From the NCBI GenBank assembly GCA_946645685.1, contig CAMPCJ010000003.1:1-58481 (forward strand): DNA of 58,481 nucleotides. The letters are read 5' to 3'. This DNA is from an uncultured Clostridia bacterium. Its GTDB lineage: Bacteria; Bacillota; Clostridia; Oscillospirales; SIG627. This document shows positions 1-58,481 of this stretch, in pieces. Made by a program: the position numbers and the translations under genes. Within the stretch, counting starts at the first letter, position 1; every line of letters begins with the position of its first letter. Below the pieces are notes generated by a model. It did not search any database and was not told the origin of the DNA. It saw only the letters and a list, made by a program, of their open reading frames with translations.

Positions 1-841
1 GCAGGACGGCATCGTAAATAGTGGCGGAGCAGTGCTTCTTGACGATGAGCCCCTGCTTGTTATACCGGGTCACGGCGGCGGGGGTAAATGTCGAATCCAA
101 AAGTCCGGGGTGGCTGCTGAAGCGCAGGATGAAAATATCCGCCATCCGCTCCGTGGCAAGGCACCAGTTGGGTTTAGATCCCACAGTATAAAGGAATTCT
201 TCCGCGGATTGCAATACGATGGCGCCGTTCGGTTCCCGCTTGTTCACAGGCGTTTCCCAGCGCCAGGTGCCGCCGCCCAGCGGCCAGCAGTGGACAATAT
301 AGTCCTTGCCGTCGCCCAGGGCGTCCCCGATGAACATGATCACGTGCCCCGTTTTACCTTCCGGATCAGCGAGGATGATGTCCCCGGGTCGCATTTCCCT
401 CTTGATCGTTTCCATAAACGCCGCTTTATCGTCTGTCTTATAAGCGTTGGGCATATCAAAATCCGCGTATTTATGCCCGAAGCGGAACAGAAGGCATTCC
501 GCGTAGTTTTTCATGTCGTTGTGAAACTGCCCCGCGTTGAGTCCCGGGACTTCAAAGCCGGTGGCATTGAAGATCACGTCCGCCGCAAAGCTGCGGCAAA
601 CGCCGTAGTAGTTTACGTCGGAGCTGGCAAATTCCGGCGGAAAACTGCCGGTCATAAACAGCGGGCCCTTGGGATGATGGGTCGCGTCCCACAACACCTT
701 GGTCAGGGATGTGGCGGTGTTATACTGGGTGTCGGGATTGGCGTGGACATACGCCAACGCCGTCTCCTGTACCACTTTTTCATATACTTCCCGCCCGGCT
801 TCCCGGACAGTCATACCGAGTTTCAGCTCCATCTGTTTCAT
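1..841 (-). CDS. NlpC/P60-like (papain-fold) putative cysteine peptidase/amidase, truncated at left window edge
   Basis: Hand translation of the minus strand from ATG at 839-841 stays open to the window edge (MKQMELKLGMTVREAGREVYEKVV...YYGVCRSFAADVIF...MRPGDIILADPEGKTGHVIMFIGDALGDGKDYIVHCWPLGG). The Cys and His motifs resemble NlpC/P60. It is absent from the ORF track because it is partial. Confidence 0.65.
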   Translation of the reverse strand, partial: MKQMELKLGMTVREAGREVYEKVVQETALAYVHANPDTQYNTATSLTKVLWDATHHPKGPLFMTGSFPPEFASSDVNYYGVCRSFAADVIFNATGFEVPGLNAGQFHNDMKNYAECLLFRFGHKYADFDMPNAYKTDDKAAFMETIKREMRPGDIILADPEGKTGHVIMFIGDALGDGKDYIVHCWPLGGGTWRWETPVNKREPNGAIVLQSAEEFLYTVGSKPNWCLATERMADIFILRFSSHPGLLDSTFTPAAVTRYNKQGLIVKKHCSATIYDAVL

Positions 842-847
842 CTCCTT

Positions 848-1285
848 TTACTCTATGGCGACCAGCCGCACGCCGGTCACACCGCTCAGCCGCGCCAATT
901 CCCGTAGCAAAACGTCCATATCCAGACTCAGATTCTGCGTGTCCAGGGAGAGCAGCACGTGTGCCTTCCCGCCGATGGGCAGGTTCTGGTTGATGGTGAG
1001 AATGTTGGCGCCGCCCTCGGTGAGTTTTTTCAACGTTTCGGAAAGCGCGCCCGCCTTATGCGCCAGATTGAAGGCGATCACCGCTTTCTTGCCCAGGGTG
1101 TCATGATTGGGCGCGAAAATATAGTCCTTGTACTTATAATACGTGGAGCGGGAAATACCCACCCGCCGTACCGCTTCGCTCACGTCCTTCGCCTTTCGGC
1201 TTTCCACCAGATCCCTGGCTTCAATGACTTTTTCATAGTAATCCGGAAGAATGGCTTTATCGATGATCAGATATTTTTCTTTCAT
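848..1285 (-). CDS. ACT domain-containing protein, UPF0735/PheB-like, with N-terminal HTH-like segment
   Basis: MKEKYLIIDKAILPDYYEKVIEARDLVESRKAKDVSEAVRRVGISRSTYYKYKDYIFAP followed by an ACT-like domain; AGG upstream of ATG at 1285. Confidence 0.85.
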   Translation of the reverse strand: MKEKYLIIDKAILPDYYEKVIEARDLVESRKAKDVSEAVRRVGISRSTYYKYKDYIFAPNHDTLGKKAVIAFNLAHKAGALSETLKKLTEGGANILTINQNLPIGGKAHVLLSLDTQNLSLDMDVLLRELARLSGVTGVRLVAIE

Positions 1286-1380
1286 GATGCGCCTCACTTA
1301 TTCTTTCGTATTTGGCTATTTTCACTCTACCGTATCCTGCGAAAAAAGTCAACCGAATTCGCGGATTTTCTGTAAAAAAA

Positions 1381-1397
1381 GTCCGTAATTTACGGAC
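1381..1397. promoter_or_regulatory. Perfect inverted repeat GTCCGTAA-T-TTACGGAC, candidate operator
   Basis: 8-bp arms with 1-nt spacer in the divergent intergenic region between the ACT-domain gene and malic enzyme. Confidence 0.5.
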
Positions 1398-1489
1398 GAA
1401 TGAGCGGCATTCCTCTCCGTGGATTTATCTGTTTTACAAAAAAATGATAATTAAAATAATAATACAGTGAAAATATTTTAACCAACCCC

Positions 1490-1518
1490 TTGCAATGGAA
1501 GAGAAAAAATAGTAAAAT
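1490..1518 (+). promoter_or_regulatory. Candidate sigma-A promoter for malic enzyme (TTGCAA-17-TAAAAT)
   Basis: -35 at 1490-1495, 17-nt spacer, -10 at 1513-1518. Confidence 0.55.
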
Positions 1519-1588
1519 AATGCGATGAAATTAAAATTGCAAAGGCGAAATCGCTTCGCCTGCGTAATAGGAAAAGGAGAAAAAGAGA

Positions 1589-2761
1589 ATGGATTACGCA
1601 AAAGAATCATTGAAGAAGCATTACGAATGGAAGGGAAAGATCGAAGTCATCGCCCGTCCCGCGCTTGTGACCCGCGACGACCTGTCCCTCGCTTATACCC
1701 CCGGTGTTGCCCAGCCATGCCTGGAGATCCAGAAGGATTATAACAAGAGCTTTGAACTTACCCGCCGCGGCAATCTGGTCGCCGTTGTGACCGACGGTAC
1801 CGCCGTTCTCGGACTGGGGGATATCGGACCTGAAGCCGGTATGCCCGTTATGGAAGGCAAGTGCGCTCTGTTTAAAGCTTTCGGCGACGTGGACGCCATC
1901 CCGCTGTGCGTGAGAAGCAAGGACGTGGATGAGATCGTCAAGACCATCGCTCTCATTTCCGGCTCCTTCGGCGGCATCAACCTGGAGGACATTGCCGCTC
2001 CCAGATGCTTTGAGATCGAAGAAAGATTGAAGAAGGAGACTGATATCCCGATCTTCCACGACGACCAGCACGGTACCGCCGTTGTGGCGCTCGCCGCTTT
2101 GATCAATGCGCTCAAAGTCGTGAAGAAGGATATCAAGAACGTTCGCTGCGTGATCAGCGGCGCGGGCGCTGCCGGCGCTGCCATCGGCAAGATCCTGCTT
2201 CTGGCTGGTCTGAAGGATCTCATCATCTGCGATCGCAAAGGCATCATCAATGAGGAAGATCCTTCCCTGTCTCCCGCGAAGATGGAGCTGGCGAAGATCA
2301 CCAACCGCGGTCACCTCTCCGGCACTCTGGCGGACGCCTTGAAGGGCGCCGACGTGTTCATCGGTGTATCCGCGCCCGGTCTGGTCACCGAGGAAATGGT
2401 GAAGTCCATGGCGCCCGGCGCCATCCTCTTCCCCATGGCGAACCCCGTTCCGGAGATCATGCCCGACCTGGCGCTGAAAGCCGGCGCCGCCGTTGTGGGG
2501 ACCGGTCGCAGTGACTTCCCCAACCAGATCAACAACGTGCTTGCGTTCCCGGGCATCTTCCGCGGCGCGCTGGACGTTCGCGCTTCCGATATCAATATCG
2601 AAATGCAGCTGGCGGCGGCTTACGCCATTGCCGGTTATATCAAGCCGGAGGATGTTTCCGCGACCAACATCATCCCCTCCGCGCTGGATAAGAGCGTTAC
2701 CCGCGCTGTGGCGGACGCTGTTGCGAAGGCTGCCAGGGAATCCGGCGTAGCCCGCATCTGA
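1589..2761 (+). CDS. NAD(P)-dependent malic enzyme (oxaloacetate-decarboxylating malate dehydrogenase)
   Basis: 390 aa; SLAYTPGVAQPCLEI, VTDGTAVLGLGDIGPEAGMPVMEGK, FHDDQHGTAVV, SGAGAAG motifs; AAAGGAG RBS. Confidence 0.97.
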   Translation: MDYAKESLKKHYEWKGKIEVIARPALVTRDDLSLAYTPGVAQPCLEIQKDYNKSFELTRRGNLVAVVTDGTAVLGLGDIGPEAGMPVMEGKCALFKAFGDVDAIPLCVRSKDVDEIVKTIALISGSFGGINLEDIAAPRCFEIEERLKKETDIPIFHDDQHGTAVVALAALINALKVVKKDIKNVRCVISGAGAAGAAIGKILLLAGLKDLIICDRKGIINEEDPSLSPAKMELAKITNRGHLSGTLADALKGADVFIGVSAPGLVTEEMVKSMAPGAILFPMANPVPEIMPDLALKAGAAVVGTGRSDFPNQINNVLAFPGIFRGALDVRASDINIEMQLAAAYAIAGYIKPEDVSATNIIPSALDKSVTRAVADAVAKAARESGVARI

Positions 2762-2767
2762 CAAGTC

Positions 2768-2805
2768 AAAAAAAGAACAGACACGAGAGTGTCTGTTCTT
2801 TTTTT
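2768..2805. terminator. Rho-independent terminator (bidirectional type)
   Basis: AAAAGAACAGACAC-gaga-GTGTCTGTTCTTTTTTT. Confidence 0.85.
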
Positions 2806-2811
2806 GCGTCA

Positions 2812-3021
2812 TTATAGATCTTTCTTTGCCAGATCGGCAAGGGACGACAGATCCGGCAGCAGGGGAGGGCTGACCTTGATTTTCAGCGGGTCAAAACAAA
2901 ACTTCCGGCAAACGTCTTCAGGCGACACGATACCGCGAATGCGGCAAATACAAGAATCGCCGCCGTTAATGATCTCGGCGTATTCGCAAAGATCGCACTG
3001 GGCGTCCTGTCTTCTTTTCAT
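2812..3021 (-). CDS. Small Cys-rich conserved protein (about 70 aa)
   Basis: MKRRQDAQCDLCEYAEIINGGDSCICRIRGIVSPEDVCRKFCFDPLKI; strong GGAGGTGA RBS before ATG at 3021. Confidence 0.75.
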   Translation of the reverse strand: MKRRQDAQCDLCEYAEIINGGDSCICRIRGIVSPEDVCRKFCFDPLKIKVSPPLLPDLSSLADLAKKDL

Positions 3022-3066
3022 ATCGTCACCTCCCTCTTTCCCCATTTTACAGGAAAAGAAGCTATT

Positions 3067-3910
3067 TTACAAGAGTTTTTTCAGAAGAAGGGAGAAAAGC
3101 GTCAAGACCAGGGCGAACAGGATCCTGCCGGCGAAGTAATACTTCATGCTCAGATGCGCCTGTTTGATGGGCAGCGCGCTTTGCAGAAACACGGAGAGCC
3201 CCGCCCATCCGATCCCGGCGCCGCATAAAGGCAAGGCAAGGGAATAGGGAAGGGCAGCGACTTTATCCAATCCGCCGGTGATCTCGAAAAACAGCGCGGC
3301 GACCGCCCCGCCCACAGGCCCGATCCCGGGAAACAGAGGCAGCAGAAGAGACGATAGACAGGAAAAAAAGAGGATACAGCCGGCGATGGACAAAAAACTC
3401 TGGGAGGCGCCTTTTACGGCTTCGTGCAGGGGAACGGGTGTTCCCGAAAAAACACACGTCTCCCGGGGAACGAGGAAAAGAAAAAGCAACAGGGCGGTAA
3501 GGCTTTGGACGGCGTACAGGAAAACGGCGGCACGGACGTCTCTCAGCACCGTTTTGCCAACGTACCCGATCAGAAAAGAAGGCCCCGTGTTACAGCAGCA
3601 AAGAAGCATCCGGTTTGCGCCTTTTTCGGAAACAGACCCGCATCGGCGCATTTTGCTGATGGTTACGGCGCCAACGGGAAATCCGCAGGTCAAGCCTAAA
3701 AGCAACGGGAGGAACCTGCCGGCGGGCAGCTCCGAAGACGCCAAAAGATTGGAAAGAACAAGCGCGGGAAATAAAGCCGGGAGAGCGCCGCGGCAGGCAA
3801 GGACCGCGCCGTCCCAAACGCCCATTGCGGCACGGTCGGCATAGAAAAGCGTCAGGATCAGCATAATAAACGGCGGCGCAACGCGGACGCACCTTTTGAG
3901 AAAAGTCATA
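3067..3910 (-). CDS. YlbJ-like sporulation/nucleoside-recognition-type integral membrane protein
   Basis: MTFLKRCVRVAPPFIMLILTLF...LTCGFPVGAVTISKM...CCCNTGPSFLIGYVG; multiple hydrophobic helices; start chosen inside the 321-aa ORF. Confidence 0.75.
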
Positions 3911-3969
3911 TTCCACCCCTTTCGGCATATCTTATGCGTGATCGCACAAGCTATTCCGACGGAGGCTCT

Positions 3970-4218
3970 ATGAAACTGAAACGACTCCTGAAACCCGACA
4001 AAGCACCATCCTCCGACCAGATCATCCTGCAAAGCGGGAAACGCCTGGTCATGGAAAATTGCAAGAAAGTGATTTATTGCGATACAGAGCGCATCTCTGC
4101 TTTGGGGAAAGTCAAGGTGGAAATATGCGGGAGAAATCTGCGCCTTTTGGAACTCGGGAATGATAACGTGGAGATTCGCGGGCAGATCAACAGCATCCTT
4201 TTGGGAGATAGATCGTGA
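3970..4218 (+). CDS. yqfC: Sporulation protein YqfC (YabP/YqfC family)
   Basis: MKLKRLLKPDK...LVMENCKKVIYCDTERISALGKVKVEICGRNLRLLELGNDNVEIRGQI; adjacent to yqfD. Confidence 0.88.
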   Translation: MKLKRLLKPDKAPSSDQIILQSGKRLVMENCKKVIYCDTERISALGKVKVEICGRNLRLLELGNDNVEIRGQINSILLGDRS

Positions 4219-5396
4219 CGCTCCTGTCCCTTATCCTGGGCAGCGTGCGGATCCGTCTGGTCTCGCCGCGCCCGGAACGTTTGGTCAATGCGGCGCACAG
4301 GATCAATCTGCCCTTCCGCAAGCTTGTGATGACGGAACGGGAGGCTTCTTTTGAGATCCTGCTCTTCAGGCTTTCACGCCTGAGACCGTTTCTGGAAACC
4401 GTTTCTCTTGCGGAAGAAGTGACCCTGGAGGAAAAAGGACTTCCCCCCCTGCTCAGGCGCTATCGAAAACGCTTTGGCTTTTTTGCGGGAATTGCGGTAT
4501 TTGCCGTTTCCCTCCTCCTCGCAAACTGTTTTGTTTGGGGCGTGGATCTATCCGGCAGCGCCCGGGAGCCGGAGGAAGTCTTTGCCGCCCTTTCGGAAGC
4601 GGGGCTTGCCCCGGGAGTCTGGAGCAGAGATATGGATACGGACGCCATCGCCCGAAAATTCCTCATTCTACACCCGGAATACGCCTATTGCGGCATCCGC
4701 CTGGTGGGAATGCGGGCGCTGGTTGAACTGCGTGACGCCGAGATCCTCGAGAAGCATGATATAAACGACGGCTATTCCAATATGATCGCCGGGGGAAGCG
4801 GACGGGTGGTGCGCTGTGAGGTGATGAATGGCGAAGCCTGCGTCAAACCGGGCGATCTGGTACAAAAGGGCGATCTCCTCATCAGCGGCATCCGCAAAAC
4901 GGAAAACGGCTCCTTCCGTCCTGCCCGCGCCCGGGGAAGGGTCTTCTGTGAGGCACAGGAGGCTTTCGAGACCTTTGTCCCCTTTTCGGAGACCGAAACG
5001 GTTTTGACCGGCAGGGAAGCGAGTGTGACTTCCTACTACCTTCTGGGAAAAAAACTGTTTTCTTTCGGCGCCGCCGATCCTTTTCCCCTTTCGGAGCGCA
5101 GCGTCTTTTTTGAGCCGGTGCGTTTTGGGGGGATCACCCTTCCCCTTTACCGGGAAACGGCATCGTTTGCGGAAAAGCTTGAAAAAACCGTACAACTAAA
5201 TATTGACAGAGCAAGGGATATCGCGTATGATAGATATACAATATATAGAAATGAAGATATATGTCAAAACGGTGAGATAAAGGCGGAAGATTTTCTGTGG
5301 GAAGAGCGGGAAGACGGGGTATATTTACTCGTCAAGCTTTTCACCGTCAGGGATCTTTGCCGGGAAGTACCGTTTACCGTTCTATCGGACTCGTAA
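4215..5396 (+). CDS. yqfD: Sporulation protein YqfD
   Basis: 393 aa, 4-nt overlap with yqfC; single TM then GSGRVVRCEVMNGEACVKPGDLVQKGDLLISG. Confidence 0.92.
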   Translation: MTLLSLILGSVRIRLVSPRPERLVNAAHRINLPFRKLVMTEREASFEILLFRLSRLRPFLETVSLAEEVTLEEKGLPPLLRRYRKRFGFFAGIAVFAVSLLLANCFVWGVDLSGSAREPEEVFAALSEAGLAPGVWSRDMDTDAIARKFLILHPEYAYCGIRLVGMRALVELRDAEILEKHDINDGYSNMIAGGSGRVVRCEVMNGEACVKPGDLVQKGDLLISGIRKTENGSFRPARARGRVFCEAQEAFETFVPFSETETVLTGREASVTSYYLLGKKLFSFGAADPFPLSERSVFFEPVRFGGITLPLYRETASFAEKLEKTVQLNIDRARDIAYDRYTIYRNEDICQNGEIKAEDFLWEEREDGVYLLVKLFTVRDLCREVPFTVLSDS

Positions 5397-5411
5397 ACGA
5401 AAAGGAGTTTT

Positions 5412-6401
5412 ATGTCGGGAAAAACAGAAAAGATCCTGGAGATCCAGGGAACAGAAAGGATCGCCGATATTTTCGGCGCGTTCGATTCCAACGCGGAGCG
5501 GATCGAAAAGGAATTTGACGTGGTACTGTTCAGCCGGGACGGGGAGATCCGTGTGTCCGGGGAAAAGGAAAACGTGGAGCAGGCGGCGAAGGTCATCCAT
5601 TATCTGGAGAAGCTCTCCGCCCTCTCCGGTGTTCTGTCGGAGCAGAACGTGGCGTATGCCATTACCGCCGTGCGGGACGGTATGGAGCAGGATGCGGAAA
5701 AACTCATTGGCGACACCGTCTGCATCACGGCGAAGGGCAAGCCCATCAAGCCCAAGACCATCGGGCAGAAAAACTTCGTGGAGTGCATTCGGAAGCACAC
5801 CGTCACCTTCGGCGTGGGACCCGCCGGAACGGGCAAGACCTTCCTGGCGGTAGCGATGGCAACCCTGGCGCTGCGGAAAAAAGAAGTTTCCCGCATCGTC
5901 ATCACCCGTCCCGCCGTGGAAGCGGGAGAACGCCTGGGCTTTTTGCCCGGGGATCTGCAAAGCAAGATCGACCCCTATCTCCGACCCCTTTACGACGCCC
6001 TGTATGAAATGCTGGGCGGCGAAAATTATCAACGGCTGGTGGAAAAAGGCTCCATCGAGGTGGCGCCTCTGGCGTATATGCGCGGGCGCACGCTGGACGA
6101 TTCCTTCATCATCCTGGATGAAGCGCAGAACACCACCCACGAGCAGATGAAAATGTTCCTTACCCGCCTGGGCAACGGAAGCAAGATGGTGGTCAACGGA
6201 GACGTGACGCAGATCGACCTGCCCGGCGGCACTCCTTCCGGACTCATTCAGGCGTTGAAGATCTGCGAGGGCATCGAAGGCGTGGGCGTTTCCCGCCTCA
6301 CCTCCAAGGACGTGGTGCGGAACACCATCGTGTCCCGCATTGTGGAAGCGTATGAAAAAGCGCAGAAGGGGTCAAATCATGAATCATCGCATCGCCGTTG
6401 A
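5412..6401 (+). CDS. phoH: PhoH family ATPase
   Basis: GVGPAGTGKTFLAVAMA Walker A, RPAVEAGERLGFLPGDL, FIILDEAQNTTHEQMKMFLTRLG. Confidence 0.97.
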   Translation: MSGKTEKILEIQGTERIADIFGAFDSNAERIEKEFDVVLFSRDGEIRVSGEKENVEQAAKVIHYLEKLSALSGVLSEQNVAYAITAVRDGMEQDAEKLIGDTVCITAKGKPIKPKTIGQKNFVECIRKHTVTFGVGPAGTGKTFLAVAMATLALRKKEVSRIVITRPAVEAGERLGFLPGDLQSKIDPYLRPLYDALYEMLGGENYQRLVEKGSIEVAPLAYMRGRTLDDSFIILDEAQNTTHEQMKMFLTRLGNGSKMVVNGDVTQIDLPGGTPSGLIQALKICEGIEGVGVSRLTSKDVVRNTIVSRIVEAYEKAQKGSNHESSHRR

Positions 6402-6861
6402 AAACGAACAGACCGAGGTCAGAATGAGTCGGGGATATAAAGGCGCCGTCCGCAAAGCCGCTCTCGCCACTCTCGTGGCGGAGGGCTTTCCCTATCGGGC
6501 GTCCCTTGCGGTTTCCCTGGTAGAGAAGGAGGAGATACGCCGTCTCAACCGGGAATTTCGGGATGTGGATCGTCCCACGGACGTTCTCTCATTCCCCTTG
6601 CTGGAGGATCCCTTCCATCCGGAGAAGTCGGACGTATTCCGTGGCTGCGTGACCTTGGGCGACGTGATCGTCTGTCCCGGTGTGATCGTTTCCCAGGCAA
6701 AAGAGGCGGGCGTATCCTTCCGGGAGGAGCTTTCCCGGATGGTCATCCATTCCGTCCTGCACCTTTTGGGGAGGGATCACGCGGAACCGGAAGAAGAAAA
6801 AGCAATGTTCTCTCTGCAGGAGGCGATCCTTCGGGACGTGATGCAGCCAGAACGTACATAA
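6379..6861 (+). CDS. ybeY: Endoribonuclease YbeY (rRNA maturation)
   Basis: RPTDVLSFPL, HSVLHLLGRDH metal-binding motif; between phoH and era. Confidence 0.96.
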   Translation: MNHRIAVENEQTEVRMSRGYKGAVRKAALATLVAEGFPYRASLAVSLVEKEEIRRLNREFRDVDRPTDVLSFPLLEDPFHPEKSDVFRGCVTLGDVIVCPGVIVSQAKEAGVSFREELSRMVIHSVLHLLGRDHAEPEEEKAMFSLQEAILRDVMQPERT

Positions 6862-6873
6862 CAGGAGAAAACA

Positions 6874-7770
6874 ATGGACCAAACGCAAAAAGTCGGATTT
6901 ATTGCCATCGTGGGTCGCCCCAACGTGGGAAAAAGCACCCTGCTCAATACGCTTTTGGGTGAAAAGATCGCGGCGGTTTCCCGGAAACCGCAAACCACCC
7001 GCACCGCCATCACCGGCATCCTGACCCGGGGCGCTGATCAATATGTCTTTCTGGACACCCCAGGCGTTCATAAGCCCCGCACGAAGCTGGGCAGTGCCAT
7101 GATGAAGTCCGTTGGCACCGCCACCGCCGACGTGTGCGCCGTTCTGCTTCTGGTGGAGCCGGTGATGCAGATACATCCCACGGAACAGGAATTGATCAAA
7201 AAGTTTTCCAAAGCCCGCGTTCCCATGATCCTGATCATCAACAAGACCGACGTGCATACGCCCGAGGAGATCATCCGCACCATCGACGTTTTCCGGCAGG
7301 AGGCGGATTTTGCCGCCGTCATCCCGCTGTCCGCCAAGACCGGGGACGGCGTGGATATCATCTTTGATGAGGTGGAGCCTCTTCTGGAGGAAGGCGCCTG
7401 GTTTTTCCCGTCGGATATGATCACCGACGTTCCAGAGCGCACCATCGCCGCCGAGGTCATTCGGGAAAAACTGCTCAGACTTTTGGATCAGGAAGTTCCC
7501 CACGGCACCGCCGTTACCATCGAGGATTTCAAAGAGTCCGATCAGCGGATCGATATCCGGGCGGAGATCTTCTGTGAAAAAGCGGGGCATAAGCGGATCA
7601 TCATCGGCAAGGGCGGCAGTATGCTGAAGAAGATCGGTACCTACGCCCGGGAAGACCTGGAGGCGTTTTTCGGCGTTCACGTGAACCTGGATCTGTGGGT
7701 CAAGGTCAAGGAGAATTGGCGGGACAACGATTCTTTGATCGCCTCTTTCGGCCTCAGCCACAAGGATTGA
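6874..7770 (+). CDS. era: GTPase Era
   Basis: GRPNVGKSTLLN, DTPGVHKP, NKTD, C-terminal KH domain IIIGKGGSMLKKIG. Confidence 0.98.
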   Translation: MDQTQKVGFIAIVGRPNVGKSTLLNTLLGEKIAAVSRKPQTTRTAITGILTRGADQYVFLDTPGVHKPRTKLGSAMMKSVGTATADVCAVLLLVEPVMQIHPTEQELIKKFSKARVPMILIINKTDVHTPEEIIRTIDVFRQEADFAAVIPLSAKTGDGVDIIFDEVEPLLEEGAWFFPSDMITDVPERTIAAEVIREKLLRLLDQEVPHGTAVTIEDFKESDQRIDIRAEIFCEKAGHKRIIIGKGGSMLKKIGTYAREDLEAFFGVHVNLDLWVKVKENWRDNDSLIASFGLSHKD

Positions 7771-7771
7771 T

Positions 7772-8569
7772 ATGGAAAAAAAGGTGAAGGGGCTTGTTCT
7801 CCGTTCTACGCAGTACGGGGATTATGATAAGCTCGTTACCGTTTTGACAGAAGAAGGCAAACTGTTTTTCAAAGCCCGGGGCATTCGCTCCATCACCAGC
7901 AAAAACGCCGCCGGGTGCGCCCCCTTCGTCTTTTCCGAGTTTCAGATCGAACAGCGGGGAGACAAAAACTATCTGAAACGGGCGCAACCTCTGTTCACCA
8001 CCGTTCGGCAAGGGTGCGACGTGGTCACTCTGGCGTTGGCTTCCTTTATGTGCGAGGTCGCGGAGGACGCGGCGCTGGACGCGGAGACCGGGAAAAGCGT
8101 TTTGAAGATCGTGATGAACGCGCTCTTCATCCTGGCAAAGGAAGACCGACCGGCGGATCTGGTCTGCTCGGTCTTTGAGTTTCGCCTGCTGGCGTCGTTG
8201 GGACAAATGCCTCTGTTTGACGCCTGCGCCCGCTGCGGAAGCGCCTTTGACGATGACGAGATCCTTTATATGCGCCTGGGGGAGGGTGATTTTATTTGTC
8301 CTGCGTGTTTCACCGGCAGGGACGAAAACGTTCGTCGGATCTCCCGAGACGTGTATTATCTGGCGCGGCGCAGCGTTTCCGCTCCCGAGAAGGAAGCCTA
8401 CGCTTTGAAAATGCCCCCGGCGGTGCTGAAGGAATTCGCTCAGTTGGCGGAGCGGTATTTTCTGTTTCAGATGGAGCGGAATTATAACAGTCTGAAATTC
8501 TACCATGAGGTCAAGCGCCTTCCGGAAGACGTAAAAAAGGAAATAGAAAAGAAAGATGATACCGTTTGA
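7772..8569 (+). CDS. recO: DNA repair protein RecO
   Basis: KVKGLVLRSTQYGDYDKLVTVLTEEGKLFFKARGIR; zinc-finger CARCG...CPAC; follows era. Confidence 0.96.
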   Translation: MEKKVKGLVLRSTQYGDYDKLVTVLTEEGKLFFKARGIRSITSKNAAGCAPFVFSEFQIEQRGDKNYLKRAQPLFTTVRQGCDVVTLALASFMCEVAEDAALDAETGKSVLKIVMNALFILAKEDRPADLVCSVFEFRLLASLGQMPLFDACARCGSAFDDDEILYMRLGEGDFICPACFTGRDENVRRISRDVYYLARRSVSAPEKEAYALKMPPAVLKEFAQLAERYFLFQMERNYNSLKFYHEVKRLPEDVKKEIEKKDDTV

Positions 8570-10931
8570 AAAAGCCGTTGTAACATTGGAGTTTGACAAG
8601 GTCCTGCGGGACCTTGCCTCTCTTTGCGCCGTGGAAGCGGGCAAAGAAAAGATCCTTTCTCTGATGCCGGAGACCGACGCGGACAGAGTGGCGCTCCTTC
8701 TGAAGCAGACCGCCTCCGCCCGCCGTATTTCCGGGATCCGGGGAGAACCGTCTCTGTCCGCGCATCCTACGCTGCCGGACGTGATCGACCGGTGCGAGAA
8801 GGGGGCGCAGCTCAACGCGGCTGAGCTTTTGCGGGTGGCGCGCCTTTTGCATTCCGCCGACCGGGCAAAGGATTACGGAGAGGCGCTGGAGGGGGAAGAC
8901 GCTGTTTTGGGTGAGATCTTCCGCCGCCTTCTGCCTGATCGGGCGCTCGCCCATGAGATCGACCGCGCGCTGCCGTCCGAGGACGCTGTTGCGGACGACG
9001 CCAGCCCCGCGCTCTTTTCCATTCGCCGAAAAAAGAACGCCTGCGCTCTGAAGATCCGGGAAACGCTGCAGCATTACATTTCCGGCTCTTACGCCGCCTA
9101 TTTGCAGGAGAATATCATTACCTTCCGCAATTCCCGCTACGTTATCCCGGTGAAGAGCGAGTATAAGAACGAGATCCACGGGCTGATCCACGACACCTCG
9201 TCCTCCGGCGCCACCGTCTTCATCGAGCCTATGAGCGTGGTGGAACTGAACAATCAGATCAAAGTGCTGGACGGGGAAGAGCGGGACGAGATCGACCGGA
9301 TCATGTGGGAGCTTTCCCGCCGTGTTTCCGGTGACGCGGATCTTCTTCGCCTGGATTTTATCAATATCGTGGAGCTTTCCGTCATTTTTGCCCGGGCTGC
9401 GCTGGGCGCCCGGATGGAGGGCGTTACCCCCACTATTTCCAAAAACGGCGTTCTGGATCTGAAAAAGGCGAAGCACCCCCTCCTGGATCCCAAAAAAGCG
9501 GTGCCTATTTCCGTTTCCCTGGGGCGTGACTTCGATACGCTGGTGATCACGGGACCCAATACCGGCGGCAAAACCGTCACCTTGAAGACCATGGGGCTTC
9601 TGGCGATGATGGCGCAGTGCGGGATGCAGCTCCCCGCGGAGGAAGCGGAAGTGCCCGTTTATCCCGACGTTCTGGCGGACATCGGCGACGAGCAGAGCAT
9701 CGAACAGTCCCTTTCGACCTTCTCCGCCCACATCGTCAATATCATTGATATGCTGGAGCGTACCAAACCCGGGGTGCTGGTGCTCTTCGATGAATTGGGA
9801 AGCGGCACGGATCCGGTGGAGGGCGCCGCCCTGGCGGAATCGATTTTGATGACCGTTCGGGAAAGGGGCGCCGTGTGCGCCGCCACCACCCATTACGCGG
9901 AACTGAAAACCTACGCGCTGGAGACGGAAGGGGTGGAGAACGCTTCTTGTGAATTTGACATCACCACGCTGATGCCGACGTATCGTCTGATCCTCGGCGC
10001 CCCCGGACGTTCCAACGCCTTTCTCATTGCCTCAAGGCTCGGCTTGTCGGAGGACGTGATCCGCCGCGCCGCCGTTTTGGTAAAAGCGGAAGACCGCCGT
10101 TTTGAGACCGTGGTGGGCAGGCTGGAGGACGAGCGGGTGCTCATGGAGCAAAAGCGGGCGGAAGCGGAGCGGCTTCTTGCCGAAGCCCGTCAAATGCGGG
10201 ATACCGCCCTGGCGGAGCGGGAGGGCTTGCTTGCCGGCGCGGAGAAAGAAGCGGAGCGCGCCAAACGGGAAGCGCTCAGGCTCATTCGCAGCGCCCGCGC
10301 CGTTTCCGATCAGGCGTTTGAAAAGCTGGACGAACTGCGCCGCCGCGCGGAAAAGGAACAAAACCTTGCTTGGCTCTCCGAAGAGCGGCAGCGGATGAGA
10401 CAAAACCTGGGCAAGGTGGAAGACGCCGCGCTGGAAGGCGGCGTCAAGCGGGAGGATGAGAACGATCACTACGTACCGCCCCGTCCCCTGCGGGTGGGGG
10501 ACAACGTATTTCTGCCCCACGTGGGGAAGGAGGGCGTTGTGGAAAACATTCGCGGAGGGGACGTAACCGTTCTGGTCGGCAATCTGCGGATGAAGACCGC
10601 CCTTTCCGGTTTGCGCCTCATCACGGATCTTTCCGGCAGAAAGAAGACCGTGCGGAAGGGAAGCGTCACCGCCTCCCCCCGCTCCGGCACTTCCGGCAGC
10701 GTGGACGTGAGAGGAATGGTGACGGATGACGCCTGGCTTGCGGTGGACAAGTACCTGGACGACGCGATCCTGACGGGGTATGAGACCGTGACCATTATCC
10801 ACGGCAAAGGCACCGGCGCTTTGAAAAAAGGGTTGTGGACTTACTTTAAGGGAGATCCCCGCATCGCTTCTTTTCGTCTGGGAAATTTCGGCGAAGGGGA
10901 CTCCGGCGTCACCGTTATCCGGTTGAAATAA
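8556..10931 (+). CDS. mutS2: Endonuclease MutS2
   Basis: 791 aa; GPNTGGKTVTLKTMG, LFDELGSGTDPVEGAALA, C-terminal Smr domain VDVRGMVTDDAW...IIHGKGTGALKKG. Confidence 0.98.
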   Translation: MIPFEKAVVTLEFDKVLRDLASLCAVEAGKEKILSLMPETDADRVALLLKQTASARRISGIRGEPSLSAHPTLPDVIDRCEKGAQLNAAELLRVARLLHSADRAKDYGEALEGEDAVLGEIFRRLLPDRALAHEIDRALPSEDAVADDASPALFSIRRKKNACALKIRETLQHYISGSYAAYLQENIITFRNSRYVIPVKSEYKNEIHGLIHDTSSSGATVFIEPMSVVELNNQIKVLDGEERDEIDRIMWELSRRVSGDADLLRLDFINIVELSVIFARAALGARMEGVTPTISKNGVLDLKKAKHPLLDPKKAVPISVSLGRDFDTLVITGPNTGGKTVTLKTMGLLAMMAQCGMQLPAEEAEVPVYPDVLADIGDEQSIEQSLSTFSAHIVNIIDMLERTKPGVLVLFDELGSGTDPVEGAALAESILMTVRERGAVCAATTHYAELKTYALETEGVENASCEFDITTLMPTYRLILGAPGRSNAFLIASRLGLSEDVIRRAAVLVKAEDRRFETVVGRLEDERVLMEQKRAEAERLLAEARQMRDTALAEREGLLAGAEKEAERAKREALRLIRSARAVSDQAFEKLDELRRRAEKEQNLAWLSEERQRMRQNLGKVEDAALEGGVKREDENDHYVPPRPLRVGDNVFLPHVGKEGVVENIRGGDVTVLVGNLRMKTALSGLRLITDLSGRKKTVRKGSVTASPRSGTSGSVDVRGMVTDDAWLAVDKYLDDAILTGYETVTIIHGKGTGALKKGLWTYFKGDPRIASFRLGNFGEGDSGVTVIRLK

Positions 10932-10944
10932 CGCACCGGCTTCT

Positions 10945-10984
10945 AAAGTGGGAGAAAACGATGGTTTTCCCCCACTTTTTTTCT
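10945..10984 (+). terminator. Rho-independent terminator after mutS2
   Basis: AAAGTGGGAGAAAAC-gatg-GTTTTCCCCCACTTTTTTT. Confidence 0.85.
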
Positions 10985-11218
10985 GTTTTCCGGGGAAAAA
11001 AGCGCATTTGTTCCCCACTTTTCACACACAAAAATATGTTAACAAATTGTAAACTTATAAGGGGCGGGGAGGATAAGTTTCCACCGGCTCGCGTAAAATA
11101 GGACGTATATAATAAAAGGAAAAGCGAAGGAAATTTGCCCTGTAAAACGGTAGAATTTCCCAAGCGAAAATAAATATGAATAAAAAATTACCAAAAAGAC
11201 TACAAAGTGTGAACTCCA

Positions 11219-11247
11219 TTGACTTTCCGTCTGAAAGACCCTATAAT
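11219..11247 (+). promoter_or_regulatory. Candidate sigma-A promoter (TTGACT-17-TATAAT)
   Basis: -35 11219-11224, -10 11242-11247, upstream of ATG 11291. Confidence 0.75.
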
Positions 11248-11290
11248 GACAACCGCTTTCCCCCAAGCGGCAAACGTAACAGGAGATCGT

Positions 11291-12070
11291 ATGTTTAAAA
11301 AGTATCGAATTCTGTCCGCTCCGTTTGCCTTTTGTGCCACAAGTTTGATCCTGGTGATCGCCATGCTGGTCCCCGGCATATCCCTTCCTGCGAGAAGCGT
11401 GATCGTTGCGGACGCAGCCCCCGCCGTAGTGGAGATCGTTACGGCGGATGAACCCAAGAGCAAAGGAGCGGAATCGGAGGCAAAAGAGAATACCGATCCG
11501 GAAGCTGACGGCAATTCGTCCGTTCGCCCTGCCGGATTCCACGCCATCGAGAAAAACGCGCCCTCTTCCCTTGCCAATGATCTGATCGAGACCAACCCGC
11601 AGTTGGAGCAACAGATCCGGCAGGAAAGCGCCGCCCTTCCCGATGGGGAGACCACACTTCCCGTCAAGAACTTTATCATGTATAATCTGACGGACGAGGA
11701 GTACCGCCTTTTATGCTGGTGCGTGGAAGGCGAGGCGCACGGAAAATCCATGGAGCATCGCTGCATCATTGCTCAGGTCATTTTCAACCGTGTGTTCAAC
11801 GACCGGTTTCCCAATACCGTTAAAGACGTGATCCTCTCTCCCAATCAGTTCAGCGTGATGAGTTGGTATAACCCCAAGCTTTACGACGGTTTTGTCACCG
11901 CGCAGACCGAAGAAGCCGTCAATGCGGTCCTGAACGGGGATGTGGAAGATATGTCTCAAGGCGCTCTTTACTTCTGTAATCCCACCCGCGCCAACAACGT
12001 GGAGTGGTTCGATAACGCACTGGTCACCCTTTTCGAATTTGAGAATCACCGGTTCTATACGGCGCCCTGA
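11291..12070 (+). CDS. Cell wall hydrolase, SleB/CwlJ-type Hydrolase_2 domain
   Basis: N-terminal TM; LTDEEYRLLCWCVEGEAHGKSMEHRCIIAQVIFNRVFNDRFPNTVKDVILSPNQFSVM. Confidence 0.93.
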   Translation: MFKKYRILSAPFAFCATSLILVIAMLVPGISLPARSVIVADAAPAVVEIVTADEPKSKGAESEAKENTDPEADGNSSVRPAGFHAIEKNAPSSLANDLIETNPQLEQQIRQESAALPDGETTLPVKNFIMYNLTDEEYRLLCWCVEGEAHGKSMEHRCIIAQVIFNRVFNDRFPNTVKDVILSPNQFSVMSWYNPKLYDGFVTAQTEEAVNAVLNGDVEDMSQGALYFCNPTRANNVEWFDNALVTLFEFENHRFYTAP

Positions 12071-12106
12071 TTCTCATAGTTACGAAAAAGATCCGAAAAT
12101 CCGTAG

Positions 12107-12143
12107 AAAAGCAAGAGAACAGTTGTTTCTCTTGCTTTTTTTT
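12107..12143 (+). terminator. Rho-independent terminator
   Basis: AAAAGCAAGAGAAC-agtt-GTTTCTCTTGCTTTTTTTT. Confidence 0.8.
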
Positions 12144-12150
12144 GCGTTGT

Positions 12151-12185
12151 TTGATAAAATAAATCTGTATCCGTGTATATACACG
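12151..12185 (+). promoter_or_regulatory. Candidate promoter (TTGATA-17-TGTATA) with 14-bp palindrome CGTGTATATACACG over the -10
   Basis: -35 12151-12156, -10 12174-12179; palindrome 12172-12185. Confidence 0.5.
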
Positions 12186-12203
12186 AAAAAAGGAGTATTG
12201 ATT

Positions 12204-13577
12204 ATGCATCGTTCGTATATGGATCCCAATGATTTCATCAACGTTTCCGATTCCGACAGCCGTATGATCCAGAAGGCGGTAGATGAAGCCGTCCAAACGG
12301 GCTGCGGCAACGTGGTCATCCCCGCTTACAATGAGCGCACCGGATCATACCTTTGGGTGATCGAAGAGAGCATCCTGCTCCCGTCCCACATCACCGTCAC
12401 GCTGGACAACGCGCACCTGCGGATGGCGGACGGCGTTTTCTGTCAAATGTTCCGGAACGCCAACGCCTTTGAGGAGATCGGGCGCACGCCGGAGGGCTTG
12501 CAGGAGGACATCGTCATCCGCGGCGTGGGTCGGGCGATCCTGGACGGCGGCAAGCACAACGGATTGCGGGAAAAAACGTCCCTGAAGGACGGGATGCCCC
12601 ATATCGTGAATAATCTGACTGTGTATCTGCACAACGTGAAGAACTTCCGGATCGAGCATCTTACCATCCGGGATCAGCGGTGGTGGGGCATCACCTTTGC
12701 CTGGGCGTGGGACGGCGTCGTTTCCGATATCCATTTTGAGATCGGCGACAAGAGCGTGCGGGAATCCACGACGCATCCCTGGCGGAACCAGGACGGCATC
12801 GACCTGCGCGTCGGTTGTCACGATATTCAGCTTTTGAACTTGACGGGAGAGACCTGCGACGACATCGTGGCGCTGACCGCCCTGGCGATCCGTCCCAGGT
12901 GTTTTGAGCTGCTTCATTCCTGCGATCACCTGCCTTTTGATATTTACAACGTCACCATCAAGAACATCACCGGCCGCAACAATCATTGCGCGCTGGTGCG
13001 GCTTTTGTGCCATAACCGCCGCCGGATCCACGACATCACCATTGACGGCGTGACGGATACCACCCCGGCGGACGAGGACGTGATCCGTACCGCTTCCTGC
13101 GTCAAGATCGGGGAGAACGGGTATTGTCCCGATCCCGCCCAACGCTGCCTGCCGGAGGAAATGCGGGATATTTTCGTTTCCAACGTGCACTCCGCGGCTT
13201 TGGCGGGGGTTGTCTTGAACTGCGCGGCGCAAAACGTCATCATTCGCAATCTCTCCGTTAGCGAAAAGGGCGACCACGCCATCGCCGTGTCTCAGATCAA
13301 AGCGGGTCGCCATTTGCTGATGGAAGAGGCAGACCGGGATTCCGGGCTTGCCATGGATGCTTCTCAGCGCAGTACACACATCGTCAATCTCCTGGCGGAC
13401 GGCATCAGCTGGGGCAGTACCCGCCGGGGCGCTACGCCTTTCTATTTTGACGGGCTTGTCGCCAAAAACGTGCGTATTCAAAACGTGGCTGTGAAGGGGG
13501 ACGCGGAATTGATGTGCGCCATTCACCCCCAGGAGGACGGGGAAGAGGTCACGTTTGAAAACGTGATCCGTTTCTGA
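12204..13577 (+). CDS. Right-handed beta-helix glycoside hydrolase, GH28-like, no apparent signal peptide
   Basis: Start ATG 12204 after AGGAG; repeated beta-helix pattern; NQDGIDLR and CDDIVAL resemble GH28 NTDG and DD motifs. Confidence 0.75.
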   Translation: MHRSYMDPNDFINVSDSDSRMIQKAVDEAVQTGCGNVVIPAYNERTGSYLWVIEESILLPSHITVTLDNAHLRMADGVFCQMFRNANAFEEIGRTPEGLQEDIVIRGVGRAILDGGKHNGLREKTSLKDGMPHIVNNLTVYLHNVKNFRIEHLTIRDQRWWGITFAWAWDGVVSDIHFEIGDKSVRESTTHPWRNQDGIDLRVGCHDIQLLNLTGETCDDIVALTALAIRPRCFELLHSCDHLPFDIYNVTIKNITGRNNHCALVRLLCHNRRRIHDITIDGVTDTTPADEDVIRTASCVKIGENGYCPDPAQRCLPEEMRDIFVSNVHSAALAGVVLNCAAQNVIIRNLSVSEKGDHAIAVSQIKAGRHLLMEEADRDSGLAMDASQRSTHIVNLLADGISWGSTRRGATPFYFDGLVAKNVRIQNVAVKGDAELMCAIHPQEDGEEVTFENVIRF

Positions 13578-13614
13578 AAGGATCCGCGATCCATTTTGAA
13601 CAAGAGGAGGGCGT

Positions 13615-16215
13615 ATGAAAAGAGCCGGGACAGGACTTTTTGCGGCATTGCTTTCTTTGGCAATGCTTTTGAGTCCGTTTGCGCTCCCCTCGTGGGCAAA
13701 TGAGAGTTCCTCTCTCATCGGTGACGTGGACGGGGATGGGTTTATCCTGCCCCGTGACGCCGCCATCGTTGCCCGTTATCTCGCCCGGTGGGAGGATTAC
13801 GTGGATGAAGACGGCGCTTTGACGTATCCGGATCAGGAGGACGCCTCCTTCTGTGTGGGCTACGGCAGAGTGGACGTTACGCCGGATCTGTCTTATTACG
13901 CCCGGGTGCCCCTCGCCGGCTTCGGCAATACCAACTCTCGGCTCGCCAGCGGCGTACCGGATGGGGACGGCATTTACGTAACCTGCATCGCCCTGCGGGA
14001 CGAATCGGGGGAGGTGATGCTCCTCTTCACCATGGATCGGTTGAGTCTGAGCGGCTTGAAGGCGACCTATCATAAGACCTACCTTGCCGATTGCTTGAAA
14101 AGCGCGGTGGAGAGAGCCACCGGCATTTCCACGGACCATATGGCGGTGAACGTGTCCCATACGCACTCCGCGCCGGAGGGGCCCACGTCTTTTGTTGACT
14201 CACCCGCGGGCTGGGGCTATATGACTCGATATTACCAGGAAGTGTTCCAGAAGGGCGTTCAGGCGGCGCGCCGCGCCTTGGCGGATCTGTCTCCCGCCAC
14301 CTTGTGGGCGGGGGATACCAGCGTGGCTGATCTAAACTTTGTCCGCCGCCACCTGACCTGGTACGCCAGCACCGCTTCTGCGGCGGGATATCAGACCCGC
14401 TCCGTCATCGGAGAGGGGGAGGGTACCACCAACCGCGTCGGCTATGAAGCGCCCAATCCCGTGGACGACGGCGGGGTATATTATGAGCATGAGACCCCTG
14501 CGGACAACGAGGTGCAGTACCTTGTCTTCAAGCGCGAGGGGGTCAAGGACGTTTTGCTCTATAACTGGCAGTGCCACGCGGACATTACCGGGAACGACTG
14601 TTACGATCTGAACGAAGACGGCTCTTATCACGCCTTTTCCTACAACGCTTCGGATTACAAAAATATCAATAAGACCATCCTTGCGCCGGGCAACCGTGTC
14701 ATTACCTCGGACTACATTGCCGGGGTACGCCGCGTGCTGGACGAGCAGGAAGGGTATCTGACGGCGTTTTTCAACGGCGGCAGCGGCAATATGAATTATT
14801 ACGACTACGTGGGCTACGCCATGAACGCCCGTTACGGCAGAGCGGAGTATGAACAATACCGACTGCCCGGATGGGACGATCGGTATTATGACTACGCCTC
14901 TTCCTTCTCGACCAGCACCGGGCGCAAAGGGTACTGGAAATCCCAAATGGTCGGCGCCATCGTCGCCGACGCCATCAAGAAGGATATCGCCGCCACCGAC
15001 TCGCCCTTTGTGTATGATACGCCCGTTCACCACGATGTGGTTTCCACCCAGGCGCAAAGCGGCAGAACGTACGTGGATGAAGAAGGAAATACGCAAAGCG
15101 TGATCAGCCACAACTGGACGAATGATTTTGAGGGTATGGTGCAGCTTCCCACCGGGAAATTGAATATGATCCATTCCACCTATTACACCACCTTTGAGAA
15201 TGACGATCTGGCGCTGAAGACCGTGATGTCGTACTTGTCCGATCTGGCGCGGTACGGCAGGGTCAGCGTGGGCGACGACGGGGATATCCTCCTGCGCGGC
15301 ACCGAAGCCATTGAGCCGGACGGCTCTAACGGTACCGCCTTGTATACCATCACCTACACCTATAAAAACAAAACAGGGACGGAGACCATCACCGAAAAAG
15401 AAGTCGATGCGATCCGCGCGCTTGCCCGGGAGTATGCGCAACGAAAGACGGTCGCGGAACAAAAAGCCTTTGCCTGGGAGGTTTTGAATACCTATCGGGA
15501 TCTTGTGGTAAAGTCGTTCAGCGCCGGGATGTATGAAAACGGCGGCAGCGGCGGCTCCTATAACGCCGCCTACAAAAAGGCGCGGACCCTTGCCCGCCTC
15601 GCCACCGGACTGTATCTGAGCAATTATTCCGCCAACGCCCTCTATAACCGCATTTCTTACACCGATCTGGATCACGAGGATACGGACGTTACGAAATATA
15701 CCGAGGGCGTTCCTTTGTCCTGCCTTTCCATCGGCAAGTCCGTGGCGTTTACCTTTATGCCCTATGAAATGTTTGATACGGTGGGGCAGATGATCAAGGA
15801 CGGGCGCTATATCGTGTATGACGAAAGCGGTGCGCCCGTTACCGAGACCCGCGTCGCCACTCCGCCCACCGGCAAAAGCGGGTCCACCTATACGGGGCTT
15901 GATGGCGCCAAGCGGCCGTATCCGTCCATAAGCTACGAAGCGGCGACCTATACGTATACCGACGCCAAATCGCCCTTTCCCATGACCTTTGCCTGCGGCT
16001 ATACCGACGGCTCCGTGGGATATATGCCCACGCGCTACGCGCGCTTTCATCCCGAATCTCAGAATTATCAGAACGGGTATGAGACCTACGTTACCTATTA
16101 CGCCGCCGGCTCCACGGAAGATCACACGTCGGAGATCCTGGAAATGCTTCACCTTTTGTACACCGACGGGGATACCTCCCCTCGCGTGACCGGGCATCTT
16201 TCCGGCGTTTCGTGA
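13615..16215 (+). CDS. Secreted protein: signal peptide + N-terminal dockerin-like module + neutral/alkaline ceramidase-like domain (copy 1)
   Basis: IGDVDGDGFILPRDAAIVARYLARWEDYVDEDG; VGYGRVDVTPDLS...PLAGFGNTNSR; VSHTHSAPEG; LLYNWQCHADITGND; FNGGSGNMNYYDYV; MPYEMFDTVGQMIKDG. Confidence 0.85.
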   Translation: MKRAGTGLFAALLSLAMLLSPFALPSWANESSSLIGDVDGDGFILPRDAAIVARYLARWEDYVDEDGALTYPDQEDASFCVGYGRVDVTPDLSYYARVPLAGFGNTNSRLASGVPDGDGIYVTCIALRDESGEVMLLFTMDRLSLSGLKATYHKTYLADCLKSAVERATGISTDHMAVNVSHTHSAPEGPTSFVDSPAGWGYMTRYYQEVFQKGVQAARRALADLSPATLWAGDTSVADLNFVRRHLTWYASTASAAGYQTRSVIGEGEGTTNRVGYEAPNPVDDGGVYYEHETPADNEVQYLVFKREGVKDVLLYNWQCHADITGNDCYDLNEDGSYHAFSYNASDYKNINKTILAPGNRVITSDYIAGVRRVLDEQEGYLTAFFNGGSGNMNYYDYVGYAMNARYGRAEYEQYRLPGWDDRYYDYASSFSTSTGRKGYWKSQMVGAIVADAIKKDIAATDSPFVYDTPVHHDVVSTQAQSGRTYVDEEGNTQSVISHNWTNDFEGMVQLPTGKLNMIHSTYYTTFENDDLALKTVMSYLSDLARYGRVSVGDDGDILLRGTEAIEPDGSNGTALYTITYTYKNKTGTETITEKEVDAIRALAREYAQRKTVAEQKAFAWEVLNTYRDLVVKSFSAGMYENGGSGGSYNAAYKKARTLARLATGLYLSNYSANALYNRISYTDLDHEDTDVTKYTEGVPLSCLSIGKSVAFTFMPYEMFDTVGQMIKDGRYIVYDESGAPVTETRVATPPTGKSGSTYTGLDGAKRPYPSISYEAATYTYTDAKSPFPMTFACGYTDGSVGYMPTRYARFHPESQNYQNGYETYVTYYAAGSTEDHTSEILEMLHLLYTDGDTSPRVTGHLSGVS

Positions 16216-16228
16216 GAGGAGGCGGACT

Positions 16229-18001
16229 ATGCGTATCAAGATCGTTTCCCTCCTGCTCGCCGTATTCCTTCTTTTGCCGATCTTTTCCGTTTCATCCTTT
16301 GCCTTGACCCCTGCGCAGGCGGCGGACGTGGATGGCGACGGCACCGTTACCGCCCGGGACGCGGCGATCCTTGCCCGTTTTACCGCCGGTTGGAGCGGAT
16401 ATGTGGATGAACAGGGCGGGCTGACTTACCCCTGGAAAAAGGCGCCGACTCCCGGCGACTTTGTCAAATCCTTTGATCCCGATCACCCCGTTGATTTTGG
16501 CGGCTACACCTTCCGCATTCTCACCTTCGGGGGCGGAGACAACGGAACGCGGGATTATAACGGCGAGACGGTTCAGAATTTCTCCATCACCCATTTTTCC
16601 GTGATGGATGTGTCTCCCTGGACGGAGGGAAGCCGGTTTGACAGCGAGGATCGCGCCAAGCATTTCACGAAAATGAGCCGGGCGGTCGCCGCCCGCAACG
16701 CCTACCTGGAGACGACCTATAACTGTCATATCGAAGAAGTGCGGGTGCTGGATCCCTTTTCCGAATTGTATGACGACGTGCTCAGCGGCTCCCGATCCTA
16801 CGACCTCGCTACCTGCAGTGTGGGCTTGCTTTCTTCTGCATCGGCTTACGCCAATCTGTCCGGTCTCAGTGCGCCTGCCCAAGTCACCTCCGGCGTTTTC
16901 GCCAACGTGTTGAAGATCCCCACCGTGGATATTACGAAAGAATGGTACGACGGCGATCTCCTGAAGGGCCTCGCCTGGAACGATACGCTGTATTATCTGA
17001 CGGGCGCCTCGGATTCCACGCTGCGCCAGGCGGTGTTTTTGCCTATCATCGGCTTGAAAAGCGTCTCGGACGCCTACGCCGACCTGAAGGATCCTCTTGC
17101 GGCGGGGAATTACCTATATGATCTGATCCTGAACGGGGAGTGGACCGTGGATAAGTTGACGGAGATCGTCAACACCTGCTACGCCGCCTATCCCGATAAG
17201 ACCGGGCGCTATACCTATTCCGCCGCTTCCACCAGCAACATCATCTTTGCCCTGGGAGCCGGCTTTTCTCCCTGCGACCCCGCCGGGGACAGCCTCTACG
17301 CCGATTTCGATTCCTGCCCCGGCAGCGCCGCCTTTATGAAGCTGCGGGACTTTCTTGCCGCTCGCCGTACCACGTCGGAGCTTAGCGCTTATACGGGCGG
17401 GTTGGAGAAATCCAAAATCATTATGCGCGCCATCGGCGCCGGCGTGTACTGTCACGGAACGGCTTATTCCTATACGGCGGAAGGGAACTGGATCGCCCCC
17501 GTTCCGTTTCCCAAGGGGGACGTGTCCCAGACCTCGTATATCACTCACCCCAATCCCGGCTTCGCCTACCTGTACGTGATCCCCAAAGTAAACAGGGCGG
17601 ATCTGTCTGCCCGGGCGCGCGGCTTTGAAACGGGCGTGGATATGGAGGGATACTTTCTCTCCGCCTTTATGGAAGCGTCTCTGGCGAAGCACAACGATTT
17701 GGGCTACGACGTGCGGGACGCCCTGATTGAGCAGCTTGCAGCTCTCGGCTCCGTCCATAACAGCGCCTTCGTCACCGAGCGTTTTCCTCAGGGAAAGCCC
17801 CGTGCGGTTCTGGACGCAGTCTTCGACGGCTTGACTCTCAACGCCGCTTACGTTTATACGCCCTCCGTTATGAACGCGCTTTCCAACTGCGCCGCTAAGG
17901 ACGAGAACTGGAACACCCTCGCTTCCCGGTATAACAGCGCTTTGGACAAGCAGGCGGAATATCTCGACCGGATCCACGATTACATGAAACTGGATCAGTA
18001 A
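16229..18001 (+). CDS. Secreted protein: signal peptide + N-terminal dockerin-like module + extracellular solute-binding-protein-like domain (copy 1)
   Basis: ALTPAQAADVDGDGTVTARDAAILARFTAGWSGYVDEQGGLTYPW, then GYTFRILTFGG...IPTVDITKEWYDGDLLKGLAWNDTLYYLTGASDSTLRQAVFLP; no lipobox Cys. Confidence 0.75.
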   Translation: MRIKIVSLLLAVFLLLPIFSVSSFALTPAQAADVDGDGTVTARDAAILARFTAGWSGYVDEQGGLTYPWKKAPTPGDFVKSFDPDHPVDFGGYTFRILTFGGGDNGTRDYNGETVQNFSITHFSVMDVSPWTEGSRFDSEDRAKHFTKMSRAVAARNAYLETTYNCHIEEVRVLDPFSELYDDVLSGSRSYDLATCSVGLLSSASAYANLSGLSAPAQVTSGVFANVLKIPTVDITKEWYDGDLLKGLAWNDTLYYLTGASDSTLRQAVFLPIIGLKSVSDAYADLKDPLAAGNYLYDLILNGEWTVDKLTEIVNTCYAAYPDKTGRYTYSAASTSNIIFALGAGFSPCDPAGDSLYADFDSCPGSAAFMKLRDFLAARRTTSELSAYTGGLEKSKIIMRAIGAGVYCHGTAYSYTAEGNWIAPVPFPKGDVSQTSYITHPNPGFAYLYVIPKVNRADLSARARGFETGVDMEGYFLSAFMEASLAKHNDLGYDVRDALIEQLAALGSVHNSAFVTERFPQGKPRAVLDAVFDGLTLNAAYVYTPSVMNALSNCAAKDENWNTLASRYNSALDKQAEYLDRIHDYMKLDQ

Positions 18002-18015
18002 TCCGCCGATCCGAA

Positions 18016-18050
18016 GGATCCCTCGGGGATTTGCCCGGGGGATCTTTTTT
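18016..18050 (+). terminator. Rho-independent terminator between the two cassettes
   Basis: GGATCCCTCGGG-loop-CCCGGGGGATCTTTTTT. Confidence 0.8.
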
Positions 18051-18073
18051 CATGCGCCATTACGTTTTTTTAT

Positions 18074-18102
18074 TTGACTTTTATACGCGAAAATGTTAGA
18101 AT
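18074..18102 (+). promoter_or_regulatory. Candidate sigma-A promoter for cassette copy 2 (TTGACT-17-TAGAAT)
   Basis: -35 18074-18079, -10 18097-18102. Confidence 0.7.
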
Positions 18103-18149
18103 AGTCTGTAAAGATGGGCAACGTTTATCATCCTGAAAGGATCGCGTAT

Positions 18150-20465
18150 ATGAAAAAAAGATTCCTTCGATTACTGGCGACGGTTCTATCGGCGGTCATG
18201 CTGCTTTGCGGCACGGCATTCCCCGTGTCGGCGGCGGAGCGCACTTCCGATCGGATCGGGGACGTTGACGGCGATGGGTGCATCCTGCCCCGGGACGCCG
18301 CCATCGTTGCGCGCTATCTTGCCGGGTGGGAGGATTACGTGGATGAAAACGGCGGTGTGAGCTATCCGGATTCGGCGACGAACGTATTCTCCGTAGGCTA
18401 CGGGATCGTAGACGTAACGCCCGATCTTGGATATTATAAGCGTATGCCTCTTGCCGGCTACGGCAGTACGGATACCCGCCACGCCACGGGGGTCGCGCAG
18501 GACGACGGCTTGAAGGTCACCTGCGTCGCCGTGCGGGATGAGAACGGGGAAGTTCTGATGATGCTTTCCGTGGATATCATCGGTATGGCGAACAATCTGG
18601 GCACCCAGATCCGTACCGCCGTTTCTCACGCTACCGGCACTCCCGCGGATCATATTTCCGTGACCGCGACGCACACCCACACCGGGCCCGATAACGCCAC
18701 CACTTACGCGTCCCGGGGTTATACGCAGCGTTGGTTTTTGGAGTTGGTGCAAAAAGCCGTCCGCGCTTCCCGCCGCGCCGTGAATGATTTTACGCCCGCC
18801 ACTTTGTGGGCGGGGGATACCTCCGTGACCAATATCAATTTCGTCCGGCGTTTTCTGGTCACCTATTCCAATTCGTCCACCTACAACAAGTATGAGACCC
18901 ATAATCTTATTGGCGACAATCACCGCGTCGGCTACGAGGGACCCAATAATGTGGACGACGGTGTGGTGTATATGGCGCACGAAACTGCCGGGGATAACGA
19001 GGTCCAGTATATCGTCTTCAAGCGAGAGGGTATGAAGGACGTTTTGTTGTATAACTGGCAGTGCCATCCCGATCAGATCGGCAATAACAATTACGATCTG
19101 GCGTCCGACGGAAGCTACATCGGCAAATACAACACTTCCGCTCCCGTAAATCGCGTCATTTCCGCGGACTTTATCAACGGATCCCGCCGGGTGTTGGAAA
19201 GCGCCGGGTATCTGACCGCCTATTATCAAGGCGCCGCCGGCAATATGAATCAGAACGACCGGATCGATAGCGCTCAGAACAAACAGATCGGCTCCACCGC
19301 TTTCAGCGCCTATCGCCTGAACGGGTGGGACGCCAAGTATTACAACAACTGTTACAGCGGGTCGAACACCAACAAGGGGTATTGGAAATCCCAGATGGTG
19401 GGCGCCATCGTGGCGGACGCCATTGTGAAGGATATTGCCAAAACGCCGGCGGATTACGCCGAGCCCGTTCATCACGACTCAAACGACAGCAACGGCGTGC
19501 CCCGGCAGAACTGGACGGACGACTGGCAGGGGCTCAAAGAGCTGCCCACCGGGCCCGTTCGCGCCGTTACCAGCACCTACTACACCACCTATCAAAGCAA
19601 TGACAGAGATTTAAAAGTGGTCATGGCGCAGCTTGCCGGGATTGCTTCCGGCCGTGTTTCCATCGCCTCCTCGTATTCGGTGCAGTATAACAACAAGGGC
19701 ACTACCGTCACCGTGGGAAGTGCGGATCTGAATCCTATCCGCTCTCTGGCGGTGGAGTATGCCGCCAAAACCACGGTCGCCGATCAAAAGGCGTTTGCCT
19801 GGAGTGTGCTGAACACGTATCGCAGCAAGGTGAACGACGCGTTTTCCGACGGAATGGAAGAAAACGGCGGCTCCGGCGGATCCGGTAACGTGTCTTACTG
19901 CGTGGCGCGGCTTCTGTGCCGCCTTGCCACCGGACTATACGTGAACAATTATTACGCCAACGCCCTCAGCTCCCGAAACGCCCACACGGATCTGAATGTT
20001 TTGGATACGGACAGCGGCAAGTATACGGAGCAGGTGGAATTGAACTGCTTCTCCATCGGGCAGTCCGTGGCGTTTTGCTTCGCTCCCTACGAAATGTTTG
20101 ATTCCATCGCCCAGCAGATCAAGGACGGACGCTATATTCAGTATGAGAACGACATCCCCGTCACCACCACCGTTACGTTGAACGGCATAAGCTTTGAAGC
20201 GGCGACTTACTCGTATACCGAAGAAAAATCTCCCTTTGCACTCACCTTTGTGATGGGGTACAGTAATTATTCCTGGGGCTACATCCCCACCCGCTACGCT
20301 CGAAATCATATGGAATCGCAGAATTTCCAGAACGGCTATGAGACTTACGTGACTCGCTTTGCAGTGGGAACGGCGGAAGAACACGGCGCCGAGCTTCTGA
20401 CGATGCTGGATATTCTCTATACCGGTAAAGATACCACGCCCCGGGTGACCGGGCATATCAACTGA
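18150..20465 (+). CDS. Secreted protein: signal peptide + N-terminal dockerin-like module + neutral/alkaline ceramidase-like domain (copy 2)
   Basis: MKKRFLRLLATVLSAVMLLCG; IGDVDGDGCILPRDAAIVARYLAGWEDYVDENGG; VDVTPDLGYYKRMPLAGYGSTDTR; ATHTHTGPDN; LLYNWQCHPDQIGNN; paralogous to 13615..16215. Confidence 0.85.
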   Translation: MKKRFLRLLATVLSAVMLLCGTAFPVSAAERTSDRIGDVDGDGCILPRDAAIVARYLAGWEDYVDENGGVSYPDSATNVFSVGYGIVDVTPDLGYYKRMPLAGYGSTDTRHATGVAQDDGLKVTCVAVRDENGEVLMMLSVDIIGMANNLGTQIRTAVSHATGTPADHISVTATHTHTGPDNATTYASRGYTQRWFLELVQKAVRASRRAVNDFTPATLWAGDTSVTNINFVRRFLVTYSNSSTYNKYETHNLIGDNHRVGYEGPNNVDDGVVYMAHETAGDNEVQYIVFKREGMKDVLLYNWQCHPDQIGNNNYDLASDGSYIGKYNTSAPVNRVISADFINGSRRVLESAGYLTAYYQGAAGNMNQNDRIDSAQNKQIGSTAFSAYRLNGWDAKYYNNCYSGSNTNKGYWKSQMVGAIVADAIVKDIAKTPADYAEPVHHDSNDSNGVPRQNWTDDWQGLKELPTGPVRAVTSTYYTTYQSNDRDLKVVMAQLAGIASGRVSIASSYSVQYNNKGTTVTVGSADLNPIRSLAVEYAAKTTVADQKAFAWSVLNTYRSKVNDAFSDGMEENGGSGGSGNVSYCVARLLCRLATGLYVNNYYANALSSRNAHTDLNVLDTDSGKYTEQVELNCFSIGQSVAFCFAPYEMFDSIAQQIKDGRYIQYENDIPVTTTVTLNGISFEAATYSYTEEKSPFALTFVMGYSNYSWGYIPTRYARNHMESQNFQNGYETYVTRFAVGTAEEHGAELLTMLDILYTGKDTTPRVTGHIN

Positions 20466-20474
20466 GGGGGTGGC

Positions 20475-22184
20475 ATGATGAAACGCAGATTATTCGCTCT
20501 GATCCTCGGTTTGCTGACGATCCTGCCCCTTTTCGCCCTGCCCGTATCCGCCCTGACGCCCACACAGGCGTCCGACGTGGACGGCGACGGTGCCGTCACC
20601 GCCCGGGACGCGGCGATCCTTGCCCGCTACGTGGACGGTTGGGACGGCTATGTGGATGAGAACGGGGAGTTGACCTATCCCTGGAAGATCACGTCGTCCC
20701 GTTTTGTCAAATCCTTTGACCCGTCTGATCCTGTTTATTTTGAAGACGGGTACACCTTCCGCGTTCTGACGTACGGCGGCGGTGACGACGGGATCCGTAC
20801 TCTCAACGGACAGACCGTACCAAAATTCAGGTCCACGCATTTCGCAGTGAAGGACGTTACGCCCTGGACGGCAGGTTCCTGGAGCGACAACAACGGCTAC
20901 GCGCAGTACTACACCCTGGTCAGCCAGGTCGTCGCGGAACGGAATCAGTACCTGAAGGATACCTATAACGTCACCGTGGAAGAAGAGCGGGTAGCGAGTC
21001 CCTTTGAAGCCCTCAAGATGGATACGCTGTGCGGGCTGCGCGCTTACGACGCCGTGATGCTGCCCTTAGGCAGCTTCAATTCCCAGTCCACTGTCGGGTA
21101 TTTGAAGAACGTGTTGACCATTCCCACCGTGGAGCTGTCCCGGGAATGGTATGATAAAGAGATTTTGGATGATATCACCTTTAACGATACGCTTTATTAT
21201 CTCACCGGCGCTTCGGACTCCGCCTTGCGGCAAAGCGTTTTTCTCCCGGCTATCGGTATAAGCAACATTCAGCAGACATATCATTTCACCTCTCCCAAAG
21301 ACGCTGCCGATTATCTGTACGATCTGGTGCTGAGCGGTCAGTGGACGATCGAAAAAGAGATCGAACTGCTTACCGATTGCTATAACGCCTATACCGGTAC
21401 GGGCACCCACTATATGATCAGCGCAGAGAAACGGGTCAATCACGATCATATGATGTCCGCCTGTTTCGATCCTTTGACGTACACCGGCGGGATCTATCAG
21501 CTGCGCGACTCCTTCGAGGATTGCGCAGGCTTTGACGCCTGGGAAAAACTAAAGCCGCTTCTGGCAGGCAGCGCCCGGGATACGGCGGGGGATAAGACCG
21601 CCATTTACAACGGGACGACTTCCCAATCCGTGATGCGCTACATCGGGAATACCGTGTACGCCTACAATACGCAGTTTAGAAGCGCGAAATACTATCTCGC
21701 CATTTTGCCGATGGCGAAAAAGGACGGGAATCAGAAACAGTACCGCGTCGCTCCCGCCATGGGCTTTTGCTATTTGTATGCCATTCCCAAGGTCAACCGG
21801 GGCGATCCCAACGCCGCCCGGTACGGCTTTGAAAACGGAACGGATCTGGCGGGCTACCTGATGAGCGCCTTTATGGAAGCGTCCCTCGCCAAACACAATT
21901 CCAAGGGATATGACGTAAAGAACGCCCACGTCCATCAGCTTGCCGTTCTGAAAGGACTGCACAACGCGGATTTCGCCGGAAAGCCTTTGCGGGTTTTGCA
22001 AATGACCTTCGATTCCGTTTGCCTGGATCGAGGCATGACGCTCTGCACATCTCTTTACGACGCCTTTAAAGACTGCGGCAACGATACGGCAAAATGGGAA
22101 GCGTTTTCCGCAACCTATCAGAACACGCTCAGCTCAAACAATTTCAATATCGCCAAAACCCAGGAATATCTGGCGTTGGAGTAG
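20475..22184 (+). CDS. Secreted protein: signal peptide + N-terminal dockerin-like module + extracellular solute-binding-protein-like domain (copy 2)
   Basis: ALTPTQASDVDGDGAVTARDAAILARYVDGWDGYVDENGELTYPW; IPTVELSREWYDKEILDDITFNDTLYYLTGASDSALRQSVFLP; paralogous to 16229..18001. Confidence 0.75.
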   Translation: MMKRRLFALILGLLTILPLFALPVSALTPTQASDVDGDGAVTARDAAILARYVDGWDGYVDENGELTYPWKITSSRFVKSFDPSDPVYFEDGYTFRVLTYGGGDDGIRTLNGQTVPKFRSTHFAVKDVTPWTAGSWSDNNGYAQYYTLVSQVVAERNQYLKDTYNVTVEEERVASPFEALKMDTLCGLRAYDAVMLPLGSFNSQSTVGYLKNVLTIPTVELSREWYDKEILDDITFNDTLYYLTGASDSALRQSVFLPAIGISNIQQTYHFTSPKDAADYLYDLVLSGQWTIEKEIELLTDCYNAYTGTGTHYMISAEKRVNHDHMMSACFDPLTYTGGIYQLRDSFEDCAGFDAWEKLKPLLAGSARDTAGDKTAIYNGTTSQSVMRYIGNTVYAYNTQFRSAKYYLAILPMAKKDGNQKQYRVAPAMGFCYLYAIPKVNRGDPNAARYGFENGTDLAGYLMSAFMEASLAKHNSKGYDVKNAHVHQLAVLKGLHNADFAGKPLRVLQMTFDSVCLDRGMTLCTSLYDAFKDCGNDTAKWEAFSATYQNTLSSNNFNIAKTQEYLALE

Positions 22185-22200
22185 AGAAGAGAAGAACCGG

Positions 22201-22237
22201 AAACCGACCGGGATGGTGCATATTCCGGTCGGTTTTT
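22201..22237 (+). terminator. Rho-independent terminator
   Basis: AAACCGACCGG-loop-CCGGTCGGTTTTTAAT. Confidence 0.8.
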
Positions 22238-22325
22238 AATAAATTGTAAATATTTGCCTAAATGCCTACCAAACCGGTGGGCAAAGTGCTATACTACGGA
22301 AAACTTCAATAAGGAGGCGTTTTTT

Positions 22326-23159
22326 ATGGAATACAAACGCGTTTTAACCGTGCAGGATATCTCTTGCTTCGGGCAGTGCTCTCTGACTGTGGCGCTTCCC
22401 ATTCTGTCCGCCGCCGGACACGAGACCGTCATCCTTCCGTCCGCCGTCCTTTCGACCCATACCGCCGGTTTTACCGGTTTTACCGTGCGGGATCTGACGG
22501 AGGATATGCCCGCCATTACCGCCCATTGGAAAAAAGAAAAGATCGCCTTTGACGCGATCTATACCGGGTACCTGGGCTCCGCGGAGCAGATCGCCTACGT
22601 TCTGGATATGATCCGAACGTTGGGACGGACGGGGTTTGTTTCCGTGGTGGATCCCGCCATGGCGGACAACGGCAAGCTCTATCCCGCTTTTGACGAGGCG
22701 TTTGTTGAGGAAATGAAGAAGCTGGTTTTTGCCGCGGATATCTCCGTGCCCAATATCACCGAGGCTTGCTTCCTCACCGGCATCCCGTACCGGGAAAGCT
22801 ACGACCGGGCGTATATCGACTCTCTTTTGACCGCCATGAAGCAAAACGGCGCTAAGACCGTTGTTCTCACCGGCGTAACGTTTTCGGATAAGACCACCGG
22901 GGTTATGGTGATGGACGAAAACGGCGTCCGGTATTACGAGCATATCAAGCTGCCTCGGGGCAGTCACGGCACCGGCGACGTGTACGCTTCCGCTTTTGTG
23001 GGTGCTTTGCTTGCCGGAAAGAGTTGCTTTGACGCCGCAGCCGTTGCGGCGGATTATACCGTCAAATGCATCGAAAACACCGTGGATGATCCCGATCACT
23101 GGTACGGCGTAAAGTTTGAGCCGGTCTTGCCCTATTACATTTCCCGTCTGGATCATTGA
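22326..23159 (+). CDS. Pyridoxamine/pyridoxal kinase (PfkB/ribokinase-like superfamily)
   Basis: RVLTVQDISCFGQCSLTVALPILSAAGHETVILPSAVLSTHTAGFTGFTVRDLT; HGTGDVYASAFVGALLAG. Confidence 0.9.
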   Translation: MEYKRVLTVQDISCFGQCSLTVALPILSAAGHETVILPSAVLSTHTAGFTGFTVRDLTEDMPAITAHWKKEKIAFDAIYTGYLGSAEQIAYVLDMIRTLGRTGFVSVVDPAMADNGKLYPAFDEAFVEEMKKLVFAADISVPNITEACFLTGIPYRESYDRAYIDSLLTAMKQNGAKTVVLTGVTFSDKTTGVMVMDENGVRYYEHIKLPRGSHGTGDVYASAFVGALLAGKSCFDAAAVAADYTVKCIENTVDDPDHWYGVKFEPVLPYYISRLDH

Positions 23160-23167
23160 TCCCGCCG

Positions 23168-23207
23168 AAAAAAAGAGCGCTCTGCCACCCGGAGCGCTCT
23201 TTTTTTG
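23168..23207. terminator. Rho-independent terminator
   Basis: AAAAAAAGAGCGCTC-loop-GAGCGCTCTTTTTTT. Confidence 0.85.
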
Positions 23208-23279
23208 CACCCATCCTTTTTGAGTTTCATACTATACAGTAATGCAAGGCTATTTTTTTCAGGAAAGGATGATGTCAGT

Positions 23280-25655
23280 TTGGCAAGCGGTACTTTTATG
23301 ATCACCGTCCGTGCTGCCGAAGAAGCGCTCTGCGTGGGCGGAACGCTTTTGGTGGTAACGAATGAGTTCGGACGGGAGATCCTGAGGGAGACCCTCAGCA
23401 ACACTTCTTCCGGTATCAGTAAAACGGTGGAGATCGAAGCTCCGGAGGAAGAAGCGTCTCTCAGCCCATCGGACGAGGTGCCCTATTCCACCTGTGACGT
23501 GGTGGCAAGCCGGGAGGGGTATTATACCATTCACGTCCACGATGCGCAGATCTTTGCGGGAGAGGAAGCGCATTTGCCCATTGAGATGCTTCCGCTTCCC
23601 GACGGACAGGTGGGCGGCGAGCTTCACTACACCGTGCCCCCCAATACCATTTCCGACAGCGACGGCGACGGTGAAGCGGATACGCCGCCTGAAGTCCCGG
23701 ACGGACGGGTGGATCCCAAAGTGCTTTCCCGGGTGTATATTCCCACAAACATCACTGTGCATTTGGGCAGGCCGGATGCCGCCGCCCGGAACGTGACCGT
23801 CCCTTTTATCGACTATATCAAAAACGTGGCATCCAGCGAGATCTATCCCACCTGGCCCAAAGAGTCTCTTCGAGCCAACATCTTAGCGCAGATCTCCCTT
23901 GCGTTGAACCGCATCTTTACCGAGTGGTATCCGTCCCGGGGCTACAATTTCGATATAACCAATTCCACCGCTTTTGACCAGTATTTCGTTTACGGGCGAA
24001 ACATTTTCCAAAGTATCTCCGACGTGGTGGACGAGATCTTCAATCAGTATATCCGCCGCCCGGGAAGGCTTGAGCCTCTGTTTGCCCAATATTGCAACGG
24101 GACCACCGTCACCTGCGACGGCATGAGTCAATGGGGCACGGTGTCCTTGGCGCAGAATGGCTTATCCGCCCGGGAGATTTTGGAGTTCTATTACGGAAAT
24201 ATTGAGATCGTCACGGAAAACGTGCGGCAGAGCGTCCAGCCTTCTTATCCCGGCTCGCCTCTGACCATCGGTTCCTCCGGGGCGGCCGTACAAACGATCC
24301 AGCGGCAGTTGAACCGTATTGCCCGCAACTATCCCGCCATTCCCACGGTGACGGTGGACGGTGTCTACGGAAACGCCAGCCGCGCGCAGGTACAGGCGTT
24401 TCAGCGGATCTTCAATCTGACGGCAGACGGCGTGGTGGGGAAGAGCACCTGGTATCGCGTCTCTTCCATTTATACTGCCGTGACCAAGCTTGGCGAATTG
24501 AATTCGGAAGGAGAAAGACCCGTGTACAATGAATTTGATTATCCCGGCACGCCGCTGCGCCGGGGAGACGTAGGCTCGGACGTGCAGGCGATGCAGTTTT
24601 ATCTGCAAAAGATCGCGGCATACAATAATTTCATTCCCCCCATTACAGCGGACGGAAGATTCGGGGAGCAGACGGAGAACGCCGTTACCGCGTTTCAGTC
24701 CTTTTACGGATTAAATGTGGACGGTATCGTGGGAAGGACCACCTGGAACAAGATCGTGGACGCCTACCGCGGTTTGGATCAGGATGGCGGCGGTGGCGGC
24801 GGACAGATCCGCCCCTATCCCGGAAACTTGCTTCGTCAGGGAAGCCGCGGCGACGACGTTTTGTATGTGCAGGAGCTTTTATGGAATATCGCCACTGTCT
24901 TTGAGGAGATCCCTTCTGTCGCCCGGGACGGGATCTTCGGAGCCGGTACAGACCGAGCCGTCCGGATCTTCCAGCAGATCTTCGGACTGTCGGCGGACGG
25001 GATCGTGGGGCGGCTCACCTGGGACGCTCTGGGGCAGATCTATACGTCTGTGAGGAACGATTGCATCCTGTCTTCCTCGGACAGTCAGACCCGACCGTAT
25101 CCCGGCGCGCCGGTTCGGTACGGAGCACGGGGCTCGAGCGTGAGCTATATCCAAACCTCGCTGAATACGATCCATTCCGCCATTCCCCGCATCGGTGTGA
25201 TCAGTGCGGACGGCGTGTTCGGGGGCGCGACCCAGACCCAGATCCTGCGGTTGCAGGGCATCTTCGGACTGAGCCAGGACGGCGTGGTGGGCAGTCAGAC
25301 CTGGAGCGTTTTGTCCTCCGTCGCCGCCGCCGTCCGGAACGGTTGCCTTACTTCGGTTTCCCGATCCGCCGTTCAACCCGTCAAGTCCTCGGAAGCGCAG
25401 CCGGTGATGAAAGAGATCTCTCAAAGTCCCTCGTCCTTCCCCGGCAGGGCTCTTTCCCTGGGGAGCTACGGCAAGGACGTTTCCCGCATCAAGGAAGCGC
25501 TGTTTGAAAAAGGGGAATGCGGCTGCCGCGCCATGGGAGAAAAGGCGCTCTATGGAAACGCGACCCGTCATACCGTCGCAGAGTTTCAACGGAAAACGGG
25601 ATTGAACGTGACCGGCGTCGTGGACGAAGAGACCTGGAACGTCATCTTCTCTTGA
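23280..25655 (+). CDS. SleC-like protein: SpoIID/LytB-like domain followed by five peptidoglycan-binding (PG_binding_1) repeats
   Basis: Likely TTG start at 23280 after AGGAAAGG (ATG of the larger ORF at 23205 lacks an RBS and overlaps a terminator); SSEIYPTWPKESLRANILAQ SpoIID-like; five YPG..L..GS.G.DV..IQ...DGVFG..T..AV..FQ..FGL..DGIVG..TW repeats. Confidence 0.87.
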   Translation: MASGTFMITVRAAEEALCVGGTLLVVTNEFGREILRETLSNTSSGISKTVEIEAPEEEASLSPSDEVPYSTCDVVASREGYYTIHVHDAQIFAGEEAHLPIEMLPLPDGQVGGELHYTVPPNTISDSDGDGEADTPPEVPDGRVDPKVLSRVYIPTNITVHLGRPDAAARNVTVPFIDYIKNVASSEIYPTWPKESLRANILAQISLALNRIFTEWYPSRGYNFDITNSTAFDQYFVYGRNIFQSISDVVDEIFNQYIRRPGRLEPLFAQYCNGTTVTCDGMSQWGTVSLAQNGLSAREILEFYYGNIEIVTENVRQSVQPSYPGSPLTIGSSGAAVQTIQRQLNRIARNYPAIPTVTVDGVYGNASRAQVQAFQRIFNLTADGVVGKSTWYRVSSIYTAVTKLGELNSEGERPVYNEFDYPGTPLRRGDVGSDVQAMQFYLQKIAAYNNFIPPITADGRFGEQTENAVTAFQSFYGLNVDGIVGRTTWNKIVDAYRGLDQDGGGGGGQIRPYPGNLLRQGSRGDDVLYVQELLWNIATVFEEIPSVARDGIFGAGTDRAVRIFQQIFGLSADGIVGRLTWDALGQIYTSVRNDCILSSSDSQTRPYPGAPVRYGARGSSVSYIQTSLNTIHSAIPRIGVISADGVFGGATQTQILRLQGIFGLSQDGVVGSQTWSVLSSVAAAVRNGCLTSVSRSAVQPVKSSEAQPVMKEISQSPSSFPGRALSLGSYGKDVSRIKEALFEKGECGCRAMGEKALYGNATRHTVAEFQRKTGLNVTGVVDEETWNVIFS

Positions 25656-25661
25656 ATCAGC

Positions 25662-25694
25662 AAAACGGACGGACACTTTGTGTCCGTCCGTTTT
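25662..25694. terminator. Bidirectional terminator between convergent genes
   Basis: AAAACGGACGGACAC-ttt-GTGTCCGTCCGTTTT. Confidence 0.85.
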
Positions 25695-25696
25695 GA

Positions 25697-26281
25697 TCAT
25701 CCTGCCTCGTGCGCTTCCCGGGTCAGGACGTATCGCGCCACTCGCTGGCGAACGCCGCGCTTGATCACGATCTCTTTTTCAAACCCGGTGAAACGAAAGC
25801 CCATCCGTCCCGCGACCTTGCGGCTGGGCACGTTGTCTTCCATAATACGGCAGACAATGGACTTGAGCAAAAGATTTTGAAAGCCAAAGGCAATGACCCG
25901 TTCCGCGGCTTCCGGCGCGATCCTCTGCCGGTGAAAGGCGGGGGACAAGACGTACCCCAACTCCCCCACGTATTGGAGAGCGGACAGGCGGGTAAACCCC
26001 ACGGTCCCGATCATGTGCCCACTTTCCTTGTCCACGATCGCCCAATCAAAAAAACTGTGGGCTTTGTATTGGCGAAGGAGTTGGCGGATATGGGAAACGG
26101 TCGTGTCCCGGCTTGTGTGCGGCTCCCAAAGCAAATACCGGCTTGTTTCCGGATCCCGGGAATAGGCGTACATATCGTCCGCGTCCTCCTGGGTAATGGG
26201 ACGCAAGATCAGACGGGGCGTTTCCAGGACCGGCAAAGGATCCAGAAGCGCTCTCATCCGCCGCGGCAAAAAATGCGTCAT
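25697..26281 (-). CDS. GNAT family N-acetyltransferase (RimJ/RimL type)
   Basis: LETPRLILRPITQEDADDMYAYSRDPETSRYLLWEPH...ELGYVLSPAFHRQRIAPEAAERVIAFGF. Confidence 0.92.
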   Translation of the reverse strand: MTHFLPRRMRALLDPLPVLETPRLILRPITQEDADDMYAYSRDPETSRYLLWEPHTSRDTTVSHIRQLLRQYKAHSFFDWAIVDKESGHMIGTVGFTRLSALQYVGELGYVLSPAFHRQRIAPEAAERVIAFGFQNLLLKSIVCRIMEDNVPSRKVAGRMGFRFTGFEKEIVIKRGVRQRVARYVLTREAHEAG

Positions 26282-26922
26282 TTCACCAAGCGGAAAACGC
26301 CAAACTGTTCAGGTCTGTGAAAATCGGGTTTCGCGGCTTGCACCGGACTCCAGGTCAGATAATGAGGAGAGGCGGTCTCGTCTCCGCATTTATACACGTT
26401 GGCTCGCAGATCATAGCCTTCGTCGAAGTCGATCTCCCTGCCGTAAACAGCCCATACCGTTTCCAGAGGAACGTATAGGATCACGTCCCAAAAACCGTCG
26501 CCCTTGGCGGCGCGTACCAGAGGAAGGGGGGAGACTGTCAGCGGGTTGCGTCCCTCCCGCCCGGTGCCGGTGCAGATGAGATACGCCCCGTTGGCGTTCA
26601 TCTCAAAATTGACGTAAACGTCGCTGTTTTCGGGATCAAAGTTGCAGAAAAGCTCCAGGCAGCTGTCCTTGTAAACCGGATCGCCGGGCTTGGTAAAGCG
26701 GGCGAGGGGATCTGTTTCATAGCAGATCAGATCAAAGAAGAAACCTCTGTTTCGTACCAGGCATCCCTGAAACAAGGTGCGCGGCTCCGCCTTTTCGCCC
26801 CAGGGCGCAAAGGAAAGGGGAGAAAGCTCGTCCGCGGGAAGCTGGAACGCGTCCCGGATCTTCATTTCATATACCATATAAAGCCTCCTGAAGATGCTTT
26901 TTTGTTCATTATAGTCCCCCAA
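26278..26922 (-). CDS. CBM9-like (DOMON-type) carbohydrate-binding family protein
   Basis: DSCLELFCNFDPENSDVYVNFEMNANGAYLICTG...YLTWSPVQAAKPDFHRPEQFGVFRL; 4-nt overlap with the GNAT gene. Confidence 0.7.
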   Translation of the reverse strand: MGDYNEQKSIFRRLYMVYEMKIRDAFQLPADELSPLSFAPWGEKAEPRTLFQGCLVRNRGFFFDLICYETDPLARFTKPGDPVYKDSCLELFCNFDPENSDVYVNFEMNANGAYLICTGTGREGRNPLTVSPLPLVRAAKGDGFWDVILYVPLETVWAVYGREIDFDEGYDLRANVYKCGDETASPHYLTWSPVQAAKPDFHRPEQFGVFRLVK

Positions 26923-27025
26923 AGCCCGCTTGGCAAGAAAATTCTCTTAATTCTTATGAAAACTATGGATTTCTCCTTCTTCTTGTGGTAAAATAAACCA
27001 GATTGTAAAAGGAGAAGTGTGATCT

Positions 27026-27895
27026 ATGCTCGGCTACGTCAAATGTGACCCCGGCACGCTTTTGGTGCGCCAGCACAATCTGTACCGGGCGCTTTACTGC
27101 GGGCTCTGCCGCAGCGCGCGAAAGCATTTCGGGCTGGCTTCTTCTCCTTTCCACAGCTACGATTTTGTGTTTTTGGCGGCAGCGCGTCTCCTTGTTTTCG
27201 GGGACGCGTACACCGTGGAGAAGCATATCTGCCCCACCCATCCTTTTCACAAGCGCGCCATGGTGGCGGACAACGATGTATTGAAGGACACCGCCTTTTG
27301 CCAGCTTCTGTTGGTAAGGGAAAAGATGAAGGACGATCTGGCGGATCGCGACTCCTCTCTGTTTCGCCATATTGCCTGCCGTCTTTGGCTTCCGCTTTTG
27401 AACGGTGAGATACGCCGGGCGGGAAAGAAGGATCCGGCGTACCGGGAGTTGACGGAGGAGCTTTCCGCCGCCTTTGCCGCCGGCAGAGAGAAGGAAAAGC
27501 AGGGGCAGGGGCTGGACGATATGTGTTCCGATTTTGCCTTGACCCTCTCCCGGCTGTCTTCCTTTCGTGCGGAAGGGAAGCAAAATCGGATCCTGTCCGG
27601 TTTGGGGGACAAGCTGGGGCGCTTCCTCTATACGCTGGACGCCCTGGACGATCTGGAGAAGGATCGAAAGAAGGGCGCGTTCAACCCCATTTTGAACTGT
27701 TTTTCTCCCCTGGATGACCAAAAAATAAGTCAGATCGATGACGTACAGCACTTTTATCTGCGTGAAATGGAATTGGCTCTTGCCCTGGCGGATGGCGATG
27801 GCGATCTGTCCGCGATCTGCATGAACGTGGTGACCAGGGGGCTGCCTCACGAGGAAAAGCGTGTATTGAAAGAGAGAAAGGAAAAAACGGCATGA
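27026..27895 (+). CDS. DUF5685-like conserved protein
   Basis: MLGYVKCDPGTLLVRQHNLYRALYCGLCRSARKHFGLASSPFHSYDFVFLAA...LDALDDLEKDRKKGAFNPIL. Confidence 0.7.
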   Translation: MLGYVKCDPGTLLVRQHNLYRALYCGLCRSARKHFGLASSPFHSYDFVFLAAARLLVFGDAYTVEKHICPTHPFHKRAMVADNDVLKDTAFCQLLLVREKMKDDLADRDSSLFRHIACRLWLPLLNGEIRRAGKKDPAYRELTEELSAAFAAGREKEKQGQGLDDMCSDFALTLSRLSSFRAEGKQNRILSGLGDKLGRFLYTLDALDDLEKDRKKGAFNPILNCFSPLDDQKISQIDDVQHFYLREMELALALADGDGDLSAICMNVVTRGLPHEEKRVLKERKEKTA

Positions 27896-28485
27896 AAGAT
27901 CCCTATCAGGTATTGGGCATTTCTCCGGATGCGACGGATGAAGAGGTGAAGGCGGCGTATCGGGAAATGGCAAAGAAATATCACCCGGACAATTACGCCA
28001 ATACGGAGTTTTCCGATATTGCCAATGAAAAGATGCAGTCCATCAACGAGGCGTATGATTCCATCCTCAAGGAAAGAGCTGCCGCCAAGTCCGGCGCAAG
28101 CTACGACGGTACCTCCTCCTCCGGGCAGGATCCGCGTTTCGCCCGCATTCGCTCCCTCATTCAGTCCGGGCGCTATACCGAAGCGGAAGTGCTTTTGGAT
28201 CAGGATCGGGTGGAAAATGCGGAGTGGTTTTATCTCAAGGGACTTTGCGCGGTAAACGCCCGGCGGTATAACGACGCTTCCACCTATTTTTCCCGGGCGA
28301 CCTCCATGGATCCCGGCAACCCCGAATACGCATCCATGTATCAGCGTTTTCACCGCACGGGCGGCGTGTTCGGCAACGGGCAGGGCGCGTCGGGGGGATG
28401 CGACTGCTGTGATACGTGTTCCGCTCTTCTGTGCGCGGATTGTATGTGCGAGATGTGCGGCGGCGACCTCATCCGGTGCTGCTGA
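27892..28485 (+). CDS. DnaJ-domain protein with Cys-rich C-terminal tail
   Basis: DPYQVLGISPDATDEEVKAAYREMAKKYHPDN; tail GGCDCCDTCSALLCADCMCEMCGGDLIRCC. Confidence 0.9.
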   Translation: MKDPYQVLGISPDATDEEVKAAYREMAKKYHPDNYANTEFSDIANEKMQSINEAYDSILKERAAAKSGASYDGTSSSGQDPRFARIRSLIQSGRYTEAEVLLDQDRVENAEWFYLKGLCAVNARRYNDASTYFSRATSMDPGNPEYASMYQRFHRTGGVFGNGQGASGGCDCCDTCSALLCADCMCEMCGGDLIRCC

Positions 28486-29000
28486 TGAGGAGAAACGGGA
28501 ACGCCCGGAAAGTTGCCTTCTGCGCGATGCTCAGCGCCCTTGTTGTGGCGATCCTGGCAGTGGGCAGTGTGATCGGCGTTTTGGATCTGTCGCTGTCTCT
28601 CATCGCCGGTGCCGTCGTCCTTCTTGCGGATCTGGAGTTTTCCGCCGGCTACGGCTGGAGTGTTTTTGCCGTCTCCGGCGTTCTGTCCTTCCTGCTTCCG
28701 GTGAAAACGCCCGCCTTTCTCTTTGTTTTGTTCTTCGGATGGTATCCGCTGTTCAGAAAGGCGATCTTTCGGGTGAAAAAGCCCGTGCGTATTCTGATCA
28801 AGGTGACTTTGTTTGAGGTTTTGACAGCGATCTATCTTTTCGTTTCCATGCATTTTCTTGGCGCTGGGGAACAGCCCTTTTGGATGACCCTTTTGATCGC
28901 CCTTTCGGCAAATCTGATGTTCGGTCTGTACGAGCCTGCGCTGGATCGGGTGATTCGCTTCTATGAGGACAGACTGCGAGGCAAACTATTCTTTCGCTGA
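28485..29000 (+). CDS. Conserved integral membrane protein
   Basis: MRRNGNARKVAFCAMLSALVVAILAVGSVIGVLDLSLSLIAGAVVLL; ATGA overlap with the DnaJ-domain gene; several TM segments. Confidence 0.8.
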   Translation: MRRNGNARKVAFCAMLSALVVAILAVGSVIGVLDLSLSLIAGAVVLLADLEFSAGYGWSVFAVSGVLSFLLPVKTPAFLFVLFFGWYPLFRKAIFRVKKPVRILIKVTLFEVLTAIYLFVSMHFLGAGEQPFWMTLLIALSANLMFGLYEPALDRVIRFYEDRLRGKLFFR

Positions 29001-29021
29001 TTTTTCGCAGGGAGGAGATTT

Positions 29022-30224
29022 ATGACAAAGATTTTGGAACGTTACGCCATGACGGAAGACAATCCCAAGTGGGAGAGCGCCGTAGAGCGCGTTCGTCCTC
29101 TTTACGTCCGGCAGAATGAGACCCGTACGCCCTTTTTCCGGGATTATACCCGTATCATTCATTCTTCTGCTTTCCGGCGCCTGAAACATAAGACCCAGGT
29201 GTTTTTCTCTCCCCAAAGCGATCACATCTGTACCCGCATCGAACACGTTCTGCACGTGGAATCCATTTCCACCGCCATTGCCGATTCCCTGGGGCTCAAC
29301 GGCGAGCTGGTGCGTTCCATCGCCGTGGGACACGATTTGGGTCATTCTCCCTTCGGTCATAAGGGAGAAAAGGTCATCGACGCGATCTCCCGCCGGGAAA
29401 CGGGAGTCGGATTCTGGCACGAGAGGAATTCTCTGTTCTGCGTGGATTCCATCGAGCTTTTGGAAGACGCCGACCGGAACAGACAGACCTTAAATCTGAC
29501 CTACGCCGTCCGGGACGGCTTGATCTGCCATTGCGGTGAATCCATGCGCAACCGCCTCTTTCCTCGGGAGGAAGTGATCGACCTTACGACCATCACCATC
29601 CCCGGTAAGGTGGATCCTTTTTCCTATGAGGGCTGCGTGGTGCGGATGGCGGATCGGATTTCCTACGTGGGTCGGGACATTGAAGACGCCGTCGCCCTTG
29701 GCATTCTGGACAAGGAAAAAATGCAGGAACTGACGGATCTGGTGGGGCGTTTTACCGGCAACAAGATCAATAATACCATCATCATCAATTATCTCATTCA
29801 GGATCTTTGCGGGGCGTCCTCTCCCGAAACGGGCATCTGCTTTTCCGAGCCCACCAATGAATTCTTTACGCTCTTGCAGAAATTCAACTATGAAAATATC
29901 TATCGCGTCCCTCGCGTGACCCGCGCCGACGCCTATTTTGAGTTGGTCATTACCGGCATTTTCGATCTCCTTTACAGTGTCTATGACGGGGAGCGCACCC
30001 TGGAGCGCTTACGGGAGTTTGCGGTCAGCTATCCTTTGGTGGGGCACGCGTTCCTCAACTGGCTGGACTGTTATCGTACCGGAAAGCGAGCCCCCAATCT
30101 GTTGAATCCGCCGGTGTTTGATCCCGCTGATCGGGCATCTTTTGCCCGGGCGATCTTAAGTTACATTGCCGGTATGTCCGACAAATACGCCATTGATTCG
30201 TACAACGAGATCATCAGTTTTTAA
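29022..30224 (+). CDS. dgt: Deoxyguanosinetriphosphate triphosphohydrolase family protein (HD domain)
   Basis: RIIHSSAFRRLKHKTQVF, TRIEHVLHVESIS, AVGHDLGHSPFGHKGE, RMADRISYVGRDIEDA. Confidence 0.93.
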   Translation: MTKILERYAMTEDNPKWESAVERVRPLYVRQNETRTPFFRDYTRIIHSSAFRRLKHKTQVFFSPQSDHICTRIEHVLHVESISTAIADSLGLNGELVRSIAVGHDLGHSPFGHKGEKVIDAISRRETGVGFWHERNSLFCVDSIELLEDADRNRQTLNLTYAVRDGLICHCGESMRNRLFPREEVIDLTTITIPGKVDPFSYEGCVVRMADRISYVGRDIEDAVALGILDKEKMQELTDLVGRFTGNKINNTIIINYLIQDLCGASSPETGICFSEPTNEFFTLLQKFNYENIYRVPRVTRADAYFELVITGIFDLLYSVYDGERTLERLREFAVSYPLVGHAFLNWLDCYRTGKRAPNLLNPPVFDPADRASFARAILSYIAGMSDKYAIDSYNEIISF

Positions 30225-30233
30225 GGAAGATTT

Positions 30234-30881
30234 ATGCGGGTTTTAGTTTTTTGTTTCGGCGAATATCAGACCAATACGTATTTCTGCTTTGATGAAAACG
30301 GAAACTGCGTTGTGATCGATCCCGGCATGGACGGGGCGTCCGTGACGGAAAAACTGCGTGAAAAGGGGCTGACCCCTTCTTACATCCTTTTGACTCACGG
30401 TCACTTCGATCACATTTTGGGTGTCAAAGCGCTGCACGAAGCCACCGGCGCCAAGATCTGCATCCACGCCGACGACGCGCCTCTTTTATCCGATCCCGGT
30501 CAAAATGCCGCCGTCTATTTTTACCGGGGACAAACGGGATCTTTTCCGTCCACCCGGGCGGACGTGCTGCTCCATGACGGGGATGAGATCGTTTGCGGAT
30601 CCTTTTCCTTCCGTGTGATGCATACCCCGGGGCACACCCCCGGTTCCGTTTGTTTTCGCAGCGGAGAGACTCTGTTTTGCGGGGATACCGTTTTTGCTTA
30701 CGGGTACGGCCGCACCGACCTGGCGGGAGGAGATCCGGAAGCCATGTCCCGCTCCCTGGAACGCCTCGCCGCCATTCCCGAGAATTTGAAGCTGTGTCCC
30801 GGTCACGGCAACTCCGCACACCTGGATCGATGCCGGGAAAGTTTGAAAGTTTACGCCCGTATCCTTCAAATGGAGAAGTAA
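30234..30881 (+). CDS. MBL-fold metallohydrolase (glyoxalase II-like)
   Basis: NCVVIDPG, LTHGHFDHILG, HTPGHTPGSVCF, FCGDTVF, LCPGHG. Confidence 0.93.
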   Translation: MRVLVFCFGEYQTNTYFCFDENGNCVVIDPGMDGASVTEKLREKGLTPSYILLTHGHFDHILGVKALHEATGAKICIHADDAPLLSDPGQNAAVYFYRGQTGSFPSTRADVLLHDGDEIVCGSFSFRVMHTPGHTPGSVCFRSGETLFCGDTVFAYGYGRTDLAGGDPEAMSRSLERLAAIPENLKLCPGHGNSAHLDRCRESLKVYARILQMEK

Positions 30882-30882
30882 T

Positions 30883-32133
30883 ATGAAACAGCACGGTACA
30901 AACAAGATCGCCGCCCTCGGCTGCGTTCTTTTCGCCGTGCTGTTTCTTTCCTCCTGCGCCAAAGAAGCTCCATCCGCTCCGCAATTTGTTCCGCTTGCCG
31001 CTCTTGTACCGTTGGAAGCGAGCGTCCCGCTTTTGCCGCCGGAGATCATAGTGCCGGAAGAGGAGCTGCCGGAGGATCTGACCGTTCTTTCTCAAGGGAT
31101 TTGGGAGGAAGATCACGTTCACGCCTTTCACCTCGTCTCGTCCCGGATGGCCACCTGCTCTCAAGAAGGGGCTTGCTTGTATACCTGCGAATGCGGCAGG
31201 GAGGTGGGCGGCGCTCTGAAAAAGACAGCGCACGATCCCGGGGAAGCTTCCTGCACCGAAAACGCGGTGTGCCGGGCTTGCGGCGCGGTCATAAAAGAGG
31301 CTCTGGGGCATACGTTCCCCCGGTGCTCCGACCGCTGTTCCCGGTGCGGTTATACGCTCACCCGGTCTTTTTATGTGCTGGGTAAGGAATTGGAATTTGA
31401 CGAATCGGCTTCATCCGTCCGGGAAAAGCTGGGCGCACCCACGGCGGTGGTAAACGAGGGCAGCCTGTTTACTTATGTTTACGCCCGTGACTTGAAGCGA
31501 TTGACCTTTATTCAGATGGATGAAGGGGGCGTCTGGGGCGTTTTCAGCTTTGATCCCGCTCTTCGGATGCGCCGGGAGAACAGCGCTTTCGGGTTATCCG
31601 ATTTTGCCGGCGTAAGTTTACCCGGTATTTCGGACGCTTGTCTGGTTTTCGGGGATGCCGCCGCATACGCTTTCCTGGACGGAAATACCCCTTACGCATT
31701 GTGGATGCGGCTGGATGAATATGAGTATAACTTTGCCTCCGACCCTTCCGTATTCCGGGATTTTGCCGGGCAGGAAACCCTTTCCCTGTATTTTACCAAC
31801 GCCCAGCGCGCCCGGGCCGGGCGCCGTTCCCTGATCCGCTCTTCCGAAGCGGACGCAGTTGCGCGGGAGTATTGCGATGAACTGATCCGGACGGATCGCT
31901 TTGAACATGATTACAGCTTTGAATGGCGTTTGCGGGAGAAGGGCGTTCCGTGGAAATTTGCCGGAGAAAACCTATCTTTGGGCTATGTCAACTGTTTCTT
32001 TGTGTGCGACGCTTATCTCAATTCACCGGAGCATCGGGAGAACCTGCTCAGCGCCGATTACACCCATCTCGGCTTGAGTTACCGGAAAGCGGGTGGAACG
32101 GTTTACGGCGCGCAGGAGTTTTTCAGTACGTAA
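30883..32133 (+). CDS. Secreted lipoprotein with Cys/His-rich repeats and C-terminal CAP/SCP domain
   Basis: Lipobox-like LFLSSC; CSQEGACLYTCECG...CTENAVCRACG...CSDRCSRCG; CAP-like NAQRARAGRRSL...FAGENLSLGY...SPEHRENLLSADYTHLG. Confidence 0.85.
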   Translation: MKQHGTNKIAALGCVLFAVLFLSSCAKEAPSAPQFVPLAALVPLEASVPLLPPEIIVPEEELPEDLTVLSQGIWEEDHVHAFHLVSSRMATCSQEGACLYTCECGREVGGALKKTAHDPGEASCTENAVCRACGAVIKEALGHTFPRCSDRCSRCGYTLTRSFYVLGKELEFDESASSVREKLGAPTAVVNEGSLFTYVYARDLKRLTFIQMDEGGVWGVFSFDPALRMRRENSAFGLSDFAGVSLPGISDACLVFGDAAAYAFLDGNTPYALWMRLDEYEYNFASDPSVFRDFAGQETLSLYFTNAQRARAGRRSLIRSSEADAVAREYCDELIRTDRFEHDYSFEWRLREKGVPWKFAGENLSLGYVNCFFVCDAYLNSPEHRENLLSADYTHLGLSYRKAGGTVYGAQEFFST

Positions 32134-32162
32134 AAAAAGATCGACCACGTCGATCTTTTTTT
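32132..32162. terminator. Bidirectional terminator between convergent CAP gene and spoIIIAH
   Basis: AAAAAAAGATCGAC-cac-GTCGATCTTTTTTT. Confidence 0.88.
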
Positions 32163-32169
32163 ACGCGCG

Positions 32170-32838
32170 TTAGCCTGCGTTTTTCTCAATGATTTTCACG
32201 TCCTTGGGCGTGATCTGCGCTTCCAGATAAACGATCTCCTTGATCTGGGCGATCTCCGCCGGGGTCAGCCCCTCGGAAGATACCACGATATTGGCGCTGT
32301 CCTCCGTGATCACCGCGACGCATTCCCGGAAGCCCTTGGCTTTTACCAGATTCTCAATGTCGATCTCCCAGTCGGTCTCGTTTGCGATCCGTTCCATCTG
32401 GGTGTAAGCGCTTGTTTTCGCGGCGTCGTCGGCGGTGACGTCCTCGGTGATGTTCATCAAAACCTCCAACGCCTCACCCCGCGCTCTTTCCCGATCCAGC
32501 ACGGCGGCGGCAAAGAAATCCGCTCCCTGGGCTTCGATCTCCGTTTGATCCGCCGGAAGATCCGTCTTCACCTTGCTTGCTCCAATGCCGTATCGCACGT
32601 TGATATACCCCGCCACTGCGATCAACACCAGGCACAGAGCGGCTACGGCTCCCCGGACGTTGATGCTCTTCCATGGGAAGGGCTTGATGTGGATCTTTTC
32701 CGCCCATGCACGAATTTTGGCAAAGCGCACGGGCTTCTTTTCTTCTTCCGGAACGATCAAAGCCGTATCTTCCTTGTCCTTCCCTCGAATGATCTCTTTT
32801 GGCAGTTTGATTTTTTTCAGTCTCTCCATCTCGGTCAC
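32170..32838 (-). CDS. spoIIIAH: Stage III sporulation protein AH (SpoIIIAH-like)
   Basis: Single TM, C-terminal AKTSAYTQMERIANETDWEIDIENLVKAKGFRECVAVITEDSANIVV; last gene of the spoIIIA operon. Confidence 0.92.
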   Translation of the reverse strand: MTEMERLKKIKLPKEIIRGKDKEDTALIVPEEEKKPVRFAKIRAWAEKIHIKPFPWKSINVRGAVAALCLVLIAVAGYINVRYGIGASKVKTDLPADQTEIEAQGADFFAAAVLDRERARGEALEVLMNITEDVTADDAAKTSAYTQMERIANETDWEIDIENLVKAKGFRECVAVITEDSANIVVSSEGLTPAEIAQIKEIVYLEAQITPKDVKIIEKNAG

Positions 32839-32841
32839 TCC

Positions 32842-33330
32842 TTACTCAGTTACGTAAATTCGATTGACGCTCAGATCTAAAGCGCCGGCGATCAACCCGA
32901 TCACTTTTTGTTTCAGCAAAACGTTTCCGGCACCCTTGCAGACAACACTCACCCCCTTGATCTCCGGCGCGGAAACAACGCGTAAGACCGGCTCGCTCTG
33001 GTCATTCGACGTTCGATAGAGCAGTGTTGGCTCTCCCGCCGCGCCGCCGGCCATGACGCTTTGGGAGGCGCCCGTTTCATACTGATAGCGGGCGGATCCG
33101 GCAAGGGTGACCATCACCTTCACGTCGCAAACGCCGTCCACGCTTTCGATCATCTCCGCCAGGCGCGTTTCCAGTTTGTTCGTGTAGTCCGCCTCGTCAA
33201 AACCGGTAGTCGCTTTTTTCTCTGCTTGAGTATATTCGCCTATCAGCATAAAAATGATGCCTAAGGCGAGGATTCCCGCAAAGAGAAGCGTCTTTTTTTT
33301 CGTCAGATTTTTTATGATGGATCGGATCAT
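32842..33330 (-). CDS. spoIIIAG: Stage III sporulation protein AG
   Basis: YTNKLETRLAEMIESVDGVCDVKVMVTLAGSARYQYE...EIKGVSVVCKGAGN. Confidence 0.93.
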   Translation of the reverse strand: MIRSIIKNLTKKKTLLFAGILALGIIFMLIGEYTQAEKKATTGFDEADYTNKLETRLAEMIESVDGVCDVKVMVTLAGSARYQYETGASQSVMAGGAAGEPTLLYRTSNDQSEPVLRVVSAPEIKGVSVVCKGAGNVLLKQKVIGLIAGALDLSVNRIYVTE

Positions 33331-33773
33331 TGCTTTGTCCTTTCATTCGGCGATGCCAGTTGATTGGCGATCAGGAAATCATGGATCCGTTTTCCCAGTT
33401 CCCGATCCGCCGTGATCACGCGGATGGACGTAATGGTACTTGTGCTTTCATCCGTATCGAAAAGGATCCGGTAGTCTCCGGTTGGGAAAGCAGACCGGAT
33501 CCTCTCTTCGATCCTCTCCCGGCTTCGCTCCAGCAAGAGGGACGCCGGATCATAGCGAAGTCCTTCATCCGCCTTGGCAAAGTCGCCGAACCGTATGGAG
33601 GCGGGCGCTTTCAGAAGAGAGAGAAAAGGGGAGATCAGAACGAGGAGCAGGATCAGCGCGGCAAGGAAGCGAAGGGGTTTATAAAACGGGGATTTTTCGC
33701 CCCGGGGCAATAAGAAGGAAAATATGCCCCTGATGCACAAGGCAAGAATGACGGTGATCGCCCACGCTTTCAT
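33327..33773 (-). CDS. spoIIIAF: Stage III sporulation protein AF
   Basis: MKAWAITVILALCIRGIFSFLLPRGEKSPFYKPLRFLAALILLLVLISPF; operon position. Confidence 0.88.
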   Translation of the reverse strand: MKAWAITVILALCIRGIFSFLLPRGEKSPFYKPLRFLAALILLLVLISPFLSLLKAPASIRFGDFAKADEGLRYDPASLLLERSRERIEERIRSAFPTGDYRILFDTDESTSTITSIRVITADRELGKRIHDFLIANQLASPNERTKQ

Positions 33774-34885
33774 GACGAGCCTCCTCCCAGAAATAAAAAG
33801 ACGCTGAAGAGAAAATAACAGCCTTGAAACGCCATGACCGCAAGCAGCAGATCCCACACCACGCACACGCCTTTTAAGAAGGCGGCGCATTCCTTATCCC
33901 CCAGCAGCTCGCTCGCGGCGCCCGCAAGGGAAAGAACGGCCTTTTGAACGGCGAGGAGCAGAAGAGGGCGCCCCAGCAAGTAAACCAGGATGACAACGCA
34001 GAAGACGCCGCATTCCTTGCTGACCAGATCCAGACCCGCGGCAAGGGTGCGGGCGCTCTCCCCCACCAGATTGCCTACCACCGGGATAAAGGATCCGGCT
34101 GCAAATCGCACCCCGCGCATGGCAACGGAGTCAGCGGCGCCGCAGAGGGCGTTTTGCAGGGTCAGAATTGCGCTCAGGATGGTAAAGAGGAAAACAAAGC
34201 TGCGTTTTAAAAACTTCGCCACATACCCGGTCAAGGATGAAGCGTCCCCTCCAAGGGATCCCGCAAGGGTCAGCGCCATCAGAAAACGAAGAGTCGGCGC
34301 AAGGATCTTGGAGGTGATCACGGAGAAAACGGCGATCACGTGCTGCAGGCTCACCCCCTGCAGTGTCGCCCTTTGCACCTGCCCTTTCATGACAAGAAGC
34401 ATCCCGGAAACGGGAAGGGAAGCAAGGAGAAAGGTGTTGGTGGCGTTCATGGTGTCAAAAGCGACCTTGAGCGTCGAAGAAAGGGCGTTTTGCAGGATCA
34501 GGGTCAAAGAGAGGATCGTCACGGCACGAAAGGCGAGGGAGAGCGGGGATGTACCGCTTTCCGCCGCTTTCCATACCGCTCCCAGCAATAAAACGGCGCA
34601 TATCTTTGCCAAAAGCTTTGCGCCGTCCGCGATCCCGAAAGACAACGCTTCCAGGAAAAAGGAACGCAGCTTGTTCCAAAAAGCGGCGTAGCTTTCTCCT
34701 TGGGAGAAGTTTCGGATCGATTCCGTATCGATCTCCTTCGGCGCCGATTCCCAAAGCTTCTCTTCCCGGATGAATTCTCTGGCGTCATCCGCCGCGTCCG
34801 CGCGGCAAACAGGCGCCCAATAGAGAAGCAGAGCCGGAAGGAACAGGAGGGGAACAAGTTTTAAGACAAAAGGCCCGTAATGGCG
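33770..34885 (-). CDS. spoIIIAE: Stage III sporulation protein AE (start codon not identified; 5' boundary approximate)
   Basis: LLFLPALLLYWAPVCRADA signal-like region, then the conserved multi-TM SpoIIIAE body; no in-frame ATG/GTG/TTG near the end of spoIIIAD. Confidence 0.85.
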   Translation of the reverse strand, partial: RHYGPFVLKLVPLLFLPALLLYWAPVCRADAADDAREFIREEKLWESAPKEIDTESIRNFSQGESYAAFWNKLRSFFLEALSFGIADGAKLLAKICAVLLLGAVWKAAESGTSPLSLAFRAVTILSLTLILQNALSSTLKVAFDTMNATNTFLLASLPVSGMLLVMKGQVQRATLQGVSLQHVIAVFSVITSKILAPTLRFLMALTLAGSLGGDASSLTGYVAKFLKRSFVFLFTILSAILTLQNALCGAADSVAMRGVRFAAGSFIPVVGNLVGESARTLAAGLDLVSKECGVFCVVILVYLLGRPLLLLAVQKAVLSLAGAASELLGDKECAAFLKGVCVVWDLLLAVMAFQGCYFLFSVFLFLGGGSS

Positions 34886-35244
34886 GCGAGTGTGCTTTTT
34901 AAGAGGGGAAGAGCCAGGGACACCAGAGCGATCTTTCCGCAGAATTCCAGCTTTTCCGCCGTACCGGTCTCCCCGAGATCCCGGCAGACCCCGGCGGCAA
35001 AAGAAATGACCAGAGCCAGCCCCAAAGCGCGAAACAAGGCGGAAAAGGCGCTTTCCGCCATCGTTCCTTTGGTCATGCCCATCAGGGCGGCTGCCAGCGG
35101 CAACAGTTCCTTTACGGCGTAGATCCAGAATACGATTCCAGCCGCCGTCACGGTCAAAGCGCCCCATTTCGGCTCCATCTGCTTTACACAGGCCGCCAGG
35201 AATACGGCAAGAATGGCGAACGCGCATAATCCGACCACGCTCAT
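34861..35244 (-). CDS. spoIIIAD: Stage III sporulation protein AD
   Basis: VKQMEPKWGALTVTAAGIVFWIYAVKELLPLAAAL...ALGLALVISFAAGVCRDLGETGTAEKLEFCGKIALVSLALPLL. Confidence 0.93.
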   Translation of the reverse strand: MSVVGLCAFAILAVFLAACVKQMEPKWGALTVTAAGIVFWIYAVKELLPLAAALMGMTKGTMAESAFSALFRALGLALVISFAAGVCRDLGETGTAEKLEFCGKIALVSLALPLLKSTLAAITGLLS

Positions 35245-35435
35245 ATTCCGAAGGTGTTTCGCACCGTATTGACCAGTTTGGCGATCTCACCCACCAACAG
35301 GATCAATGCCACAACGATGCCGCCCAGGGTCACGTATCCCGCCTGCTCGTCTTTCCCGCTTTTGGTCAGGATCTGGCACAGAGCGCTGACAAGCAAGCCG
35401 ATGCCGGCGATCTTCAGTAACAACGATACGTCCAT
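35241..35435 (-). CDS. spoIIIAC: Stage III sporulation protein AC
   Basis: MDVSLLLKIAGIGLLVSALCQILTKSGKDEQAGYVTLGGIVVALILLVGEIAKLVNTVRNTFGI. Confidence 0.95.
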   Translation of the reverse strand: MDVSLLLKIAGIGLLVSALCQILTKSGKDEQAGYVTLGGIVVALILLVGEIAKLVNTVRNTFGI

Positions 35436-35450
35436 GTTTTTCTCCTTTTC

Positions 35451-35954
35451 CTACCAGAACAGGATCAGAACGGCAAGTCCCGCCGTACATCCCACGGTGA
35501 CAGTCAGCCGTATTCCCGACCACAGCCCTTGTTTCTCCTTGGCGGCAAGATCGTTCAGCGAGTGGGAAAGCACCTCGCAAGCCTTTGCTTGCTCCCCCAT
35601 GCCCATGGTGCCGAAGGTCTTGGCGAAGGAAAGAAACGTCTCTTTGACTTCATAGCCGACTTCTTGCCGGGCAAAGAAGGCATTCGCCGCCCGATACAGG
35701 GCTCCGCCGGGCTTTTTGACAGTCTCCTCCAGAAGAAGGGTCGTAAACCCCGCCTCATCCAGCGCCTTGTGGGAAAATCCTCGGAAGATCTGCTCCTGCG
35801 GAAGCGCCAGCCGCGTTACGCCGTCCCGCAAAACGTCCGCAAAGGCGGCAAGGCCGATCGTAAGGAGAGCGCGCCTATAACGTCGTACGGCTTGCCAAAC
35901 GCCGCTTCCGGCAGAGAAAAGCGCCAGAAGGACAAGTCCGATATGCCGGATCAT
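35451..35954 (-). CDS. spoIIIAB: Stage III sporulation protein AB
   Basis: GLAAFADVLRDGVTRLALPQEQIF...TFLSFAKTFGTMGMGEQAKACEVLSHSL. Confidence 0.9.
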   Translation of the reverse strand: MIRHIGLVLLALFSAGSGVWQAVRRYRRALLTIGLAAFADVLRDGVTRLALPQEQIFRGFSHKALDEAGFTTLLLEETVKKPGGALYRAANAFFARQEVGYEVKETFLSFAKTFGTMGMGEQAKACEVLSHSLNDLAAKEKQGLWSGIRLTVTVGCTAGLAVLILFW

Positions 35955-36850
35955 AGGGCGATGTAGCGGGTCTCGATTTTTGTTTTTTTCCCGGGGAGCG
36001 CCCGCAGCGTCACGATTCCGTGAAAGATCCCACTGTGGAGCAATTCTCTGATACCCGGTTTCCGTTCCGCTTCTTCCGGGCTTTCCCCGTGACAGGAAGC
36101 AAAGAACACAACACCGCAGTTTCCCGCCGCTTCCATGGCGGCGCTTTCTCCCGCGCCGCCGATCTCATCGCAGATGAGAACCTGCGGCGAAAACAGGCGG
36201 ACGGCTCGCTCGATCCCAGCAGCCTTCGGCAGTCCGGATATAACGTCGCAGCCGCCTCTATCCGCCAGGGCGGGGAAGAGCTCTCTTCTCTCATCCACCA
36301 CGGCGACACGGTAGGGCGCTCTTTCTTTAAAGCCCTTTGCGAGGCGTTTGGACAGCGCCCGGAGAAAGGTGGTTTTCCCGCCGCCGGGGGGAGAAAGGAT
36401 CAACGCCGAAGAAAGCGGCTTTTCCGCGATGATCTCCAAAAAGCCGTCAGACGCCGTGTCGATAAAGCCGGGAAGGCGGATGTTCAAGCTGGTCACGGTC
36501 TCCGGCAGTCGTGCGCTCGATCCCGCTCGTTCTCCCGCCACCGCGATCCGGATGCCGCAGTCCAGGGTGACAAATCCGTCCGTCAGTGTGTCAAAATACC
36601 GGTATCCGCTGCCTTCGCAAAGATTGGCGATGGTCTCCGCCAGATCATTCGTCTCGCAAGGCTTTGGTGTCTCTCCCCGCCGAAGAGACCCTCTTTCGCC
36701 CAGCAGGACATTTCCATCCGGGCAAACCACGGCGGCAGGCGCGCCCAGCCGGATCCGGATCTCTGTCCATTCCCGAAAACGCGAAAAGATCCGGACGCTT
36801 TTTTGCAAGCGATCCGGAAGCCTTTCGATCAAATAGTTTCTTACGTCCAT
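35951..36850 (-). CDS. spoIIIAA: Stage III sporulation protein AA (ATPase)
   Basis: LILSPPGGGKTTFLRALSKRLA Walker A, VAVVDERRELFPA, VLICDEIGGAGESAAM. Confidence 0.95.
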   Translation of the reverse strand: MDVRNYLIERLPDRLQKSVRIFSRFREWTEIRIRLGAPAAVVCPDGNVLLGERGSLRRGETPKPCETNDLAETIANLCEGSGYRYFDTLTDGFVTLDCGIRIAVAGERAGSSARLPETVTSLNIRLPGFIDTASDGFLEIIAEKPLSSALILSPPGGGKTTFLRALSKRLAKGFKERAPYRVAVVDERRELFPALADRGGCDVISGLPKAAGIERAVRLFSPQVLICDEIGGAGESAAMEAAGNCGVVFFASCHGESPEEAERKPGIRELLHSGIFHGIVTLRALPGKKTKIETRYIAL

Positions 36851-36911
36851 TTCGCCTTTTCCCGTCTTTGATGTTCTTGTTCAACGGTATGCGCGCTCTT
36901 TTTGAAATATG

Positions 36912-36944
36912 CAAAAAAAGACCCGCGTTTTTTTACCGCAGGTC
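36912..36944 (-). terminator. Candidate terminator between the metallophosphoesterase gene and spoIIIAA
   Basis: Minus strand GACCTGCG-gtaaaaaaa-CGCGGGTCTTTTTTT. Confidence 0.55.
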
Positions 36945-36959
36945 TGTTTTGTATCTTGT

Positions 36960-37682
36960 TTACGGTTCGATGCGAACGGGGGTAAAGGTGACGAAATCGG
37001 AAGAGACAAGGGAAAACCGGATGCCCTCCCATTCCTCTATCAGGGGCTTGTCGTCCCAGTTGTGCAAATGCCCGAAGTACACGCGCTTTATCCGGTGCTC
37101 TTTCAAAACGGCAAGGACGGGGTTTTCCCGCTGCGCCGGCGTCACAACGGGGTAATGAGAAAAGCAGATGATCTCTGGGCGCGATCCCGTTTTCCGTTCT
37201 TCTTCGTCTGCCAGCTTTTCCGCGGCGTCCAGGCTCATCCCGAAACGCAGGCTCTCCCGCCGCAGGACTTTTTCATCCGCTTCGGTCATCTTGTCTTCGC
37301 ACATCCAGCCCCGGGAACCGCACAAAATCTTGCCTTCTTCCAAAACGGCGTTGTTTTGCAGGAAGAAGAGGGAATCGAATCCTTCCCGCTCTTTCAACTC
37401 CTCCAGCTTTTTCAGGGAAGACCACCACAGATCGTGATTGCCTTTCATCAGATATTTTTTACCGGGCAGAGCGTGAATGAACGCAAGATCAGGCGTCGCT
37501 TCCTCCAGGGTCATTCCCCAGGAGATGTCCCCCGGTATCACCACGACGTCTTCCGGGCGCACCAGGTACTCCCAGTATTCTTTTATTTTTTTTTCATAGC
37601 CGATCCATCTGCCGCCGAACACGTCCATGGGCTTGTCCGTGCCGAAGGACAGATGCAGATCCGCCAGGGTGAATAAAGCCAT
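36960..37682 (-). CDS. Calcineurin-like metallophosphoesterase
   Basis: MALFTLADLHLSFG, VVIPGDISWGMTLEEA, LMKGNHDLWW, CFSHYPVV, YFGHLHN. Confidence 0.95.
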   Translation of the reverse strand: MALFTLADLHLSFGTDKPMDVFGGRWIGYEKKIKEYWEYLVRPEDVVVIPGDISWGMTLEEATPDLAFIHALPGKKYLMKGNHDLWWSSLKKLEELKEREGFDSLFFLQNNAVLEEGKILCGSRGWMCEDKMTEADEKVLRRESLRFGMSLDAAEKLADEEERKTGSRPEIICFSHYPVVTPAQRENPVLAVLKEHRIKRVYFGHLHNWDDKPLIEEWEGIRFSLVSSDFVTFTPVRIEP

Positions 37683-37758
37683 ATAAACCTCTGCATAAAA
37701 CAAGCGTATAGGATGGATACTATTCTTGTCTACAATACGATCATTAAAGGAGAAAAAT

Positions 37759-37941
37759 ATGGATCATATCGTTTTACCGGATGCGGAAAAGCACATCGAC
37801 GGGATCGCCTGCAACGTCAACAGCTGCGTGTATCACAATCAGTCCCATCAGTGTACGGCAAAAGCCGTTCACATCGGACCCGTTCACGCCGAGAAGGTCA
37901 CGGATACCGTCTGCGGTACTTTTCGCAACAAGGATCGCTGA
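37759..37941 (+). CDS. DUF1540 domain-containing small Cys protein
   Basis: MDHIVLPDAEKHIDGIACNVNSCVYHNQSHQCTAKAVHIGPVHAEKVTDTVCGTF; AAAGGAG RBS. Confidence 0.88.
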   Translation: MDHIVLPDAEKHIDGIACNVNSCVYHNQSHQCTAKAVHIGPVHAEKVTDTVCGTFRNKDR

Positions 37942-37962
37942 CAGGGGAGGGCAAGCGCCCTC

Positions 37963-38346
37963 TTACATATTGAAAGCGCAGGGGGTGTACAACACGTGCA
38001 CCCTCGTTTGTTCTTTTTCATCCAGATAGATCTCCACCGCGTCGAAACGCGGGACAAGCCCTTCCGTGAGCACTTTTTCCTCCCGCATAAACTGCGTGGC
38101 GGCAAAATAAAGAGCCCTTCGTTTGTTTTCGTCGATCTTTAAAGCGCCTCTGCCGTAGCGCCTGGCGCTTTCCATCGTTCTGGTCTTCACTTCCAGGAAA
38201 ACAAGTTCGTCGTTTTCCCGCATGATCAGGTCGATCTCTCCGTGAAAGGTCCTGTAATTGGCGCGGATGAATTCAAAGCCCTTCTGTTCCAGATAGAGCC
38301 TGGCAAGGTATTCACCCCGGCGCCCCAGCTTCAATCGATCCATCAC
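37963..38346 (-). CDS. YraN family (UPF0102) endonuclease-like protein
   Basis: LGRRGEYLARLYLEQKGFEFIRANYRTFHGEIDLIMRENDELVFLEVKTRT. Confidence 0.95.
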   Translation of the reverse strand: MMDRLKLGRRGEYLARLYLEQKGFEFIRANYRTFHGEIDLIMRENDELVFLEVKTRTMESARRYGRGALKIDENKRRALYFAATQFMREEKVLTEGLVPRFDAVEIYLDEKEQTRVHVLYTPCAFNM

Positions 38347-38942
38347 TCGTGCAATTTTTTCAGAAAACTCTTTCGGTGGAGGGGACAGGGACCGAATTCC
38401 CGCAAAGCGGCGTAATGCGCCTTGGTGGGGTATCCCTTGTGTCCGTCAAAGCCGTATTGGGGGAATTGTTCGTGCATCTTCAGGCAGTGGCGATCCCGCA
38501 GCACCTTGGCGACGATGCTGGCGGCGGCGATGCAGGGAATGAGACCGTCGCCTTTGATCACGGCTTTTCCGGGCAGGGAAAAGGAACGGTTCACATTGCC
38601 GTCGATGAAGAGAAACTCCGGCTTGACCGTGAGCTTCTCCACCGCTCTTCTCATCGCCAGAAGGCTTGCGTTCAGAATGTTGATCTCGTCGATCTCCTCC
38701 GGGGACGCCTCTCCCCAGCTCCAGGCGACGGCGACGCGGGTCACTTCATCAAACAGGGCGTCCCGCTTTTTTTCACTGAGTTTTTTGGAGTCGTTCAGTC
38801 CCACCGGGATCACGCCGTCCGGCAGAATGACCGCGCCTGCGAATACAGGACCGGCGAGAGGACCGCGCCCGGCTTCATCCAACCCGCACACGACCCGGAT
38901 CCCTTCCGGCGTCAACTCCTTTTGCAGTTTATCGTCCATCAC
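38343..38942 (-). CDS. rnhB: Ribonuclease HII
   Basis: VVCGLDEAGRGPLAGPVFAGAVILP, LNDSKKLSEKKR, GYPTKAHYAALREFGPCPLHRKSF. Confidence 0.98.
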   Translation of the reverse strand: MMDDKLQKELTPEGIRVVCGLDEAGRGPLAGPVFAGAVILPDGVIPVGLNDSKKLSEKKRDALFDEVTRVAVAWSWGEASPEEIDEINILNASLLAMRRAVEKLTVKPEFLFIDGNVNRSFSLPGKAVIKGDGLIPCIAAASIVAKVLRDRHCLKMHEQFPQYGFDGHKGYPTKAHYAALREFGPCPLHRKSFLKKLHE

Positions 38943-39808
38943 GCTTCCTCCAGGGTGATCCTGCCGATGGCGCCGCTTCTGAATTCATCCAGGATCATGG
39001 ACGCGCAGCGCTCTTCATCGATCTCTGCGCCCCGTTTCAGCATACCGCGCTTTTCCCCGATCCTCAAAAACAGCTCGTACGGTTCTTTTGAAAGATCCCC
39101 GTCCGTCAGACGATACCGCTCCCGGAGGGAGGCGGCGTAGCGGGAAAGCAATTTTTCACATAAAAAGACGGCGATCTCCACACTGTCTAAGATCTCGTCC
39201 CGAATGGCGCCGGTCATAGCAAGGTTCCGTCCGACTTCCTCATCCTCGAATTTCGGCCAGAGTATGCCGGGCATATCCAAAAGCTCCAGGTCTTTTCCCG
39301 CCTTGACCCATTGTTTGGTCTTGGTTACGCCGGGACGATTTTCCGCCTTGGCTTTTTTGGTGCCTGCGAGGCGGTTGATCAGGGTGGACTTTCCCACGTT
39401 GGGGATGCCTACCACCATCGCGCGGATGGGTCTGCAAACGCCCTTCTCCGCCAATCGATCCCATTTGTCCTTTAAAAGCTCCCGAGCGGCGGCTACGGCG
39501 TCGCCGATCCCCGATCCGTTTTTGCTGTCTATGGCGACGCACCGAACGGTGTCCGTGCGCAGGGACGACTGCCATTTTTTCGTTTGCTCCGGATCCGCCA
39601 GATCCGCTTTGTTCAAAAGGATCACGCAGGGCTTGTTTCCCAAAAGAGCGGCGATCTCCGGATTGCGGCTGCTTTGGGGGATGCGCGCGTCCAACAGCTC
39701 GAATACCATATCAACGTCAGCCAGGCTTTCCCGGATCAGCCGCCGGGTGACCGCCATATGACCGGGAAACCAGTTTATGGGATTCTTATTACGGTTCGTC
39801 TCATTCAT
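38939..39808 (-). CDS. rbgA: Ribosome biogenesis GTPase RbgA/YlqF
   Basis: NWFPGHMAVTRR, circularly permuted GTPase NKADLAD...GIPNVGKSTLINRLAG, DMPGILWPK. Confidence 0.96.
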   Translation of the reverse strand: MNETNRNKNPINWFPGHMAVTRRLIRESLADVDMVFELLDARIPQSSRNPEIAALLGNKPCVILLNKADLADPEQTKKWQSSLRTDTVRCVAIDSKNGSGIGDAVAAARELLKDKWDRLAEKGVCRPIRAMVVGIPNVGKSTLINRLAGTKKAKAENRPGVTKTKQWVKAGKDLELLDMPGILWPKFEDEEVGRNLAMTGAIRDEILDSVEIAVFLCEKLLSRYAASLRERYRLTDGDLSKEPYELFLRIGEKRGMLKRGAEIDEERCASMILDEFRSGAIGRITLEEA

Positions 39809-39851
39809 AGCTCTGCCTTCGATCAAGAAATTCTTTCCCCCATTGTATCAT

Positions 39852-39890
39852 AAGAGCAAGTGACTTTCAAGAAAAAATCACTTGCTCTTG
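39852..39890. terminator. Long hairpin between lepB and rbgA, weak T-tract
   Basis: AAGAGCAAGTGA-loop-TCACTTGCTCTT. Confidence 0.4.
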
Positions 39891-39934
39891 GTTGTCATGA
39901 TTTCGGAAAAGGCGGTTTTAAGCGGCTTTTCCGG

Positions 39935-40870
39935 TCATTGAACGGGACCGAAAACGTTGAAGGGAAGATACCGCAGGATGACCCGACCCAGGATATACTG
40001 CTCATTGATCAAGCCGATCATATTGGAGCGGGAGTCGGCGGAATTATTCCGGTTGTCGCCCATAACGAAAACGTAATTGTCTTTCACCACAAATTCAAAG
40101 ACGCCGTTTTCGTCCGGCTGCATGCTTTCGCTTTCCATGGGACCGCTTTGTTTCAGAACGTAGGGCTCGTCCAGAAGCTGTCCGTCTACCCAAACCTGCC
40201 AGGTGTTGAAGTTGATGCGGACGCTCTGCCCGCCCAGGGCGATCACCCTTTTGATCAAAAACTCCTTACCGTCTTTGTAAGTGGGCGTGTGGACGACTAC
40301 GATATCCCCGATGGCAGGGGTATAAGCAAAGTCGGAAATGATGATCCGTTCGCCGCTGTGGAGCGTGTTATTCATGGAGTCGCCCACCACGGTGGATCCC
40401 CGGAACAGTACGGTGAATACGAAAATGACCAGAGCAAAGGACAGGAGAATGGACTTGATCCAGTCAAAAGCGCCGACGCTCGCGGGGATCCGCTCTTCCG
40501 GCGTTTCATCGGGCGCTTCGTCCGTGTGTTCTTCTTCCGCCGGCATCTCGAGAGGCGTATCTGCTTCCATTGATTTCACCGCCGCGAAGCTATCATCCTC
40601 ACTTTGGGTCTGCGTGTCGCGGGGGGGATCCTCCGTCGGCTCGTTGGGCTGCAGACTGCTGTTTTCGTCTTTTGGCTCGTCGGGAGTATTTTCGGAGGAC
40701 GTGCCGTCAAAAGAGCGGATCGCCCGTCTTGCCCGCAGAGGGCGGACGTATCTTTTCAAGTCGGAAGGATCGCCGGTGCCCCTGAGCTCATCCGCTTCCG
40801 CTTTTCCTTGCGCAGAAAAAACTTCGCCCTTCTGTTCCTGCTCCGGATCAAGATGTTCGTTTTCGTTCAT
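39935..40870 (-). CDS. lepB: Signal peptidase I with long acidic N-terminal extension
   Basis: Start ATG 40870 after AGGAG; STVVGDSMNNTL catalytic Ser, KEFLIKRVIALGG catalytic Lys, FVMGDNRNNSADSR. Confidence 0.95.
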   Translation of the reverse strand: MNENEHLDPEQEQKGEVFSAQGKAEADELRGTGDPSDLKRYVRPLRARRAIRSFDGTSSENTPDEPKDENSSLQPNEPTEDPPRDTQTQSEDDSFAAVKSMEADTPLEMPAEEEHTDEAPDETPEERIPASVGAFDWIKSILLSFALVIFVFTVLFRGSTVVGDSMNNTLHSGERIIISDFAYTPAIGDIVVVHTPTYKDGKEFLIKRVIALGGQSVRINFNTWQVWVDGQLLDEPYVLKQSGPMESESMQPDENGVFEFVVKDNYVFVMGDNRNNSADSRSNMIGLINEQYILGRVILRYLPFNVFGPVQ

Positions 40871-40889
40871 GGCTTCTCCTGTCAATACA

Positions 40890-40918
40890 AAAGGGGACTT
40901 CAAACCAAGTCCCCTTCA
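40890..40918 (-). terminator. Hairpin downstream of rplS (AAGGGGACTT/AAGTCCCCTT)
   Basis: Minus strand AAGGGGACTT-ggtttg-AAGTCCCCTTTTG. Confidence 0.6.
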
Positions 40919-40983
40919 GCGTTTTCATGATCTCTCCCGATGAGCTGCTGTCGTAGCGACTCGGGCAGTTCCGATACGGTTTG

Positions 40984-41325
40984 TCAGATCTTCTCTTTGA
41001 CCTTGGCGGCCTTACCGACGCGGTCGCGCAGATAATAAAGCTTTGCTCTGCGGACTTTACCGGTGCGGATCACTTCCACCTTCTCCACGCGGGGAGAGTG
41101 CAGGGGGAAGGTCTTTTCCACGCCCACGCCGTAAGAGATTCGTCTCACGGTAAAGGTCTCGGAAATACCGCCGTTTCTCTTGGCGATCACGGTGCCTTCG
41201 TAAAGCTGGGTACGTTCCCGGGTCCCTTCCACGATCTTGTTGTAGACGCGAACGGTATCACCTACGTTGAACTTAGGCGCATCCGTCTTCAACTGCTCGT
41301 TTGTGAAAGCTTTGATCATATCCAT
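40984..41325 (-). CDS. rplS: 50S ribosomal protein L19
   Basis: [95 protein letters not shown]. Confidence 0.99.
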
Positions 41326-41427
41326 ATCAAGCTCCTCCTTAAATAAAAGAATTTATTTAAGTATACGTACAAGCGTTCGTGCTGAAGCCGGCAGAGGACC
41401 GCTTGGTTTATATACCGTAACGGGGAG

Positions 41428-41456
41428 AGTATACCACGCAGAATTCAAAAATGCAA
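41428..41456 (-). promoter_or_regulatory. Candidate sigma-A promoter of rplS (TTGCAT-17-TATACT)
   Basis: Complement of 41451-41456 (-35) and 41428-41433 (-10), 17-nt spacer. Confidence 0.7.
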
Positions 41457-41473
41457 GTGTTTTTTCAAAAAAA

Positions 41474-42358
41474 TCAAGATTTTTCCGATAAAAAGGCTTT
41501 CAGCCGCCCTTCCCGTACGCCGCTGCGGGAAACCAGCGCCTCGTGCATCTTATAGTGCGCCAATATCTCCGTGAAGACCGCCACCGCGGGCGGCACCAGG
41601 CGGAAGCGCTCTTTGAGGATGGATCTGATCTTGGCGTGTTCCTCGGGATCTGCGTGATCGAAATGCCACAAAACGCTTTCCATCTGCTTGCGGGTGAGGG
41701 TCATATTGTTCTTCTTTTCCAGGGTGTTTTTATAGCAGAGGATCGCTTTGGCGCTGCCGCCGCTGAGGAGGATGGTTTTTCCCGGAAGTTCCGGCGCCGC
41801 GGCAAGGTGAGAGCGGATAAAGGCGCGGCAGGCGACCATATCGCCGCCTTTCCCCTCCGCGAAGAATTGATTGTAGAGCGACAGACAGCCCAAGGGCAGG
41901 GAAACGCTGTTTTCCATCTTTTTGCGACGGAATGCCAGGATCTCCGTTGATCCGCCCCCCAGATCTACCGTGATGCCCGCGGGGACGTTTCGGTTGCCCA
42001 TGGCGCCGAGAAAACTGTAATAAGCCTCCGTTTCTCCGGAGATGATCTCAAGGGTGATCCCCGTTTCCTTATAAACGCGCGCGATTGTTTCCGCGCCGTT
42101 CGTCAGTCCCCGCAGGGAAGCGGTGGCGAAGGCAATGGGGGCGGCGGGGGTGAGACGGGCGCTGATGGAAGTGAATTCCCGCAGCTGATCGATGAGTTTT
42201 CGAATCGCTTCCTCCGGCAAGAGTCCGTCAACGACGGAGGCGCCGAGGCACAGGGGTACCGCTTTGAAGAAAACCGGGGCGGAGGAAAAAAGCTTCTCCT
42301 CGTCCAATACCGCGAGCTTTACGGTGTTGGAGCCCACGTCGATAATGGGATACAGCAT
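41474..42358 (-). CDS. Ppx/GppA family phosphatase
   Basis: IIDVGSNTVKLAVLD, AFATASLRGLTNG, TVDLGGGSTEI, ILLSGGSAKAI. Confidence 0.95.
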   Translation of the reverse strand: MLYPIIDVGSNTVKLAVLDEEKLFSSAPVFFKAVPLCLGASVVDGLLPEEAIRKLIDQLREFTSISARLTPAAPIAFATASLRGLTNGAETIARVYKETGITLEIISGETEAYYSFLGAMGNRNVPAGITVDLGGGSTEILAFRRKKMENSVSLPLGCLSLYNQFFAEGKGGDMVACRAFIRSHLAAAPELPGKTILLSGGSAKAILCYKNTLEKKNNMTLTRKQMESVLWHFDHADPEEHAKIRSILKERFRLVPPAVAVFTEILAHYKMHEALVSRSGVREGRLKAFLSEKS

Positions 42359-42498
42359 AAAATGTCTCTTTTCAACTTACTTTAGCATTATTTTACACGG
42401 TTTTACCCTTGAAATCAAGAGTCGATGTTGAGAAACGAAAAAATATAAGCGATCACGCATATACTGGAGCATCCTGCTTGAAAACCGGGAGGTACGTT

Positions 42499-43194
42499 AT
42501 GTTGTTTGATTTTATAAGATTTGCCATGTCCCGCGCGGTTTTTTTGTATTTGCGTGTCATGAACGGAGCCGCCTTTCCTCCGCCCTTGAAGCGGGAGGAG
42601 GAAGAAAAACTGCTTGTCCGCTTGAAAGAGGGCGACAGGGACGCGCGGGATCAGTTGATCGAGCGCAATTTGCGCCTGGTCGCCCACATCATCAAAAAAT
42701 ACGACACCGCGCCGGACGTGCAGGAGGATCTGATCTCCGTCGGGACCATCGGTCTGATCAAAGCGATTGACTCATTTGATCTGACACAGGGCGCCCGCTT
42801 TGCGACCTATGCCGGAAAGTGCGTTCAGAACGAAATATTGATGTATTTCCGCGCTCAGAAAAAGTTTTCCTGCGAAACCAGTATGGGAGAGACGCTGGAA
42901 ATTGATAAGGATGGAAATCCTCTGACGATCCTGGACGTATTGAAGGTGGACGAAGACGTGGTGGAGAAGATCTACCGCAGGGACTCCATCCGATTGACGA
43001 TGGAAGCGGTAAATACCGTCCTGGATCCCAGAGAAAAAAAGATCATTCGCGCCCGGTACGGGCTGGACGGGAGGGCGCCCATGACGCAAAAGGTATTGGC
43101 GGAGCGCTTTTCCATATCCCGCTCCTACGTTTCCCGCCTGGAAAAGGGCGCTTTGGAAAAGATCCGCGCGTATCTGACGGAAAAGCAGGGATAA
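42499..43194 (+). CDS. sigK: Sporulation RNA polymerase sigma factor SigK, intact and uninterrupted
   Basis: LIERNLRLVAHIIKKYDTAPDVQEDLISVGTIGLIKAIDSFDLTQGARFATYAGKCVQNEILMYFRAQKK; GGGAGGT RBS. Confidence 0.9.
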   Translation: MLFDFIRFAMSRAVFLYLRVMNGAAFPPPLKREEEEKLLVRLKEGDRDARDQLIERNLRLVAHIIKKYDTAPDVQEDLISVGTIGLIKAIDSFDLTQGARFATYAGKCVQNEILMYFRAQKKFSCETSMGETLEIDKDGNPLTILDVLKVDEDVVEKIYRRDSIRLTMEAVNTVLDPREKKIIRARYGLDGRAPMTQKVLAERFSISRSYVSRLEKGALEKIRAYLTEKQG

Positions 43195-43275
43195 GTTCAT
43201 ATTCTTTCCCCGGTTCGCATAAGGTTTACAAAAACGTGCGGCCGGCGGAAAGGCGCCGGGGAATAGGGGGAGAAC

Positions 43276-44844
43276 ATGGCTACAGATACGTTTGACAGAG
43301 TCTGCGAAATGAATTATGGCAAACTTTGGTCCGGTCAGGCGTCATGCCGGGTGGAGAATGAGTGGGTCTTGCCGGACTATAAGGAAGCTTCTCAGCGCCT
43401 TTTGCGGGTGGACGCGGACCCCAGGATCACCGGAAAGAGTGTTTACGTAAAAGGGCAGGAGATCGTCTGTGAGATTGAAGGCGAGGTCTACCTGGAGGCG
43501 CTGTATCTGCCGGAGGGAGAGGGAGGAGAGGAAAACGTAGCGTCCTTCGACGCCACGGAATCCTTTTATCACACCTTCCGGACGACCTTGCCTGCGGGAG
43601 AGACGCCGGATCCGGAATATATCACGGCGATTTGCGAGGGTGTGTGCGAGAGCGTCAGCGCCCGCCTTTTGGGTCCTCGCCGCCTCAGCGCGAAATGCGA
43701 CGTGGCGTTGACTCTTACGCTGAAAAACAACCGGGAGATCCCGTGCTTTACCGAAGACTTGCCCGCCGACGTGGAATTCAAAACGGAAGAGACGGAGACT
43801 GTTGTCCTGGCGGAAAAGATCGACCAAACGCTGGAATTGAAGGAGATTCTGACGCTGCCCGCCGCGTATCTTCCGATCCGGGAAATGATCGATCTGCATT
43901 TTTCTCTTTTTGCATCTCACGTCAAAATCGAAAACGGCGCGGTGGATTTCACCGGTCATCTGACCATCAACGCTTCTTATGCGCCGGACGGGGAAGACGG
44001 TCTGGTCAGCTTTTGTCAGCCCATCGAGTTTGAAAAAAGTATCGGAGCAGACAAGGCGGTTCAAGGCGACCTGTGCGATATAGCCCTCACGCCCGTTTCC
44101 ATCCGCAGTTCCGTTGAAATGGGTGAGAGCGGAGAAAACAAGGATCTCGCGCTGGAGGTTGTCTATCAGGCGGAGATCAGCCTGTTCAAACGGCAAAGGA
44201 ACCGGATCGTTACGGATCTGTTTTCCGTGGAAACGGATCTTGACGTAACGACGGAAGAGAGGGTCCTTTCCGTCCCGGCGGCGATGCGCGCCTTCTCCCG
44301 GGAAGTGGTGGGAGAGATCCCCTTGAAGCATCCGCCTTTTACCCGGGCGGAAAACGTGAGAGCCACTCTTCGTTTTCTGGATTCCTTCCGGGAAGGAAGA
44401 AAACTCTTTGTACGGGCGGAGGCGACGTTGAAATACTTAGCCCTGGGAGAGAGCGGAGAAGTATCCGCGTTTGAAGACGTGATGGAAATGAAGTTCGATC
44501 TCCCGGATTTGCCCGATCTTTCCGAGGAAGATGGAAATATCGAGCTTTCCGGCGGTGTATCCGACGCCGTGATCTCTCTGAGGGAAGACGTGATCGACGT
44601 GCGCCTGGGCGTTTTCGGAAAGGCGGTCGTATATCGGGAAACCAAGATCGTGCCCGTTGTTTCCGTTGAACGAAAAGATCCTTTGGAAAAAGGAAAGAGC
44701 GGGCTTTTGTTCTATTATCCGGACGAAGAGGAAAGCCTTTGGGACGTTTGCAAAAAATGCCGCGCCAGAGTTTCGGAGGTGCGCGGGGAGAACAAGCTGG
44801 AAGGGGAAGAGATGCCGCCTGTTTTGCGGATCATCTGCCGGTAA
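43276..44844 (+). CDS. SPOCS (DUF3794) domain protein with degenerate C-terminal LysM-like region, SipL/SpoVID-like
   Basis: Repeated SPOCS-like beta-rich segments; C-term LLFYYPDEEESLWDVCKKCRARVSEVRGENKL. Confidence 0.8.
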   Translation: MATDTFDRVCEMNYGKLWSGQASCRVENEWVLPDYKEASQRLLRVDADPRITGKSVYVKGQEIVCEIEGEVYLEALYLPEGEGGEENVASFDATESFYHTFRTTLPAGETPDPEYITAICEGVCESVSARLLGPRRLSAKCDVALTLTLKNNREIPCFTEDLPADVEFKTEETETVVLAEKIDQTLELKEILTLPAAYLPIREMIDLHFSLFASHVKIENGAVDFTGHLTINASYAPDGEDGLVSFCQPIEFEKSIGADKAVQGDLCDIALTPVSIRSSVEMGESGENKDLALEVVYQAEISLFKRQRNRIVTDLFSVETDLDVTTEERVLSVPAAMRAFSREVVGEIPLKHPPFTRAENVRATLRFLDSFREGRKLFVRAEATLKYLALGESGEVSAFEDVMEMKFDLPDLPDLSEEDGNIELSGGVSDAVISLREDVIDVRLGVFGKAVVYRETKIVPVVSVERKDPLEKGKSGLLFYYPDEEESLWDVCKKCRARVSEVRGENKLEGEEMPPVLRIICR

Positions 44845-44910
44845 AACGCAAAAAGCAGCCCCGTCGCGATCCATTTCTTCGGGCTCCGCAGCTGCGGGAG
44901 CGAAGCAACA

Positions 44911-44944
44911 GAAAGCCTCGTCAAAATCATTTGACGAGGCTTTC
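44911..44944. terminator. Terminator hairpin with 15-bp perfect arms
   Basis: GAAAGCCTCGTCAAA-atca-TTTGACGAGGCTTTC. Confidence 0.7.
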
Positions 44945-44990
44945 ATAAATGTCTGGTAAATATGCCGTCGGAGCGTTTGCGGGCGCAGGA

Positions 44991-45185
44991 TCAGTGAACA
45001 GACCAATAGGACCAGCCGTCATCCTCCGGAGAGATGCCGTCCACGGGAGCGGCGGGCTGCGTAGGTGCGGCTTTTTCCGTAGTTTCGGTCGCGGCGGTGG
45101 CGGTCTCTTCCTGCTTCTTTCCGCAGGAGACCATGACGGCGGCCAGCAAAAGAATGACTAAGAGTATGGGAATGATCCGTTTCAT
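44991..45185 (-). CDS. Small putative lipoprotein
   Basis: MKRIIPILLVILLLAAVMVSCGKKQEETATAATETTEKA; lipobox AVMVSC. Confidence 0.55.
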   Translation of the reverse strand: MKRIIPILLVILLLAAVMVSCGKKQEETATAATETTEKAAPTQPAAPVDGISPEDDGWSYWSVH

Positions 45186-45284
45186 GCTTGTACCCTTTCT
45201 CCGATCGATCTCGTTTTCTCTACGGTAACAAGTATATACGGAGCATGGGCTTTTGTCAAGATGAAAATGCCTGTGTTTCGCCCG

Positions 45285-46148
45285 TCATTCCACGGTTTTT
45301 TCTTCCTGTACGTCCTCCAGAGGCAGGGTGGGCTCTCTGGTTGCTTCCGGGTTCGTTTCGGGGTAGAAATCCGTCAGGGGAAACTCCATGGAGCGAAACA
45401 GGGTGCAGGGATCCGCGTCGTCGAACTCATACTCTCCGCAGCCGGTGGGAATACTGCTGTCGCAAGCGGGCACGATGATCTGCGTGGGGCGCTCGATGCG
45501 GATCATGGAAAACAGTCCCAGGGTGATGAACAAGACCTTGTTGCCCGGAACAGCTTGTGCAAACCGACCGGAGAATTCATCGGCGATCTCCTGCGGCACG
45601 GCGTCGCATTCGCAGAAGCAGTTGCCGAAGCTGCGGCTCCTGTCAAAATCCACGGAACTGAGCCGCAGCGCCACGGGCTCCGCAACGTCCAGAACGATGT
45701 GCGGATCCCTGGACGCGTGCCGAAAACCGCTCTTTCCCGGTACCAGATCGGTAGAGAAAGAAGAAATGCGCCCGGTGCCGCCGTAGAGCATCATGCTCCG
45801 ATCATATACGGCGAGCCCGGCAGTTTCCTGTCCGGTGCCGATCCCGTTGCTGCATTCCAGAACGCAGTGAAAATAATAGCGGATGTTGACACGGTAATAC
45901 CCTTTGTGAAACGGCGTTTCTTCCGTGTCGATCTGCGTCCAGGGGATCCGGACGTCTCGGATCCTCACGGTGGCGGCGCTGTCTACCATCGCCTGGCCAT
46001 CCTCGGGCAAGAGAATTAAAAGATCTTCCAGACAGTCCTGCTGACGGCAGGAATCAAAAATCCGATACGTGTCGATGGATCTGGAACCGTCGTCCCGCTG
46101 GGTGTGCCCACAAGCGGAGCGTCTGTCGAGATTGCTTTTCGTAATCAA
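45285..46148 (-). CDS. Conserved hypothetical protein (Clostridia-type)
   Basis: MITKSNLDRRSACGHTQRDDGSRSIDTYRIFDSCRQQDCLEDLLILLPEDGQ...; 287-aa ORF. Confidence 0.75.
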   Translation of the reverse strand: MITKSNLDRRSACGHTQRDDGSRSIDTYRIFDSCRQQDCLEDLLILLPEDGQAMVDSAATVRIRDVRIPWTQIDTEETPFHKGYYRVNIRYYFHCVLECSNGIGTGQETAGLAVYDRSMMLYGGTGRISSFSTDLVPGKSGFRHASRDPHIVLDVAEPVALRLSSVDFDRSRSFGNCFCECDAVPQEIADEFSGRFAQAVPGNKVLFITLGLFSMIRIERPTQIIVPACDSSIPTGCGEYEFDDADPCTLFRSMEFPLTDFYPETNPEATREPTLPLEDVQEEKTVE

Positions 46149-46227
46149 TGTATCTGCCTCCCGTTCGATTGATACTATAGCCTATGCGCCTTGGGCGGGA
46201 ATGTGTAGAAAAAAACGATTTTGTAAT

Positions 46228-46261
46228 AAAAAAAGAAGCAAGCGAAAGCTTGCTTCTTTTT
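46228..46261. terminator. Bidirectional terminator
   Basis: AAAAAAAGAAGCAAGC-gaaa-GCTTGCTTCTTTTT. Confidence 0.85.
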
Positions 46262-46271
46262 CATCACTTGA

Positions 46272-47015
46272 TTATTGAAATACGTTTCTGGGATCAATGG
46301 GGTTGCCGTCCTTCCACACCTCGAAGTGGAGATGAGGCTCCAGGGCGCATTCCACGAGGGCGGTGTCACCCACGCCGCCGATCACTTCGCCCGCGTGGAT
46401 CGCCGCGCCTTCCTCAATGCCGTCGGGCAGGGAAGGCATCAGTCCCATATACACGCTTTTCAGTCCGTTTCCGTGATCCAGCACCACGGTTTGCCCCATA
46501 AGAGGGTCGTCATAGGTTTTTTCGACCACGCCGTCCGTCATGGCTCTCACACGCTCTCCGATCACGGAGGCGATGTCCATACCGTTGTGAACGCGGTAGT
46601 CGTTCATCGTCTCGGAGTACACCAAAAGCTCATTGGAGTATTCTTTGATCACGTTTCCCACCAGCGGCATAACAAATTCCGGGGAAACGGGCGTTGCGGA
46701 TACGTCCTGCTCGGTTTTGGGCTTTTCCGCCGGGGTCTCTTTCTGGGGAGGGATCGCTTCCGGTTTTTCCTCTTGTACCGAAGGGATCTTGTTTTCCTTC
46801 GGGACATCTTCCACGATCACCTGCGGCAGAGGCGTGTTCTGCGCTTCCGCCAATCCTTCCGTCATGGGCTTCACCAGCCCGAGCACGGCGCCGTAAACGC
46901 CTACGCAGATTACGGATAAAATGCACACAGCCAGGGCTATGTATAAGCCCCCGCCGTTATTCTTTTTTGTTTGACCGGACCCGTTGGGTCGATTTTTCGT
47001 CTCCATTGTTTGCAT
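46272..47015 (-). CDS. M23 (LytM) family metallopeptidase, SpoIIQ-like
   Basis: N-terminal TM GLYIALAVCILSVICVGVYGAVLG; YRVHNGMDIASVIG and EPHLHFEVWKDG. Confidence 0.85.
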   Translation of the reverse strand: MQTMETKNRPNGSGQTKKNNGGGLYIALAVCILSVICVGVYGAVLGLVKPMTEGLAEAQNTPLPQVIVEDVPKENKIPSVQEEKPEAIPPQKETPAEKPKTEQDVSATPVSPEFVMPLVGNVIKEYSNELLVYSETMNDYRVHNGMDIASVIGERVRAMTDGVVEKTYDDPLMGQTVVLDHGNGLKSVYMGLMPSLPDGIEEGAAIHAGEVIGGVGDTALVECALEPHLHFEVWKDGNPIDPRNVFQ

Positions 47016-47080
47016 CCGTCCTTTCTTGTTTGCTCATAGTTTGTTCCCGAAAAGGAAGGATTATGCACCAAAACAAAAAA

Positions 47081-47105
47081 AGCGGAGACAAAAAATGTCT
47101 CCGCC
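47081..47105 (-). terminator. Terminator downstream of the yabP-yabQ-divIC operon
   Basis: Minus strand GGCGGAGACA-ttttt-TGTCTCCGCTTTTTTTG. Confidence 0.75.
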
Positions 47106-47119
47106 ATCTCTCAGCAGGT

Positions 47120-47401
47120 TCAATTCGGCAGATCGTTGGCGTATACAACGGTCCCCGGCTCGCGAAGGTTGAGCTTTTCCCGGGCGATCTCCTTGATCCT
47201 CTCTTCCGTCATTTCCTCGCTCAGCTTCGCGTTGTACCGCTCTACCTGCAGCGTATAGGTATCCTTTTCCGCTTCCAGCCGTTTCAGCTGCTCCCGCAAT
47301 TCATTGATCTGCAGGTTCCTGTTGACGATGGAAATCACCAGGAAAAGCAAAATGGCAACGAAAGCCAGTTTTGCAAAAAAGCCGAATCGATGTCTTACCA
47401 T
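47120..47401 (-). CDS. Septum formation initiator, DivIC/FtsB family
   Basis: FLVISIVNRNLQINELREQLKRLEAEKDTYTLQVERYNAKLSEEMTEERIKEIAREKLNLREPGTVVYAND. Confidence 0.9.
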   Translation of the reverse strand: MVRHRFGFFAKLAFVAILLFLVISIVNRNLQINELREQLKRLEAEKDTYTLQVERYNAKLSEEMTEERIKEIAREKLNLREPGTVVYANDLPN

Positions 47402-47405
47402 GGGA

Positions 47406-47849
47406 TCAACTCCTTTTATCCTTCCGATCGCGGGATTTTTTTCTCTTTGAGGAGAGTTTTCGTTCTTCCCGCTTTTCTTTTCGTTTGTTCCGTATTCTTT
47501 CCCGCCGTCTTTGAAGGGGCGGAGCGATTTTTTTCAAAACCAGACGCTTGATCCAAAGAGCGCCCTTCCGGACGATCTTGCCCGCGGACGCCAGGTATAG
47601 CAGAAAGCCAAGCACCACGCCTAAAACGGCGAACCACCGGGTCTCTCCTTCCCCTCGGGCGTAGTGAAAGAAAATGTGTGTCAGACTTGCGGGTAAAAAG
47701 AAGAGCAGATCTTCCACCGCTACCAGCCAGGCGGGATGGGTAAACAGGATCCGCATCACCCGGAAAAAGTCGTAATACACGCCCAAAAGCGACCCGAAGA
47801 TGACGGCGCGGAAAAAGAGAATGATCCCCCAAAGCCATTCGCGGGTCAT
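47406..47849 (-). CDS. yabQ: Spore cortex biosynthesis protein YabQ
   Basis: IILFFRAVIFGSLLGVYYDFFRVMRILFTHPAWLVAVEDLLFFLPASLTHIFF. Confidence 0.9.
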   Translation of the reverse strand: MTREWLWGIILFFRAVIFGSLLGVYYDFFRVMRILFTHPAWLVAVEDLLFFLPASLTHIFFHYARGEGETRWFAVLGVVLGFLLYLASAGKIVRKGALWIKRLVLKKIAPPLQRRRERIRNKRKEKREERKLSSKRKKSRDRKDKRS

Positions 47850-48109
47850 TTGGCGAACAGGCGGCTGAAGAATCCTTTTTTCTCATCGCCCGCGCTATCG
47901 GGATACCACAGCGAATCGATCTGTCCGGACAGATGCGCCTCTTTCTTTTCCAGATCCAGGCGATCCATGTGCAGGGTATGGCCGCTGATCTGCAGCGACC
48001 CCAGCGCCGTTTCGATCTCAGCGTGATCTTCGGAAAAAGCGATTACGTCCGTCACGCCGCCGATCAGCAGTGTTTTGCGTCCTTCCATCAGGATCTTATA
48101 TTCGTCCAT
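47846..48109 (-). CDS. yabP: Sporulation protein YabP
   Basis: ILMEGRKTLLIGGVTDVIAFSEDHAEIETALGSLQISGHTLHMDRLDLEKKEAHLSGQIDSLWY. Confidence 0.93.
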   Translation of the reverse strand: MDEYKILMEGRKTLLIGGVTDVIAFSEDHAEIETALGSLQISGHTLHMDRLDLEKKEAHLSGQIDSLWYPDSAGDEKKGFFSRLFAK

Positions 48110-48161
48110 CGGTCATCACCTCGGACTATCCTATGAAGGAAGGCGGGAAAATATACGGCGA

Positions 48162-48401
48162 TTATATCACCCGATACAAAGTGGGCGCTTCGTTCTTACC
48201 GACGTGCTCCGGGGTCGAAAGAACTTCACAGCGAAAGCTTCTTTCTCCGAAGCGAACTTCGATCACGTCTCCGATCTTTACATCGTAAGAAGGTTTGACG
48301 ACGCGGCCGTTAACGGAAACGTGACTGGCGTCACACGCGTCGTTGGCAACCGTTCTGCGCTTGATGATGCGGGATACCTTCAAATACTTGTCCAGTCGCA
48401 C
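48162..48401 (-). CDS. S4 domain RNA-binding protein (Hsp15/RlbP-like), GTG start
   Basis: VRLDKYLKVSRIIKRRTVANDACDASHVSVNGRVVKPSYDVKIGDVIEVRFG. Confidence 0.92.
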   Translation of the reverse strand: MRLDKYLKVSRIIKRRTVANDACDASHVSVNGRVVKPSYDVKIGDVIEVRFGERSFRCEVLSTPEHVGKNEAPTLYRVI

Positions 48402-48458
48402 TTTTACTCCTCTATTGTACCACAGATGGTTTTGAGGGCGCAAGCCCTTTGCGGTCAT

Positions 48459-49109
48459 TTATTGATAGCTGTCGGGATGAGCGATCAGCGCGTTCAGATA
48501 TTTTTGAAGCGCTTCTTCCGGGCAGATCCCGGATCGGACTTGCTTTAAGCAAAGGCGGTACAGCTCCTCGCCGGCAAGGACGATCTCGTCCCCCGCGGGG
48601 ATAGCATCTTTGCGCAGAAGGGCAAAACCGCTCTTTTCCGCCGTCTTTTCCGCCCGCATAAGAGCAGGGAGGCTTTTGGCGATCCCGCGAAGGGTATCCT
48701 CCTTGCTTTTAGCGCCTTTTTCCTTGCGCTTGATCGCATCCCAGGAATCCTGGATCGATCCTTCCGGTACCGTTTCATCCCCGAAAACGTGGGGATGGCG
48801 ACGGATCATTTTTTTACAGATGTCGCTTGTGACGTCGGAAAGGGTGAACGCGCCTTCGTCCCTGGCAAGCCCCACGTGGAATATAACCTCCAGAAGAACG
48901 TCTCCCAATTCTTCCCGAAGGATGGCGTTGTCCTCTTGATCGATGCCCTCCACGACCTCGTACGCTTCCTCAAGAAAATTGTTCCGCAGGGACTTGTGGG
49001 TTTGTGCCCGATCCCAGGGGCATCCATCCGGCGCCCGCAGAATATCCACGATGGCGCAAAGGTCGTCGAAAGAATAAACTTCTTTATTGATCAGTTCCGC
49101 TTTGGTCAT
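48459..49109 (-). CDS. mazG: Nucleoside triphosphate pyrophosphohydrolase MazG
   Basis: CPWDRAQTHKSLRNNFLEEAYEVVEGIDQEDNAILREELGDVLLEVIFH; RRHPHVFGDE. Confidence 0.97.
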   Translation of the reverse strand: MTKAELINKEVYSFDDLCAIVDILRAPDGCPWDRAQTHKSLRNNFLEEAYEVVEGIDQEDNAILREELGDVLLEVIFHVGLARDEGAFTLSDVTSDICKKMIRRHPHVFGDETVPEGSIQDSWDAIKRKEKGAKSKEDTLRGIAKSLPALMRAEKTAEKSGFALLRKDAIPAGDEIVLAGEELYRLCLKQVRSGICPEEALQKYLNALIAHPDSYQ

Positions 49110-50490
49110 TCCCAAACTCCTTTAACGTTCGCATCAGATCAAAAACCCCTCTCACCGGGATGATCTTTACACCGTCCGGAATTTTCTTGACCCGTTCCGC
49201 GGCGCGTTTGGGCAAGAGAATGGTGTCGAAGCCAAGCCTTGCCGCTTCGTTCACCCGCAGGTCGGAGTCGGAGACCGTGCGGCATTCCCCGGACAATCCC
49301 ACTTCTCCGATGGCGATGAAGTGGGGCGGCAGGCGCGTTTCCAGGGCGCAGGAGAGGCACGCGGCGCAGATGCCGAGATCCGCCGCCGTCTCATCCAGAC
49401 GAAGTCCGCCCACCACGTTCATATAAACGTCTTTGTCAAAGAAGCGCACGCCCAGCCTTTTTTCCAGCACGGCGAGCATCATGGTCATCCGGTTCAGATC
49501 CACCCCGGAAGAGAGCCTTTTCGGATTGGGGAAGGGTGACCGCGCCACCAGCGCCTGTACCTCGGTGAGGATGGGGCGCGTGCCTTCCATCAAACACACC
49601 GGGCAGGAGCCGGGCACCCCGACGGGGCTGTCCTCCATCATCCGGCGGCTGGGATCGGGAACCTCCTCCAGGCCCGTATCGGTCATTTCAAACAAGCCGA
49701 TTTCGTTGGTGGAGCCGTAGCGGTTCTTGATGGCGCGCAGGATGCGGCTGCTCTGGGTGCGTTCCCCTTCGAAATACAGGACAACGTCCACCATATGCTC
49801 CAGCAGTTTCGGGCCGGCAATGACGCCGTCTTTGTTCACGTGCCCCACCAGGATGGTGGAAAAGCCGGTACGTTTTGTGATCCCGATCAGTTTGGCGGCG
49901 GAGGCTTTTACCTGGGAAACGCTGCCCGGCGCACTGTTCACGGAAGCGTCCTTGACGGTCTGTACCGAGTCGATGATCAAAAGATCCGGTTTGACTTTAT
50001 GGATCTCCGCCATCACACCGTCCACGTCCGTCTCACATTGCAGGTAGATGTTTTCTGTCAGGGCGGAAAGCCGCTTGGCGCGCATTTTGATCTGCAGCTG
50101 AGATTCTTCTCCGGAAACGTACAGGACTTTCAGATCCGGCATGGAACGGCAGATCTGCAGGAGCAGGGTGGATTTGCCGATACCGGGTTCGCCGCTGATC
50201 AGCGCAACCGACCCGCGAACGATCCCGCCGCCCAGCGCGCGATCCAGCTCTCCGATCCCGGTTTTTGTTCGCTCGCCGAAAAGCTTTTCCTCTTCGATCT
50301 GGTCGATCCTGACGGCTGGGGTGTATTCGCCGGCGGGCGCGTCCAAAACAGGCTGACCTCCCGCGTCGCGAACGAATACCTCTTCTTCCAGGGTATTCCA
50401 CGCGCCGCATTCCCGGCATTGACCGTTCCAGCGTGGAAACTGCGCGCCGCAGTTGGTGCAGGTATAAACCGTTTTCGTCTTTCCGGCCAT
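49084..50490 (-). CDS. radA: DNA repair protein RadA
   Basis: YTCTNCGAQFPRWNGQCRECGAWNT zinc finger, GEPGIGKSTLLLQ, KNRYGSTNEIGLFEM. Confidence 0.98.
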   Translation of the reverse strand: MAGKTKTVYTCTNCGAQFPRWNGQCRECGAWNTLEEEVFVRDAGGQPVLDAPAGEYTPAVRIDQIEEEKLFGERTKTGIGELDRALGGGIVRGSVALISGEPGIGKSTLLLQICRSMPDLKVLYVSGEESQLQIKMRAKRLSALTENIYLQCETDVDGVMAEIHKVKPDLLIIDSVQTVKDASVNSAPGSVSQVKASAAKLIGITKRTGFSTILVGHVNKDGVIAGPKLLEHMVDVVLYFEGERTQSSRILRAIKNRYGSTNEIGLFEMTDTGLEEVPDPSRRMMEDSPVGVPGSCPVCLMEGTRPILTEVQALVARSPFPNPKRLSSGVDLNRMTMMLAVLEKRLGVRFFDKDVYMNVVGGLRLDETAADLGICAACLSCALETRLPPHFIAIGEVGLSGECRTVSDSDLRVNEAARLGFDTILLPKRAAERVKKIPDGVKIIPVRGVFDLMRTLKEFGNDQSGTDQ

Positions 50491-50606
50491 GGTTTGCTCC
50501 TTATGTTCATACTTAGATTCATTATAAAGAAAAATACGGCAGCTGTCAATTTATTCTTGCGTTTTGCCCCGTCTTCTGTATACTTAAAAGAGAAGGGAGG
50601 GGCACC

Positions 50607-51572
50607 ATGGCAAATTATGTTTTTATCAGCCCGTTTTCCCGGGCGTGCGACAATATGGCGCTGGATGAATATCTGCTGGATCACGTTCTGCCGGATGACC
50701 TGATCCTGTTGTTCTACGTGAATGAAAACGCCGTGATCATCGGGAAAAACCAAAATCCGTGGAAGGAATGCGATCGGAACGCCATGGATCGGGACGGCGT
50801 GGAGCTGGCGCGCCGTATCAGCGGCGGCGGCGCGGTCTATCACGACGGGGGAAATCTAAACTATTCCTTTATCGCCGGGGAAAACCGCTATGACCCCGGC
50901 GCTTTTCAGGATCTGATCCTGTCCTGCCTGAAAGAGGAGGGTGTTCCCTGCGAGGCGTCCGGCAGAAACGACCTTGTCGTCTGCGGAAAAAAGATCTCCG
51001 GCACGGCGTTTGCCGTCCGGCACGGAAAACACCTCCATCACGGGACCCTGCTCATTTGTTCCGACCTGACAAGACTGGGTAAATATTTGACCGTGGATCC
51101 GGGTAAGATCCGGTCGAAGGGTATTGATTCCGTCCGTTCCCGGGTTGCCGATCTGGTGGAATTCAAGCCCGAGCTGACGGTTCCCGGCATGCGCGCCTCC
51201 CTTTGCCGCGCCTTTGAAAAACGGTACGGCGCCGTGGTGTCCCTCCCGTTTTCCGACGCGGAACGGATCGCGTTGGAGTCGTACCGCGCCCGGCACGTTT
51301 CCTGGGAATGGCGGATCGGAAATACGCCCGGATTCGATCTGGCTTGGTCCGAACGTTTCCCCTGGGGCGGCGTGGAGTTGTATCTGATCTTGGAAAAGGG
51401 CGTCATTCGGGAAGCGCGGGCTTTTTCAGACGCGATGGACACTTCTCTTTGCGATGATCTGGAGCGCACACTGATGAACTTGCCTTTGGATAGGGGAGAC
51501 GTTTCGAAAGCGGCAGAAGCGTTGGGCGGCGCCGGCGGTGAAGCCCTTCTGTTGTTCTCCCGCTCCATTTAA
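50607..51572 (+). CDS. Lipoate-protein ligase A family protein
   Basis: ARRISGGGAVYHDGGNLNYSFI; GRNDLVVCGKKISGTAFAVRHGKHLHHGTLLI. Confidence 0.95.
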   Translation: MANYVFISPFSRACDNMALDEYLLDHVLPDDLILLFYVNENAVIIGKNQNPWKECDRNAMDRDGVELARRISGGGAVYHDGGNLNYSFIAGENRYDPGAFQDLILSCLKEEGVPCEASGRNDLVVCGKKISGTAFAVRHGKHLHHGTLLICSDLTRLGKYLTVDPGKIRSKGIDSVRSRVADLVEFKPELTVPGMRASLCRAFEKRYGAVVSLPFSDAERIALESYRARHVSWEWRIGNTPGFDLAWSERFPWGGVELYLILEKGVIREARAFSDAMDTSLCDDLERTLMNLPLDRGDVSKAAEALGGAGGEALLLFSRSI

Positions 51573-51607
51573 CGCTTTTAACGGCTTTAAGAAGATCGCC
51601 TGCACGG

Positions 51608-51647
51608 AAAAAAGAAGCAGAAGTCAAAAACTTCTGCTTCTTTTTTT
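51608..51647. terminator. Bidirectional terminator between convergent lplA-like and mrp genes
   Basis: AAAAAAGAAGCAGAAGT-caaaa-ACTTCTGCTTCTTTTTTT. Confidence 0.88.
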
Positions 51648-51654
51648 CTGCGGA

Positions 51655-52482
51655 TCATGCATCAATGGCTTGAAACAATTCTTTCAAGGGTTCTCCCCCG
51701 TAGGATTCGATCAAACCTTTGTCACATAACGCGGCAAGGGCGGGATCGATGGGCAATTGGGCGGTGGCTTGAATGCCGTAGCCTTCGGCGTTTTCCTTCA
51801 GATGGCTCTTACCGAACGGTTCGATCTTCTTGCCGCAGTCGGGGCAGGTAACGTAAGACATATTCTCCACCAGTCCCAAGACCGGGATCTTCATCAGATT
51901 TGCCATTTTCACGGCTTTCTCCACGATCATGGAAACAAGCTCTTGAGGAGACGTGACCACGATAATGCCGTCTAAAGGCAGGGATTGGAAAACGGTGAGG
52001 GGAACGTCGCCCGTTCCGGGAGGCATATCCACGTACATATAATCCACGTCGCCCCAGTTCACTTCCGTCCAGAATTGGGTCACCGTCCCGGCGATCACGG
52101 GACCGCGCCACACCACCGGATCCGTTTCATTTTCCAAAAGAAGATTTAAGCTCATCACTTTGATGCCGCTGCGCGTTTCCACCGGGAAAAGCCCGGTATC
52201 GTCGCCGGTGGCGCGATCGTGCAAGCCGAACGCTTTGGGGATGCTGGGACCGGTGAGATCCGCGTCCAGGATGGCGGTCTTCTTTCCCGCACGGGCGGTT
52301 TCCAGCGCCAGAAGGGAAGTTACCATGCTCTTGCCCACGCCGCCTTTACCGCTGACGATGCCGATCACTTTTTTGATATGGCTCTGGGCGTTGGGCTTCT
52401 GCAAAAGGCTTTCCTGACTGCGGGACGGACAATCCACGCCGCAGGTATCGCAGTTGTGTGTGCAGTTTTCTTGCTCTGCCAT
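51655..52482 (-). CDS. Mrp/NBP35 family P-loop ATPase (Fe-S cluster carrier)
   Basis: N-terminal CTHNCDTCGVDC; GIVSGKGGVGKSMVTSLLA; DMPPGTGDVPLTVFQS; CPDCGKK. Confidence 0.96.
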   Translation of the reverse strand: MAEQENCTHNCDTCGVDCPSRSQESLLQKPNAQSHIKKVIGIVSGKGGVGKSMVTSLLALETARAGKKTAILDADLTGPSIPKAFGLHDRATGDDTGLFPVETRSGIKVMSLNLLLENETDPVVWRGPVIAGTVTQFWTEVNWGDVDYMYVDMPPGTGDVPLTVFQSLPLDGIIVVTSPQELVSMIVEKAVKMANLMKIPVLGLVENMSYVTCPDCGKKIEPFGKSHLKENAEGYGIQATAQLPIDPALAALCDKGLIESYGGEPLKELFQAIDA

Positions 52483-52568
52483 GTTGATCACTCCTTTACG
52501 GTCATTAACCCGTTTCTTCTTACGATTATATCGGTTTTTTTTCTTCTGTCAAGCACGCTCGTTCCGTC

Positions 52569-52597
52569 TTTACTTTTTCCGTAAGATGTACTATAAT
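52569..52597 (+). promoter_or_regulatory. Candidate sigma-A promoter (TTTACT-17-TATAAT) for lnt
   Basis: -35 52569-52574, -10 52592-52597. Confidence 0.65.
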
Positions 52598-52627
52598 GGA
52601 TAAAAGTATGCAGAAAGGGGACGGGAC

Positions 52628-54190
52628 ATGAGACGGATGCGCTGGATGAAAAATAAGAACGGCTTGCTCGTTCTCCTTTCCGCCTTTCTTTCCGCGCTGC
52701 CTTACACGGTGCCCGCGTTGTTCTTTTTGTCCTGGTTCTCCTTTGTTCCGCTGATCCTTGTTTTGATGAAGGAGCGGGGAAAGATCCGGACGGATCTCGG
52801 TTATGCTTTTTTGTTCGGTTTCTTTTATTATCTATTTACCTATTGGTGGTTTTGGGTGCTGTATCCCATGGATTTTGCCGGCGTTTCAAAGGGGGAGGCG
52901 CTCCTGATCGTTCTGCTGGGCTGGGCAGGGATCAGCCTGCTGCACGGATCTCTGTTCCTCCTGGTGGGTCTCGCCGTTCATTTCGCGAAAAAGCTTCATA
53001 GAAGATCTTTCACGGCTGCCGCCTTTCTTCTTGCTTTTTTGCTGTGTGAGTGGATCACCTCTCTTTCGCCTCTGGCGTTTCCCTGGGTGAGGCTCTGCGC
53101 CGGTCAATTCCGGGCGCCGCTTCTCATTCAGAGCGCTGCCGTTTGGGGCGTTTACGGGGCGGATCTTCTCATTTTGACGGTCAACGTATTCCTTTCGTTT
53201 GTTATTCTCTCTTCCGGTCGGCGCCGACTGATCCCGGCTGCCCTTGCCGTCTTTTTGTTTTCCGGCAATTTCCTGTTCGGGGCGATCCGGATGGGGGCGT
53301 TTGAAAAAGAAACGAACACCGTACGGGTCGCCGCGGTGCAAGGCAATATTCTCTCCGGCGATAAGTGGAGCGATACCGGCTTTGATCGCTGCTTCGATAC
53401 GTATTACGGCCTTACGGAAAACCTGACGGAAGACGTGGATCTCATTGTTTGGCCGGAAACGGCTCTTCCCGTGACCTTGAACGGATCCTCCTTTTCCCAT
53501 ATCGTGGAGGAACTTCAGCTTCTGTCCGAAAAATGCGGCGCTCCGATCCTTACGGGTGCTTTCTGGAAGCAGGAAAAAGGGGAATCCAACGCGGCGGTGC
53601 TCATTTCGCCGACAAACGTTTCCGAGCCATATGCCAAACGCCACCTCGTTCCCTTTGGGGAGAGCGTTCCATACCGTGACGTGCTTGAAAAAGTGTTCCC
53701 GTTTTTGACGGAAATCAATATGCTATCCGAGGACGTTGCGGCAGGGGATAACGCCGGTCTTTTCACAACGGATAAAGGCAAGGTGGGCACGCTGATCTGC
53801 TTTGAGTCCATCTTTCCCGAACTCGCCGCGGACAGCGTCGGTCAGGGCGCTCACTTTCTGGCGGTCATTACCAATGATTCCTGGTATAAGGATTCACCCG
53901 CCGTCTATCAACACCTGTCCCACGCTGTCTTGAGGAGCATCGAATGCGGGAGGAGCACCGTTCGCGCCGCGAACTCCGGCGTTTCCGCGCTCATCGACCC
54001 TTGCGGCAGGATCTTGCAAGAGCTTGGTCCCTTGAAGCAGGGCGTTGTGATCGGGGAGATCCCGTATTCCGAAGCGGATACGGCGTATAGTTCCATCGGA
54101 GACCGGATCCTGCCCGTTTACGGCGTCGTTCTTGCCGTTTGGTGCGGGGTTTGTTTGATCGTGAAGAGGAGGCGCCATGGCGGTAAATGA
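52628..54190 (+). CDS. lnt: Apolipoprotein N-acyltransferase
   Basis: Multi-TM N-terminus (YAFLFGFFYYLFTYWWF) plus nitrilase domain: IVWPETALPV, KVGTLICFESIFPE. Confidence 0.92.
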   Translation: MRRMRWMKNKNGLLVLLSAFLSALPYTVPALFFLSWFSFVPLILVLMKERGKIRTDLGYAFLFGFFYYLFTYWWFWVLYPMDFAGVSKGEALLIVLLGWAGISLLHGSLFLLVGLAVHFAKKLHRRSFTAAAFLLAFLLCEWITSLSPLAFPWVRLCAGQFRAPLLIQSAAVWGVYGADLLILTVNVFLSFVILSSGRRRLIPAALAVFLFSGNFLFGAIRMGAFEKETNTVRVAAVQGNILSGDKWSDTGFDRCFDTYYGLTENLTEDVDLIVWPETALPVTLNGSSFSHIVEELQLLSEKCGAPILTGAFWKQEKGESNAAVLISPTNVSEPYAKRHLVPFGESVPYRDVLEKVFPFLTEINMLSEDVAAGDNAGLFTTDKGKVGTLICFESIFPELAADSVGQGAHFLAVITNDSWYKDSPAVYQHLSHAVLRSIECGRSTVRAANSGVSALIDPCGRILQELGPLKQGVVIGEIPYSEADTAYSSIGDRILPVYGVVLAVWCGVCLIVKRRRHGGK

Positions 54191-56399
54191 GGAACTTTTG
54201 ACCCTGGAAGGGGAAGTGGAAGACGTCATTTACCAAAATGACGAAAGCGGATACACGGTTTGTGTGATCGGTGTGGATGATGAGCCGGTCACGGTGGTCG
54301 GCACGATGCCCGGGATCCTGGTGGGCGATCAGATCCGCGTTATGGGCGCCTGGACGTCCCACCCCAGCTATGGAAAACAATTTAAAGCGACTTGCCTGGA
54401 GAAGTCTTTGCCGGTGGATGAAAAGGCGATGCTCCGGTATCTTTCTTCCCGCGCCGTAAAGGGCGTGGGCCCCACTCTGGCAAAGCGCATCATGGAGCGC
54501 TTCGGAGAAGCCGCCTTCGACGTGATCGAAAATAACCCCGATCTTTTGGCGGACGTGCAGGGCATTTCCGTCAGGAAAGCCAGGGAAATTTCCGCCGCCT
54601 TTAAAGAGCAGTTCGGCGTACGCCGGATCATGATGTATTTCGGCGGCTATTTCGGCTCCTCTACCACAATGCGGATCTTCAAGAAATGGGGAACTCGCGC
54701 CATAGACGTGGCTGAAAAGGATCCCTACGTCCTCTGCGACGAGATTTACGGCATCGGCTTTGAACGGGCGGACGCCATGGCGCAGGCGATGGGATTCGAG
54801 AAGAATTCCCACGGCAGACTGCGTGCGGGGCTTCGCTATGTTCTGCGCTATAACGCGGCAGCCAACGGGCATTGCTATCTGCCGCAGGCAAAGCTGGTCG
54901 CCGCCGCTTCCTCCTTGATGGGCGTGGACACGGCGGACGTGGAGGATCGGCTGAGTGTTCTTTGCCGGGAAGGGGAATTGATCCGCGCCCGGGGAACGGA
55001 CACCCCCGTGTACCTGCCGGAGTATTTTAAGGCGGAGATCTCCTGTGCGACGAAACTGTGCGAATTGAACCGGATCAATCTGTTCGGATCCGTGGAGGAC
55101 GCGGAAAAGCTCATTGCCGATACGGAAAAACGGGAGGGCATCCAATACGCTCCCGCCCAGCGAGAGGCGATCCGCTCCGCTCTATCCCATTCCGTGACCC
55201 TGATCACCGGCGGGCCCGGTACGGGAAAGACGACCATCGTGAAAGCCATCGTCTCTATTTTTGAAATGGTGGGTATGAAGATCGCCCTGGCGGCTCCTAC
55301 CGGGCGGGCGGCTAAACGATTGGGCGAATCCACCGGGGAAAGCGCCCGCACGATTCACCGCCTCCTTGAAAATGAGTATACCGGCGACGATACGACACGA
55401 TTTGTCCGGAACGAACGAAATCCCCTGGACGAAGACGTTATCATTGTGGATGAGACCAGCATGATGGACATCCTGTTGTTTTCGTCCTTACTGGCTGCCG
55501 TTCGCCCCGGGTCACGGATCGTGCTGATCGGGGACAGCGACCAGTTGCCCAGCGTCGGAGCCGGCGAGGTTTTGCGGGATACGATCCGCTCCGGTGTTTT
55601 TCCCGTTTGCCGCCTGGAAGTCATTTTTCGTCAATCCGGCGGTAGCGACATCGTGATCAACGCCCACCGGATCAACCGCGGGGAATACCCCGCTTCTTCG
55701 GACAAGAGCGGCGATTTCTTTTTGATGACCCGCGCTTCCCTGTCCGCCGCCGTTGATACGGTGGTCTCCTTGTGTCGGGACAGGTTACCCAAAAAATACG
55801 GGCAAAAAGCGCTGGACGGCATCCAGGTACTCAGTTGTACCCGCAAAGGGGAATTGGGCACCATTCGCCTGAACGCGCTGCTGCAGGCTTCTCTTAATCC
55901 GCCGGCCCCGGATAAGGATGAAAAGGCGGTTCGGGACGTGATCTTTCGCGTGGGCGACAAGGTCATGCAGATCCGAAACGATTATGATCTGGAATGGGAA
56001 AGCGTGAATAGCGCCCTGCGTGGCAACGGCGTTTTCAACGGCGACATCGGCAGGGTGGAGGCGGTGGATCATACCGCTGAAACGGTGACGGTCCTTTACG
56101 ACGATCACCGTGTGAATTATCTGTTTGAGGAACTGGACGAGATCGAACACGCCTTTGCCGTCACCGTCCATAAAAGTCAGGGGAGCGAATATCCCATCGT
56201 GGTCTTTCCGCTCTTCAACCCGCCGCCCATGCTCGCCACCCGGAATCTTTTGTATACCGGCGTAACAAGAGCAAAGGATCTGGCGATCTTGGTGGGCGAC
56301 GCCGCTTCCGTTCGCCGGATGGTGGACAATGATAAAGTCGCCGAGCGTTATACGGGGCTTTGTGAGGCGTATCGTCTTTTGAGGGACAAGAAGCTATGA
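54177..56399 (+). CDS. recD2: ATP-dependent RecD2-like DNA helicase
   Basis: Helix-hairpin-helix N-terminus, TLITGGPGTGKTTIVKAIVSIF, IVDETSMMDI, VTVHKSQGSEYP, LYTGVTRAKDLAILVG. Confidence 0.97.
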   Translation: MAVNEELLTLEGEVEDVIYQNDESGYTVCVIGVDDEPVTVVGTMPGILVGDQIRVMGAWTSHPSYGKQFKATCLEKSLPVDEKAMLRYLSSRAVKGVGPTLAKRIMERFGEAAFDVIENNPDLLADVQGISVRKAREISAAFKEQFGVRRIMMYFGGYFGSSTTMRIFKKWGTRAIDVAEKDPYVLCDEIYGIGFERADAMAQAMGFEKNSHGRLRAGLRYVLRYNAAANGHCYLPQAKLVAAASSLMGVDTADVEDRLSVLCREGELIRARGTDTPVYLPEYFKAEISCATKLCELNRINLFGSVEDAEKLIADTEKREGIQYAPAQREAIRSALSHSVTLITGGPGTGKTTIVKAIVSIFEMVGMKIALAAPTGRAAKRLGESTGESARTIHRLLENEYTGDDTTRFVRNERNPLDEDVIIVDETSMMDILLFSSLLAAVRPGSRIVLIGDSDQLPSVGAGEVLRDTIRSGVFPVCRLEVIFRQSGGSDIVINAHRINRGEYPASSDKSGDFFLMTRASLSAAVDTVVSLCRDRLPKKYGQKALDGIQVLSCTRKGELGTIRLNALLQASLNPPAPDKDEKAVRDVIFRVGDKVMQIRNDYDLEWESVNSALRGNGVFNGDIGRVEAVDHTAETVTVLYDDHRVNYLFEELDEIEHAFAVTVHKSQGSEYPIVVFPLFNPPPMLATRNLLYTGVTRAKDLAILVGDAASVRRMVDNDKVAERYTGLCEAYRLLRDKKL

Positions 56400-56803
56400 A
56401 GAAGAAAAACGCGATGACCCTTCTTTGCCTGATCGGGTGGACCGTCTTCCTGGGCGGGATCTATCTGGCGCTGGCGGAAACGCCTTACACGATGTTCGTA
56501 TCGATGGTTTACGCCGTTGCAGGCACCGTTTTGTTCGTGTTCTTCCTCCTGGTCAACGGCGGTGCGCGCTCTCTTCCCAGCGTGGAGGAGCGCCGGGCGC
56601 TTGCGGCGGAAGAAAAGAAGGACAACGGGAAGGGCGACGCAAAGCGGGATAAGGCTCATGACCCGCCTTCCCGCCCTGATCTGTTCCATTTGGGTGCGGA
56701 AAAGCAGGATAAGGTCGCTCGTCTCCTTTTGATTTTGGCTGCTCCCTTCTTTTTCGTGCTTGCCGCCGATTATATTTATCTACACTTTTTCTGGAAGGAT
56801 TGA
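56396..56803 (+). CDS. Small membrane protein of unknown function
   Basis: Three hydrophobic segments; ATGA overlap with recD2. Confidence 0.75.
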   Translation: MKKKNAMTLLCLIGWTVFLGGIYLALAETPYTMFVSMVYAVAGTVLFVFFLLVNGGARSLPSVEERRALAAEEKKDNGKGDAKRDKAHDPPSRPDLFHLGAEKQDKVARLLLILAAPFFFVLAADYIYLHFFWKD

Positions 56804-56806
56804 CCA

Positions 56807-57607
56807 ATGGATTGTTATACGCTTTTTTCAGGCTCTTCCGGGAACTGCATCTACGTCAAGGAAGGGGAAAACGAGATCCTGATCGACGCGGGAGCCAACT
56901 GCAAGAAAATATCGCTCGCTCTCTCTTCCATCGGAACGGATCTTTCCCGGATCAGCGCGGTTTTGCTCACCCATGAACACATCGATCACGTTGCGGCGCT
57001 GCCGGTGGTTTTGAACGCCCGCCCCGTTCCGGTGTACTGTCAGGAAAAGGTGGCGAAGGAGATCTACTTCGGCTACCAGATGCACGATAAACCCAAATGG
57101 GCGGAAAACTTTGCCAAATGCGTGCGCACGGTAGAGCCGGATAAGGAATATGAGATCGGAGATCTTGTTTTTGCCCCCTTTCGCACCCCACACGACAGCG
57201 TTGACAGTGAAGGATTTGTCTTGCAGGAAGGGAAGCTGGGGATCGCCACGGACCTGGGCTTTGTCTCTCCGGAGGTTCGTCGGGCGCTGCTTGGATGCGA
57301 AAACGTGATCCTGGAAGCCAATCACGACCTGGAAATGCTTTGGAACGGATCTTACCCGTATCAATTGAAGGAGCGCGTCGCCTCCGATACGGGACATTTG
57401 AATAACGACGCCTCCGCCGCCTTTGCCGTTGAAATGCTGTCCGCCGGCTGCGGCAGCTTCACGCTGTTTCATTTGTCCGCGGAAAACAATACGCCTCTCC
57501 TGGCGCGGGATGCGTACCTCGCCCGCCTTTCCGAAGCGGGCGCGAGGGAGGGAAGAGAGTATACCCTTAAGATCGCGCAGCGAAGCGGGGTGACGAAAGT
57601 CCTATGA
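56807..57607 (+). CDS. MBL-fold metallohydrolase, YycJ/WalJ-like
   Basis: LFSGSSGNCIYVKEGENEILIDAGANCKKI; LLTHEHIDHVAAL; LEANHD; GHLNNDAS. Confidence 0.92.
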   Translation: MDCYTLFSGSSGNCIYVKEGENEILIDAGANCKKISLALSSIGTDLSRISAVLLTHEHIDHVAALPVVLNARPVPVYCQEKVAKEIYFGYQMHDKPKWAENFAKCVRTVEPDKEYEIGDLVFAPFRTPHDSVDSEGFVLQEGKLGIATDLGFVSPEVRRALLGCENVILEANHDLEMLWNGSYPYQLKERVASDTGHLNNDASAAFAVEMLSAGCGSFTLFHLSAENNTPLLARDAYLARLSEAGAREGREYTLKIAQRSGVTKVL

Positions 57608-58098
57608 ATTTCGTGATCATCAGTGTAGGCGAACAGAAGGAGTCCTATTACCGGGAAGCCTTCGCCGAGTATGAGAAACGTATGCTTTCCTTAGGGGGAC
57701 TTGAAAGCGTCGTGATCAAACCCGCCGCCACCCCCGGCAGAGAATTGAAGCCGGAGGAGATCCGGCAGGCTTTGGAAAAGGAGGGGGAAGCGATCCGCCG
57801 CGCTCTGTCCCAGCCTCGTTTTTCCCGCTATTGGAAGGTCGCTCTTTGTGTAGAGGGAAAGCCCCTTTCCTCGGAAGGGCTTGCCGAGAAGCTGGATCAC
57901 GCCGCCCTTTCCGGCAAAAGCGGCGCCGTCTTTCTCATCGGATCCTCCTGGGGCTTGGACGAAAGCGTCAAGGCGGCAAGCGATCTTCGGCTGTCCTTTT
58001 CATCCATGACTTTTCCCCATTCGCTTTTCCGGGTCATGCTGGCGGAGCAGATCTACCGGGCGGCAAATATCCTGTCCGGCGGAAAATATCACAAATAA
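57604..58098 (+). CDS. rlmH: 23S rRNA (pseudouridine1915-N3)-methyltransferase RlmH
   Basis: SGAVFLIGSSWGLDESVKAASDLRLSFSSMTFPHSLFRVMLAEQIYRAANILSGGKYHK. Confidence 0.98.
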   Translation: MNFVIISVGEQKESYYREAFAEYEKRMLSLGGLESVVIKPAATPGRELKPEEIRQALEKEGEAIRRALSQPRFSRYWKVALCVEGKPLSSEGLAEKLDHAALSGKSGAVFLIGSSWGLDESVKAASDLRLSFSSMTFPHSLFRVMLAEQIYRAANILSGGKYHK

Positions 58099-58151
58099 AA
58101 ACCTATATCCGCTCCTTTTCGGTTCCTGCTGTTTTAAAACTGAGAGCCGAA

Positions 58152-58189
58152 AAAAGACCTCACCAAAACATGTTTTGGTGAGGTCTTTT
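58152..58189. terminator. Bidirectional terminator, near-loopless 19-bp inverted repeat
   Basis: AAAAGACCTCACCAAAACA/TGTTTTGGTGAGGTCTTTT. Confidence 0.85.
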
Positions 58190-58245
58190 GCTTCAAACGG
58201 CGCTTCAATCCTTAAAAGAGCGCCGTCGTACCGATTTGGTAAGGT

Positions 58246-58481
58246 TTATTTCGGACCGAGAGTGACGGTGGAAGTGCCGGTCTCAGCGTTGTAGTTTGCC
58301 AAGTAGTTCTTTAAGCGGACGATGTCCTTGCTGCTGATCACGCCGTCCCCGTTGGCGTCCGCCCCGGGGGAAAGCTCCACGGTGGAAGTGCCGGTCTCAG
58401 CGTTGTAGTTTGCCAGGTAGTTCTTCAAGCGGACGATGTCCTTGCTGCTGATCACGCCGTCCCCGTTGGCGTCCGCCCCGG
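58246..58481 (-). CDS. C-terminus of a protein with tandem dockerin-type repeats, truncated at right window edge
   Basis: ADANGDGVISSKDIVRLKNYLANYNAETGTSTVELSPG repeated in tandem and ending TVTLGPK; the window edge cuts the upstream part. Confidence 0.8.
   Translation of the reverse strand, partial: GADANGDGVISSKDIVRLKNYLANYNAETGTSTVELSPGADANGDGVISSKDIVRLKNYLANYNAETGTSTVTLGPK
58265..58481. repeat. 114-bp direct tandem repeat encoding dockerin-type units
   Basis: ACGGTGGAAGTGCCGGTCTCAGCGTTGTAGTTTGCC... starts at 58265 and again at 58379; the two copies are nearly identical. Confidence 0.85.

Follow-up and report, generated by a model that had tools for sequence, protein, structure and literature searches.

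Sequence comparison suggests that, in a tandem gene cassette of an uncultured Clostridia bacterium from the gut, one and the same half-dockerin replaces the lipid anchor in two unrelated protein families, which is the main new fact of the present analysis. The cassette lies in the window, by which we mean the whole stretch of 58,481 nucleotides that was analysed (contig CAMPCJ010000003.1 of assembly GCA_946645685.1). Its members are referred to here as A, hydrolases of the PF04734 superfamily, and B, proteins with a domain that resembles solute-binding proteins (SBPs). They are encoded on the forward strand in the order A1 (13615–16215, 866 aa), B1 (16229–18001, 590 aa), A2 (18150–20465, 771 aa; an alternative upstream start at 18114 is possible) and B2 (20475–22184, 569 aa), as established from the open reading frames, Pfam and alignment of the paralogues. 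A1 and A2 are 51% identical over 864 aligned columns (E = 0), and B1 and B2 are 44% identical over 594 aligned columns (E = 5e-168). The order of two paralogous pairs, the signal peptide followed by a common module in all four proteins and the adjoining GH28-like gene, all of which had been read from the DNA in the original prediction, were thus recovered at the positions given.

The GH28-like gene (12204–13577, forward strand), which is the first gene of the likely operon, encodes a beta-helix protein of 457 aa that matches PF00295 above the cut-off (39.5 bits, E = 4.8e-10); its NQDGIDL and DD motifs were noticed in the sequence itself and not via alignment to a solved enzyme. The intergenic gaps are 37 bases between the GH28-like gene and A1, 13 between A1 and B1, 148 between B1 and A2 and 9 between A2 and B2. 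Ribosome sites precede the genes, with an AGGAGG-like one before A1. Because the gaps are tight and the ribosome sites are present, GH28-A1-B1-A2-B2 is read as one transcription unit or two, which points to operon expression of the cassette genes. A promoter-like site ahead of A2 (18074–18102) is a weak one, as the scan yielded 11 sites where 7.2 were expected by chance. Further downstream in the window (23205–25655), a gene behind that for pyridoxamine kinase encodes five peptidoglycan-binding repeats and a SpoIID-like part within one protein; a similar protein of 803 aa follows the cassette of a relative from yak rumen.

The module common to the four proteins comprises about 38 residues directly after the signal peptide, with the consensus (G/AA/AS)DVDGDG.v..RDAAI.ARY.agW.gYVDE.G.LTYP. 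By Pfam and a module scan it was located, on the forward strand, at 13720–13830 in A1, where it is of the repeat-1 type with a Gly before the Ca loop, at 16319–16432 in B1, where it is of the repeat-2 type with an Ala at this place, at 18258–18368 in A2 and at 20568–20681 in B2. The modules of B1 and B2 scored 23.6 and 25.3 bits against PF00404 (Dockerin_1), above the cut-off of 22.9, and those of A1 and A2 just below it (18.3 and 17.1 bits). The best matches among solved structures were dockerin-type repeats, followed by calmodulins. The two tandem repeats of a type I dockerin are absent: a single repeat was found in 10 out of 10 A and B proteins from three species. Its Ca loop (D.D.DG.....D), which is followed by a helix, has kept the acidic positions in all ten modules; in the rabbit B protein the G at position 4 is replaced by E. 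The module had been called dockerin-like, and it is indeed of the dockerin type, but it is a half-dockerin with one repeat and not a whole dockerin. A scan of the genome for its full form placed it at 13723–13830 in A1, 16325–16432 in B1, 18261–18368 in A2 and 20574–20681 in B2, and nowhere else. When the module alone was searched for in 394 genomes of the order, full-length matches were confined to A and B proteins from the three species that carry the cassette; the remaining hits end before the tail and resemble ordinary dockerin repeats. The module is 37–41% identical to the two-repeat dockerins of its own genome.

Comparison of the window with the yak orthologues gave a dN/dS of about 0.07–0.14 for the module. 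The module of B is its best conserved part between species, since none of the 461–479 equal-length blocks of B equalled it; the A2 module is conserved no better than the rest of A2 (window versus yak). The low dN/dS and the conservation indicate that the half-dockerin is functionally constrained, by purifying selection. The parts of A1 and A2 that encode the module have a dS of 0.37 versus 1.06 in the remainder, a hint, from a small sample, of gene conversion between A1 and A2.

The exchange of anchors is apparent in the B family. A lipobox-type Cys at the end of the signal peptide is present in 28 out of 28 B relatives outside the cassette (27 by pattern and one, LLFSC, by eye). The cassette B proteins have none (0/5), and all five carry the half-dockerin instead; the one match to the lipobox pattern in the rabbit B protein is located within the signal peptide. 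Among the A relatives, the products of three A-like genes at contig C8 of the genome of the window have a signal peptide with a Cys at its end, and some further A-like proteins lack a signal peptide altogether.

A1 alone scored 21.5 bits against PF04734, below the cut-off of 32.1, and A paralogues of the same genome scored 44–47 bits, above it. Single-sequence searches of the PDB with A and with B gave nothing useful. A profile of A and its paralogues matched human neutral ceramidase (4wgk, E = 6.9e-21) and Pseudomonas ceramidase (2zws, E = 2.9e-17). The AlphaFold model of A is weak (mean pLDDT 51) and serves as support only; its sole significant Foldseek matches were ceramidases, the top four being 4wgk, 2zws and 2zxc entries. 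The zinc ligands of 2zws, His97, His204, Glu411 and Tyr448, correspond in the profile alignment to H175, H306, E648 and Y711 of A2, and these residues are invariant in all five A proteins. His175 belongs to the motif His175-Thr-His177, encoded at 18672–18680 on the forward strand (coordinates derived from the residue number). The position of the active-site Ser (Ser250 of the 2zws chain, Ser274 in P. aeruginosa precursor numbering) is occupied by Asn367 in A2, and this Asn is likewise invariant (5/5). On the evidence of the profiles A is a metallohydrolase of the neutral-ceramidase superfamily, for which the name ceramidase is not justified. The replacement of Ser by Asn makes true ceramidase activity doubtful and leaves catalysis by A unproven. 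The likeness to the ceramidase family that had been proposed therefore stands at the level of the superfamily and of the zinc site, but does not extend to the active-site Ser. A ceramide-degrading role was dropped because this Ser is missing, and the proposed lipid or glycolipid substrate found no support in this analysis.

The superfamily is very much expanded in another genome of the same genus (G001), which has 69 PF04734-like matching places, some genes being counted twice. About 20 of these places lie in one array of mostly lipoprotein-like genes (C19:131056–165010, loci L167 and L168) that ends next to a GH28 gene (L168:15611–16927). Contig C5 of this genome encodes two giant A-like open reading frames (L169:5072–9970 and 10180–15000), the first of 1632 aa and the second, which is cut by the end of the locus, of 1606 aa or more; both have a long region outside the A-like part, and the first is without a Pfam hit. 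The rabbit A protein (L090:9917–12877) has an extra C-terminal domain of about 290 aa with Cys/His motifs that look NlpC/P60-like by eye and gave no Pfam match at E 0.01.

The SBP likeness of B is more distant. B alone had no notable Pfam hit beyond dockerin, and the rabbit B protein matched SBP_bac_1 with E = 0.0027, below the cut-off. A profile of the B family (33 members) matched 2zyk (7.3e-6), MalE (3e-4) and an arabino-oligosaccharide binder (2.5e-3); four members of the family match SBP_bac_1 and four match SBP_bac_8. Alignment to an SBP of the genome by hhalign gave 94% over 59 columns, and the AlphaFold model of B, built from a five-row alignment, has a mean pLDDT of 36. A PF00528 permease in a clear operon with a B-like gene was found in none of 10 genomes of the family, a survey limited by short contigs. 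The closest such permeases lay at a distance of 1.2 kb and in opposite orientation (G002), of 7 kb (G019) and of 16 kb (G001). For lack of a clear transporter partner, B is to be regarded as a surface binder rather than as a protein of transport. The predicted SBP likeness is in line with the family profile, but the lipobox and a clear permease operon are missing. B is a putative distant relative of the oligosaccharide-binding proteins and is best seen as a surface binder of the SBP type. B-like lipoprotein genes also occur in tandem arrays outside a clear permease operon, with three copies in the genome of the window (L069:8335–13392, G000:C39) and six in another genome (L191, G002:C55:1–12000).

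The same GH28-A1-B1-A2-B2 block is present in the yak-rumen MAG RGIG10278 (G004, L089). In the rabbit-gut MAG Lapin-001 bin61 (G005, L090) the same locus (mutS2-sleB-GH28-A-B) holds just one A-B pair, and the GH28 gene is broken. The cassette is absent from the other three genus members searched (G001–G003), and a scan of genome contigs gave cassette loci in the yak and rabbit MAGs only. The A-B adjacency, which could have been peculiar to this genome, is thus found in three species. The A and B trees are concordant and place a joint duplication of the pair after the rabbit species had branched off and before the window and yak species separated. The GH28-like protein is 81% identical to its yak orthologue, and three fragments of the gene remain in the rabbit MAG. 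This breakage in the rabbit relative ruled it out as an obligate partner of the A-B pair. No signal peptide was seen in the GH28-like protein, which is therefore probably cytosolic.

Cohesins were found in every genome that bears the cassette. That of the window encodes cohesins together with eight dockerins in which both profile repeats are matched; the C-terminal end of an ordinary two-repeat dockerin protein, cut by the end of the contig, lies on the reverse strand of the window itself (58300–58481). One small cohesin protein of 205 aa has a signal peptide, one membrane segment and a single cohesin, which is encoded at C21:14523–14915 of the genome and scores 53 bits against PF00963. Its orthologues score 443 bits in the genome of the window, 234 in the yak and 144 in the rabbit MAG, which are exactly the three cassette species; G001–G003 have no orthologue, their best cohesin reaching at most 33 bits. 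This comparison covers six genomes, mostly incomplete, and it may just be that the three positive species are each other's nearest relatives. For independent species the probability of a perfect co-occurrence would be 1 in 20, but the species are not independent, so that it is a lead only. As such a lead, the 205-aa single-cohesin protein is the first candidate partner of the half-dockerin.

The reading that we tentatively prefer, with a probability of about 0.45, is that A and B form a surface-located capture-and-cut pair, tethered by a contact between half-dockerin and cohesin instead of by lipid. A and B would be co-expressed, extracellular and working as a pair at the cell surface. B, being of the oligosaccharide-binding type, would hold a glycan-containing ligand, which A, as a zinc-dependent hydrolase, would cut. 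An amide or ester bond is the one most likely to be cut, as characterised members of the superfamily do so. The lipid anchor of the B relatives and of several A relatives would have been replaced in the cassette by the common half-dockerin. This probably binds a cohesin, possibly that of the membrane-anchored single-cohesin protein, and such binding would hold A and B close to each other and to the cell. We infer from the sequences that the cassette is expressed as an operon, that cohesin is bound, that A and B are at the surface and act jointly, and which bond and which ligand are concerned. An argument against the tethered pair is that the cohesins of the genome may in reality serve its eight two-repeat dockerins.

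It could be supposed that the module is a Ca-binding relative of half-dockerins that has lost its cohesin binding and dimerises A or B or sticks to the cell wall. In other proteins a Ca hand often pairs with another of its type, and the identity to the two-repeat dockerins of the genome is low, as described above; set against this, dockerin-type repeats head the solved-structure matches and cohesins occur in all cassette genomes, and we regard this explanation as rather unlikely. Another possibility concerns B, which might be an ordinary transport SBP that passes what A produces on to an ABC importer encoded elsewhere in the genome. Its SBP-type profile and the presence of PF00528 permeases in the genome fit this. 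Transport is nevertheless unlikely, given that the survey of 10 genomes gave no clear operon of a B-like gene with such a permease and that a protein held by cohesin would reach a membrane importer less easily than a lipoprotein. That the module is a functionless remnant of a former two-repeat dockerin, as the presence of just one repeat might imply, is very improbable indeed: the selection test and the block comparison largely refute it, and the Ca-loop acidic positions have been kept in every copy.

A different view of the single repeat is that the dockerin is split, A carrying the first repeat and B the second, so that the meeting of A and B rebuilds a two-Ca dockerin able to bind cohesin. 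Every matched A module of the window and the rabbit species aligns to positions 1–24 of PF00404 and every B module to positions 31–56. Among 13 two-repeat dockerins of the order, Gly directly precedes the Ca loop in 13 out of 13 first repeats and in none of the second repeats, 11 of which have Ala there; the A modules have Gly at this place (5/5) and the B modules Ala or Ser (5/5). Repeat-specific HMMs that include the context before the loop favour repeat 1 in all five A modules and repeat 2 in four of the five B modules, and neither A nor B was ever found without the other. This preference is mostly gone, however, when the residues before the loop are left out, and the A modules have one ancestor, as have the B modules, which makes two observations rather than ten. 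For these two reasons the split dockerin is rated low, as quite improbable. In addition, the tail W..YVDE.G.L.YP, common to A and B, fits one module copied into two genes, and known half-dockerins function alone. Among the papers that the literature search covered, none dealt with a split dockerin. If it were true, only the assembled enzyme-binder pair would dock on cohesin, which would amount to a built-in assembly check, present twice in tandem.

Half-dockerins as such have been described. The group-2 dockerins of Ruminococcus flavefaciens have one recognised repeat (PMC2930009), bind cohesins with a Ka of 1e6–1e7 per M (PMC5301203) and were termed functional half-dockerins in a later paper (PMC8063739). 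The cassette module is like these short dockerins of strain FD-1 (PMC2930009, PMC5301203; PDB 9gvb) in its single Ca-binding repeat. Those, however, are C-terminal and on other proteins, whereas the cassette module belongs to another sequence type, lies at the N-terminus and is common to the products of two adjacent genes. Clostridium clariflavum has one protein with a single N-terminal dockerin repeat, Clocl_2271 (PMC4582956), which resembles the cassette proteins in this respect but is an isolated protein, with no partner in the passage that describes it. A is like neutral ceramidase (PF04734; 2zws, 4wgk) in its profile family and zinc ligands, and differs from it by the Asn in place of the active-site Ser, by large insertions and by the N-terminal half-dockerin. 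B has a weak but consistent family-profile similarity to oligosaccharide-binding proteins (SBP_bac_1/8; 2zyk, 2gha, 6rjy), from which it is set apart by the N-terminal half-dockerin and by the lack of a lipobox and of a clear permease operon. Pairs of a surface glycan-binding protein and an enzyme are known from polysaccharide-utilisation loci, which embody the same idea of a binder with a hydrolase in other families and with other anchoring. Among the papers covered by the literature search, one mentions both dockerin and ceramidase, and its abstract concerns Fibrobacter cellulose degradation.

Attachment by dockerin and cohesin is known mainly from plant-fibre enzymes. In the cassette a half-dockerin seems to stand in for the lipid anchor in two different surface protein families at once, a ceramidase-superfamily hydrolase and a sugar-binding-type protein. 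If this is true, nature would have supplied two short docking tags as a pair, and the cassette would directly pose the question whether half-dockerins act singly or in pairs.
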